The notes beneath the pieces were generated by a model that ran no database searches, was not told the DNA's origin, and saw only the letters and a program-made list of their open reading frames with translations. A stretch of DNA of 46,111 nucleotides from Planctomycetia bacterium (GTDB lineage: Bacteria; Planctomycetota; Planctomycetia; Gemmatales; Gemmataceae), in NCBI GenBank assembly GCA_005808665.1, contig SYLG01000053.1:1-46111 (forward strand), in the 5' to 3' direction. Below are positions 1 to 46,111 of this stretch, one piece after another. Both the position numbers and the translations under genes were made by a program. Numbering within the stretch: position 1 is the stretch's first letter; each line of letters opens with the position of its first letter.

Positions 1-855
1 GGTTTCAATATTTTTGATTGTTGTTACCCAACCTCTAGACCGAATTTCTGTTGTTAATACTGCCACAGATACCGAACGATTATAGCATCTTATAATGAAA
101 TCCTTTGATATTTCCCCAATACCTATCGCAGAAAGATAGGCCTGTGGAGAAGAAATGTCATTATTAAATCTAACAAATAGTTCTTCGGAAATGTAATAGT
201 AGTAATCATTCATTAATCTATAAATAATTTTTGTATTGTTTTCATTTAAGTCAATTTTTTCAAATTTTGATCCACTGAACCAAAAAATTCGATGTCCGGA
301 TTGCTCCCTTGAAATTGCTAGTTTACCAATGAGTTTTGGTCCATCATTTTGAAAATAAACACTACCAGCAAACTCGCAAAGGTGTTCTAATCGCTCGGAG
401 TTTAATCTCCCAAAACAAAAATCCCCGAATCTGTAAATATCTGGCTCGTCCTGTGGTATTCCGATAATATAAAATAAAGACGAAGTAGTATCAGGAAGGT
501 TATCTAGAATGTAATTAAGATTTTTTAATACTGACTTTTTTTCATTAGATACTACTATTGACAAACCAATGATAAAAATTGCTATTTTTTCACTATGCTT
601 ATTTTTTTGTGAACATAAGATATGTTTTTCCTTAATTAATTGGCTTTGAACACACCGAATTAATGATGACAGATCAATATCAGCAGGTCTTTTAAACCCT
701 ACCCATAATTGTTCAGATTCATAAATCGTTCCATTTGGACATTCATTTCTAATCGAATCAAAAGCTATTTGTTTATCTTCAATGGATATCGAATCAAATG
801 ATCCAAGAGTAAGGGAATCAAAGGCATGGCGTAATTTAGGATCATTTGGAATCAT
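1..855 (-). CDS. Unrecognised AT-rich protein, C-terminus beyond the left edge
   Basis: Read on the minus strand, the frame is open without a stop from the ATG at 853-855 to the window edge, giving 285 codons; an in-frame stop lies just upstream (862-864). A good Shine-Dalgarno (AGGAG, complement of 867-871) sits 11 bases before the ATG. The protein starts MIPNDPKLRHAFDSLTLGSF and is rich in Ile, Asn, Ser and Lys, with A/T-ending codons unlike every other gene here, which suggests horizontal transfer. It is probably soluble: no convincing signal peptide, only one hydrophobic stretch (about residues 92-103). I recognise no domain or catalytic motif. It begins 14 bases inside the end of the truncated Cmr1 frame, so the two are probably co-transcribed. 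A defence-related role is only an inference from this position. The reading frame is well supported; the function is unknown. Confidence 0.75.
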   Translation of the reverse strand, partial: MIPNDPKLRHAFDSLTLGSFDSISIEDKQIAFDSIRNECPNGTIYESEQLWVGFKRPADIDLSSLIRCVQSQLIKEKHILCSQKNKHSEKIAIFIIGLSIVVSNEKKSVLKNLNYILDNLPDTTSSLFYIIGIPQDEPDIYRFGDFCFGRLNSERLEHLCEFAGSVYFQNDGPKLIGKLAISREQSGHRIFWFSGSKFEKIDLNENNTKIIYRLMNDYYYYISEELFVRFNNDISSPQAYLSAIGIGEISKDFIIRCYNRSVSVAVLTTEIRSRGWVTTIKNIET

Positions 856-1318
856 TACTGTTTACGCTCCTAAAATATAGGAATGAGGAAGGTGGCAACA
901 ATAGGAAACAATAGGAAACAATCGGTCTTTGAGTTGGATAAATGTTGCAATGCCCGCCAAATCTTGGTAGATTTTTTCCTGAATTATTGTGATAGGTTTT
1001 CGCACATGGTGAAGGTTTGTCCGCCTTTACATTTTCCACCCGGACCGTGACCTGACTGGAGCAATAGGTGGAGCCCCAAATTTCCGATTGTGCCTTACTC
1101 AATTCGGCGGTGGTGGCGTATTGTACCCCCACGGTCGCTCGCCACCAGAATTGCAGCTGCCGCCGAATCGCCGTCGGCCTGATGGGAAAATCCGGGTCAC
1201 ACTCCCGGACTTCGGCCCCGCCACCGAACATAGGCGTAATGAGCTCGATCTGGTAGAAACGGCGTGAATGGGTCGTAATGACGGGTTGATTGGGACAGGG
1301 GGGAACTACATCCGGCAT
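842..1318 (-). pseudogene. cmr1: Truncated type III-B CRISPR RAMP protein Cmr1 (N-terminal fragment)
   Basis: The 158-residue frame has two parts. Residues about 18-95 carry the first RAMP half of Cmr1: ITPMFGGGAE, then the RPTAIRRQLQFWWRA block (family pattern R-P-S-I-(K/R)-G-x-L-R-(F/Y)-W-W-R-A), then EIWGSTYCSSQVTVRV (family I-F-G-S...S-x-V-x-V-R-V). In intact systems Cmr1 is a subunit at the head of the Cmr RNA-targeting complex and is much longer, with two RAMP domains. After about residue 98 (near position 1025) similarity stops, the DNA turns AT-rich, and the last ~60 residues look like read-through of non-homologous sequence. The start ATG at 1318 has a GAGG about 11 bases upstream. 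No cmr2-6, cas6 or repeat array is in the window, so this is best read as a broken remnant or a gene cut by a recombination junction. The Cmr1 identity is from motif recognition and is fairly secure. Confidence 0.75.
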
Positions 1319-1518
1319 GGGCGTTTCAACCTCGCATGGGTCTTGGGTGAAGAGTCCATCGCATCAGTCCATTCTGGTCTATAATGATTCTTGAAAAATC
1401 CCAGTTATCCCAAAAAAATTTATTGAAACCCGATGTAAACAGAAATCGGACCCGAAATCAGGATCAAAGAACGCCCTGTTTTGATTTTTAACGAGATAAA
1501 AAGGGTTGATTTCGCCCG

Positions 1519-3009
1519 TTATTTCCCAGCGATTTTGCCCATTTCTTCAAACATTTCCTCATCCGTATGGCCACGAAAACTGTGCCCCTCTTTTGGGCCA
1601 AAAACAATGGTAGCCTTGGCCCTGGGTGTGGCGGTTTGGAGAAATTCCTCCAATCGATGCACGGCAAGGTTCAGGTAATACTCGTCGAGCTCGCCAGAAT
1701 AAATGCGGAGTTTACCCTCTAGTTTTGGTCCCAAGGTGGTCCAATGGGTCTGAAGATGGTCCCTAATATCGTATTTGCGCCAATGTTCGGCCACCTTATT
1801 GTCGATTTTGCCCGACGCACCATCCCAAAGGGGAACGGGTTTCCCATCGGCCCCTTTGGGCCCAAAGGTAGCATTCCAGCTGGCCCAGTCCTTGCCTCCG
1901 AGTTCCCAACGCCCTTTGGAGCCTAGCACCCGCTCCACCAGAACTTCGTGGCGAATCGTGTATTGAATATCACCCTTGGTCGTTCGCATGGCGGGCCGTT
2001 CAAAGCCGAAACGGTTCACATAGGCATTGGGCCCCTCGTAAATGTTCATCAATTCAAAGTCGCGAAAATCGACGGGATCCGGGCAATGGGACCAACAGCC
2101 TCCGAAATAGTCGGGATAAAAAACCTGAAGGGCCAAGGATACCCAACCCCCCGTGCTATGGCCTTCGGTAAAGCGCCAAGACGGTTTCCCGCCACAACGA
2201 AACCGTTTTTCGATTTCGGGAAGGAGTTCGGTGATCAGGGCGTCCCCCATGGGGCCATTGTTCGTGGAATTGACATGGTAGGGATCACCCCAGGGCCCCG
2301 CCCCATCGAGATGGATGAGAACCATCGGCACAGCATCCGGTTTGGCCATAGCCTTTTGGAAAGGCGAGGCAGGATGACCCAGGGAAAGGGCTTTGGTAAA
2401 TCGGGAGCCAAAACCACCAATGCGAACGACCAAGGGAAATAGGGCGCTGGGGTCCTTGGCAAATAGGGGCGGGAGGACCACTGCAGCGCGATGGAAGGTA
2501 TCGTACCCAAAAAATTGGGACAACTTTTCCGAACGAAAAGTGACCCACTTGACCCGATCGGTTTCGGGGGGAAGAGAATCCACAATCACCTGATCCAAAA
2601 CCAAATCCAAAGGAATGGGATTTTTGGGATCAAAGTTCCAGGCAACGGGTTTGGACCGAACATTTCCAGGAGCCAGGGGTAGGTTGATGGACCGGTTTTG
2701 GTGAAGCACCGCCTGCACGAAATACTTTCCCGGGGCAAGATCAGCCAAGGTCCCACGGGGAAAACAGAGGGAGTCTGATGGCAACGAAATCGCTTCACCC
2801 CGAACAAGGTTTACGGCATCCGCACCCACCATAGGAGGTGTGTCCCTTCCCGTATTGCCGATATGGCTCAAGGGGAAGCGGTCGCCCACCGGGGCGAACA
2901 CCACGATCACCCTTCCGGTCATTGGGACCGGATGGCCGGAACGAATGCGGATTTCCGGAGCCTTTTGCCCCAAGGCAAAGAAGGCAGCCAAGGCAACCAG
3001 GATGGTCAT
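1519..3009 (-). CDS. Exported alpha/beta-hydrolase (putative esterase, esterase D-like)
   Basis: This 496-residue protein has a short hydrophobic N-terminus (MTILVALAAFFALG) that can act as a signal sequence. The C-terminal two thirds fit the putative-esterase alpha/beta hydrolase family: the nucleophile elbow GHSTGG puts the catalytic Ser at 285, a plausible acid is Asp442 in GELDEYY, and His476 in KEGHSFRGH is the likely base. The N-terminal ~150 residues resemble a beta-sandwich accessory region. It probably hydrolyses ester groups on carbohydrates or other extracellular substrates; the substrate cannot be read from sequence. Its ATG overlaps the stop of the upstream cytochrome/HEAT gene by four bases (ATGA), so the two are translationally coupled. 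Confident on fold and catalytic residues, not on substrate. Confidence 0.85.
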   Translation of the reverse strand: MTILVALAAFFALGQKAPEIRIRSGHPVPMTGRVIVVFAPVGDRFPLSHIGNTGRDTPPMVGADAVNLVRGEAISLPSDSLCFPRGTLADLAPGKYFVQAVLHQNRSINLPLAPGNVRSKPVAWNFDPKNPIPLDLVLDQVIVDSLPPETDRVKWVTFRSEKLSQFFGYDTFHRAAVVLPPLFAKDPSALFPLVVRIGGFGSRFTKALSLGHPASPFQKAMAKPDAVPMVLIHLDGAGPWGDPYHVNSTNNGPMGDALITELLPEIEKRFRCGGKPSWRFTEGHSTGGWVSLALQVFYPDYFGGCWSHCPDPVDFRDFELMNIYEGPNAYVNRFGFERPAMRTTKGDIQYTIRHEVLVERVLGSKGRWELGGKDWASWNATFGPKGADGKPVPLWDGASGKIDNKVAEHWRKYDIRDHLQTHWTTLGPKLEGKLRIYSGELDEYYLNLAVHRLEEFLQTATPRAKATIVFGPKEGHSFRGHTDEEMFEEMGKIAGK

Positions 3010-6000
3010 TTCTTTTCGCCTTTGAGTTCAGCCAAAAACTCAATGAGGTCACGGATTTCCGATTTGGAAAGGTGTTTGGCAATGTCTGCTGGCATGGCGG
3101 AAAGACCTTTTTGTGTATCTTCGATGTCCGCCTTTTTGACCTTTATCGTTTGACCATCGGCGGCAAGGAGGGTGAGTTCGGTAGCAGAATCGGTTTTGAG
3201 GATTCCTGAGAGGGGCTTTCCCGAATGGAGGGTAATCACCAATGTTTCAAACCCCTGGGCGATATGGCGGTTGGGAAAGACAAGGGATTCGAGAATATAT
3301 TTACGATCTTTTTTTGACCCAATGTCATTAAGCGGAGGCCCGACGATTCCCCCCGCTTCGCCGATTTGGTGGCAGCGTTGGCAAGCCAGTTCACCTTTGT
3401 AGAGAAAAATCTGCCTCCCCCTCTCGGCGTCGCCCCCCTCCATGGCGGTTTCATAGCCTTCCAGGTTCAGGGGCTTGTTTTTTTCAGATAATTGGGCAAA
3501 AGCCTTGGCTTGACCCGGGAGGTTCCTGATCTTGATTGCCTCCTCGAGTTCCAGTTCCATGACCTTGGGGAGCTTACCCTGGTTTGCCTGTGCCAATAGT
3601 TCCCCGAGGAGAGTTTCGACATCAGGAGTAGGAAACTTGTCAACTGCAGCAAGGGCGGCTTGCCTTTCGATAGGGGTGGCTTCTCTCACCACCTTAAGCA
3701 GTTCTTTTTGGGCTTTTAATCCTTCGATTTTGCCCAGGGCACTCCAAGCTGCTGCCCGGATTTTTGGATCGGGATCAGTGGCCATTGATCTTCCCAAAGC
3801 GCCTGCCTGCTTGTCCTTCAGGGTGACAAGGCTTTGCAAGGCCACAATGCGGATGGAGGTGTCCAAACCCTGTTGGGAAGCCATTTCCCTAAGTCTGGGT
3901 TCCAGTTCCCGGATACCCAATGAGGTTGCGGTGTCGATGGCTGCTTTGCGAATGTCGCCTGAACTGCTCAAAAGCGATCCCCAATGGGGATTGAGTGCGT
4001 CGATGGCGACCTTGGCGTCCCGCTTGGGAAGTGGCCTCCAAAGGCCAACCACCGGATCGCGGCCTTGGGGTTTGGCCCAGTTTCGCAAATGGGAAAGGGC
4101 TTCCCGGCGAAGTCCTGAGGCGGACGACTTGAGCGATGCGAATTCGGCGATGGCCCGGGCATTGGCTTCGGTTCCGAGTCGGTTATGGGCGGCAAGGGCT
4201 CGCATTTGAATGGCATCGTTGGAGTTGGGTTGACCCAGTTTGGCGGCAACATCCTTGATTCTCGCCTCATTTTTGGCCTCCCATTGGGGAGAATCATAAA
4301 TGGCTCGGGTCGCCTCGGTGGCCACAAAAAGGTCTGGGTCCGACAAAAAATCGACAAGCTTTTCGGAACCAAGTCGCCTAAGTGCAAGGACCGCGCCCAA
4401 ACGAATGGCCGGGGAGGCATCCTCCCTTAGGGTGGCGATTTTCTCATCGTTTTGAGTCGAAGCTAGTGCCATAACGGCGGCATGGCGAAGGATGGCATCG
4501 CCATTGTCGTTTTTGGCTAATAACGCAACCGCCGGGGAAAAATTGGCGCTGGTTGGGATTCGGGCCAATGCCAATGCCGCTTCGCGAACGACAACCGGGT
4601 CCGCGTCTTTAGTAAGGTCGGCAAGTGTTTTTTGGGACTCGGCGTCCCGAATGTCTCCCAAAACCCGGGCCGCCTGGGAGCGGACGAGGCTATTTTGATC
4701 TTTCAAAAACAAGCGAATCGGGGCTAAAGCCCGGCGATTTTTTCGGGCGATTTGACCTAGCCCCCATACTCCATGAATTCGAGCCAACCCGGGGCCATTG
4801 GCGGCAACGGCAGCCAGGGCATCAATTTCCTCCCGTTCGGCCAAAGCGAACTGGGCCTCCTGGCGAACACGCCTGTCGCCGTGGCCCAAAAGCATGGCCA
4901 ATTCATCCCCTTTTCGGTCAGTCATTCCGTGGGACAAAATTTCTTTGGTGGATTTGGCTTTGGGATCGGTGGCAAGGGATTCATGGGTAAATCGGTAAAT
5001 GCGTCCTTTGCCCGTCAAGCCCCAGCCATTGACCCAGTCGAGGACATATAAGGCTCCATCGGGACCAACCTCGGCATCGGTAGCAAGGATATTCCAAAGG
5101 AAGTTTTTACGATCCGTCAGTTCAAAACCTGCTCCGTTGGGTTTGAGGTTGAAACTATGGATGCCACTGCCTCCCGGTGCCCCCCGAAAATCCACCATGA
5201 AAAAGGAGCCGCGGTGGGCAGGATCAAGGCCTGTACCCGGGTCGGCGAAAACCCCAGAGGGCCCGGCACCGATATTAATAATGGGAGGAATGATATAGGC
5301 AGGTTGTTGCGGGTGACGGGGTTTCCACATTCCCTCGGAATTCCAGGGACCTCTCGCATTGGGTTGTTCCAAAAACTGGAAGCCAATGCGCCAGCCCGAA
5401 TCGCCCCCCTGGACCAGGTGGGTCCATCGGGCCTGATCCCCGCCATCGGAATTGTTGTCGCCCGTAAAGAGGTTTCCCATGTTGTCAAAAAGGAGTTCCT
5501 GGGGGTTACGGAGTCCGGTGGCAAAAATTTCAAGGTCGGATCCATCGGGCCAACAGCGCAAGACCGCACCCATATCGGGATAGACAAGATCTCCCTTGGG
5601 GGTTTTGACATTCAGGCCCCGGTCGCCAAGGGAGAAATAGATCCGCCCATCCGGTCCCATGATGAGGCCGTGGAGGTCATGGCCTATGAATCCAACATGG
5701 ACCCCATACCCGGTGGAAAGGGCTGTTGTTTTTGAGGCAACACCTGTGTTTTTGGGATCGTCCAGTTTCCAAAGGGACGGAATGCAGGTGAAGTAAACCG
5801 ATTTGCCACGAGCCAAGACACCTGCGCCCAGACCGTCTTCTGCCCGGCTAAAACCTTCCGCAAAAATCGTCGCCTCGTCCGCCTTGCCATCGCCGTTAGT
5901 ATCCACAATGCGGCGAATGCGTTCGGGTTTTCCCTCGTATTCGGCAAACTTGTTGCCTGTCCGTTTAATCATCATGGCCCGACGGTCACTAACCGTTCGA

Positions 6001-6329
6001 CAGGCCAAATCATCATCGAGCCAATCCATATGGCCGCAAATGTCCGTAACGCCTGCATGAACGCGAAAGCTTTCCACGACATAGGCCCGCCCCTGATGAT
6101 CCATGGAAAAGGCAACGGGGTTGGCAAGGTGTGGCTCTGCGGCAAAGACAGAGGCAGAATACCCGGCGGGGATCTGAAAACCTGCAATGGCTTTTTGGGC
6201 TTCCTCCGAGGCCGGTTTAACTTCAACCTTGGCGTTTTCGCGTACGACGGGGGGTGGAAAAGCAACCAGGGCTCCTGCCAGGCCACAAACCAATGCCATT
6301 GCTATCAACCCGCAATTGTGCGCCTTCAT
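3006..6329 (-). CDS. Membrane-bound dehydrogenase-like / HEAT-repeat / CxxCH cytochrome c fusion
   Basis: A 1107-residue exported protein of the planctomycete-verrucomicrobial type. From the chosen start there is a signal peptide (MKAHNCGLIAMALVCGLAGA), then a beta-propeller region of about 400 residues (PVAFSMDHQGRAYVVES; ATGLRNPQELLFDNMGNLF; EVGPDGALYVLDWVNGWG) like those of soluble sugar dehydrogenases, then a long alpha-helical stretch of HEAT-like repeats (about 460-900), and a C-terminal single-haem domain with CQRCH at about 983-987 and later methionines that could be the axial ligand. The usual idea for this family is periplasmic oxidation of a sugar or alcohol with electrons passed to the haem. 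An ATG 33 bases further upstream is possible, but the start at 6329 has an excellent AGGGG five bases before it and begins directly with the signal peptide. It is followed by the coupled esterase and is divergent from the DUF1080 gene. Confidence 0.9.
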   Translation of the reverse strand: MKAHNCGLIAMALVCGLAGALVAFPPPVVRENAKVEVKPASEEAQKAIAGFQIPAGYSASVFAAEPHLANPVAFSMDHQGRAYVVESFRVHAGVTDICGHMDWLDDDLACRTVSDRRAMMIKRTGNKFAEYEGKPERIRRIVDTNGDGKADEATIFAEGFSRAEDGLGAGVLARGKSVYFTCIPSLWKLDDPKNTGVASKTTALSTGYGVHVGFIGHDLHGLIMGPDGRIYFSLGDRGLNVKTPKGDLVYPDMGAVLRCWPDGSDLEIFATGLRNPQELLFDNMGNLFTGDNNSDGGDQARWTHLVQGGDSGWRIGFQFLEQPNARGPWNSEGMWKPRHPQQPAYIIPPIINIGAGPSGVFADPGTGLDPAHRGSFFMVDFRGAPGGSGIHSFNLKPNGAGFELTDRKNFLWNILATDAEVGPDGALYVLDWVNGWGLTGKGRIYRFTHESLATDPKAKSTKEILSHGMTDRKGDELAMLLGHGDRRVRQEAQFALAEREEIDALAAVAANGPGLARIHGVWGLGQIARKNRRALAPIRLFLKDQNSLVRSQAARVLGDIRDAESQKTLADLTKDADPVVVREAALALARIPTSANFSPAVALLAKNDNGDAILRHAAVMALASTQNDEKIATLREDASPAIRLGAVLALRRLGSEKLVDFLSDPDLFVATEATRAIYDSPQWEAKNEARIKDVAAKLGQPNSNDAIQMRALAAHNRLGTEANARAIAEFASLKSSASGLRREALSHLRNWAKPQGRDPVVGLWRPLPKRDAKVAIDALNPHWGSLLSSSGDIRKAAIDTATSLGIRELEPRLREMASQQGLDTSIRIVALQSLVTLKDKQAGALGRSMATDPDPKIRAAAWSALGKIEGLKAQKELLKVVREATPIERQAALAAVDKFPTPDVETLLGELLAQANQGKLPKVMELELEEAIKIRNLPGQAKAFAQLSEKNKPLNLEGYETAMEGGDAERGRQIFLYKGELACQRCHQIGEAGGIVGPPLNDIGSKKDRKYILESLVFPNRHIAQGFETLVITLHSGKPLSGILKTDSATELTLLAADGQTIKVKKADIEDTQKGLSAMPADIAKHLSKSEIRDLIEFLAELKGEKK

Positions 6330-6503
6330 TATTACCCCTGTAAGAGGAAAGAGTCTCCTCAAATTTTACCGTTGGCAATCGTTCCGGCAATCGGTTCTCC
6401 AATTATCCCAATCCCTGGTTTGGGTTCCCCAGGCCCTTGCAATAAACCCCTTTCTTCCGAAGATCATCCCTACTCCGCTGATTCCCCTTTTTCAGGTGCT
6501 TTC

Positions 6504-7187
6504 ATGAAACACTTTTTTGGCTTGGCATTGCTTTGTCTCCTGTGCCCTTTGCTATTTGCGGCGGATCCCGTCTTGTTGGTTGGTTCCAATCTTGAGGGGT
6601 GGAAGTTCAAGGGAGATGTCAAAAAAAGCAAATGGAAAATAGGCGTGGCCCAGTTGAACAAGTTTCATCCTGATGTTCTTAATGCTGGGCATTTGGCCCC
6701 CAAGGAACTCCCGGAGCTTGTCAATACCAATCCCCAGGGGATTGATGCCTATACGACCTACCAACATGGGGATTGCCATTTAAGCCTTGAATTCATGGTT
6801 CCCAAAGGATCCAACTCCGGGGTATACCTGATGGGGGAATACGAATTGCAAATCCTGGACAGCTTTGGCAAGGAAAAGGTCGGTCCCGGGGATGCTGGGG
6901 GAATTTATGGCTATAGTGCCCCGAAGGAAAATGCTTCGCTGGCTCCGGGAGTTTGGCAAACGCTTGAAATCGACTTTGTGGCCCCCAAGTTTATAGGGCC
7001 GAAAAAAGTTTCCAATGCCCGGTTTGTCAAGGTGTTTCTCAACGACAAACTGATTCAGGAAGATGTCGAGGTCAAAGCTCCCACCGTGGCCTGTTTGACC
7101 GGAAACGAAAAAGCCAAAGGGCCCTTAATGCTTCAGGGGGATCATGGTGCCGTGGCCTTTCGCAAAATTCGACTTCAACCCAAGTAA
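6504..7187 (+). CDS. Exported DUF1080 (3-keto-disaccharide hydrolase family) protein
   Basis: A 227-residue protein with a clear signal peptide (MKHFFGLALLCLLCPLLFA) followed by a concanavalin-like beta-sandwich of the DUF1080 family: the region YTTYQHGDCHLSLEFMVPKG, then NSGVYLMGEYELQILDSFGK, and the closing block LMLQGDHGAVAFRKIRLQP are typical. Members are extracellular or periplasmic; some hydrolyse 3-keto-glycosides, others may only bind carbohydrate. A longer in-frame extension upstream is open but overlaps the opposite-strand cytochrome gene and lacks coding character, so the ATG at 6504 in front of the signal peptide is chosen. It faces away from the cytochrome/HEAT gene across about 175 bases, and the pair may share a catabolic role. 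ispH follows after 63 bases, probably as a separate unit. Confidence 0.9.
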   Translation: MKHFFGLALLCLLCPLLFAADPVLLVGSNLEGWKFKGDVKKSKWKIGVAQLNKFHPDVLNAGHLAPKELPELVNTNPQGIDAYTTYQHGDCHLSLEFMVPKGSNSGVYLMGEYELQILDSFGKEKVGPGDAGGIYGYSAPKENASLAPGVWQTLEIDFVAPKFIGPKKVSNARFVKVFLNDKLIQEDVEVKAPTVACLTGNEKAKGPLMLQGDHGAVAFRKIRLQPK

Positions 7188-7219
7188 GGTACTGCCCTCC
7201 TCCGGTTGGCGATCGCTCC

Positions 7220-7229
7220 TAGAATAGTG
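7220..7229 (+). promoter_or_regulatory. Possible -10 element upstream of ispH
   Basis: TAGAATAGTG lies 21 bases before the ispH ATG. The hexamer TAGAAT matches five of six positions of the -10 consensus. The same ten bases occur in front of gspE (11317-11326), and TACAATAGTC precedes pckA on the minus strand. No convincing -35 box is visible at the usual distance. Confidence 0.35.
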
Positions 7230-7250
7230 TTGTCGAACAGGAGCCATGGG

Positions 7251-8186
7251 ATGAAGATTTTGCTGGCCAACCCTCGCGGATTTTGTGCGGGGGTGAATAT
7301 GGCGATTGAAAGCCTTGACCGGGCGTTGGAACTATTTGGCACCCCGCTTTATGTTTATCATGAAATCGTCCACAACCGCCCGGTAGTGGACCGATTCAAG
7401 GCAAAAGGGGTGATATTTGTCGATTCCATTGAAGAAATCCCCAACGGCTCGACTGTCCTTTACAGCGCCCATGGCGTCTCACCGAAGATTCGTGATGCCG
7501 CTTTGGCACGCAACCTCAGGGCCATTGATGCTACCTGCCCCTTGGTGACCAAGGTCCATGTCGAAGCCATCAAATTTGCCCGGGAAGGTTATAACATTCT
7601 TCTGATCGGTCATGAAGGACATGATGAAGTTATCGGGACCATGGGCGAAGCCCCAGCCAGCATTACTCTCATTCAAACAGTGGAAGAGATTCCAGGGCTG
7701 GACTTTGGCCCCAGGGACAAGCTGGTTTATTTGACCCAAACGACACTTTCGGTGGATGAGGCGCAGGAGATCATCGTCGCCCTCAAGCACCGGTTTCCCC
7801 ACATTGAGGCACCCAAAAAAGAAGACATTTGCTATGCAACCCAAAATCGCCAGGAAGCGGTTCGCGAGCTTGTGGGAGAGGTTGATTTGGTATTGGTGCT
7901 TGGCAGCAAGAACAGTTCCAATAGCAACCGGCTTGCGGAATTGGGTACCACCAATGGAAAACGATCCTTTCTGGTGGATGGGGTGTCCGAAATTTTGGAT
8001 GAATGGTTTGAGGGTGTGAAAACAGTCCTCATCACGGCGGGAGCCAGCGCACCCGAGGATGTGGTGCTAGGTTGTGTGGAACATATCCGCAAAAAATACA
8101 ATGGAACGGTCGAAAACCGGGTGGTCCGCGAAGAAAATGTCAACTTCGCCCTGCCCCGGGAATTGACACTTTTGGCCAAGCGTTAA
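7251..8186 (+). CDS. ispH: 4-hydroxy-3-methylbut-2-enyl diphosphate reductase
   Basis: A 311-residue IspH, the [4Fe-4S] enzyme of the last step of the MEP pathway, making IPP and DMAPP from HMBPP in the cytoplasm. All three cluster-binding cysteines are present: Cys12 in NPRGFCAG, Cys96 in DATCPLVTKVH, and Cys194 in EDICYATQNRQ. Substrate-binding histidines lie in YHEIVHN and YSAHGVSP, and the TQTTLS and GSKNSSNSNRL motifs are intact. Length is normal. An in-frame codon 45 bases upstream is possible, but the ATG at 7251 has AGGAG eight bases before it and begins exactly where the family begins (MKILLANPRGFCAG). It looks like a stand-alone gene between DUF1080 and a convergent lipoprotein gene. 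Confidence 0.97.
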   Translation: MKILLANPRGFCAGVNMAIESLDRALELFGTPLYVYHEIVHNRPVVDRFKAKGVIFVDSIEEIPNGSTVLYSAHGVSPKIRDAALARNLRAIDATCPLVTKVHVEAIKFAREGYNILLIGHEGHDEVIGTMGEAPASITLIQTVEEIPGLDFGPRDKLVYLTQTTLSVDEAQEIIVALKHRFPHIEAPKKEDICYATQNRQEAVRELVGEVDLVLVLGSKNSSNSNRLAELGTTNGKRSFLVDGVSEILDEWFEGVKTVLITAGASAPEDVVLGCVEHIRKKYNGTVENRVVREENVNFALPRELTLLAKR

Positions 8187-8210
8187 CCGGAATGTGGTAA
8201 CCCAAAGGCT

Positions 8211-8450
8211 TTAGCGAACCGTAACGCCTGAACCCGGACTGGCTTTGGCTGCGGTTTCCTCCTGGTAGCGTAATTCACGGTTGAGGGGAAACGAGGGAGA
8301 AGGCGGAATGTATTGAGGGGGGTGTTCGAGGTAATGCCCCGAGGGAAGTGTCATTCCCGCAACATGGGTTTGGCAACCGCTCGCCACAAACAGCGAACCC
8401 AGGGCCCCAATTACAAACGCTCCCGAAAGGACCAACTTGTTTGCCATCAT
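8211..8450 (-). CDS. Small lipoprotein
   Basis: A 79-residue protein with an N-terminal hydrophobic segment ending in a lipobox (LFVASGC), so it is probably lipid-modified at that Cys and anchored in a membrane. The mature part of about 50 residues is Pro- and Tyr-rich (HYLEHPPQYIPPSPSFPL) with no recognisable domain. The ATG at 8450 is preferred over an earlier in-frame start because GAGGAG stands seven bases upstream of it. It converges with ispH (24 bases between the stops) and its upstream region contains a large inverted repeat. The lipoprotein call is good; the function is unknown. Confidence 0.75.
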   Translation of the reverse strand: MMANKLVLSGAFVIGALGSLFVASGCQTHVAGMTLPSGHYLEHPPQYIPPSPSFPLNRELRYQEETAAKASPGSGVTVR

Positions 8451-8507
8451 GACCCAACTCCTCAAGCCTTGCACCACACCTCATGGAATATTCCCCGACC
8501 CATGTTC

Positions 8508-8585
8508 AGGTGCTTGTAACCATTCATCGACCGGTAAGGTGGGTGTCCTTGAGGGAAAAATCGCCACAATCGTTACAAGCAACCT
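8508..8585. repeat. Inverted repeat in the region between divergent genes
   Basis: The arms TGCTTGTAAC (8511-8520) and GTTACAAGCA (8572-8581) are perfect reverse complements. Allowing one bulged base they extend to AGGTGCTTGTAAC and GTTACAAGCAACCT. The 51-base gap is not complementary. The element lies about 60 bases upstream of the lipoprotein gene start and about 150 before the metallopeptidase start, in a 285-base stretch with no other gene. It could be a pair of operator half-sites or the stem of an RNA; nothing in the sequence decides between them. Confidence 0.5.
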
Positions 8586-8735
8586 CGGAAAATGCGGCCC
8601 AAATATCCCATGGCACCTAAATTGACAACTCCGCCCTTTACCATCTCCTGGGTTCGTCCGAGGTTGGCACCTCCCAGGATTGTCCTGCGTTTCGCAACCA
8701 AAATCCCGCCTCGCCTTGCCTTGCCCACTTGGGAC

Positions 8736-9332
8736 ATGTCCCTGGCTCTGGAGAGGTTGTGCCACGATTTTTGTTCAAGGTGTCCCGAGTTTTTCCACAT
8801 CGACCCCGCCAGGCTGGTTTTTAATCTGGTCCGAAATCGCAAAAGGACCCTTCATGGTCTCCAGGCCCGGATCACCCCCATGCGATTTGAGGGGGGGCTT
8901 CTCACAGGAGTCCGAAGGCAGCGGAACTTTCAGATTCAGCGGTTCTTTTTGGATGGGCGAGAGATCCTTTACCATTTGGCGTTTTGTGTTCCCAGATTCT
9001 TGATGCTTTCCCCCCGGGAAAGATTCATCACCATTCTTCATGAGTTGTTTCACATCGATCCATCGTTTCATGGAGGGCTGAGACGTTTTGCAGGGGCCTG
9101 TCCCCATCACGGGCCAAGCAAACGCGATTTTGATCTGAAAATGGCAGAGATTCTGGATCGGTATCAAAATGGGGAAAAAGACGAGGGGGCGTACCAGCCT
9201 TTTTTGTCCAACATGACAGATTATCGCCAATCCTTTTCTGGTGTGGAAGGTTGGTGTGCCCCAAAGCCACGGCTTATCCCTTTGGATTTGGGCCGGGCGG
9301 AAATTGCTGAGGATTTTTATGACCAAACCTGA
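8736..9332 (+). CDS. Putative zinc metallopeptidase (HExxH)
   Basis: About 198 residues from the chosen ATG. The core is [19 protein letters not shown], an HExxH zinc site (HELFH) in a helix, followed about 23 residues later by [19 protein letters not shown], whose His residues could give the third ligand. This arrangement resembles the putative phage-type metallopeptidase families of small cytoplasmic proteases. The N-terminal part ([12 protein letters not shown]) looks like the start of the domain. The frame remains open upstream to 8592, but that stretch is Pro/Arg-rich and reads like non-coding sequence, so the start is uncertain, and no strong ribosome site is seen. The 3' end overlaps the dehydratase gene by 14 bases, indicating co-transcription. 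Substrate and role are unknown. Confidence 0.7.
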
Positions 9333-11277
9333 CCTGTTTCCCTGTTTGGATGACCTGTTGGAACTGCATACCTCGGCCCCGGGGCCAGTTGGGGAGCTTC
9401 CCCTGACGGAGGCAATCCTTCGGGATTCCCCTTCCGGGGACCTCTTTGGTTGGACCCAAAATGCCGGGATGGGTTGGAATCCTGCCGAATTGGGCCGTCC
9501 CGAGGTTTTGATCCTTAGCACTTCGGGAGGATTAAGGCGCCCTGATGGAACACCTGAGGCCTTGGGGTTTCATACCGGTCATTTTGAGGTCATCCTCCAG
9601 GTGGCTGAGGCTGCAAAAAGGTTACGGGCCATTGGGGCAATCCCCTTTGCCGGTTATGTAAGCGATCCCTGCGATGGCCGAACGCAGGGAACCACCGGCA
9701 TGATGGACAGCTTGCCCTATCGCAATGATGCCGCAGTGGTCCTTAAACGGTTGGCGCGAAGCCTGCCGACAAGGAAAGGCCTTATAGGAGTAGCGACCTG
9801 TGACAAAGGTCTGCCGGCCATGATGATGGCCCTTGCCTCCTTTCGGGATCTTCCTTGGGGCATTGTTCCCGGAGGAGTCACCCTTCCTGCCAAAGGTGCG
9901 GAAGATGCGGGTAAGGTTCAAACCATTGGAGCCCGGTTTTCTCATGGCCTAATCACCCTGAAAGAGGCCGCCGAAATGGGCTGCAGGGCCTGTGGATCTC
10001 CGGGGGGCGGTTGTCAATTTTTGGGAACAGCCGCTACCAGCCAGGTCGTCGCTGAGGCCTTGGGAATGACCGTTCCACACGCCGCATTGGCTCCCTCGGG
10101 CCAACCCGTTTGGTTGCATTTGGCGGCCCAAACAGCAGATGCCGTGATGGGCATGGCCCGTGAGGGCCTTGTTGGAAAGGACATCCTGACCGGGGATTCC
10201 ATCCATAATGCCATGGTTGTTCATGCGGCGTTTGGTGGTTCGACCAATTTACTCCTTCATATTCCGGCCATCGCTTTTAGTGCCGGTCTGAAAAGGCCAA
10301 CCGTTGGGGATTGGACAGCCGTCAACCGCATGGTTCCCCGGTTGGTGGATGCCCTGCCCAATGGCCCCATCGGCCACACAACGGTGCGGGTTTTCCTTGC
10401 GGGGGGCGTTCCGGAGGTCATGCTCCACCTTCGGGAAATGGGCCTTTTGCGATTGCAGGTCAAGACCATTACCGGACAAACCCTGGGTCAGGTCCTGGAG
10501 GAGTGGGCCCTTTCAAAACGAAGGATTCGAATGCGCGAGCTGCTTGTGAGCCGCGAGGGCGTCGATCCGGATTCGGTAATTCTTAGCCCAGCCAAGGCCC
10601 GCCATGCCGGACTTACCTCAACGGTTGTCTTCCCCAGGGGCAACTTGGCCCCGGAAGGATCGGTGATCAAGGCAACCGCCATTGACCCGGTCATGGTCGG
10701 AGCCGATGGGATCTACCGCCATGAGGGCCCAGCCCGGGTTTTCACCTCCGAACTCCTGGCAATCAAAGCAATTAAAACCGGGGCAATTCAACCCGGAGAT
10801 GTGCTGGTCCTTATGGGCAGGGGGCCTATGGGATGTGGCATGGAGGAGATCTATCAAATCACCTCCGCCCTTAAACACTTACCTTTTGGCAAGCAGGTTG
10901 CGGTCGTCACCGATGCCCGTTTTTCAGGAGTGTCCACGGGTGCTTGCATAGGCCATGTTGGCCCTGAAGCCCTGGCGGGAGGACCCATTGGCCGACTTCG
11001 GGAGAACGACCTCATCCGGATTGTTGTGGATCGGAATACCCTGGCTGGGTCCGTGGACCTGGTGGGAAACGCTAACGGTCCGCTTTCCCAAGAGGCTGCG
11101 ATACTCCTTTTGAAAACCAGATCCCCCCAGGAGGGGTTGGCACCGGACCCCCATTTGCCGGCGGACACCAAACTTTGGGCCATGTTGCAGCAGTTGGGGG
11201 GAGGTACTTGGGGGGGGTGTGTCTACGACGAAAAAGCCTTGGAAAAAAGATTGGGATGGGAGAATTATCAGAAGTAG
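9319..11277 (+). CDS. yjhG: YjhG/YagF-type sugar-acid dehydratase (IlvD/Edd superfamily)
   Basis: A 652-residue cytoplasmic iron-sulfur dehydratase, close to the 655 residues of E. coli YjhG, which dehydrates D-xylonate to a 2-keto-3-deoxy acid. The three superfamily cysteines can be seen: [31 protein letters not shown], and the [16 protein letters not shown] block. The last of these ([17 protein letters not shown]) and [11 protein letters not shown] separate this group from IlvD and Edd. The C-terminal swivelling-barrel part has [14 protein letters not shown] and [21 protein letters not shown], both conserved. The ATG at 9319 has GAGG eight bases upstream. Overlap with the metallopeptidase gene implies one transcript. 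The exact sugar acid is inferred from the family, not shown here. Confidence 0.88.
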
Positions 11278-11316
11278 GTTTTCAAACCATTTGGGCAAAT
11301 CGCCCTGGCAACTTTA

Positions 11317-11326
11317 TAGAATAGTG
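11317..11326 (+). promoter_or_regulatory. Possible -10 element of the secretion operon
   Basis: TAGAATAGTG, identical to the ten bases in front of ispH (7220-7229), lies 58 bases before the gspE ATG in the 107-base gap after the dehydratase gene. TAGAAT matches five of six bases of the -10 consensus. A TTGGGC at 11291-11296 is a poor -35 candidate with a 20-base spacer. Confidence 0.35.
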
Positions 11327-11384
11327 GGTGATCCAACCCGGCTCCTTTTTGGCTCTATCTCCCGTGCCCTGAAAAGGTTTTTCC

Positions 11385-12656
11385 ATGGTGGTGCTTGGCA
11401 AAGATGATGCTGTGGAATTGGTGAGGAGAAATCCTTCTTGCCCGGGGCCAACTCATTCCCAAACCTCGGATCCTGTTGCCCTCGTCCAGGAGCTGATTCA
11501 AAAGGCCTTGGGAGCAAATGCGTCGGATGTTCACCTTGATCCTGGACCAGAATCCTGGGATGTCCGTTTTCGGGTGGATGGCATTTTGCGCCCAGAAGGT
11601 TCGTTTTCATCGCGCCTTGGTCCCAATGTGGTTGCCCGACTGAAAGTCCTTGCCGAACTCCTTACCTATCGAACTGACATTCCCCAAGAGGGACGGTTGG
11701 AATTGGGAGGTATGAAAGGTTCCGGAATGGAAGGCCGACTTAGCACCTTTCCAACCCTTCATGGGGAGAAGGTTGCCATTCGGTTTTTCGGGCGGGAAGC
11801 CACCCGGCTTGGCCTTGATCACTTGGGCCTGGAGATGGAAACACTCCATCGGCTAAAGGGCTTGCTTGCCGGGCGACAGGGTGCCGTGTTGTTGACCGGC
11901 CCTGGTGGCAGCGGCAAAACCACGACGCTTTATGCCGCCCTTGAGTCGATCCGGGAAACGCACAAGAACGGCATCCACATTTTTACCATCGAAGATCCGA
12001 TAGAACGGCCCATAGCCGGAATCACCCAATCGCAGGCCAAGCCCGGAAGCGATTTTGATTTTGCCCGGGGCTTAAGGAGCCTGTTGCGGCAAGACCCCGA
12101 GGTGGTCATGGTGGGTGAAATCAGGGATGGCCAAACCGCCTCGATTGCCATGGAGGCTGCCCTTACTGGACACCTCCTCTTGTCCACGGTTCATGCTGGC
12201 TCGGCTTGTGGCGTTTTTTCCCGACTTTTGGACATGGGTGTCGAACCCTATGCCCTGACTAGCGGAATTCGGGGAGTCTTAAACCAACGATTGGTCCGCA
12301 AATCCTGTGCAACTTGCCGGGGAATCGGCTGTTTGGCTTGCCAGCAATCCGGTTTTTCCGGAAGGTTGCTTTTGGCAGAACTTGTTGAAGTGAAGGGACC
12401 ATTGCGCAAAGCGATCCTTGCCCGGGCCGATCTGGATGGACTGATCGATGCGGCCAGGGAAATGAACCAACCCCATGGGGGGGCGTCAGGAGAATCGCAA
12501 TTGTGGGAAACGGGACTGCGTGCCGTAGCCCGTGGCGAAACCACCCACGAAGAACTAACCCGGTCGCTTGGTCCAAAGCCTGGGCAGGGTGCATTGTCAC
12601 CAAAATCTATCCATCCTATCCCAAAATCGCAGTTGGACGGGGAGAACCGCGCATGA
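11385..12656 (+). CDS. gspE: Type II secretion / type IV pilus assembly ATPase (GspE/PulE family)
   Basis: A 423-residue cytoplasmic hexameric ATPase that powers pseudopilus assembly. Seen: the N2-type region with ASDVHLDPG (about 47-54) and RFRVDGIL, the Walker A GPGGSGKTTT at 172-181, the Asp box FTIEDPIE, the Walker B-type block LLRQDPEVVMVGEIRD, and the His box LLLSTVHAGSA. It is shorter than usual: the N-terminal GspE-N domain is missing, and the zinc-binding loop is compact (CATCRGIGCLAC, Cys-x2-Cys-x4-Cys-x2-Cys) where the family usually has a longer insert between the Cys pairs. The ATG at 11385 has AAGG seven bases before it. The stop overlaps the next start by four bases (ATGA), the first of several such joints in this operon. 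Confidence 0.93.
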   Translation: MVVLGKDDAVELVRRNPSCPGPTHSQTSDPVALVQELIQKALGANASDVHLDPGPESWDVRFRVDGILRPEGSFSSRLGPNVVARLKVLAELLTYRTDIPQEGRLELGGMKGSGMEGRLSTFPTLHGEKVAIRFFGREATRLGLDHLGLEMETLHRLKGLLAGRQGAVLLTGPGGSGKTTTLYAALESIRETHKNGIHIFTIEDPIERPIAGITQSQAKPGSDFDFARGLRSLLRQDPEVVMVGEIRDGQTASIAMEAALTGHLLLSTVHAGSACGVFSRLLDMGVEPYALTSGIRGVLNQRLVRKSCATCRGIGCLACQQSGFSGRLLLAELVEVKGPLRKAILARADLDGLIDAAREMNQPHGGASGESQLWETGLRAVARGETTHEELTRSLGPKPGQGALSPKSIHPIPKSQLDGENRA

Positions 12657-13702
12657 GTCAGAACAGCACAAGCGATTTTCAGGCCCTAAATGATGAAATT
12701 GCCAGCCTCGCCAAAGCAGGCCTTCCCCTGGATCAGGGCCTGGAGGCACTTTCGAGAGACTTGGGCCGGGGTAGGCTTGCCAAGGTAACGCAAAACATAT
12801 CCCAAAGCCTGAAAGCGGGCAAAACCCTTCCTGAGGCACTCGATATTGAATCGGCCAGCCTGCCTCCCTTTTACGCCGCCTTGGTAGCCTCGGGGATTCG
12901 CACAGGACGGATGGCGGAAGTCCTTGCGACCCTAACGCTGCATGCCCGGACCTTGGCGGACCTGCGCTCCACTTTGTGGCTGGCCCTCCTTTATCCCATA
13001 ATGGTCATGGTTGCCGCGCTAGGGTTGGTCCTGTTTTTGGTCTCCACCCTTGTACCAAGGTTCAGCGTCATTTTCAAAGACTTTGGAATGCGCCTCCCTT
13101 GGCTTACCCAAACCCTGATCTCCCTTGGGGATAATCCCGTTATAAACATTCTCCTCCCTATCGGAATTGGTTTGGGTTTGCTCCTGGTGATTTGGCTGGT
13201 GCTTCGGTCGAGTACGGGTGGGAGGCATTTCCTTTCCTCGGCTTTGTACTCTATTCCCGGCGTGGGTACCCTTATTCGCAGCGTCCGCCTTGCCTCGTTT
13301 GCCGACCTCATGGGAATCCTTGTGGAACACCAAATTCCCTTGCCTGAGGCCATTCGCATGGCGGGTGAGGCCAGCTCGGATCCGCTTTTGAGGGAGGCTT
13401 CCCGCAACCTGGAAGAGAGGCTTTCCAAAGGCGAAAGCTTGGGTGTGGCAATGCGGTCGGAAAAGGGTTATCCCGTAATGCTTTCATGGATGGCAGGTTG
13501 GGCCGAAAAACGGGGAAACCTGGGCAATAGTTTTCGGCAGGCTTCCGAATTTTATCAGCGACGGGCCGAGACCCGAGCTTTGTTTCTCAAAAGCATCCTC
13601 CCCACGGTGGGCATTTTGACCACCGGCCTCCTTGTGGGAGTGATCGTGATTGGGGGTCTGTTTGCTCCCTTGCTCAACTTGTTGGAGGGGTTAAGCAAGT
13701 GA
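12653..13702 (+). CDS. gspF: Type II secretion inner-membrane platform protein (GspF family)
   Basis: A 349-residue polytopic membrane protein with the two tandem T2SF domains of GspF/PilC. Domain one spans about residues 15-140 (EIASLAKAGLPLDQGLEALS; the helical GIRTGRMAEVLATL), domain two about 220-345 (LVEHQIPLPEAIRMAGEAS; AEKRGNLGNSFRQASEFY), with hydrophobic segments around 110-135, 165-190 and 320-345. It forms the inner-membrane base that connects the ATPase to the pseudopilus. It is coupled to gspE by a four-base overlap and to the next gene by a TGATG junction (stop and start share one base). Length is a little under the family norm of about 400. Confident on family. Confidence 0.92.
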   Translation: MSQNSTSDFQALNDEIASLAKAGLPLDQGLEALSRDLGRGRLAKVTQNISQSLKAGKTLPEALDIESASLPPFYAALVASGIRTGRMAEVLATLTLHARTLADLRSTLWLALLYPIMVMVAALGLVLFLVSTLVPRFSVIFKDFGMRLPWLTQTLISLGDNPVINILLPIGIGLGLLLVIWLVLRSSTGGRHFLSSALYSIPGVGTLIRSVRLASFADLMGILVEHQIPLPEAIRMAGEASSDPLLREASRNLEERLSKGESLGVAMRSEKGYPVMLSWMAGWAEKRGNLGNSFRQASEFYQRRAETRALFLKSILPTVGILTTGLLVGVIVIGGLFAPLLNLLEGLSK

Positions 13703-15213
13703 TGCCACCCAAACCTCCATCGAAAGGATATGGCGGGAATGGTTCCAAGGTCCTCCTTTTGGGAGCCGGGATTCCCCTTGCTATCATCCTCCTTTTGGTT
13801 TTCCTGGCCCTAACCGAATCAACGGAAGCCGTTCAGATTGGACTCATCTCCCTTTTGGCTCCGCTCATTCTGGTCTTTTTTGGTTTTGCCACGGCACTTT
13901 TGCGGTTGCCGTATCCTGGTCCCGAGCTCGAAGAATGGGCTGGACCTGGAGCCCAAAACCTACCTGCCGAAAAACTGCCCGGGTTGGGATCAGTGTTCCT
14001 TTTGTCCTTATGGGTGTTCCTTTGGTACGCCTCCCTCATGGGGGTTTTGGGGGCGATTTCATCCGGTTTGGGAATTATCCTGGGCTCCTTTATTATCGTT
14101 TGGGTGGTCCACCTGCTTCTGGTTCAAAGCAACAGTCGTCAGGAAGAATTGGCTCGGGTGATGGTGACCGCGGCGAAAAACCAGGCCAGCATGCCTGAGG
14201 CCATTCGGGCCCTTGCTGCCGATGCCGAGCCCCAGGGGGTGAGGATCTGGATTCATGCCCTTGGGCGGTTTTTTCTCCTCCCGGGTTGGGGCTCCGTGCA
14301 GGGATCCGGGTGGCGATGGCCGGCCCGGTTACGCCGTTTGGCTCGTCGGCTTGAATGTGGCCAATCGTTAGGTGAGGCCATTTCGGTCGATCCCAAACTG
14401 GTTCCACCCGCCTATCGGGTATCCTCCCAGGCCGCTCTTGGCGAAATTGCATTGATCGGTTTTTTGGACCGAACCCCGCCGCTGTCTTCGGGTCTGTTAT
14501 GGCTTGAGATTTTCCCAAGGCTAGCTTATCCGCTTTTTTTAATCGTTATTGTCGGAATTCTACTGACCTTCCACGCCATATACCTTGCCCCCAAAATGCA
14601 ACGGATTTTCAGGGATTTCAGCATTGAGGCGCATGGATTGGGTGCTTGGGCACTCGAAGGGGGCAGATGGATCAATGTATATGGTTGGGTAACCATTGCG
14701 GTCCAGGTTTTCCTGGGCTGGATAGCCTTTATGATTGCCATGGGGCCAAGTTACCGGTGGTGGCTTCCGTTTGCCCGGATCCTTTATCGGCCCGAGGTGG
14801 TGGGAGGGGGCATTCGGAGGATGGGCCTCATTTTGGAACGGGGCCATACCGAGGTTCAAGCTCTTGGTGCCCTGGCTGCTTCCCCGGGTTTGCCCTTTGG
14901 TATGCGCAAAAAACTGAATGCCATGCTTGATGACCTTAGGGCGGGGGGAACCTTTCTTGAGAGCCTTGGCCGTCGATTACGCCTTAGACGGGGAGAATTG
15001 GCCCTTTTGGAAGCCGCTTCCCGGGCCAGACAACTGCCATGGGTCATGGTCGAAATCGGCGAAAAGAAAATTCGCAATACCATTCGGCGGATTGGTTGGT
15101 TTAGCCAAGCCATTCTGATTGGTTGCGTGATTGGCCTGGGGGCTCTTGTTGGCGTGGTTGCCTTTTCCTGGTTCGCTCCCCTTGTTCAACTTATCGAGGT
15201 GCTCGCAGAATGA
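13702..15213 (+). CDS. Second, divergent GspF-like membrane protein
   Basis: A 503-residue membrane protein that is also GspF-like but diverged. It begins with an extra membrane region: two hydrophobic segments around residues 20-65 and two more around 95-140. Then come two T2SF-like halves: MVTAAKNQASMPEAIRALAA with a following helix-rich part and hydrophobic segment (LFLIVIVGILLTFHAIYLAP), and LILERGHTEVQALGALAASP with a final hydrophobic segment near the C-terminus. ATG at 13702 directly follows the previous stop; a GTG one codon upstream is also possible. Two F-type proteins in one operon may form a hetero-oligomeric platform, which is inference. The gene may have arisen by duplication of gspF followed by N-terminal growth. 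Confidence 0.8.
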   Translation: MPPKPPSKGYGGNGSKVLLLGAGIPLAIILLLVFLALTESTEAVQIGLISLLAPLILVFFGFATALLRLPYPGPELEEWAGPGAQNLPAEKLPGLGSVFLLSLWVFLWYASLMGVLGAISSGLGIILGSFIIVWVVHLLLVQSNSRQEELARVMVTAAKNQASMPEAIRALAADAEPQGVRIWIHALGRFFLLPGWGSVQGSGWRWPARLRRLARRLECGQSLGEAISVDPKLVPPAYRVSSQAALGEIALIGFLDRTPPLSSGLLWLEIFPRLAYPLFLIVIVGILLTFHAIYLAPKMQRIFRDFSIEAHGLGAWALEGGRWINVYGWVTIAVQVFLGWIAFMIAMGPSYRWWLPFARILYRPEVVGGGIRRMGLILERGHTEVQALGALAASPGLPFGMRKKLNAMLDDLRAGGTFLESLGRRLRLRRGELALLEAASRARQLPWVMVEIGEKKIRNTIRRIGWFSQAILIGCVIGLGALVGVVAFSWFAPLVQLIEVLAE

Positions 15214-15761
15214 ATCGCACCCTGCATTTGGACCGTCCCAAACGATCCGGTTTTACCGTTGCTGAAACTTCCCTTGCTTTGGCGCTTTGCCTGGTCGGAT
15301 CGGCAGTTGTAGTTAGCCTTGCCCTTGGCGGGATGAAACTTTCCTTGCGCCTTGACGAAGACCGGGTGGCCCGCGAGGAACTCAACAACCTCCAGGAACG
15401 GTCCAAGGTGGTTGGAGCCTCAGGCATCAATATGGATTGGGTGAATGCCCAAAAAGCCGGATCAGCTGCCATGGCCCGCCTTGGAAAAGTTGCCCTCGAT
15501 GTGAAACTCTCCTTTGTGGATCCCCAAACGGGTAAAACCATTGAGGACAAAGCGGCCAAACCCCATTTCCCGCGCCGGATAGATTCCCTCTTGTCCTGGC
15601 AATCCGGTGCACCCCGGGGGCAACTTGCAAAAAAATCAACCGGGGAACCTGTAATTAAGGATCCTGATAATAATCCAGGCGAACATCGCCAGGTGAAAGC
15701 ATGGTGGATCCTGGCTGCATCGGAAGTGAAACCTGCCAAAGGCACTGGAGGTGGATCATGA
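15210..15761 (+). CDS. Pseudopilin with type IV prepilin signal (first of three)
   Basis: A 183-residue protein with a prepilin-type N-terminus: a basic leader ending KRSG, then FTVAETSLALALCLVGSAVV. Cleavage after Gly would leave Phe1 and the conserved Glu5 at the start of the hydrophobic helix used for assembly in the pseudopilus. The soluble part is not recognisable to a named pseudopilin; the position directly after the F proteins and before a GspJ-like gene suggests a GspI- or GspH-like minor pseudopilin. Four-base overlaps (ATGA) at both ends show strict operon organisation. No prepilin peptidase gene is present in the window. Confidence 0.8.
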   Translation: MNRTLHLDRPKRSGFTVAETSLALALCLVGSAVVVSLALGGMKLSLRLDEDRVAREELNNLQERSKVVGASGINMDWVNAQKAGSAAMARLGKVALDVKLSFVDPQTGKTIEDKAAKPHFPRRIDSLLSWQSGAPRGQLAKKSTGEPVIKDPDNNPGEHRQVKAWWILAASEVKPAKGTGGGS

Positions 15762-16267
15762 TCCAAAACAAAAAACGCCAGGGTTTCACCCTGATTGAGT
15801 TGCTTTTGGTTATGGGACTTGGGGCGATTGGTCTCGCCATGATTACCGCCTCCATTCACACCCTGCTCAAGCTTCGTTCGGCCGAGGACAAGCGTGATGA
15901 AATCGCCAAACAACTCCATGAGGTTGCCTCCCGTTTTCGAAGGGATGCCCATGAAGCTGGCACCATGCCCGAAAAAGTGGAAGGGCTGAGGGCATCTGGT
16001 TCCCAAATCCTTTTTACCCAAAAGAACGGTAAAGTGATCGCTTGGAAAAGTGATACCGGCGGGGTTATGCGGGGCGAGCTTGGCCAAGGCAAAATGTTCG
16101 TATGGGAAAAACGGTTGGATTTGTTACGGGATCCCAAGGCCACTTTTTCCCAGGAAAAAGGGTTGGCGCGCATGGAAATTTCCGATCGTCCCCGCCAGGT
16201 GTACGATCACCAAATTCGCCAAAACATTGAAGCCGCCGTGGGTATTGAAGTCGGAGGCAAACCATGA
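15758..16267 (+). CDS. Pseudopilin, GspJ-like (second of three)
   Basis: A 169-residue protein starting MIQNKKRQG followed by FTLIELLLVMGLGAIGLAMI, a textbook prepilin site with Phe1 and Glu5. The region LHEVASRFRRDAHEAGTMPE resembles the long helix followed by the beta-rich head of GspJ/PulJ-like minor pseudopilins, and its place between a GspI-like and a GspK-like gene agrees. It is processed by a prepilin peptidase in the inner membrane and joins the pseudopilus tip. ATGA overlaps occur at start and stop. GspJ is a position-supported guess; prepilin status is well supported. Confidence 0.82.
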   Translation: MIQNKKRQGFTLIELLLVMGLGAIGLAMITASIHTLLKLRSAEDKRDEIAKQLHEVASRFRRDAHEAGTMPEKVEGLRASGSQILFTQKNGKVIAWKSDTGGVMRGELGQGKMFVWEKRLDLLRDPKATFSQEKGLARMEISDRPRQVYDHQIRQNIEAAVGIEVGGKP

Positions 16268-16734
16268 TTACTCCCCTGATTAAACAGGCATCTGCCTCAA
16301 AGGGAAGCCTTCCCAAAACGGGGAATCCGGGCCATTGCCCTCCCCGTCGGGGATTTGTTCTGATTGGCGTGGTAGCCCTTTTTGCCGTGCTTGTTTTGTT
16401 TATGACCGTACTTGCCCAGATCGAGGCTCATTCCCGCAAAAGGGTCCAGAGCTGGGAATTACAGGAACGGTTGGACCGTCTGGCTTATTCAGCCCTCGAG
16501 GTAGCCAAGTTTCGCCTTTTGGAAAAAGCCGGAGCGGATACAGGTTCCCTGGAAACAGGTATGGGCGAAATTGTAGCGACCTGGTCCATTGGCCAGGATC
16601 CCAAAGGAGGGTTTATCGTGAGGGGCCATGCCCGAACACCAATCGAGGGTGTGATCAAATCCCAATCCCAAAAAGAAATACGCCTCACCCGTAGCGAGGG
16701 GAAGGAAAAAGTGGTGTTGGTGCCAGGCGGATAG
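16264..16734 (+). CDS. GspK-like pseudopilin lacking Glu5 (third of three)
   Basis: A 156-residue protein with an unusually long leader of about 30 residues ending PPRRG, then FVLIGVVALFAVLVLFMTVL. The residue at position 5 after the predicted cleavage site is Gly, not the Glu needed by ordinary pilins; the loss of Glu5 is the known hallmark of GspK, the pseudopilin that caps the tip. The soluble part is short (about 100 residues) compared with GspK proteins of about 300, so the large insert domain is absent. It is the last gene of the operon; its ATG overlaps the previous stop by four bases, and the next gene is convergent. No hairpin followed by a T-run is seen in the 105-base gap after it. 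Confidence 0.72.
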   Translation: MITPLIKQASASKGSLPKTGNPGHCPPRRGFVLIGVVALFAVLVLFMTVLAQIEAHSRKRVQSWELQERLDRLAYSALEVAKFRLLEKAGADTGSLETGMGEIVATWSIGQDPKGGFIVRGHARTPIEGVIKSQSQKEIRLTRSEGKEKVVLVPGG

Positions 16735-16839
16735 GTAAACCAAACCTACCCGTCCTTGGCTTTTTTCGAACCAACCGGGCCAATCGGCTGACTTTTGGAA
16801 TCCCACCCGAACAGGTGATTTCTGAATTTCAACGGGATT

Positions 16840-18135
16840 TTACATATGGCTAATGACGGCCGCACCAAACTCGCTGCACTTGATTTCGGTGGCACCATCC
16901 ATGAGCCTGGCAAAATCATAGGTCACCCGCTTGGCTGAAATAGCCCCATCCATGCCTTTAATGATAAGGTCTGCGGCCTCTGTCCAACCCATATACCGAA
17001 GCATCATCTCACCTGACAAAATGACCGAACCTGGATTAACGCGGTCAAGATCGGCGTATTTTGGGGCCGTTCCATGGGTCGCCTCAAAGATCGCATGGCC
17101 GGTGTGGTAATTGATGTTGCCTCCAGGTGCGATGCCGATGCCTCCCACCTGAGCCGCAAGGGCATCGGAAAGATAGTCCCCGTTCAGGTTGAGCGTGGCA
17201 ATAATATCAAAATCTTCGGGCCTGGTAAGGACCTGTTGCAAGGCAATATCGGCGATGGCGTCCTTGACCAGGATTTTGCCGGATTCAAGGGCCGCCTTTT
17301 GCTCGGCATTGGCAGCTTCTTCGCCCTTGGCTTTTTTGGTACGCTCCCATTGATGCCAAGTGTAGGTTTGTGCGGGAAATTCCCTTTCGGCAAGGTCATA
17401 ACCATAGTTTCGGAAGGCACCCTCGGTATATTTCATGATGTTCCCCTTGTGGACAAGGGTCAGCGACTTGCTTTTGTTGGTAATGGCATATTCCAAGGCA
17501 CTGCGAATGAGCCGTTCCGACCCTTCACGGCTAACGGGTTTGATGCCAATACCTGTGGAATCGGGAAAGCGGATCTTGGCATACTCTTTGGGAAAAGACT
17601 CTTTGAGCAGGTTGAGGAATTTGATCCCACATTCACTGCCCGCTTCGAATTCGATCCCTGCGTAAATGTCCTCGGTGTTTTCGCGAAAAATCACCATATC
17701 CACCTTGCTTGGGTTTTTCACAGGGCTTGGTACCCCATGGAACCACCGAACGGGCCGCAGGCAAACATAGAGGTCAAGCATCTGCCTCAATGCCACATTC
17801 AACGATCGGATGCCGCCGCCAATGGGTGTGGTAAGGGGGCCCTTGATTCCCACCAGAAACTCGCGAAAGGCCTCAATGGTATCTTCAGGCAACCAGCTGT
17901 TGAATTGGGTGAAAGCCTTTTCGCCAGCAAACACCTCCATCCACGAGATTTTGCGGGTGCCTCCGTAGGCTTTTTCGACGGCAGTATCAAAAACACGAAT
18001 GGACGCCCGCCAAATGTCCCGACCGGTGCCGTCACCCTCGATGAAGGGGATAATGGGGTGATTGGGCACATGGATTTTATCCCCGGAAACAGTGATCTTT
18101 TCGCCTTGGGGTACTTTCACATTCGCATACGCCAT
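16840..18135 (-). CDS. icd: Isocitrate dehydrogenase (NADP-dependent type)
   Basis: A 431-residue cytoplasmic enzyme converting isocitrate to 2-oxoglutarate and CO2 in the TCA cycle. Visible signatures are the N-terminal [13 protein letters not shown], the substrate loop [13 protein letters not shown] with its Ser, the block [19 protein letters not shown], and the metal and cofactor regions [20 protein letters not shown] and [13 protein letters not shown]. The length fits the E. coli-type homodimeric group. The ATG at 18135 is chosen because GAGGA lies eight bases upstream and the protein then starts [13 protein letters not shown]; an in-frame upstream codon would overlap the promoter. The large open frame opposite it is non-coding. 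It is transcribed towards the secretion operon and divergent from the PAP2 gene. Confidence 0.96.
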
Positions 18136-18182
18136 CTGGGTCTTCCTCAAAAAAAATCGGTATGTGCGCCAATGAAGGAACA

Positions 18183-18211
18183 ATTCGATAGTCTAGAAAA
18201 ACCAAGGTCAA
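18183..18211 (-). promoter_or_regulatory. Probable sigma70-type promoter of icd
   Basis: On the minus strand TTGACC (complement of 18206-18211, five of six matches to -35) and TCGAAT (complement of 18183-18188, four of six to -10) are separated by 17 bases. Transcription would start about 40 bases before the icd ATG, leaving room for the ribosome site. Confidence 0.5.
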
Positions 18212-18228
18212 AAGGCAGGAACGAATCA

Positions 18229-18819
18229 ATGAACCCGTGGGACTTATACATTCTTCAAGGAATTCATCAATTTCGCACGGAATTCCTTAATCCAGCTGCA
18301 AACCTCCTTACCCATTTGGGGGACAAAGAGGTCTTGATGGTAACCGGAATTCTGGCCCTGTTGGGTTTTCTCCGTTGGGGTAAACGAAAAACAGCACTCG
18401 TTTGGGTTTGCTGCCTGGCTTTGGCAATGGGATCAGCCGAAGGGACCAAGCGTCTCGTGAATCGGGACAGGCCTGCCCCGTCCTATGTCAAGGTGATTAC
18501 TGGGGCCCATCTTCCCCATTCTCCCTCCTTTCCAAGTGGGCACGCCACCATGGCTATGGCGTTTTACCCCATGTTGGCCCTGCTTTGGCCAGGGCCATTT
18601 TTGCAAAGGCATCGAAAGGGGTTTGTGGCCTTAGCAATTCTGTTTGGGGTCTTCGTTGGCATGACCCGGCTGTACATTGGGGTTCATTGGCCCAGCGATG
18701 TTTTAGTCGGCTGGATGATCGGGATTTTTTGGGCCATCCTCGCATGGAAGATTGACCATTGCTATTGCAGGTCGAAACCCTATTCCAATCTCACCGGGGT
18801 GGTTGGGGATAATAGTTAG
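18229..18819 (+). CDS. PAP2-family membrane phosphatase
   Basis: A 196-residue integral membrane protein of the phosphatidic acid phosphatase type 2 / undecaprenyl-diphosphatase-like group. The three family motifs are in order: KRLVNRDRP (K-x6-R-P type), PSFPSGH with the catalytic His, and TRLYIGVHWPSDV with the second His and the Asp. About five hydrophobic segments are seen. It probably removes a phosphate from a lipid phosphate such as undecaprenyl diphosphate or phosphatidate at the outer face of the inner membrane; the substrate is not decided by sequence. The ATG at 18229 follows AGGA at a suitable distance. The open frame extends far upstream antisense to icd, but that part is an artefact. 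It is divergent from icd and convergent with the next gene. Confidence 0.9.
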   Translation: MNPWDLYILQGIHQFRTEFLNPAANLLTHLGDKEVLMVTGILALLGFLRWGKRKTALVWVCCLALAMGSAEGTKRLVNRDRPAPSYVKVITGAHLPHSPSFPSGHATMAMAFYPMLALLWPGPFLQRHRKGFVALAILFGVFVGMTRLYIGVHWPSDVLVGWMIGIFWAILAWKIDHCYCRSKPYSNLTGVVGDNS

Positions 18820-18900
18820 GTGGTCGAAGGGGCCATTCCAAAAACAATGGGGGATGGCAAGGAGGCAATCCTGAAATGTGCTTTGGTCTCCGAGTGATAT

Positions 18901-20814
18901 TCAAGGAGATTGTATTTGATTTCCCGACGCATTTTGCAAACGCTCAACCCTTGCGGTTGCCCCGGGTTCCAGCCAATTGAGGACCAGGGTAGGAGCCAAA
19001 CCTCCTACCAACAAAAGGAGGATCAGTCCCCGGGAAGCCATTTTTGCCGATAGGGGAAACGGTTCGGGGTCCAGAGCCTCTGGTGGATTTGTCAACATTT
19101 GCCTGGTCCAGGTGATTACGATACCCAAGCCCAAAGCCAAACCTGCGAAATAGCCCAACATGAACAAAGGATGCACTTGGGTAAGGGAAAGTCCTGTCAT
19201 AAACAAGCCAATAAAAGGGGCTAATCCGGCTAATCCGGACAGAGCCAGTAACCCAACCACAAGGGAGCTAGCCGCACTTGGGCAATTGTGGAATGCCCCC
19301 TGAAAAACGGATTGGCCTGGACGCATGAAAAGGAGGCCAACGAGTATCAAACCTACTGCTAAAATCATCCCCCCTCCCAGATAGTCCACGCCCGGGGCAG
19401 CCCATAACACCGAATTTCCCAGGTCGTCCCCAGCAACCGCCCCCTGAAGCAGTAATGGAAACAAAGGAATGGGCAAAACAAAAGTCACCGCCTTTCGCAT
19501 GGAGCGTTGGCGGCTGGCAAAAAACCAAAGGGCGGCCGGACCAATGGTTCCCAAATACAAAAGTGTCGAATGCAGGTTGGTGAGGATAGCAAGTGGGGCC
19601 ATGGGCAGGGCGACCCGAGCCACCAAATCCCAGGAAAGGGCCATGGTTACCCCTCCCAGCGCAAGTGCGATTGGGGGCGGGGTACCCTCGAAAAGCCTTC
19701 GCCACCCCGGTCGAAACGGAGGTAAACCAAAACCAATCCAGGCCGCTCCCAAAAGAAGCCAAAAAGGAAGGGCTTGGCCGCTCCATCCCCCGGGAACCGG
19801 TGCCAACGACCGTTTGGCCTTTTCCTGTTCCGCCTGGAGTGCAGCCTGATTTTTTGCAACATCCATCGAATGGGTCATGGGGCGCCTGGCAACCGAACCA
19901 ATGGGATTCTGGATCTCCTTGATCCAGGCTAGGATGCGATTGGCAGGAAGGCGACCTTGGATATCTCCAATGTCTTTGTGACTCCAATGAAACGCCATTT
20001 GGGCCCGTGAAAGCCGGGCCAGGGTGGTAAAATCAAGGCTGTGCATGGGGGTTTCGGGCCACAGGCCCGGTTCATTGGGTGTCCCCTGGGAGAGGGACTC
20101 CTCAATGCGGTCGGGGCCAATGACCGGCCGAACATCCCGTTTGAGACTTAATCCCGCCACCAGGGCGATCAGTCCAAGGACAGCGGACGCACTGAATCCC
20201 AGCCATTTGAGAATCCCTTTGTCGGGTCCCTGTGTTTCCAACCCAACCCCAAGGGCACAAAGGGCAAGTGCAAGACTCCAAAGACCCCATGCCATCAGGA
20301 GGGTGATAAAATCGCCTGCCATGAGACCAAACCCGGCAACCGACTGGATGGAAAGGATTAGGGCCAGGCATGGGTTGTTCAGCCCACCCCTGGCAAAAGC
20401 AATCATTCCAGATGCAATAAAAAGAATCGCCAAAGTCATCATCATCCAGAGATTGCCACCGTCAATTGTCCACAAAAGCGATAGGCCAAGATTCTTGACC
20501 CAAGGGATTCGAACCACCCAATCGTCCCCTGGCCGTACTGCCGAATCCGGCAACAAATCCAGTCGTTCCATCCTTGCTTCGATCGAACCCAAATCCCGGC
20601 TGGAAGCATCGGCCAAAACCCCCCATCGTTCAATGGTGTCATAACGAAATTGGATCTGAATACCGATAAGGATACCAAGGACCAGGGTTTGACCTATGAG
20701 GGTGGTCCAGCGGCCCAATTCAGTCCAGTTTTTGGGTAAGAGCATTACGAACAAGGCAAACACCAACGGTGTCACCACAGCTGCGGCCATCCACAGAAAA
20801 TCCGTCTCGATCAT
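18901..20814 (-). CDS. NuoM/antiporter-like membrane protein without the usual proton-channel residues
   Basis: A 637-residue polytopic protein with about 14 hydrophobic segments. Similarity to the NuoM/ND4 type of complex I subunit is seen at residues 115-140 (WTIDGGNLWMMMTLAILFIA, NuoM pattern G-(V/I)-D-G-(I/L)-S) and at about 350-410 (WIGFGLPPFRPGWRRLF then TPPPIALALGGVTMALSW, corresponding to the family's K-x-P...WLPDAH and APT..SV..AG.LLK). The residues thought essential for proton pumping are replaced: no Glu in the segment around 170-190, no Lys at about 362, none at about 394. A soluble insert of about 120 residues (225-345, charged and Gln/Lys-rich) splits the core. It stands alone, with no other nuo gene beside it. 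It may be a non-pumping structural paralogue; this is inference. Confidence 0.65.
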   Translation of the reverse strand: MIETDFLWMAAAVVTPLVFALFVMLLPKNWTELGRWTTLIGQTLVLGILIGIQIQFRYDTIERWGVLADASSRDLGSIEARMERLDLLPDSAVRPGDDWVVRIPWVKNLGLSLLWTIDGGNLWMMMTLAILFIASGMIAFARGGLNNPCLALILSIQSVAGFGLMAGDFITLLMAWGLWSLALALCALGVGLETQGPDKGILKWLGFSASAVLGLIALVAGLSLKRDVRPVIGPDRIEESLSQGTPNEPGLWPETPMHSLDFTTLARLSRAQMAFHWSHKDIGDIQGRLPANRILAWIKEIQNPIGSVARRPMTHSMDVAKNQAALQAEQEKAKRSLAPVPGGWSGQALPFWLLLGAAWIGFGLPPFRPGWRRLFEGTPPPIALALGGVTMALSWDLVARVALPMAPLAILTNLHSTLLYLGTIGPAALWFFASRQRSMRKAVTFVLPIPLFPLLLQGAVAGDDLGNSVLWAAPGVDYLGGGMILAVGLILVGLLFMRPGQSVFQGAFHNCPSAASSLVVGLLALSGLAGLAPFIGLFMTGLSLTQVHPLFMLGYFAGLALGLGIVITWTRQMLTNPPEALDPEPFPLSAKMASRGLILLLLVGGLAPTLVLNWLEPGATARVERLQNASGNQIQSP

Positions 20815-20962
20815 CGATGATCACCCTTTAAACCCAAGCGGGAATTTGCCCTTCGCCTCAAAAAAGACCTAGGCCGGACCACCCCTTGTGGGTTAGGTTA
20901 ATGGGAATTTGCTTTTGGGTGCAAGGCAAAGGAGCTAAACTTGCCACTTTTTGGAGATTTGG

Positions 20963-21664
20963 GTGACTAGGGCACTTTGGGAACAACGATGCCTTCTTTC
21001 TATTTGTGGTGCCTATGGCTTTCCGGGTCTTGGCCCTGTTCCACGCTTTTGGCCGGGAACCCTCCCTCACGCCCCTTTTTCCCATTTCGATAACGCCCCC
21101 ACCAAGGGAACTTGCCCGGAGGACACCCTTCGGTCACCGAGGCTAACGGCACTGGAGGCCCTCCTGCTTTGCTCGGCCGAGCCTCTCAGTCCGGAGGCGA
21201 TTGGGGTCCAACTTGGTGGGGACACCTCAAACATCAAAGACCTGTTGCGTGAACTCCAACAAGCGTTGCACAAAGAGAAGAGTGCATTGACCCTAACCGA
21301 ATCGGTGGGAGGGTGGAAAATGGTAACCCTACCAGACCTGCATGGTTGGCTAGTCCGGGCGGGACTGGTTTCCGAGGCACCCCTTTTGGCCCAACCTTTG
21401 GCGGAAGCCCTTGCGGTGGTGGCGTATCGTCAACCCATCACCCGGGCGGATGTCGATGAAATGCGTGGGGCCCCTTCGACGGACCTGATGAGGCAACTCC
21501 TTGATAAACGGCTCATTCGTTTGGCTGGGCGACAAAAAAACCTCGGTCGCCCCCCCATTTACCGTACTACCCGACAATTTTTGGATACCTTTGGTCTGTC
21601 TGACCTCGACGAACTCCCCCCGGTTGATGGAATGATTGCAGGTACGGAAACAGAATCGACCTAG
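20963..21664 (+). CDS. scpB: Segregation and condensation protein B
   Basis: About 233 residues. The family core is plain: LEALLLCSAEPLSPEAIGVQ, the winged-helix regions, ALAVVAYRQPITRADVDEMRG, LLDKRLIRLAGRQK and GRPPIYRTTRQFLDTFGLSD. ScpB dimers join ScpA and Smc in the bacterial condensin complex that compacts and segregates the chromosome. There is no ATG in frame before the core. GTG at 20963 is preferred because GGAG lies six bases upstream; TTG at 20951 is possible. The first ~60 residues are Pro/Gly-rich and not conserved, so the true start could be further in. scpA is not adjacent. truD follows 28 bases later on the same strand. Confidence 0.88.
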   Translation: MTRALWEQRCLLSICGAYGFPGLGPVPRFWPGTLPHAPFSHFDNAPTKGTCPEDTLRSPRLTALEALLLCSAEPLSPEAIGVQLGGDTSNIKDLLRELQQALHKEKSALTLTESVGGWKMVTLPDLHGWLVRAGLVSEAPLLAQPLAEALAVVAYRQPITRADVDEMRGAPSTDLMRQLLDKRLIRLAGRQKNLGRPPIYRTTRQFLDTFGLSDLDELPPVDGMIAGTETEST

Positions 21665-21692
21665 GTATAACCTTTTTTCCTTTGGACAATGC

Positions 21693-22886
21693 ATGAAGGT
21701 CAAAACCATTCCCGAAGACTTTAGGGTGGATGAGCTCACCGCCCTCCTCCCGGGAAAAGAGGGGGATCACTCCCTTTATCGACTGGAAAAAAACGGCTGG
21801 TCAATGGTGGATGTATTGGGGGCAATTCGCCGGATTTGGCGCATCGAACCATGGCGGATAGGTTATGGTGGACTCAAAGACCGCCACGCCATCACCACCC
21901 AATTCATCACCATTCAAAAAGGCCCAAGGGCCGGGCTGGAAAATCCCGGGTGGAGGTTAAGGCATCTCGGTTTGGTTGCGGAACCCTTTACCTCGAAACA
22001 CATCGAGGCCAATCGGTTCCAAATTACCATTCGCAATATGCCCCCAGGGACACAAGACGGGGTCCTTTCCACTCTTGAACAAATTGGCCGGTGGGGACTC
22101 CCCAACTATTTTGATGATCAGCGGTTTGGGTCGATTTCAGGCCCCGAGGGTGCATTCATTGCCAAACACCTAGTCAAAGGAGATTTCGAGGGGGCCCTCA
22201 AGCTGGCTCTGGGTCAACCCTACTCCCACGACCGCTCCTCCCAGAAAAAGGAAAAGGCGATCCTTAATAGACTTTGGGGCGATTGGGATGCCCTCGTCCG
22301 GGATCTTCCCAAAGGCCACGCTCGGAGTCTTTCGGATTATTTGCGCGTCCACCCGGGCGATTTTAAGGGAGCCGTAGCGCGGTTGCGCCCGGAACTCAGG
22401 GGCCTTTACCTTTCAGCTTGGCAAAGTGCCCTTTGGAATCGTTCTCTTGCCGCTTGGTACTATGCCAAGGGAAGCGAAGTAACCTTGGTGGATAACACTT
22501 CAAAGATTGGCTCGGCGCCTCTGCACATCGACCTTTCCCAAGCGGCCCTTGAAGAATTGAGGACCCTACAGCTCCCCTTGCTATCGGCACGAAGCAAGCC
22601 CGAAGAGGTTGAACCGACTCGGTGGTTATGGCAGCCGATTCTTGAGGCCGAGGGCGTTACCCTGGAGGAGCTAAAAGTTCCAGGTTTGCGAGAGTTGTTC
22701 TTTTCACGGGGTCTTCGGCCTGCCCTTTTGGAACCAGCCCATCTCAACCATGAATTCCTTGAGGATGAACTCCACAAAGGGAAGCAAAAACTACTGCTTC
22801 GGTATGAACTGGGTCGGGGTTCCTATGCGACCATGTTGGTGAAAAGGGTGCAAAGGGGAGTGGAGGCGGCAAATAAAATAGGGTGA
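21693..22886 (+). CDS. truD: tRNA pseudouridine(13) synthase
   Basis: A 397-residue TruD, which makes pseudouridine at position 13 of certain tRNAs in the cytoplasm. The catalytic Asp is D63 in GYGGLKDRHA, the hallmark motif. Also seen are the N-terminal IPEDFRVDEL, the RNA-binding LEKNGWSMVDVL, and NYFDDQRFGS, all conserved in the family. The ATG at 21693 is chosen because the protein then begins directly with MKVKTIPEDFRV; an upstream in-frame codon falls inside scpB. Length is typical for the longer TruD proteins with an insertion domain. It is 28 bases after scpB and probably co-transcribed with it. Confidence 0.95.
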   Translation: MKVKTIPEDFRVDELTALLPGKEGDHSLYRLEKNGWSMVDVLGAIRRIWRIEPWRIGYGGLKDRHAITTQFITIQKGPRAGLENPGWRLRHLGLVAEPFTSKHIEANRFQITIRNMPPGTQDGVLSTLEQIGRWGLPNYFDDQRFGSISGPEGAFIAKHLVKGDFEGALKLALGQPYSHDRSSQKKEKAILNRLWGDWDALVRDLPKGHARSLSDYLRVHPGDFKGAVARLRPELRGLYLSAWQSALWNRSLAAWYYAKGSEVTLVDNTSKIGSAPLHIDLSQAALEELRTLQLPLLSARSKPEEVEPTRWLWQPILEAEGVTLEELKVPGLRELFFSRGLRPALLEPAHLNHEFLEDELHKGKQKLLLRYELGRGSYATMLVKRVQRGVEAANKIG

Positions 22887-22979
22887 CCGCAATGAGTTAA
22901 AGCAATGGATGGTAAAAAATGTGTGGCTACACTTTGACAATTCAGGATTTGAACCGCAATTATTGGACTGGAGCGAACG

Positions 22980-23165
22980 ATGAATCCTAAACCCATTTCC
23001 GAGGCAAATGATCCGGATGCCCGAAATGCACTCGCCGCCTTGCGTCGGGCCGCCTTGAATGCCCACAAATTGGCAGAACGGTACAATACTCCGTTGGTGA
23101 TTCGACCCAGGGAGACTCCTCGCCTCGGAGACGAACCCAGGAATGATCCCATCAACAAGGGTTAA
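22980..23165 (+). CDS. Small conserved-looking hypothetical protein
   Basis: A 61-residue, Ala/Arg/Pro-rich protein starting MNPKPISEANDPDARNALAA. A predicted helix (ARNALAALRRAALNAHKLAE) is followed by NTPLVIRPRETPRLGDEP. Short proteins with an ALRRA-x-A helix followed by TPLV are common in planctomycetes and have no known job; that comparison is from memory. GGAG stands six bases before the ATG, and a TTGACA at 22934-22939 with AATTAT 18 bases later could be a promoter, although the leader would then be very short. It is 93 bases after truD, so it may have its own promoter. Real gene likely; function unknown. Confidence 0.6.
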   Translation: MNPKPISEANDPDARNALAALRRAALNAHKLAERYNTPLVIRPRETPRLGDEPRNDPINKG

Positions 23166-23383
23166 AAAAGATATTGTTTCTTGCCAATTTGTGATTGGTC
23201 CTTTTTTTCTCGAGAAAAAAATAGGGACTATTTCCATTCCCAATAGGGAATTATTGCCGCACTCCATCCAAAGCTTCGGGCCGGTTATTGGTGCCAAACA
23301 ATTGCACCCTTGTTTGGGAATGGATACCTTTTCACGGATCGTTCCATCACCCATCACCCAAAACCCAAAACCCAAACCAAATC

Positions 23384-24856
23384 CTAATCCTTGAGTTTTC
23401 CCATGACCCGTAAAAGGGGCAAGATTTGGTCACGATTTTCCTTGGGAAGTTCCTGGATTTCTTCTCTGGAAAGGAACCCGTCTTCATTTTTATCGAATTG
23501 CCACATTAATGTTTGAAGGATGATTTTACCACGGTTTTTTTTGGCCTCGGCAATCTCTTCCGGAGTTTCCGGAAAAACCGATCCAGGCATCATCGAGCCA
23601 ATGGGTCCCCCTGGCATTTCCAGGAACTTTTTCATATCCTCCTTTGTTTTGGTAATGACCGAGATCAAACACATCAGCATTTCATCAGTAGTCTCCTCGC
23701 CCCAGGTGACAACCTTGGGAGGATGGTTTGGGTTTTTGGGATTGGAGGTTGAGTTATTGTAAATGGCCTTCGTTTTTATAACAGTTCCGGCAGGAAGGTC
23801 GATCGGGTCCATATAGAAATAGCTCCCTTGCCAGTTAAAATCCCAATCGCGGATCCAAATAAGGGGAATTTCCTTGCCATTTGGCAATTGGGCAATCACT
23901 TTGATTTCCTTGCCCAGAAGGTGCATGTGGGGGGCGATCGAAAGAACTGTTACATCGACCGGAAGTCGGATTGGTTTGGTTTCCACAATATGTTTGCTTT
24001 CTCCTGCGGGAATGACAAAATAACGGGGCCGGATTAGGACCGACCCCACATATTGTTCGGGCGGAGTTTTTGCATAATAAAGAGCTAGGCGGCTTTGGTC
24101 CGTTTCCGGCTTTCCGGAAGGGTGGTAATGAATCTGAATAACCAAATCGGACTCTTTCTTTATGTAGCGACCGGTTCCCTTGGGCAGCATAGAAGGCCTC
24201 GCTCCGGGTGTCCAGGCACCAAGGCTTCCGGTTGGTACGAATCCTGGGCCTCCAAATCTATGGTAGCTTTGGGTCTTTGGGTCCATTATTTTGCGTGCGC
24301 TATGGGTGTGATCGAGATACATGATCGAATGGTGGACAACTTTGGCATTTCCCGGCTCAAACTCGTAACCAACCAAAGCCTCATCCTGGGTCAATTCAAG
24401 CGGGATCACAAAGTATTGATAAATATCCTTGCCCTCGGCAGGGACATCGAAGGGCTTGGGAATGGTGATGACTTTGTCTGGCTGCCCCAGCTTCCAACCC
24501 TTGGCAAAAATGGGTTGGGGTGGCAAGTCCTTCGCATCACCTTCCGGGGCATCCCCGGCAACCCATGCAGCGAAGGTCGCCTTTTCTTTGTCACTTAACC
24601 GCATTTCATCCTTGAACGATCCGTGACCAGCTTCCGGTTTCCAGGGAGGCATTTTGTTGGAGGCAACCATGTCCCCGAGGAAATCCGCTCTTCGTGAAAC
24701 ATCCTTGTAGGTTCGGAGCTCAAAGGGCCCTACCGAACCCGTCCGGTGGCAACCGAGGCAATGTTTATAGACGATGGGTGCAACATCTTTTGACCAAGTC
24801 GGGGTTTCACCGAGACTCAGGGGCGACAAAGTAAAACCAAGGAGTAGACTAGTCAT
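23384..24856 (-). CDS. Cytochrome c / copper type II monooxygenase-like / EF-hand protein (left copy)
   Basis: A 490-residue exported protein. A signal-like N-terminus (MTSLLLGFTLSPLSLG) precedes a c-type haem site HCLGCHRTGSVGP (about residues 35-47) in the planctomycete arrangement with MPPWKP as a possible ligand loop. The middle (about 145-400) resembles copper type II ascorbate-dependent monooxygenase domains, with His-rich motifs KVVHHSIMYLDHTH, VIQIHYHPSGKP and SIAPHMHLLGKEIKV as candidate copper ligands. The C-terminus has one EF-hand (DKNEDGFLSREE), a calcium site. It presumably carries out redox chemistry in the periplasm; substrate unknown. The start at 24856 has GGAGG ten bases upstream, and the aligned copy begins at the same place. 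It is the left member of a tandem pair of identical length. Confidence 0.88.
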   Translation of the reverse strand: MTSLLLGFTLSPLSLGETPTWSKDVAPIVYKHCLGCHRTGSVGPFELRTYKDVSRRADFLGDMVASNKMPPWKPEAGHGSFKDEMRLSDKEKATFAAWVAGDAPEGDAKDLPPQPIFAKGWKLGQPDKVITIPKPFDVPAEGKDIYQYFVIPLELTQDEALVGYEFEPGNAKVVHHSIMYLDHTHSARKIMDPKTQSYHRFGGPGFVPTGSLGAWTPGARPSMLPKGTGRYIKKESDLVIQIHYHPSGKPETDQSRLALYYAKTPPEQYVGSVLIRPRYFVIPAGESKHIVETKPIRLPVDVTVLSIAPHMHLLGKEIKVIAQLPNGKEIPLIWIRDWDFNWQGSYFYMDPIDLPAGTVIKTKAIYNNSTSNPKNPNHPPKVVTWGEETTDEMLMCLISVITKTKEDMKKFLEMPGGPIGSMMPGSVFPETPEEIAEAKKNRGKIILQTLMWQFDKNEDGFLSREEIQELPKENRDQILPLLRVMGKLKD

Positions 24857-24938
24857 TGGACCAAAACCTCCCAAAAGGCCACAGATTATCGAATACAGAC
24901 TCCACAAACTCCATTGTATCCATTTTTGGGAAAGACAA

Positions 24939-25262
24939 ATGAAAATCTACAAAAAAATCCCATTAACGGACCAATCCTTTGCTCCCAAAAAAATAGTGAA
25001 CCAAAAAATGCCGAATTATCTACAAAAAGCAGGGGGTCAAAAGAGTAAATCCACCAGCTCATGGTGGTAGGTCGTTGCCAAAATGCTGTAGGTGAAGGCC
25101 CCTGGGAAGGCGAGTTGGCCCAACCAGTGTTGAAACCAAGCCGGATGGACTTGCCAAAGAGGCGGCTTCCCAAGAAGATTCTGGCACCTAAGCCACAAAT
25201 GCCAAATTTAACCAATTCGACCTGGTTCAGGCAAAAAACCGACCCGGGTTTGTGCCCATTTG
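24939..25262 (+). pseudogene. Decayed 5' fragment of the TPR gene (duplication scar)
   Basis: The sequence between the two cytochrome genes aligns with the first ~320 bases of the TPR gene at 26921. From the ATG at 24939 it reads MKIYKKIP..., with KIVNQKMPNYLQ against GIINQNMAKYLP in the intact gene. After a frameshift between about 25020 and 25060 it continues as VVGRCQNAVGEG against VAGICQYAVGEA, and ends with DPGLCPF against WPGLCLY. The spacer to the divergent cytochrome gene is 82 bases in both units. The rest of the TPR gene is absent: it was cut off at the duplication breakpoint near 25262-25300. It cannot make a working protein. Confidence 0.85.
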
Positions 25263-25300
25263 CCATAACTCATTTTGTGGAAAAAATCTCGTTCCCAATC

Positions 25301-27240
25301 CACCCTTGTTTGGGAATGGATACTTTTCCACGGATCGTTTCATCACCCAAAACCAAAAGCCTCTCCTAATCTTTAAGTTTACCCATAACCCGTAAAAAGA
25401 GCATGACCCGGTCACGGTTTTCTTTGGGGAATTCTTGTAATTCTTTCATGGAAAGTAACCCGTCCTCATTTTGATCGTATTCGCTCATAAGAGTTTGAAG
25501 GATGATTTTGCTGCGGTTCTTTTTGGCATCCGCAATCTCTTCCGGGGTCTCGGGAACACCCCCTCCACCCAAAATCATGCCAATCATTCCGTTGGGCATG
25601 CGAATGATCTTTTTCATGTCCTCCTTGGATTTGGTAATAACCTGGACTCCGCACAGGCACATCTCATCATTGGTCTCTTCGCCCCAAGTCACCACTTTGG
25701 GAGGTTGGCTTGGATTTTTGGGATTGGAATCCGAGTTGTTGTAAATGGCCCTCATTTTTAGCACGGTGCCGGCGGGCAAATCAATCGGTTCCTTATAGGA
25801 GTAGGTTCCCTGCCAATTAAAATCCCAGTCGCGGATCCAAATCAGGGGAATTACAGGCCCGTTTGGCAAATAGGCATCCACCTTGATTTCCTTGCCTATG
25901 AGGTGCATATGGGGGAAGATACCAATAGCAGTCACATCGACAGGAAGAGGGATCGATTTGACCTCAACAGTGTGTTGGCTTTCACCCGCTGGAATGACCA
26001 AAGCACGACTGCGAAGTGCGACCGCCCCGACATATTGCTGGGGAGGGGTTTTTGCATAATAAAGGGCCAGTCGGCTTTGGTCTGTTTCGGGCTTTCCAGA
26101 AGGGTGGTAATGAATCTGGAGAACCAAATCGGAGTCTTTCTTCATGTAGCGGCCGGTTCCCTTGGGTAGAATGGCTGGCCTCGCTCCAGGTGCCCATGCC
26201 CCGAGGCCTCCGGTGGGAACGATGCCTGGTCCTCCAAAACTTTGGTAGCTTTGGGTCTTTGGATCCATTCTCCGGCGACCGTTTTGATTATGATCGAGAA
26301 ACATGATCGCATGGTGGACAACTTTTGCATTTCCCGGTTCAAAATCGACGGCGATCACCGCTTCATCCTTTGCCAAATCAAGCGGGATCACAAAGCATTG
26401 ATAGACATCCCTGCCCTCGGCTGGAACATCAAATGGCTTGAGCATAGTGATGACTTTATCAGGCGGCCCCAACTTCCAACCCTTGGAAAAAGTGGGGGGA
26501 GGTGGCAAATCCTTTGCATCTCCCTCCGGGGCACCACCAGCTACCCAAGCGGCAACCGTTGCCTTTTCCTTTTCAGTCAACCGCATTTCAGCCTGGAAGG
26601 CTCCGTGACCAGCTTCGGGTTTCCATGGAGGCATTTTGTTGGTGGCAACCAGTTCCCCAAGGAATTTCGCCCTCCTGGAAACATCCTTATACCAGAGGAG
26701 TTCGAAGGGCCCCACCGAACCAGCCCGGTGGCACCCGAGGCAATGTTTATGGACGATTGGTGCCACATCCTTGGACCATGTGGGTGATTCACAGGGCGTC
26801 AAAGTTGCCAAAGTTAAACCAATCAAAATGCCAGGCATCTTACAAATTCTCCCAAATTCTTACTGATTTTCAAAAACAGGCTGCCCAAATCCCATAATGT
26901 TCGGTTAAGATAAAAGGTTGATGAAAATCTCCCACAAAGGTTCATTTCCGGGCCACCCCGGTTTCCTCCAAGGGATTATAAACCAGAATATGGCAAAATA
27001 TCTACCAGGATTGGCAATCAAACTTGGAATTCCTCTCCTTTTGGTGGCAGGCATTTGCCAATATGCCGTGGGAGAAGCGGTCCAACGCAAGCGTGGTGCC
27101 TCGGCCAAAATGGAATCCAAGGCGGATCATCCTGCCAAGGATGCTGGCACCAAGGTTAACCCAGCCACCCAAGTCAAAACGAACAAACTGGAGCTTTCCG
27201 AACTGGCCCCAGCGAAATACTGGCCCGGGCTTTGCCTTTA
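25301..27240. repeat. Right unit of the ~2 kb tandem duplication
   Basis: Begins with the same 3' flank as the left unit (CACCCTTGTTTGGGAATGGA at 25301), followed by the second cytochrome/monooxygenase gene, an 82-base divergent spacer, and the start of the intact TPR gene. The homology ends inside the TPR coding region around 27240, which marks the ancestral breakpoint. Confidence 0.85.
25366..26838 (-). CDS. Cytochrome c / copper type II monooxygenase-like / EF-hand protein (right copy)
   Basis: Also 490 residues and colinear with the left copy over its full length without visible gaps. The haem site HCLGCHRAGSVGP, the His motifs KVVHHAIMFLDHNQ, VLQIHYHPSGKP and GIFPHMHLIGKEIKV, and the EF-hand DQNEDGLLSMKE are all kept, so both copies look functional. 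Differences cluster in the N-terminal signal (MPGILIGLTLATLTPCE), around ITMLKPFD, in ALRSRALVIPAGE, and in a Gly-rich stretch near residue 435 (ILGGGGVPE). It is divergent from the TPR gene with an 82-base gap that must hold both promoters. It may be the ancestral copy since it keeps the intact neighbour. The physiological substrate is unknown. Confidence 0.88.
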   Translation of the reverse strand: MPGILIGLTLATLTPCESPTWSKDVAPIVHKHCLGCHRAGSVGPFELLWYKDVSRRAKFLGELVATNKMPPWKPEAGHGAFQAEMRLTEKEKATVAAWVAGGAPEGDAKDLPPPPTFSKGWKLGPPDKVITMLKPFDVPAEGRDVYQCFVIPLDLAKDEAVIAVDFEPGNAKVVHHAIMFLDHNQNGRRRMDPKTQSYQSFGGPGIVPTGGLGAWAPGARPAILPKGTGRYMKKDSDLVLQIHYHPSGKPETDQSRLALYYAKTPPQQYVGAVALRSRALVIPAGESQHTVEVKSIPLPVDVTAIGIFPHMHLIGKEIKVDAYLPNGPVIPLIWIRDWDFNWQGTYSYKEPIDLPAGTVLKMRAIYNNSDSNPKNPSQPPKVVTWGEETNDEMCLCGVQVITKSKEDMKKIIRMPNGMIGMILGGGGVPETPEEIADAKKNRSKIILQTLMSEYDQNEDGLLSMKELQEFPKENRDRVMLFLRVMGKLKD

Positions 27241-28720
27241 TCAATATCCCATTTCCTGCAAAAATCCTCAATCCCAAGAGCTTTTCAACCAGGGGCTGGG
27301 CTACCTTTATTCCTATGTCTGGATGGAGGCTGCCCGCTCGATGGAAACGGCGACCAAACTGGAACCGGATTGTCCCATGCTTTGGTGGGGTTTGGCTCGT
27401 GCATTTCATCATTGGGGAAAAAATGCCCAGGCAAACAAGGCCCTAACCAAGGTCTCTGAAACGCTGGCCAAGGCCAGTGCGAAAGAAAAAATGCTGCTTC
27501 GCGCCCTCCTTCAGGAGAAGGGAATGGAGGCGGGGGTAGGGGACCAGGAAGCACGAAAGAGAGTTGCCATTGCCACGCTTGACGAATTGATAGCCGAGTT
27601 TCCCGCGGACCAGGAGGCTTGGTGGATGCGTGGCCAGCTTGCCGGGGGTTTCGCCCTATTCGGGGGAACCAAGGCGACGGCTCCGTTTTATCACGCCATC
27701 CTCCGGATCAACCCATTGCACCCGGGGGCCAACCATGAATTGACCCATTATTACGAACAAATCCGCCGCCCCGGTTTGGGCTGGCCCTATTCTCAATCCT
27801 ATCTCGCTTCATCCCCCGGGCTTCCCCATGCCTTTCATATGCAAGCTCACCTGGGTACCCGTATTGGTCGCTGGAACATTACCGGAGACCAATCGTTTCG
27901 AGCCATCGAAATCCAGAAGGCCTACCACCGCGAAGTTGGGGTAACCCCATCGGAAGATCACCAATATAATCATCATTTGGAGATCCTTTTTATCTCTCTC
28001 ACCCATGACGGTCGTTTCCAGGAAGCCCGAACCATTATGGAGGATGCCCGCAAGGCAAAATTCGACCATTTTCTCCCATGGATCCGGTTTGCCATGACGG
28101 CCCGTGACTTTGATCTGGCCGCAAGTCTGATCGGGGAAATCCGCAAAAAAGACAAGAATCTTGCCGCCTATGGTGGAGCTTGGCTGGCCCTTGAACAAGA
28201 CCGCCTTGCCGATGCGACTGCAGAAATTGAGGCCCTTCGTCAGGCCCTTTCAACCAATCCAAAGGATCGGAAATTGGTTTTGTGGTTCAATGAAATGCAA
28301 GGATGGCTTTATTGTGCCCAAGGGGATGGTCAACCGGGATTGGAATTGATCCAAAGGACCGTGACCAAAACCAAGGACGATTTTTCCCATCATGCCTGGG
28401 GGCTTGGTGCTACCTTGATGGAAAGGTGGGGGCTTTGTGCCCTTGTATCGGGAAAGCCTGCCGTGGCCGAGGAAGCTTTTCTGGAAGCGTTAGCCCACGA
28501 TTCCGGTTCGGTGGTGGGGGCTGTGGGCCTTGAGGAAATATGCCGAAGGCAGGGCCGGACCGAAGAGATGACCCGTTATGGCAATCTTGCCGAAAAGGCT
28601 TGGAAGAAGGCACTGCCAAGCGACCTTTCCCAATTGCGTCGGAAAGTATCAGGGCTCAAACCGGAAGACCGGGCGGGAAAGGAAACCCTTGCGACCGGTG
28701 GGTCCGCTCCGGGCGAATAA
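26921..28720 (+). CDS. Exported TPR-repeat protein
   Basis: About 599 residues. The N-terminus contains a signal-like hydrophobic stretch (GIPLLLVAGICQYAVGEA), then a low-complexity Lys/Ala-rich linker, then helical repeats: ELFNQGLGYLYSYVWMEAAR, MLWWGLARAFHHWGKNAQAN, HHLEILFISLTHDGRFQEAR, and others to the C-terminus. His-rich segments (HPGANHELTHYYEQ; HAFHMQAHLGTRIG) resemble a family of TPR proteins found near cytochromes in planctomycetes and may bind metal; this is an inference. The start may be ATG 26921, or ATG 26990 directly before the hydrophobic segment; neither has a strong ribosome site. It is divergently paired with the cytochrome/monooxygenase gene, so a shared role is likely. 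A decayed copy of its first ~107 codons lies at 24939. Confidence 0.85.
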   Translation: MKISHKGSFPGHPGFLQGIINQNMAKYLPGLAIKLGIPLLLVAGICQYAVGEAVQRKRGASAKMESKADHPAKDAGTKVNPATQVKTNKLELSELAPAKYWPGLCLYQYPISCKNPQSQELFNQGLGYLYSYVWMEAARSMETATKLEPDCPMLWWGLARAFHHWGKNAQANKALTKVSETLAKASAKEKMLLRALLQEKGMEAGVGDQEARKRVAIATLDELIAEFPADQEAWWMRGQLAGGFALFGGTKATAPFYHAILRINPLHPGANHELTHYYEQIRRPGLGWPYSQSYLASSPGLPHAFHMQAHLGTRIGRWNITGDQSFRAIEIQKAYHREVGVTPSEDHQYNHHLEILFISLTHDGRFQEARTIMEDARKAKFDHFLPWIRFAMTARDFDLAASLIGEIRKKDKNLAAYGGAWLALEQDRLADATAEIEALRQALSTNPKDRKLVLWFNEMQGWLYCAQGDGQPGLELIQRTVTKTKDDFSHHAWGLGATLMERWGLCALVSGKPAVAEEAFLEALAHDSGSVVGAVGLEEICRRQGRTEEMTRYGNLAEKAWKKALPSDLSQLRRKVSGLKPEDRAGKETLATGGSAPGE

Positions 28721-28797
28721 TTCCCCCTTTTTGGATGGCGAATATGTACGGTTATCCCCGGTTTGGGGAAAGGGACAGGCTTTTTGGCATCGGGGCC

Positions 28798-30369
28798 CTA
28801 TCCTTCCATGGCACGAATGTCCCCCTTTTCAATTCCCTTGATATTATCCTGAAAAAGCCTTGCCAGTTTGTCCGCATATTCCTGGTAGGACTCCCGGGAA
28901 TCCCAGGTTTTTTCCGGTTGGAGGATGGTGTCTGGAACCCCGGGACATTCGGTCACCGCACTCAATTGGAATTGGGGATAGGCTTTGGTTTTGGCATTAT
29001 GAAGCTTTCCTTCGTGGATTGCCCGGAGCATGGCCCTGGTCAGGTCAAGGTGGATCCGTTTGCCAACCCCATAGGGACCACCGGACCAGCCTGTGTTGAT
29101 TAACCATACCCGGCTTCCATGGATCCTTAGTTTCTCCGCCAAAAGGGATGCGTATTTGCTGGGATGCCAAACTAAAAAGGGACCACCAAAACAGGGTGAA
29201 AAGGTCGCTTGGGGTTCTTTGATTCCCATTTCGGTTCCGGCAACTTTCGCCGTATAGCCATTCATGAAATGAAACATGGCCTGTTCTTTGGTTAGTTGAC
29301 TCAACGGAGGCAAAACCCCAAAAGCATCACAGGTAAGGAAAATAACATCCGTAGGATGTCCCGCAATACAAGGAATCCGGGCATTAGGAATAAATTCGAT
29401 GGGATAGGCTCCCCGGGTATTCTGGGTGATGGTCGCATCATCAAAATCGACATGATGCGTATTGGGGTCATAGACCACATTTTCCAAAACCGCTCCAAAG
29501 CGAAGGGCTTGGAAAATATCCGGTTCCCGTTCCCGTGAAAGGTAGATCGCCTTGGCGTAACAGCCCCCTTCGATATTGAAAACCCCGCGGGTATCCCAGC
29601 CATGTTCATCATCACCAATGAGCTGCCTGGTGGGATCCGCCGATAGGGTGGTTTTACCCGTTCCCGAAAGTCCAAATAGCAGCGAAGACTGGCCGGTTTG
29701 GGGGTCGGCGGTTGCGGAACAATGCATGGTGAGAATGCCATTTTTCGGACCAAAATAGTTCATCAAAGTGAATACGCCTTTCTTCATTTCTCCTGCATAT
29801 TCTGTTCCAAGCAGGACCATTTGCCTCGATTCCAGGCAGATGTCCACCGAAGTCTTGGAGGTCATTCCCCTGGTGTGGCGATTGGCCGGAAACTGGCCCG
29901 CATTGAAAATGACAAAGTCCGGTTCGCCAAAGTCCGCCAACTGGTCTTCATTGGGTCGTATGAGCATATTGTGCATAAAAAGCGCATGATAAGGGCGTGA
30001 ACAGATCACCCGGATTTTCAAACGCGACAACGGGTCCCAGCCCGCATATCCATCAATCACATAAAGGCATTGCCTGGTATTGAGGTAGTCGGTTGCCCGC
30101 TCAAGGTTGGTTTCGAAAACATCCCGTTCAATCGGGATGTTTACCGGCCCCCACCACACATCCATTTCTGAAGCTGGATCCTTGATCAGCCTTTTGTCCG
30201 CCGGACTGCGCCCGGTCTTCTCCCCGGAAAAGGCTATGAGGGCACCCATGTCCGAAATGACCGAATCCGGCTCCACCACAAGGGCTTCCCTATAAAGCTT
30301 TACCGGGGCAATGTTTCGCCTGATGTCTTTTACGGAAATGTGGTACTTGGCCAGGTTAATGGTCTTCAT
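28798..30369 (-). CDS. pckA: Phosphoenolpyruvate carboxykinase (ATP)
   Basis: A 523-residue cytoplasmic enzyme converting oxaloacetate and ATP to PEP, the entry to gluconeogenesis. The kinase 1a P-loop GLSGTGKTTLSADP and the metal-binding region DDEHGWDTRGVFNIEGGCYA are intact, as are TEYAGEMKKGVFTLMNYF, the kinase 2 region LTCDAFGVLPPLS, and GPYGVGKRI near the C-terminus. Length is normal. The ATG at 30369 is preferred to a TTG six codons upstream; the ribosome site is weak. A TACAATAGTC box lies 42 bases upstream. It is convergent with the TPR gene and transcribed in the same direction as selA-selB, but 105 bases after selA, so probably separate. Confidence 0.96.
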   Translation of the reverse strand: MKTINLAKYHISVKDIRRNIAPVKLYREALVVEPDSVISDMGALIAFSGEKTGRSPADKRLIKDPASEMDVWWGPVNIPIERDVFETNLERATDYLNTRQCLYVIDGYAGWDPLSRLKIRVICSRPYHALFMHNMLIRPNEDQLADFGEPDFVIFNAGQFPANRHTRGMTSKTSVDICLESRQMVLLGTEYAGEMKKGVFTLMNYFGPKNGILTMHCSATADPQTGQSSLLFGLSGTGKTTLSADPTRQLIGDDEHGWDTRGVFNIEGGCYAKAIYLSREREPDIFQALRFGAVLENVVYDPNTHHVDFDDATITQNTRGAYPIEFIPNARIPCIAGHPTDVIFLTCDAFGVLPPLSQLTKEQAMFHFMNGYTAKVAGTEMGIKEPQATFSPCFGGPFLVWHPSKYASLLAEKLRIHGSRVWLINTGWSGGPYGVGKRIHLDLTRAMLRAIHEGKLHNAKTKAYPQFQLSAVTECPGVPDTILQPEKTWDSRESYQEYADKLARLFQDNIKGIEKGDIRAMEG

Positions 30370-30410
30370 GGCAAAGGTAACTTTCAATCACAAGTGGCAA
30401 ACAGTCCTTC

Positions 30411-30420
30411 GACTATTGTA
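30411..30420 (-). promoter_or_regulatory. Possible -10 element of pckA
   Basis: TACAATAGTC on the minus strand, 41 bases before the pckA ATG, matches the -10 consensus at five of six positions and resembles the TAGAATAGTG boxes before ispH and gspE. A TTGTTT about 15 bases upstream is a weak -35 candidate. Confidence 0.35.
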
Positions 30421-30474
30421 GCTGGTCCCCCTCAAAACAAGCCCCTCATTGGGTAAACCGTTCCTGTCGCCGGA

Positions 30475-31869
30475 CTATTCCCGCACGACAAAAACCTTTG
30501 AAAGCGCCTCGATCAAGGCACCCTCCTGCTTGAAAAACACTGTCCTTGGGTCGATCACAATTTTGCCTTGGTCAATTCGGGCCACCACTGAAGGATTTCC
30601 TGTTCGTAACTTCTTGGCCACATCATCGGCCCTAAGCTTTAACGAATGGGCTTTGGGATCAATCCGAATGGTCCAGGTCGGGATCCGTTCGTCAGGTAGT
30701 GTTCCTCCCCCCACATATGCGACATCGGGGCCAGCCACCGCGTCGATTCCGGTTTCTGTCAAAAGGCAAGCCATTGCCTTGGCCCGTTTTTCAAGATCGC
30801 CAACAGGCGTCGAAAGCATGGCTAAAACAGGAATCTCCCTTCTGGCCCGGACTGGATCCAAGTGAATGCGCAAGGTTTCCTCAAGAGAGGCCAGCGTCAT
30901 CTTGTCGCAACGAAACGCCCGCATTAAAGGATCTTTTTCTAGTTTTTCAATCCAGGTCCGATGTCCGGCAATGAGTCCCGCCTGGGGACCACCCAAAAGC
31001 TTGTCCCCACTAAAAAGGGTGACTGCGGCTCCCAGGCGAATGGCCTCCTGCGGGATCGGCTCACCCTTAAGTCCATAAGGCGACGGATCATGAATCGCCC
31101 CACTTCCGGCATCGTCAATCACCGGTAAATTATACTTTTGGCCTAATTCCACCAATTCCGCCAAGCTGGCTTCCTTGGTAAAACCCACCACCTTGTAATT
31201 CGAGGTGTGTACCCTCATCAGGGCACCGGTGTTTGGACCGATAGCCTTTTCATAATCTCCAATCCGGGTAATGTTGGTGGTTCCGACCTCCCTTAACAGG
31301 GCACCCGATGCAGCCATAATTTCGGGAATTCGAAAGCTGCCGCCAATTTCGATGAGCTGACCACGGCTTACGATTACCTCTTTACCCTGGGCCAACACCC
31401 GTAGAGTCAAGATGGTGGCAGCGGCACAATTGTTGACCACGGTAGCCGACTGGGCCCCGGTGAGCCGGGTGAGCAGTTTTCGAAGGGGAGTTTGCCGTGA
31501 GGATCGCTTCCCCGATTCAAGGTCCATTTCGAGGTTCAGGTACCTTCGGCCAGCATAATAGGCCGCTTTTGCAGCAGCTTTTGCCAAAGGCGATCGACCA
31601 AGGTTTGTATGCAGGATGATACCCGTAGCGTTAATAACGGTACGGATAAGGGGTATTTCACTCCGGGTCAAATGCCAAACCACCAAATCTGTGGCGGCCT
31701 CTATCGTAATCTCCTTTCGAGATCCATCAACAAGCTCTTGGCGCAAGTTTTCCACCACAAGACGAACTCCCTCGGCAACCACCTGGTGGCCAAGGGTTTC
31801 AATCAATCGGGCCACACCCGGTTCCGCCAGCAACCTGTGAACCGGCGGCAACATCCGTAACGCAGACAT
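30475..31869 (-). CDS. selA: L-seryl-tRNA(Sec) selenium transferase
   Basis: A 464-residue PLP enzyme that turns seryl-tRNA(Sec) into selenocysteyl-tRNA(Sec) with selenophosphate. The family pattern is clear: the N-terminal MLPPVHRLLAEPGVARLIE, NATGIILHTNLGRSPL, the PLP-lysine motif LFSGDKLLGGPQAG, and RAFRCDKMTLASLE. The start at 31869 is supported by GGGGA six bases upstream and leaves a one-base gap to the selB stop, so selB and selA form an operon in that order. Its presence says the organism makes selenoproteins. selD and the tRNA(Sec) gene were not found in the window. Confidence 0.96.
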   Translation of the reverse strand: MSALRMLPPVHRLLAEPGVARLIETLGHQVVAEGVRLVVENLRQELVDGSRKEITIEAATDLVVWHLTRSEIPLIRTVINATGIILHTNLGRSPLAKAAAKAAYYAGRRYLNLEMDLESGKRSSRQTPLRKLLTRLTGAQSATVVNNCAAATILTLRVLAQGKEVIVSRGQLIEIGGSFRIPEIMAASGALLREVGTTNITRIGDYEKAIGPNTGALMRVHTSNYKVVGFTKEASLAELVELGQKYNLPVIDDAGSGAIHDPSPYGLKGEPIPQEAIRLGAAVTLFSGDKLLGGPQAGLIAGHRTWIEKLEKDPLMRAFRCDKMTLASLEETLRIHLDPVRARREIPVLAMLSTPVGDLEKRAKAMACLLTETGIDAVAGPDVAYVGGGTLPDERIPTWTIRIDPKAHSLKLRADDVAKKLRTGNPSVVARIDQGKIVIDPRTVFFKQEGALIEALSKVFVVRE

Positions 31870-31870
31870 G

Positions 31871-33823
31871 TTATGTCCCCTGATCTGGATGTAATGAATC
31901 CGTAAATAGCAACCTGGAATCTCCAAGGCGGCGGGTCAGGCGGATGGCATCAAGATGTTCGCAAATGGGAACGGCAAATTTTCTTGTGGTTCCCAAAAGG
32001 TCGCGAATCTCCGCAACCGTCATTCCGGGTTCACCCCGCCTGTGTCGACCTGTTAGCGCCTCGGAGACACATTTCCGCATCTGTTCCGCCACCTCTGCGT
32101 GAAGCCAGATTCCCTCGCCAACCTTAACCAACTCATCTTCCATTTCACAAACCGAATAGAGATCGGCAAGGCTTGCGGCATGCCCCCCCGCCAAAGCGAT
32201 GAAATTGGAGGGGTCGGGCGGTTGAAACCTGGCAAGTCGGTATGCCTCCACCAATTTGTCCTTCAGTTTGCGGAGGTTGTTGCTCAGCTTGGGTTTGAAA
32301 TCCGCCCTGCCGATCCGCTTCCGATTACCCGCCAAAGCCTTTCGCTCAATCATGGAATCCACCACCCGCCGCACAAGGTCATCGGACCTGAGCCAGGAAA
32401 GCTGGGCTTCGACATGACCCCTTTCGTGGGTCGACATCAAGGGAAACTGGTCGTGCAACCGACCCAGGGTGGCGAGGATTTTTTCCTCAATGGCCAGGAT
32501 CGGTCCAGCCGGCAAAAGTTTACGGGTGGTACCGGTGGCGGATTCGACAAGTTCACCCCTGGCTTTGAGAGCCTGTATTGTGGGTTCGACCTCGTCCAGG
32601 GCAAGGTCGGCATCCCTTGCCAAGCTCTGGGGGTCTGTCCCTTCCAATCCTGCAAACCAAAGGGCCGTGGAAGTTCGAACGAAGGGATCCTTGCTTTCAA
32701 GACGCTCCACCTGAACCAACAACTCAAGGTGCCTGCGGCGGATGCGCTTGGCCATCGACTGGAGGACACAACCGCCGCCAAGCGTATGGGCGGCCTGGGC
32801 ATCCCGAAGGACAAACGGTTGACCCCGGGAAGCCATTACCGGCTCCTCAAGCAAGATCTGGGCCAAGGCCGATTGTCCCGGTTCAATCCGGTCGGCATCG
32901 AGAATCGAGATCGTGCCCATCACCTCGGATGTGCCCAAATGAATTCGGGCATTAAGACGATGTTTAATGGGTTTGGTAATCGCCCCAAGGGCCTGCAACC
33001 GAACGGTAAGCAATCGACTTCCAAGGAGAAAACCCGGGGCACAAATTTCCTGTCCGCGGGCAAGCTCCTCGTGTTTGACTCCGGCCAGGTTTACAGCCGC
33101 CCGCATCCCGATGCGGACTTCATCCACCGGCTTGTCATGGTGATGCAAGGCCCGTACCCGGACCTTTTCTCCTTTGGGCAACCACTCGATCTCATCACCG
33201 ACCTTGAGGCTTCCCCCTGTTACCGATCCGGTAACCACTGCACCATGGCCCTGAACGACAAAGGCACGGTCAATTCCCATCCGAAAATAGCCGCGATCGT
33301 GGGCCTTTTTAGCTTTGCCACATTCACGAGCTATCGCTTGTTTAAGTTCTTCCAGACCCAGACCCGTATGGGCCGAGGTGGCAATGATGGCAGATTCTTC
33401 GAGAAAACTGCCCATGACCATTTCGCGAACCTCCAATTCAACCACTTCAAGCGTCGTGGAATCGACTTGGTCCGCCTTGGTCAAAGCAATGACCCCATGG
33501 CGAATTCCCAACAGTTTGAGAATCTCGAAATGCTCCCGGGTTTGAGGCATGATCGAATCATCTGCGGCAATAATCACAAGGGCGATGTCTATGCCCGTAG
33601 CTCCGGCCAACATATTGCGAATGAAGCGTTCGTGGCCCGGCACATCGACTATGCCAATGCGAAAGCCAGGGAGTTCGAGATGGGCAAACCCAATGTCAAT
33701 GGTGATGCCACGGGCTTTCTCCTCGGGCAGTCGGTCACAGTCCTTGCCGGTGAGTGCCTTGACCAAAGAGGTCTTGCCATGGTCAATATGGCCTGCAGTG
33801 CCAAGGATGAATTCGCGCGTCAT
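31871..33823 (-). CDS. selB: Selenocysteine-specific translation elongation factor
   Basis: A 650-residue GTPase that brings Sec-tRNA to the ribosome at recoded UGA codons. The G motifs are G1 [10 protein letters not shown] (11-20), G2 region [11 protein letters not shown]3 DVPGHE (60-65) and G4 TKAD (115-118, a variant of NKxD). Then come the beta-barrel domains, and from about 380 a long C-terminal part with winged-helix repeats ([39 protein letters not shown]) that in other bacteria binds the SECIS hairpin in mRNA. The length is in the normal range. It is the first gene of the selB-selA pair, with its ATG at the divergent region shared with ubiX. A large antisense frame covering it is a shadow. 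Confidence 0.96.
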
Positions 33824-34094
33824 AAGCCTTTGTGGGGGGCGGGTGAAATTATGTTGCCCGGGAATACCAGGCGGCTTACCCCTCCAGGTAATTTAGAACC
33901 TACGGGGCAATGGGAAAATAGAGAATCGTTGACCTGGAAATGCTCCCCAGATCCAATCGGCCTGCATGGTCCATGAGCCAATGGAAACCGTTTTTTCACC
34001 CATATTCCATTTGGTTTCCTAGGAAAGCCATGGAGGCAAGGGGCTATTTCGCCCCAAACCATGAAGCGATCCCGCTCAAATTGGAACATAGGCA
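33824..34094. other. Divergent intergenic region between selB and ubiX
   Basis: 271 bases that must hold both promoters. A GGGGC/GCCCC stem with a TATTTC loop lies at 34040-34055, about 40 bases before the ubiX start; no T-run follows it. I looked for a tRNA(Sec)-like gene on both strands and saw none. No clear -35/-10 pair stands out. Confidence 0.4.
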
Positions 34095-34664
34095 ATGTCT
34101 TACCCGGATCGACTGATCATTGGTGTTACCGGCGCAACCGGGTTGGTTTATGCCATCAGGTTGCTTGACTTGTTGCAAGACAAAACGATTGAAACCCACT
34201 TGATTGTTTCCAAAGCGGCGGAATTAACACTGCACCATGAACTCCCTGGCTGCAAAGTCAAAGACCTTACCAGTCGGGCCAAGGTGGTGCATCCTATCAA
34301 CGATTTGGCGGCGGGCCCGGCGAGCGGATCGTTTCGGACGAGAGGAATGGTGATCCTCCCCTGCTCGATGAAAACCCTGGCCGAGGTTGCCACAGGATTG
34401 AGCTCTACCCTGTTGACGCGGGCAGCAGATGTTACTCTCAAGGAACGAAGGCGGTTGGTGTTGGTACCCAGGGAGACTCCATTAAACCTGATTCACCTAA
34501 GGAACATGACATCGGTGACCGAGGCGGGAGGAATCATTTTCCCACCGGTTCCCGCCTTTTACACCCATCCCAAAAGCGTGGAGGATTTGGTGACGGACAC
34601 GGCCGCAAGAGTGTTGGACCTATTTGACATCGAGGTTCCCCAATTACGCCGTTGGGGGGAATAA
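34095..34664 (+). CDS. ubiX: Flavin prenyltransferase UbiX
   Basis: A 189-residue cytoplasmic enzyme that prenylates FMN with dimethylallyl phosphate to make the prFMN cofactor for UbiD-type decarboxylases. Conserved pieces are IIGVTGATGLVYAIRLL (the usual GASG is GATG here), ASGSFRTRGMVILPCSMKTL, LLTRAADVTLKERRRLVLV, PRETPLNLIHLRNM and FPPVPAFYTHP. Length and motif order are normal, so it should be active. No UbiD partner is in the window. It starts at the ATG closest to the family start and stands divergent from selB. Confidence 0.95.
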   Translation: MSYPDRLIIGVTGATGLVYAIRLLDLLQDKTIETHLIVSKAAELTLHHELPGCKVKDLTSRAKVVHPINDLAAGPASGSFRTRGMVILPCSMKTLAEVATGLSSTLLTRAADVTLKERRRLVLVPRETPLNLIHLRNMTSVTEAGGIIFPPVPAFYTHPKSVEDLVTDTAARVLDLFDIEVPQLRRWGE

Positions 34665-34775
34665 AGGGGTATCCTTGGGCCGGCTGCAATCATTCGCCTA
34701 GGAATGGGCAAACGGGCAAGGCCTTCCAGCCTCTTGAATCGTTTGACAAACAAAATCGATTCCAATAGGCTTTCT

Positions 34776-34822
34776 GGAACCCGTGAACGGGTCCAAACCA
34801 TCGTTAAGGGGGGCTTAAGCCC
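34776..34822 (+). other. Two adjacent hairpins upstream of the PQQ-propeller gene
   Basis: The first stem is GGA(A)CCCG / CGGGTCC at 34776-34794 with a TGAA loop and one bulge. The second is the perfect palindrome GGGCTTAAGCCC at 34811-34822. They sit in the 259-base gap after ubiX, about 100-150 bases before the next gene. They could end the ubiX transcript, but no T-run follows. Confidence 0.35.
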
Positions 34823-34923
34823 TCTATTCCTCAGGTGGCCAGGGATCCCTTGCGTTTGATTTAATCCTGCCTCCCAAACATCTGCCTTCCAATTTGGATT
34901 CCCTCTAGCGAGGTACGCTCTCC

Positions 34924-36135
34924 ATGATGTTCGAAATGGTTGCCTTTTGTGTTTTATGTCAAGGTCCATGGCCCCAATTCCGAGGTCCAAACGCCGATGG
35001 CCATGTTGTTGGCAAACCAACCCCCAGGCAATGGTCGGACTCAAAAAATGTTGCCTGGAAAGCGAATCTTCCGGGCCTGGGTTGGTCCTCCCCCGTTCTT
35101 GGCGGGGGCAAGGTTTTCCTGACGACCGCCGTCCCCCAAGGAGCAGGATTGTCCCTTCGGGCCATGGCATTGGACTCTTCGACGGGCAAGGTCGTTTGGG
35201 ACCGGGAAGTCAAACAGGTTCCCAAGGCACCCTCCATCCATGTGAAAAACAGCCACGCCAGTCCCACACCCATTCTTTCCAATGGGGCTGTGTTTGTGCA
35301 TTTTGGTGCTCTTGGCACCGCAAGGTTATCCCAGGAGGATGGCACCATTACCTGGCTTTGCAACGAGCTTGATTATCCACCCCTTCATGGTTGTGGCGGT
35401 TCACCCTACCTTCATGATGGCAAGCTCATCATTGTTTGTGATGGAAGCAAAAATCCCTTTGTAGTGGCGGTGGATGCCGATTTCGGCAAGGTCGCCTGGA
35501 AAAAAAACCGTTCCGTGGAAGCCCGGATCAGTCACTCGTTTGTGACCCCGACAGTTGCCATGGTGGATGGCAAGGCCCAGGTAATGGCTCCTGGACCCGA
35601 TCATTTTGCGGCATATGATTTGGCTAGCGGCAAGGAACTTTGGCGGGTAAAGGCCCCAGGTTGGTCGGTCGTTCCCCAGCCTACCGTGGCTCATGGGCTT
35701 GTCATTTACAATCACGATTATGATAACCCCGAGCTGATCGCCATAAAATTGGGTGGCACAGGGGATGTCACGGATTCCCATATCGCCTGGAGGCTTAAAC
35801 GCGGGGCACCAAGCACACCAACTCCCCTCCTGATAGGGGAAGAACTTTACTTTGTTTCGGACAAAGGCATAGCCTCCTGCGTGAATGCGAAAACCGGGGA
35901 GGGCTACTGGATGGAACGATTGGAGGGGAGTTACTCGGCTTCGCCGATTCATGTGAATGGCAACATCCTTTTCCTGAATGAAAACGGAGGGGCTTCCTGG
36001 GTGAAACCGGGGAAACAATTCCAGGTGATAGGCAAAAATCAGGTTACCGGCCGCACTTTGGCAACCCCAGCTTTTGCAGACGGAGCCATGTATTTGCGAA
36101 CCGATGAAACCCTTTTCAAGTTTGAGGAAAAATAG
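34924..36135 (+). CDS. PQQ-like beta-propeller protein
   Basis: A 403-residue protein made of repeated propeller blades. It begins MMFEMVAFCVLCQGPWPQFR, with only a short hydrophobic N-terminus that may be a signal. The planctomycete opening PWPQFRGPNADG is followed by blade motifs: ALDSSTGKVVWDRE, SQEDGTITWLCNE, AVDADFGKVAWKKN, AYDLASGKELWRVK, CVNAKTGEGYWMER. These D/A-x-x-T/S-G-K-x-x-W units are typical of PQQ-type and BamB-like propellers. There are no clear quinone-ligand residues, so it may be a binding or scaffold protein rather than an enzyme. Two ATGs (34924, 34927) are adjacent and either may start it. It is followed 136 bases later by a DUF1501 gene, a common neighbour in this phylum. 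Confidence 0.9.
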   Translation: MMFEMVAFCVLCQGPWPQFRGPNADGHVVGKPTPRQWSDSKNVAWKANLPGLGWSSPVLGGGKVFLTTAVPQGAGLSLRAMALDSSTGKVVWDREVKQVPKAPSIHVKNSHASPTPILSNGAVFVHFGALGTARLSQEDGTITWLCNELDYPPLHGCGGSPYLHDGKLIIVCDGSKNPFVVAVDADFGKVAWKKNRSVEARISHSFVTPTVAMVDGKAQVMAPGPDHFAAYDLASGKELWRVKAPGWSVVPQPTVAHGLVIYNHDYDNPELIAIKLGGTGDVTDSHIAWRLKRGAPSTPTPLLIGEELYFVSDKGIASCVNAKTGEGYWMERLEGSYSASPIHVNGNILFLNENGGASWVKPGKQFQVIGKNQVTGRTLATPAFADGAMYLRTDETLFKFEEK

Positions 36136-36271
36136 GCATTTCATTGGAAATCAATCCTTTGCGTGGCCGGGCATCCAATTAAGGCAAGCGATATTTCCTC
36201 CATGGAATGAACACCAGGGACGATTGGGATAGAATGAATGCTGAAAAAACCTTCTCCACGAGCCACTATTC

Positions 36272-37660
36272 ATGTACCGCATCTTTGATGATGGCGCCTC
36301 CTCTCCAACGGCCATGAACCGGCGGGTTTGGTTGGGTGTGGGTGGGATAGGCCTGGGCGGATTGTCTTTGGCTGGCCTGTTGGCCAATAAGGCCCGAGGG
36401 ACCACCTTGCCCAAGGGAAAAGCAAAATCGGTCATCCTTTTTGGGTTGCTAGGCGGTCCTCCCCAACACGATACCTGGGACCCCAAGGCCAACGCACCCT
36501 CCGAAATCCGGGGACCGTTCGGCACCCTTGCCACCCGAACACCCGGTTTTCGGGTGGGGGAATTGATGCCCCGTACCGCCCAACTCACCGACAAGGTGGC
36601 TGTGCTTCGTGCCGTTGTTACCAACGACAACGCCCATAGTTCAAGCGGTTATCAGATGTTGACAGGGATTCCCCATGCACCCCTCAATCAGGAAGGATCG
36701 CCCCCCAAGGCACCCAATAACTGGCCTTCGATGGGGGGATTGTTAAGAAAATTGCGGCCTGAAGGGAACGGAATCCCCTCCGCCATAACCCTGCCCGAAC
36801 ACCTTTGGAACGATGGCAATTTTCCCTGGCCAGGCCAGGATGCCGGGTTTCTTGGGGCACGCTACAACCCCTGGCTGATTCATTGTGATCCCTCCGACCA
36901 GGCATTTCAGGTGCCCGCCCTTCGCTTGCCGGGCGAGGTCCCTTCCCTTCGTTTCAACGAAAGGCGATCCCTTTTAGAGCAAATCAATCAATCCTTTGAC
37001 AACAGGAATCGGGCAGGGGGGGCGGATGCCTTTTCCCAACATGCGCAAAAAGCCACTGAACTCCTGCATTCGGCCCAGGCAAGGCGGGCTTTTGACCTTG
37101 GTAGTGAATCCATCACCATTCGTGAACGATATGGCAAGAGCCGATTCGCCCAGTCGTGCCTTTTGGCCAGGCGCCTGGTCGAGGCCGGAGTAGGATTGGT
37201 CCAGGTGAATTGGACCCGGATCAAGGATCAACCCAACCAGGGTGGGTGGGATACCCATTCCAAACACAATGAATCGCTTCGGTCCTTGCTCATGCCTATG
37301 ATGGATCAAGCCTTTTCAGCCCTGATCGAAGACCTTGAAGTTCGCGGCCTTTTGGAAGAAACACTTGTGGTTTGGTTTGGGGAGTTTGGCCGTACTCCGA
37401 AATTCAATGCGGATGGAGGCCGGGACCATTGGGGCAGCTGTTTTTCCCTGGCGTTGGCGGGGGGAGGCATCCAAGGCGGGGTGGTTCATGGAGCCTCCGA
37501 TAAACATGCGGCCTATCCCATGGAGGGAAAGGTGGAGCCTGCGGACCTGATTGCCACGATCTTTCATTGTTTGGGTTATGTTCCCGACACGGAAATCCGG
37601 GATGCCCTGGACCGTCCCATTCCCCTAAGCAGGGGCCGGGTGATTCACGCCCTTTTGTAA
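36272..37660 (+). CDS. DUF1501 protein with twin-arginine signal
   Basis: A 462-residue protein of the DUF1501 family, which belongs to the alkaline-phosphatase/sulfatase-like fold. The N-terminus has a Tat-type signal (MNRRVWLGVGGIGLGGLSLA). Family motifs: ILFGLLGGPPQHDTWDPK, NDNAHSSSGYQMLTG, GGWDTHSKHNESLRSLL, and VVWFGEFGRTPKFNADGGRDHW. These hold Asp and His residues placed like a metal centre. Function is unknown; in planctomycetes the genes often accompany DUF1549/DUF1553 cytochromes, which are absent here. ATG 36314 is an alternative start that begins exactly at the Tat signal. A TAGAAT box lies at 36230-36235. Confidence 0.88.
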   Translation: MYRIFDDGASSPTAMNRRVWLGVGGIGLGGLSLAGLLANKARGTTLPKGKAKSVILFGLLGGPPQHDTWDPKANAPSEIRGPFGTLATRTPGFRVGELMPRTAQLTDKVAVLRAVVTNDNAHSSSGYQMLTGIPHAPLNQEGSPPKAPNNWPSMGGLLRKLRPEGNGIPSAITLPEHLWNDGNFPWPGQDAGFLGARYNPWLIHCDPSDQAFQVPALRLPGEVPSLRFNERRSLLEQINQSFDNRNRAGGADAFSQHAQKATELLHSAQARRAFDLGSESITIRERYGKSRFAQSCLLARRLVEAGVGLVQVNWTRIKDQPNQGGWDTHSKHNESLRSLLMPMMDQAFSALIEDLEVRGLLEETLVVWFGEFGRTPKFNADGGRDHWGSCFSLALAGGGIQGGVVHGASDKHAAYPMEGKVEPADLIATIFHCLGYVPDTEIRDALDRPIPLSRGRVIHALL

Positions 37661-37917
37661 AATGCAAGTTTCCATGAAAAAGAGGTTTGACCAAGAGGGC
37701 TCCATCCTGATCCGGTGCTTAAAAGGCTTCGTCGGAAAATGGTTTCGCTTTCAGGGTTTGAGGTTTCGCTTGGGGGCGCATTGACTCAAGGATTTGGTTC
37801 CTCAAATCGAACCTTTGGCATTTGCGTTTCAGGCTCTAAACCAAGCTGAGGCGGGGCCCTTTCCAATAACGCCACTTGCCGGTCTTATTCGTAAACATAC
37901 CCTTGCGGACGGGAAAA

Positions 37918-39351
37918 ATGAAACCGTTACTGGCGACCGTTTTCTTTGTCGGTGTGCTTTCGTCCGAGGCAACGGCCGAGGCAAAGGAACCCCCTTTCCG
38001 ACCCAATGTCCTCTTCCTTTTTGGCGATGATCAAAGAGCGGATACCATCAGGGCCCTGGGCAATCCGGGGATTCAGACTCCCCATTTGGACAGCTTGGTG
38101 AAATGGGGTGTCTCCTTTCGCCGGGCCTATATGCAAGGCGGCCTCCATGGGGCGACCTGTGTTCCCTCACGGGCCATGCTCTTATCCGGGAAGTACCTGT
38201 GGCGGGTGGATGAACGCCTCCTCAAGGATACCACCTGGCCGGCCGCATTTGGCCAATCGGGTTACACCACCTTTGTGAGTGGAAAATGGCACAATGGTCC
38301 AGCGGCAATACCCAAAAGCTTTCACATGGCCCGAAAAATGTTTATGGGGGGAATGGTCAACCCCCTTCAGGCACCCCTGGCGGACATGGTGGAGGGTAAA
38401 ATGGAAAAGCCTGTCCTTGCCCCAAAGCACAGTTGTGAAATGTTTGCGGATGAAGCCATTGGGTTCCTGACCCATCAAAAAATAGGCACGCCGTTTTTTT
38501 GCTTTGTACCTTTTAATGCTCCCCACGACCCCCATACCGTGCCACCCGATTTTGCCGTTCAATATGATCCCTCAAAGATTTCATTGCCCGGCAATTACCT
38601 TCCTCAACACCCTTTTGACAATGGCGAAATGGCGGTTCGGGACGAGGCATTGCTCCCGTGGCCACGAAGCCCGGGGGCCGTTCGGCAAATCCTCGCTGAT
38701 TATTATCGCTATGTCAGTTATCTCGATCATCAGGTGGGCAGGATCCTGGCGGCATTGGAGAAGTCTCCCCACGCCAACACTACCATTATTGTTTTTGCGG
38801 CCGATTCAGGCGTCGCCCGGGGAAGCCATGGCCTGGTTGGCAAACAAAATGTGTATGAACATTCGGTCCGGGTTCCGTTGATTGTTTGCGGGCCGGGTAT
38901 ACCCTCTGATTGTCGCACCGATGCCCTGTGCTACCTGCTGGACCTGATGCCTACCTTGGGGGTTCTTTGCGGGGTACCCGGACCAAAATCAAGTGAGGGT
39001 CGGGAGTTTACAAAAGTGTTAAAAGACCCAACCCAAAACGCCCGGAGTCAATTGCTGTTTGGCTATCGGGATGTGGAGAGGGCTATTACGGATAATAGGT
39101 GGAAATTAATCCGCTATCCCAAGGTGGATAAAACGCAGTTGTTTGATTTGCAAAGCGATCCCCATGAAGTCACCAATTTGGCCAGGAAGCCAGGGGAAGT
39201 GGCCCGGGTGGCCTCTCTCCTTTCGATGATGGCCAGTTTACAAAAAGAATGCGGTGACCAACAACCTCTGTTTGTGGCGAACCCCAAACCGGGAAATTGG
39301 AATCCTCCCGCGCAAGGAGGCTTGAAGAAAATGAAAAAAGATGGGAATTGA
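37918..39351 (+). CDS. Exported sulfatase
   Basis: A 477-residue sulfatase with a signal peptide (MKPLLATVFFVGVLSSEATA). The metal-binding pair is in LFLFGDDQRADT (Asp37, Asp38). The modification motif CVPSR begins at Cys81, followed by AMLLSGK, so Cys81 is expected to become the catalytic formylglycine (this needs a maturation enzyme not seen here). Other conserved parts are VSGKWHNG, FCFVPFNAPHDPH, IIVFAADSGVARGSHGLVGK and the C-terminal DNRWKLIRYPK. It probably removes sulfate from sulfated polysaccharides outside the cytoplasm. The ATG at 37918 in front of the signal peptide is chosen. The 257-base gap before it holds no gene; a ten-base motif GGTTTCGCTT occurs there twice. Confidence 0.93.
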   Translation: MKPLLATVFFVGVLSSEATAEAKEPPFRPNVLFLFGDDQRADTIRALGNPGIQTPHLDSLVKWGVSFRRAYMQGGLHGATCVPSRAMLLSGKYLWRVDERLLKDTTWPAAFGQSGYTTFVSGKWHNGPAAIPKSFHMARKMFMGGMVNPLQAPLADMVEGKMEKPVLAPKHSCEMFADEAIGFLTHQKIGTPFFCFVPFNAPHDPHTVPPDFAVQYDPSKISLPGNYLPQHPFDNGEMAVRDEALLPWPRSPGAVRQILADYYRYVSYLDHQVGRILAALEKSPHANTTIIVFAADSGVARGSHGLVGKQNVYEHSVRVPLIVCGPGIPSDCRTDALCYLLDLMPTLGVLCGVPGPKSSEGREFTKVLKDPTQNARSQLLFGYRDVERAITDNRWKLIRYPKVDKTQLFDLQSDPHEVTNLARKPGEVARVASLLSMMASLQKECGDQQPLFVANPKPGNWNPPAQGGLKKMKKDGN

Positions 39352-39402
39352 TGGGGAGCATGTAGCCGAATCCCGGTTTCGCCGAGAGGGCTTCCAATAC
39401 CC

Positions 39403-40245
39403 TTATTTCCCCGGCCCGGGGAGCATCTCCTTTGCGATAGTAGGAGGCACCTCAGCTTTTGCCTCTGGCAAGAATTGACGAAGGGGTGTGTTTTTGTTGC
39501 TGATCGTGCCCCCTGTTGCAAGGACAAAGCGGTTGTTCAAAAGATACGCATCGATGGTGAGGGCTGGGTTTGCATCCGCCGTGAAACGGGCTTTGGTAAC
39601 CGGTGCCCAGCCAGCGTTGATCCTGGACTCGAGGAGCCAGCCGTTGCCATAACTGGCTTGTCGGGTGAGCTTGGCGGAGGCGCCGTCCCGTTTAAAATCT
39701 TCGACGAAGGAGTAGAAACCGGACATGGTTTTCCCTCCGGTGATGGTGGAAAAACCCACCATGTGAAACCAATCGGGCTCCTTGGGGTCTTTGATCCAAC
39801 CATGGTATTCCGTGCGGGAGCCATTGGGTTTGGCGGTGACCAGAAAGCCATAAGTTTTCCCAATTTGCCAATCGAGATTATGAAACGATTGGCCCCCCGT
39901 GCCTTCGCCCCCAAAGCGACCGATGCGAACCTCTTTTCCCTGGTGGAGTAATTTCACCCGTTGTTCATCGGGTACCGCCTTGGGATCGTTCTGTTTTTCA
40001 TCGTCCCAGACCGAAAAAAGGGCCAAATGCTTCTTGTTGCCCAGTTCCTGAATACCAAAGTAACCCTTGTTCCAACCAATCGCACAAAAGTAGGTTCCCG
40101 GGGCCGACTGTTGGATGGTGACCTCATTGTAAAAGGCGATGGCATCCTGCCCTGGGTAGGCAAGGTGGACCGAACGACAAGCTTTTCCTTTTAGGGATTC
40201 ATCGGCGGGGAGTAGGGCCAAAAGGGAAAAAAGGAAGACCATCAT
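39403..40245 (-). CDS. Exported DUF3472 protein
   Basis: A 280-residue protein with a short signal sequence (MMVFLFSLLALLPA). The body follows the DUF3472 pattern: SVHLAYPGQDAIAFYNEVTI, YFCAIGWNKGYFGIQELG and HLALFSVWDDEKQNDP, then GGQSFHNLDWQIGKTYGF. The fold is probably a beta-sandwich that may bind carbohydrate; no activity is known for the family. Its ATG overlaps the stop of the MazG-like gene by four bases, an odd pairing of an exported protein with a nucleotide enzyme. It converges with the sulfatase gene, leaving 51 bases between the stops. Confidence 0.8.
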   Translation of the reverse strand: MMVFLFSLLALLPADESLKGKACRSVHLAYPGQDAIAFYNEVTIQQSAPGTYFCAIGWNKGYFGIQELGNKKHLALFSVWDDEKQNDPKAVPDEQRVKLLHQGKEVRIGRFGGEGTGGQSFHNLDWQIGKTYGFLVTAKPNGSRTEYHGWIKDPKEPDWFHMVGFSTITGGKTMSGFYSFVEDFKRDGASAKLTRQASYGNGWLLESRINAGWAPVTKARFTADANPALTIDAYLLNNRFVLATGGTISNKNTPLRQFLPEAKAEVPPTIAKEMLPGPGK

Positions 40246-40556
40246 GTCGGGGTTTTTCCGTAGCGGTTGGAGAGTTTTTCAATGTTCATGTGAGCAACCT
40301 GGGAGAGGGGTACTTGCAATTCACGGGCCAGGGCAGCACAGTACCAAAGGACATCGCCAAGTTCGTCAAGGATTTTGGCTTTTCGGTCCAAAGTGAGGCT
40401 ACCGGCATCATCCCGGATGATTTTTTTGAGTTGATTGGCGACCTCACCAGCCTCTCCTGCAAGGCCAAGGCCGACATAGCCTAAGGCGGTTTCCCTTGGA
40501 TAAGTGGCAAACGAGGCGGATTGACGCTGGTATTCGTCCATGGCATTGGTGTTCAT
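40242..40556 (-). CDS. MazG-like nucleotide pyrophosphohydrolase
   Basis: A 104-residue all-alpha protein of the MazG/dUTPase-like superfamily, which hydrolyses nucleoside triphosphates to monophosphates and pyrophosphate. The metal-binding pattern is seen: GLAGEAGEVANQLKKIIRDD (E-x2-E helix) and ILDELGDVLWYCAALARELQ (E-x2-D helix). The size fits single-domain members. The ATG at 40556 (MNTNAMDEYQRQ) is taken; a later one at 40541 is possible and neither has a good ribosome site. A 13-base palindrome lies about 75 bases upstream. It is translationally coupled to the DUF3472 gene. Confidence 0.88.
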   Translation of the reverse strand: MNTNAMDEYQRQSASFATYPRETALGYVGLGLAGEAGEVANQLKKIIRDDAGSLTLDRKAKILDELGDVLWYCAALARELQVPLSQVAHMNIEKLSNRYGKTPT

Positions 40557-40937
40557 TGGGGTATTGTCAGAGAAAAAAATCAGGGGGCCAGTTGAAATGG
40601 GGAAGGCAGTTTGGGGAATAGGGATATAGCATGGTATTACCATTTCGAATTCATCATCGATGGGTTGGTCCCATTGGGAAGAATTGTTTCAAATGAGCAG
40701 TACGAAGAAAAAGCCCAAAAAGCCCAAAAAAAACCGGGAGCATCAAAACCTTGAAAACGAAGGGCCAAACCAAAATCAGGAATAAGAAACGCCCCAGTCC
40801 GAAGGGGACCAACTTCTCATGAAAATCCTTTTCAAAAAAGGTGGACTCCCATTCGCCAACGATTAAGCGGGGGACCACCCCCCCTTCCAAATGGGTGGTT
40901 TAACTAACCCTTCCCTGACCCTTTTTTGGAGCCTTTC
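40557..40937. other. 381-base divergent intergenic region
   Basis: Between the MazG-like and YhaO-like genes. It contains a perfect palindrome ATGGTATTACCAT (40631-40643), a possible operator; a tiny Lys-rich ORF (40693-40785); and a stem ACCACCC/GGGTGGT (40874-40880 with 40893-40899) shortly before the nuclease gene. A minus-strand frame across the region could encode a hydrophobic 78-residue protein, but it has no good ribosome site and is probably spurious. Confidence 0.4.
40693..40785 (+). CDS. Possible 30-residue basic peptide
   Basis: ATG at 40693 opens a 30-codon frame: a Lys/Pro-rich start (MSSTKKKPKKPKKNREH) and an Asn/Gln/Glu-rich end. The upstream GGAAG is 13 bases away, further than ideal. 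Lysine-rich tiny proteins occur in planctomycetes, but A-rich DNA gives such sequences by chance, so this is a weak call. Confidence 0.25.
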   Translation: MSSTKKKPKKPKKNREHQNLENEGPNQNQE

Positions 40938-42167
40938 ATGTTCAAGTTTCTTCATGCCGCTGACCTGCACATGGATAGCCCGCTCAAGGGTTTGTCTGAA
41001 TTGGATCCTACCTTGGCGGGACAGGTTCGCATTGCCAGTCGCAAGGCCTTTGAAAAGTTGATCCAGCTTGCCAAGGACGAAAAGGTGGACTTCGTGCTCT
41101 TGGCCGGGGATATACTTGATGGCGAAATCAGGGATCAGGGCACGATCCAGTTTCTGTTGAGTCGGCTGGGGGATTTGGCCCAGACAACGCCGGTGTTTGT
41201 CATTCGTGGCAATCATGACGCCCTGAACCACCTTGGGGCAACCTTGGCTTGGCCGAAAAATGTCCATCAATTTGGAGGGGACAAACCGACTACCCAATGG
41301 TTGAGGCATTTGCGGGTGGCGATCCATGGGCAAAGTTTTGCAAGTAGGGGGGTGGAAGAAAATTTGGCGGCCAATTATCCTGAACCTGAGGCTGGCTTCT
41401 TTAACATTGGAATGTTACACACATCCCTTTCAGGGGCGGAAGGGCATGACACTTATGCTCCTGTATCCCCGGAACAACTTCAGCAAAAAAAATACGATTA
41501 TTGGGCCTTGGGACATATCCATAAGCGGTCGATGGTTCGTGAAGGCGATCCATGGATTGTATTTCCAGGGAATATTCAAGGGCGTTCCATACGGGAAACC
41601 GGCCCCCGGGGATGTGCCCTGGTTAGGGTGGATGATTCCTTTAGGACCAAGGTAGAGTTTGTCGATCTGGATTGTGTCCGGTTTGAGGAATTGGTGGTGG
41701 ATTTAACGGGAATGGACCTTCCCGAGGATCTGGAGGGCCGCATAAGGGCAGCGGGGGAACAGTTGTTCAGCCCTGGGGTAACCGGGGTTCGGGTCCGGTT
41801 GGTTGGGGAAACCCAATTCGCCGGAGAGATTACTGCAAATCGTCGATTGAACCAGGAGGTACGGCAGATCCTTTCCGGCATGGGAAGGGGATTGGTCCTT
41901 GAAAAACTCAAGTTGGAATGCGTCTTGCCCACGAAGGGAGCCTCGCTATCGGAAGAAGATTCTTCCCAGGTGGAGGATGTAATCAAGGATTGGATTTCGG
42001 ATCCGGATTCCTTGGACACTTTATTGGCCCAGGATCCTGAATATCAGGATCTGGGCAAAAAACTCGCAAAAATCCTGTCCCCTTCCGGGGTGGATGAAAT
42101 GTTGGATCCCGGCGAGTTTATCAAAGGATTGGAACACCATCTCAAAACCCTATCCGAACCGGTTTAA
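40938..42167 (+). CDS. yhaO: SbcD/YhaO-type DNA repair nuclease
   Basis: A 409-residue calcineurin-like metallophosphoesterase of the Mre11/SbcD/YhaO type. The metal-binding motifs are in order: LHAADLHMDSP (D-x-H), LAGDILDG, VIRGNHDAL, MLHTSL, and ALGHIHKRS. The C-terminal part (about 250-409) would form the cap and ATPase-contacting region. With the AAA partner encoded just downstream (42 bases) it should form a nuclease complex that trims DNA ends. The ATG at 40938 has GGAG six bases before it and gives MFKFLHAADLH, the usual start. Symbol follows the Bacillus homologue. Confidence 0.93.
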   Translation: MFKFLHAADLHMDSPLKGLSELDPTLAGQVRIASRKAFEKLIQLAKDEKVDFVLLAGDILDGEIRDQGTIQFLLSRLGDLAQTTPVFVIRGNHDALNHLGATLAWPKNVHQFGGDKPTTQWLRHLRVAIHGQSFASRGVEENLAANYPEPEAGFFNIGMLHTSLSGAEGHDTYAPVSPEQLQQKKYDYWALGHIHKRSMVREGDPWIVFPGNIQGRSIRETGPRGCALVRVDDSFRTKVEFVDLDCVRFEELVVDLTGMDLPEDLEGRIRAAGEQLFSPGVTGVRVRLVGETQFAGEITANRRLNQEVRQILSGMGRGLVLEKLKLECVLPTKGASLSEEDSSQVEDVIKDWISDPDSLDTLLAQDPEYQDLGKKLAKILSPSGVDEMLDPGEFIKGLEHHLKTLSEPV

Positions 42168-42209
42168 CGAAATATTCCCCATAATGGTTGGGCAAATCAG
42201 GAGATCGCC

Positions 42210-45200
42210 ATGCGGTTTGAATCGATTCGTTTTGAAAGGGTAGGCCCGTTTGAGGATACCCAGATCCGGTTTAACCCCAACGCCCAATTGCACCTGGTGC
42301 ATGGGCCCAATGAGGCGGGGAAAAGCTCGGCCCTGAAGCAGATCCTTGCGTTCCTGTTTGGATTTGAGGGCCAAAGCAAGGACGATTTCCTCCACGATTA
42401 CAGACATCATCGGGTCCACGCAAATTTTGTTTCCCAGTCCAAACAAAAGCAGGCGGCAATCAGGAAAAGGGGCCACAAGGAGACACTTTCCGGGGCCAAC
42501 GAACAGGATCTGCATCCTTCGATTCTGTCGCAAGGCGATTATGACAAGCTCTTTGCCATCGACAGGATCAGGTTGGAGAATGGTTCGCATGAGCTTTTTT
42601 CGGGTACATCAGAGCTAAATGCGGTTCTCTTTGAAGCCATGACCGGTATGCCCTCGGTGAGTGAGGTTCGTAAAAGGCTCAATGCCAACAAGGCTGAACT
42701 ACTAAAGCCCCGTGCGGGACGCGTTGGGGAACTGATCACAAAAATCCAGGATGCCACAAATTGTGAGAAAGAGGAGCTGAAAAGGGTAGCAAATTCTGCG
42801 GATCAGGCCAAAGAATACCGGATGACCGTGGAGACGCTTGCCAAGGTGGAGGAAGAATTGATCCTCAACCGGAAAGAAATAAAAGGATTGGAAAGGCTTC
42901 TCCGGGGCAAGGGTTTGTTGACGGATTTACAACAAAAGGAAGGGGAATTATTGCAAATTGGTCCTCTACCATCATTGACTTCCCATTTTGAAAGGGAATG
43001 GGAAAAGGCCCGTCTTGAACGCACCAAATGGGAGGGATCATTTTCTTCCTTGGAGGAAACGCTCAAGCGCCTGGCGAATCAGCTTGAGGATGTGGAGAAA
43101 CCAAGGTTGGAAATCGGCCAGTTAACCCAAATAGACAACCTGGTCGCCTTGAAAGCCCATGTGGAAAGTGCTTTTCTTGATCGGCCCCTATTTGTCGATC
43201 AGAGCAATCATTTGCGCTCGCATATCAAAACATGGGTGGCGGAATGGTTCCCCTCCAGAGTGAATCAGGAGTTGTTGGCGTGGCTTCCCGAGGAGAGGAT
43301 TTGCGATCAGATCCATGATGCTGCCACTCAATGGGAAAATGCCGCGTCTGGCCATTCTGTTGCAAAGGATAGCCTTGAGGAAAGCCAGCAGATTCTGGCT
43401 GAACTGGCGCAAAAGGTTGACAATTTGGAAACCTTGGAGGACCAAGGTCTCTTGAAATCAGTGCTGGAGGAGCTTTCCCAACTGGGCTACACAGACCAGT
43501 CCCTCAATAAAATGGAAACGAAATTAAACACCGGGTTTGAGGATTTGTTGGCACGGGGCAATCGGTTGGTCCCACCGGTAACCGGTGTCATTGCCCTGGA
43601 ATCCATTGCTTGTCCCACCGTGGCGGAAATCCAGGGATTGGTTGGCCAATGGAGAAGTTTGGAGGAGGCGGAAGGAAATTGCTCCCACGCCCTGACCTCC
43701 TGCAAAAATGATTTGACTGTCAAACAAAAAGAACTGGAGCGTTTGCAGGCCGGGATCAGTGCCGGGGCCAATCGTGAGGAATACGAAAGGACAAAGGGCC
43801 TTCGGGATCAAACCTGGGACTGGATTCGTGGCGAACGAAAGGGGATCCCCTCACAAAAGGAAGCGGTTCGCAAACTGACCGAATCGGCAGGGGTTGGCTT
43901 TGACCTGGATGAGACGATGACCGGTCTGATCGTGAAGGTAGACCAACAGGCAAATGCACTCCTTTTACACTCGGATTTGGTGTCTAAATGCGAATTGTTG
44001 GCCGGTGAAATTGCAAAAGGGGAACAAACCCTGAGGGACTGGGAAGCCGATGCGGCCCAACATACAGCCAAAAGGGAGGCCTTGCACGGCGATTTCATTC
44101 AAAGATGGGAATCATGGCATGCCGGGCCAACCGTTATCCGGGACATTCATGGCCTTGGAGAGTGGTTTCAGAAAGTGGCTGCATTGCAAAAGGAACTAAA
44201 GGAGTATCGGGACCTACGCCAGGAGCATGATGCCAAGGTTTCGGAATTTGCTGAACTTGGAAAGCGATTGTCGGAGGCTCTTGGGGAGACTGGCACGATT
44301 CAAATCCTTCGGCAAAAAGCAAAAACCAAAATTGACAATCGTGGGCAGCAGGAGGTGGAACGAACCAAATGGATGGCAAGTCGGGATACACAATTGAAAA
44401 CCACCACAAAAGCACAGAGGCAACTGGAAAAATACCTCGGACAACTACGAATTGCCCAGGAAAAATGGGAAAACCTTGTTGGCCCTTTGGGGGATCCGAT
44501 TCACGAAGGGGAGAGAACCGGACTGGCAGGTTGGTTCAAAAAAATCCGTTCGGAAGAAAAGGAAATCAAGGGTTTCCTGGATCGGATTGCCAGCATGACA
44601 CAAATGCTGGACGCTTTCCTTGCCAGCTTGGCAGAGGCAACCCAAACTTTGGGCGTAGGAGCAGGGCCATGGGATAAGGCCACTTGGCAGGGAGCATTAC
44701 AAATCCTCCAACAATTGGCTACCGAGGATCGGGAAAAAAGTACCACACTAAAGGCGATTACGGCAGAATGGATGCAGGCCAAAGTTCGGTTTGACCAAAC
44801 CACCATTCAACGAGACCAAAGTCATTCCGTTTTTGCAGGGTTATTTCAACAAACCCAATGTGACCAAGAGAAAGAAGTACCGGATTTGGTGGAGCGTATC
44901 AAAAAGAAAACGCGCCTTGAACAGGAAATCGATAGGAAAAGGTCGCAATTGGCTCAGGATATGAAAGTGTCGGTGAAGGAATACCAGGCGGAAATGGGCG
45001 ATAAAAAAGGTCAGGAAATGGAGGATGCCATTGACGATCTTGAAAGGCAATTCCAGGGGTTGGACGCCAAGGCCAAGGATCTCCGATCGAAAAGGCAAAG
45101 TATGGAGGCAATTCATACGGAATTGGGCAGTTCGGAAAAGGCTGCGGAGGCCCGCCAACAAATCGAAGACTTGAAGGTTCAACTTGAAAGAGCTGTGGGT

Positions 45201-45716
45201 GAATGGAAACTCAATCATCTTTCGCTTTTGTGTTTGAAACAGGCCATTGAAAGGAACCGTAGGCTGGGATCGCAAACCCCATTGGCGCGGGCAGCCCAGT
45301 TTTTCAAATCGATGACCAAGGGGCGGTTTGAAGATATCGACTTTGACGAAGATGGGGGGAAAGTGAACTTGAAGGTTCGCAGGGCCAAAACGGACCAACC
45401 CATGGGGATAACCGCCGTGGAAGGAAACGGTCTCAGCGAGGGGACCGCTTGTCAGCTGTGGCTGTCCTTAAGGTTGGCGGGGATTGAGGCCAGGGTGGAC
45501 CAAATGCTAAAGGAAGGCCTTCCCCCCATGCCCGTTGTCCTTGATGATGTGTTGGTGTCTTTCGATGAGGAACGGACCACTGCCGCTTTGGAGGTTTTGG
45601 CTAAAATCGGCCAAAAAACCCAGGTAATCCTGTTTTCCCACCACCAATTTGTCAGCGATTTGGCGGAAAAAACCTTGGGTGACCGAGCCGATTTGATTGC
45701 ATTGACCCGGACCTAA
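42210..45716 (+). CDS. yhaN: SbcC/YhaN-type SMC-like ATPase
   Basis: A 1168-residue ABC-class ATPase with the Rad50/SbcC layout. The Walker A GPNEAGKSS (32-40) is followed by a Q-loop region; long coiled coils fill about 170-1040 (Glu/Lys/Gln-rich heptads such as LEQEIDRKRSQLAQDMK); the C-terminal lobe has the signature LSEGTACQLWLSLRLA, Walker B PMPVVLDDVLVSFDEE, and the switch His in ILFSHHQFV. It pairs with the nuclease upstream; the complex works on DNA ends, cleavage driven by ATP. The SbcC zinc-hook CxxC is not obvious, as in YhaN-like proteins. GGAG lies eight bases before the ATG. The next gene begins 155 bases later. Confidence 0.93.
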   Translation: MRFESIRFERVGPFEDTQIRFNPNAQLHLVHGPNEAGKSSALKQILAFLFGFEGQSKDDFLHDYRHHRVHANFVSQSKQKQAAIRKRGHKETLSGANEQDLHPSILSQGDYDKLFAIDRIRLENGSHELFSGTSELNAVLFEAMTGMPSVSEVRKRLNANKAELLKPRAGRVGELITKIQDATNCEKEELKRVANSADQAKEYRMTVETLAKVEEELILNRKEIKGLERLLRGKGLLTDLQQKEGELLQIGPLPSLTSHFEREWEKARLERTKWEGSFSSLEETLKRLANQLEDVEKPRLEIGQLTQIDNLVALKAHVESAFLDRPLFVDQSNHLRSHIKTWVAEWFPSRVNQELLAWLPEERICDQIHDAATQWENAASGHSVAKDSLEESQQILAELAQKVDNLETLEDQGLLKSVLEELSQLGYTDQSLNKMETKLNTGFEDLLARGNRLVPPVTGVIALESIACPTVAEIQGLVGQWRSLEEAEGNCSHALTSCKNDLTVKQKELERLQAGISAGANREEYERTKGLRDQTWDWIRGERKGIPSQKEAVRKLTESAGVGFDLDETMTGLIVKVDQQANALLLHSDLVSKCELLAGEIAKGEQTLRDWEADAAQHTAKREALHGDFIQRWESWHAGPTVIRDIHGLGEWFQKVAALQKELKEYRDLRQEHDAKVSEFAELGKRLSEALGETGTIQILRQKAKTKIDNRGQQEVERTKWMASRDTQLKTTTKAQRQLEKYLGQLRIAQEKWENLVGPLGDPIHEGERTGLAGWFKKIRSEEKEIKGFLDRIASMTQMLDAFLASLAEATQTLGVGAGPWDKATWQGALQILQQLATEDREKSTTLKAITAEWMQAKVRFDQTTIQRDQSHSVFAGLFQQTQCDQEKEVPDLVERIKKKTRLEQEIDRKRSQLAQDMKVSVKEYQAEMGDKKGQEMEDAIDDLERQFQGLDAKAKDLRSKRQSMEAIHTELGSSEKAAEARQQIEDLKVQLERAVGEWKLNHLSLLCLKQAIERNRRLGSQTPLARAAQFFKSMTKGRFEDIDFDEDGGKVNLKVRRAKTDQPMGITAVEGNGLSEGTACQLWLSLRLAGIEARVDQMLKEGLPPMPVVLDDVLVSFDEERTTAALEVLAKIGQKTQVILFSHHQFVSDLAEKTLGDRADLIALTRT

Positions 45717-45772
45717 ACGGGTCCCTTTTATCGATGGGGTCCCCAAATCCTTCATGGAAAACGAATGGGAAG

Positions 45773-45801
45773 TTGTAGGCTCTTTTTATATTTGGTAAAA
45801 T
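45773..45801 (+). promoter_or_regulatory. Possible promoter of the LENRTVPA gene
   Basis: TTGTAG (45773-45778) and TAAAAT (45796-45801, five of six to -10) are 17 bases apart. The -35 match is weak. Transcription would start near 45808, about 60 bases before the ATG. Confidence 0.45.
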
Positions 45802-45827
45802 GAATAGCATGGGTAAAATACACCAAG

Positions 45828-45840
45828 TGGCAAATTGCCA
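45828..45840. promoter_or_regulatory. 13-base palindrome between promoter and start
   Basis: TGGCAAATTGCCA is a perfect palindrome around a central A. It lies about 20 bases after the likely transcription start and 30 before the ATG, a place where a repressor could bind or a short stem could form in the mRNA. Confidence 0.35.
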
Positions 45841-45870
45841 AGCGTAAACAATGCAACATGGAGTTGACTC

Positions 45871-46068
45871 ATGACGATTTTCAGCCGCAACCTCCGCAAA
45901 CATCGGCACCATCCTCTCAAAAGGAGGTTTTTCCCACAGTTGGATGTCTTGGAAAATCGTACAGTTCCAGCAGTAATTCCCGGCTTCAAAAAAAAGATGC
46001 GCCCTGATTTACCCATTGTGAAAGGTCTCCTGTTGAGACACTGTTTTTGGTTGAGCGACAGGCGGTAA
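45871..46068 (+). CDS. Short protein with planctomycete LENRTVPA N-terminal signature
   Basis: A 65-residue frame starting MTIFSRNLRKHRHHPLKRRF, a basic N-terminus followed by LDVLENRTVPAV. In Gemmataceae-type planctomycetes such a leader (R-x-R... LE-(D/N)-RTVP-(A/S)) begins large secreted or surface proteins. Here the frame stops about 27 residues after the motif, and the tail (IPGFKKKMRPDLPIVKGLLL) shows no domain. The other two forward frames after it also hit stops early, so a simple frameshift does not restore a long protein. It is either a broken N-terminal remnant or a true short protein. The upstream promoter-like sequence and palindrome are intact. Confidence 0.55.
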   Translation: MTIFSRNLRKHRHHPLKRRFFPQLDVLENRTVPAVIPGFKKKMRPDLPIVKGLLLRHCFWLSDRR

Positions 46069-46084
46069 TATGCGATCAAAGAGT

Positions 46085-46106
46085 GGTTCAGAGGGGGTCC
46101 TGAACC
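46085..46106 (+). terminator. Hairpin after the LENRTVPA gene
   Basis: GGTTCAG (46085-46091) pairs perfectly with CTGAACC (46100-46106) around an eight-base loop, 17 bases after the stop. It could be a terminator stem, but the window ends five bases later and no T-run can be seen. Confidence 0.35.
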
Positions 46107-46111
46107 GACCA

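Follow-up and report, generated by a model that had tools for sequence, protein, structure and literature searches.

The DNA analysed here (the window, 46,111 nt) is an entire contig, C22, of its assembly. At its left edge, on the minus strand, we noted a frame that is open from an ATG at position 855 to the window edge, preceded by a likely ribosome-binding site of its own and by an in-frame TAA three codons upstream of the ATG. The start of this frame overlaps the 3' end of a frame carrying a remnant of Cmr1 by 14 nt. Both the open frame with its ribosome site and its start inside the end of the Cmr1 frame had been claimed in the initial annotation, and both are borne out. The gene appears to continue on a second contig, C38 (locus L003), and the features of the joined locus are the following.

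1..141, no strand: contig-end overlap linking both parts of the gene; identical to the reverse complement of C38:1-141
1..855, minus strand: N-terminal 285 codons of the 491-codon gene, an unrecognised region; from the ORF scan; continues on C38 (L003:142-762)
842..1318, minus strand: Cmr1 remnant frame; TIGR01894, E 6.1e-12; PADLOC Cmr1, E 2.5e-16
867..871, minus strand: AGGAG, likely ribosome-binding site of the 491-codon gene, 11 nt before the ATG; read from the sequence
1519..3009, minus strand: flanking esterase-like gene (PF00756), with a 76% identical gene in sister genome G294
L003 (C38) 863-1519, minus strand: TPR-like gene, convergent with the 491-codon gene; AT-rich and equally foreign, with a codon-use score of -0.347

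Extent and surroundings of the gene

As had been suspected, only a part of the gene is visible in the window, namely the first 58% (285 of 491 codons). Leftward extension through the 141-base identity adds the remaining 206 codons, up to a stop at L003 (C38) 762, and with them a HEPN-like domain. The reading frame stays in phase across the overlap, and no contig of the assembly besides C22 and C38 carries those 141 bases.

The Cmr1 remnant is short. Its homologous part is the N-terminal ~107 codons (998-1318) of ~440 residues, and the tail of the frame (842-997) is not homologous to Cmr1. Against four longer Cmr1 proteins from members of the family, this part shows 52-67% identity, roughly along residues 1-107 only. 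The longer frames, of 445-470 codons (G300, G307, G310 and G314), lie in loci that likely represent the ancestral state of the remnant; at these loci (L038, L039, L040 and L041) the longer Cmr1 genes stand beside large ORFs, probable cmr operons. With the Cmr1 gene truncated, and with neither another RAMP match nor Cas1 found in the assembly, whose completeness is rated at 100%, no working CRISPR system is left. A short tandem repeat with a unit of about 'caataggaaa' occupies positions 889-925, past the point where the Cmr1 homology stops and before the 491-codon gene starts, close to where the insertion boundary probably lies. As to the proposed expression of the gene from a Cmr1 promoter, a simple sigma-70 scan of the minus strand between 700 and 1600, which is not decisive for a planctomycete, found no promoter site.

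On the esterase side, the DNA alignment with G294 ends at window position ~1533, at the stop codon of the esterase; the sequence of G294 beyond this point is different, and thus provides no clean empty site. The outer flanks are ordinary (the esterase, a large membrane-bound-dehydrogenase-like protein, a beta-propeller protein and DUF4328), so that, apart from the Cmr1 scrap, the gene lies in no defence island. Elsewhere in the window, at 11385-12656, 42 residues matched the PADLOC model mad8 weakly (E 0.0007), probably by chance. The TPR-like gene contains an internal 108-nt direct repeat of 70% identity. An operon of this gene with the 491-codon gene was ruled out, because the two are convergent.

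Foreign composition

The visible part of the 491-codon gene has a GC content of 32% and a GC3 of 0.22, while GC3 is 0.53-0.61 in 17 long window ORFs. These 17 ORFs average -0.003 (SD 0.042) in codon-use score; the visible part, at -0.344, is ~8 SD away, which agrees with the initial annotation of its codon use as unlike the rest of the window. The Cmr1 part, in contrast, is near native (-0.071, versus -0.276 for the 491-codon gene), which makes the latter look like a later arrival than the Cmr1 remnant.

A HEPN-like domain at the C-terminus

Residues 360-430 of the 491-residue protein match the Pfam family HEPN_Apea (PF18739) with E 0.006 and 17.5 bits, below the gathering score of 24.4, and we therefore do not file the protein as a member of that family; at E values up to 0.1, it is the single place in the assembly where the model matches. 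A profile made from the HEPN parts of four relatives, leaving out the 491-residue protein, scores it at 34.7 bits, where 5,000 shuffles reach 9.1 bits at most, a test that is not fully independent, as some of the relatives were gathered with a profile that contained the protein. An acidic residue upstream of the active site is conserved in many, not all, HEPN families; each of the four relatives has D or E at the position of D350. The active site of HEPN RNases has been described as RX4-6H (PMC3710099), which R395-SSYA-H400 fits, and all five members of the alignment share RX4H. Taken from the sequence, the C-terminal part (~324-440) looks like a HEPN domain with the catalytic motif RX4H.

The N-terminal ~320 residues had no meaningful match in Pfam, NCBIfam, PADLOC, PHROGs or PDB; there was no Pfam match in this part at E up to 1, the PADLOC models did not match the gene, and neither the protein nor the HEPN profile found a meaningful match among PDB sequences. 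AlphaFold2, run on the window part alone and so without the off-window HEPN part, gave a pLDDT of 40. The earlier statement that the gene has no recognised domain thus holds for the visible part, but not for the off-window C-terminal part. In the same way, the protein is undescribed only in its N-terminal ~320 residues, whereas its effector domain falls within a superfamily that has been described. In our judgement, the gene is not categorically new but a divergent one of a kind already known, and the unrecognised N-terminal part is its one point of interest.

Relatives and their neighbours

Searches through 95 genomes of the family, 294-392 genomes of the phylum, plasmids, phages and viral contigs, and two contig scans, found no close homologue. 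Neither the two sister genomes nor the others searched within the family yielded the HEPN protein, although its absence from the sisters, which are 90% and 79% complete, is not certain. Distant relatives, whose similarity is confined to the HEPN part, occur in the phylum genomes G231, G287 and G422. Three full-length relatives (450-469 residues) have the same layout, with HEPN at the C-terminus. HEPN_Apea itself is found above the cut-off in 10 of 294 phylum genomes; among the three usable of these ten (L056, L057 and L061), there was no full-length similarity to the 491-residue protein.

The relative in G287 (L049 3363-11969) lies in a type I R-M cluster, in the order HsdS, helicase, HsdM, HEPN and Mrr-like nuclease. 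One distant relative in G422 is near a HepT/nucleotidyltransferase pair, and the neighbours of the G231 relative are ordinary. The suggestion that such genes recur beside type III CRISPR loci is not supported: none was found in the genomes with the four intact Cmr1 genes, and the G231 relative stands among ordinary genes.

A probable single-gene defence factor

We consider it probable, from sequence and by analogy, that the gene is a laterally acquired, single-gene abortive-infection factor with a HEPN RNase, has an ApeA-like layout and was inserted at a decayed cmr locus. The initial annotation had taken it for a foreign gene of a sort that often serves defence or a mobile element, and a foreign defence gene is supported by its atypical codon use, its patchy occurrence, the RNase motif within a HEPN-like domain at the C-terminus and the one distant relative in a type I R-M operon; the domain with its motif, the foreign codon use and the position beside the wreck of cmr are read directly from the DNA. 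An RNase activity, a dimer, a trigger and an anti-phage role we infer from the HEPN superfamily, with the biochemistry of HEPN RNases (PMC3710099) and the case of Tha (PMC11087260) as models. The N-terminal part (~1-320) would be the presumed sensor or trigger-binding part, and the protein would at first be held inactive. A phage product or another cue would meet this part and release the HEPN domain; the HEPN dimer would then cut RNA without metal, stopping the infected cell.

The N-terminal domain of the ApeA type is mostly beta and about 300 residues long. ApeA is embedded in R-M operons in epsilonproteobacteria, and its HEPN domain is fused to an N-terminal domain of ~300 residues that has been called poorly conserved (PMC3710099). 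Like ApeA (PF18739), the 491-residue protein is a single large protein with a poorly conserved N-terminal region of ~300 residues and a C-terminal HEPN domain with RX4H; an association with R-M is seen for the distant G287 relative, while the flanks of the 491-codon gene itself are ordinary. Unlike ApeA, it scores below the Pfam gathering cut-off, has no N-terminal Pfam match and no PADLOC match. Tha, from a prophage of S. aureus, is a single-gene HEPN RNase with RX4H and without a discernible N-terminal domain; its trigger is a tail protein of the phage, and it stops the infected cell (PMC11087260). It, too, combines an unrecognised N-terminal region with a C-terminal HEPN domain with RX4H, a comparison of how the proteins may work and not of their sequences; in contrast to the 491-residue protein, Tha has 301 aa, is prophage-borne and has its own modulator (PMC11087260). 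We file the protein with the HEPN superfamily, as one that probably works like ApeA and Tha.

A bolder form of this reading, in which the N-terminal ~320 residues are an undescribed sensor joined to the HEPN RNase, so that a single-gene defence with a new trigger replaced the CRISPR operon at this site, is tentative, and we would not expect it to be the case.

Alternative explanations

The HEPN RNase could instead serve as a toxin in a module for addiction or stress, or take part in RNA processing as the cargo of a mobile element, with no anti-phage role. Many HEPN proteins are toxins (PMC3710099), one distant relative is the G422 gene near the HepT/nucleotidyltransferase pair, and a second foreign AT-rich gene, the TPR-like one, adjoins the gene. 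However, no small antitoxin-like gene runs the same way as this gene, the TPR-like one being convergent, and the long N-terminal region would suit a sensor more than a two-component toxin. We regard this explanation as unlikely.

An exact overlap, or shared k-mer, at two contig ends is the usual trace that k-mer assemblers leave of a branch in the graph, so that the window ORF might be a different AT-rich gene sharing a 141-base graph overlap with the HEPN gene of C38. The GC content changes close to the C22-C38 junction, from 32% before to 47.5% after it, and a strain-mixed join was therefore retained as a rival. On the C38 side, synteny gave no confirmation of the join, since the closest homologue of the beta-propeller gene in G294 is only 37% identical. 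Against a wrong join, the frame stays in phase for 206 further codons to a stop, C38 is the sole other contig holding the overlap, and, in sequence, the total length and domain order match those of the relatives, which argue for the join. A wrong join thus seems improbable.

Csx1 and Csm6 are HEPN proteins, and the gene adjoins the Cmr1 remnant on the same strand with overlapping frames, as a HEPN RNase near type III genes. A leftover accessory effector of this kind was nevertheless rejected as very improbable, because no CARF, Csx1 or Csm6 model (nor any other Csx/Csm model) matched in Pfam, NCBIfam or PADLOC, the codon use is unlike that of the near-native Cmr1 part, no homologue was found in the longer-Cmr1 genomes (G300, G307, G310 and G314), and the CRISPR locus here is a truncated remnant.

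On the preferred reading, that of a laterally acquired HEPN-RNase defence factor, the locus would record, in a bacterium of this family, the turnover of defence genes at one site, where a type III CRISPR operon has been cut down to a 107-codon scrap and a foreign HEPN gene stands instead. The pool of HEPN defence candidates overlooked by current defence models would also gain a divergent protein.
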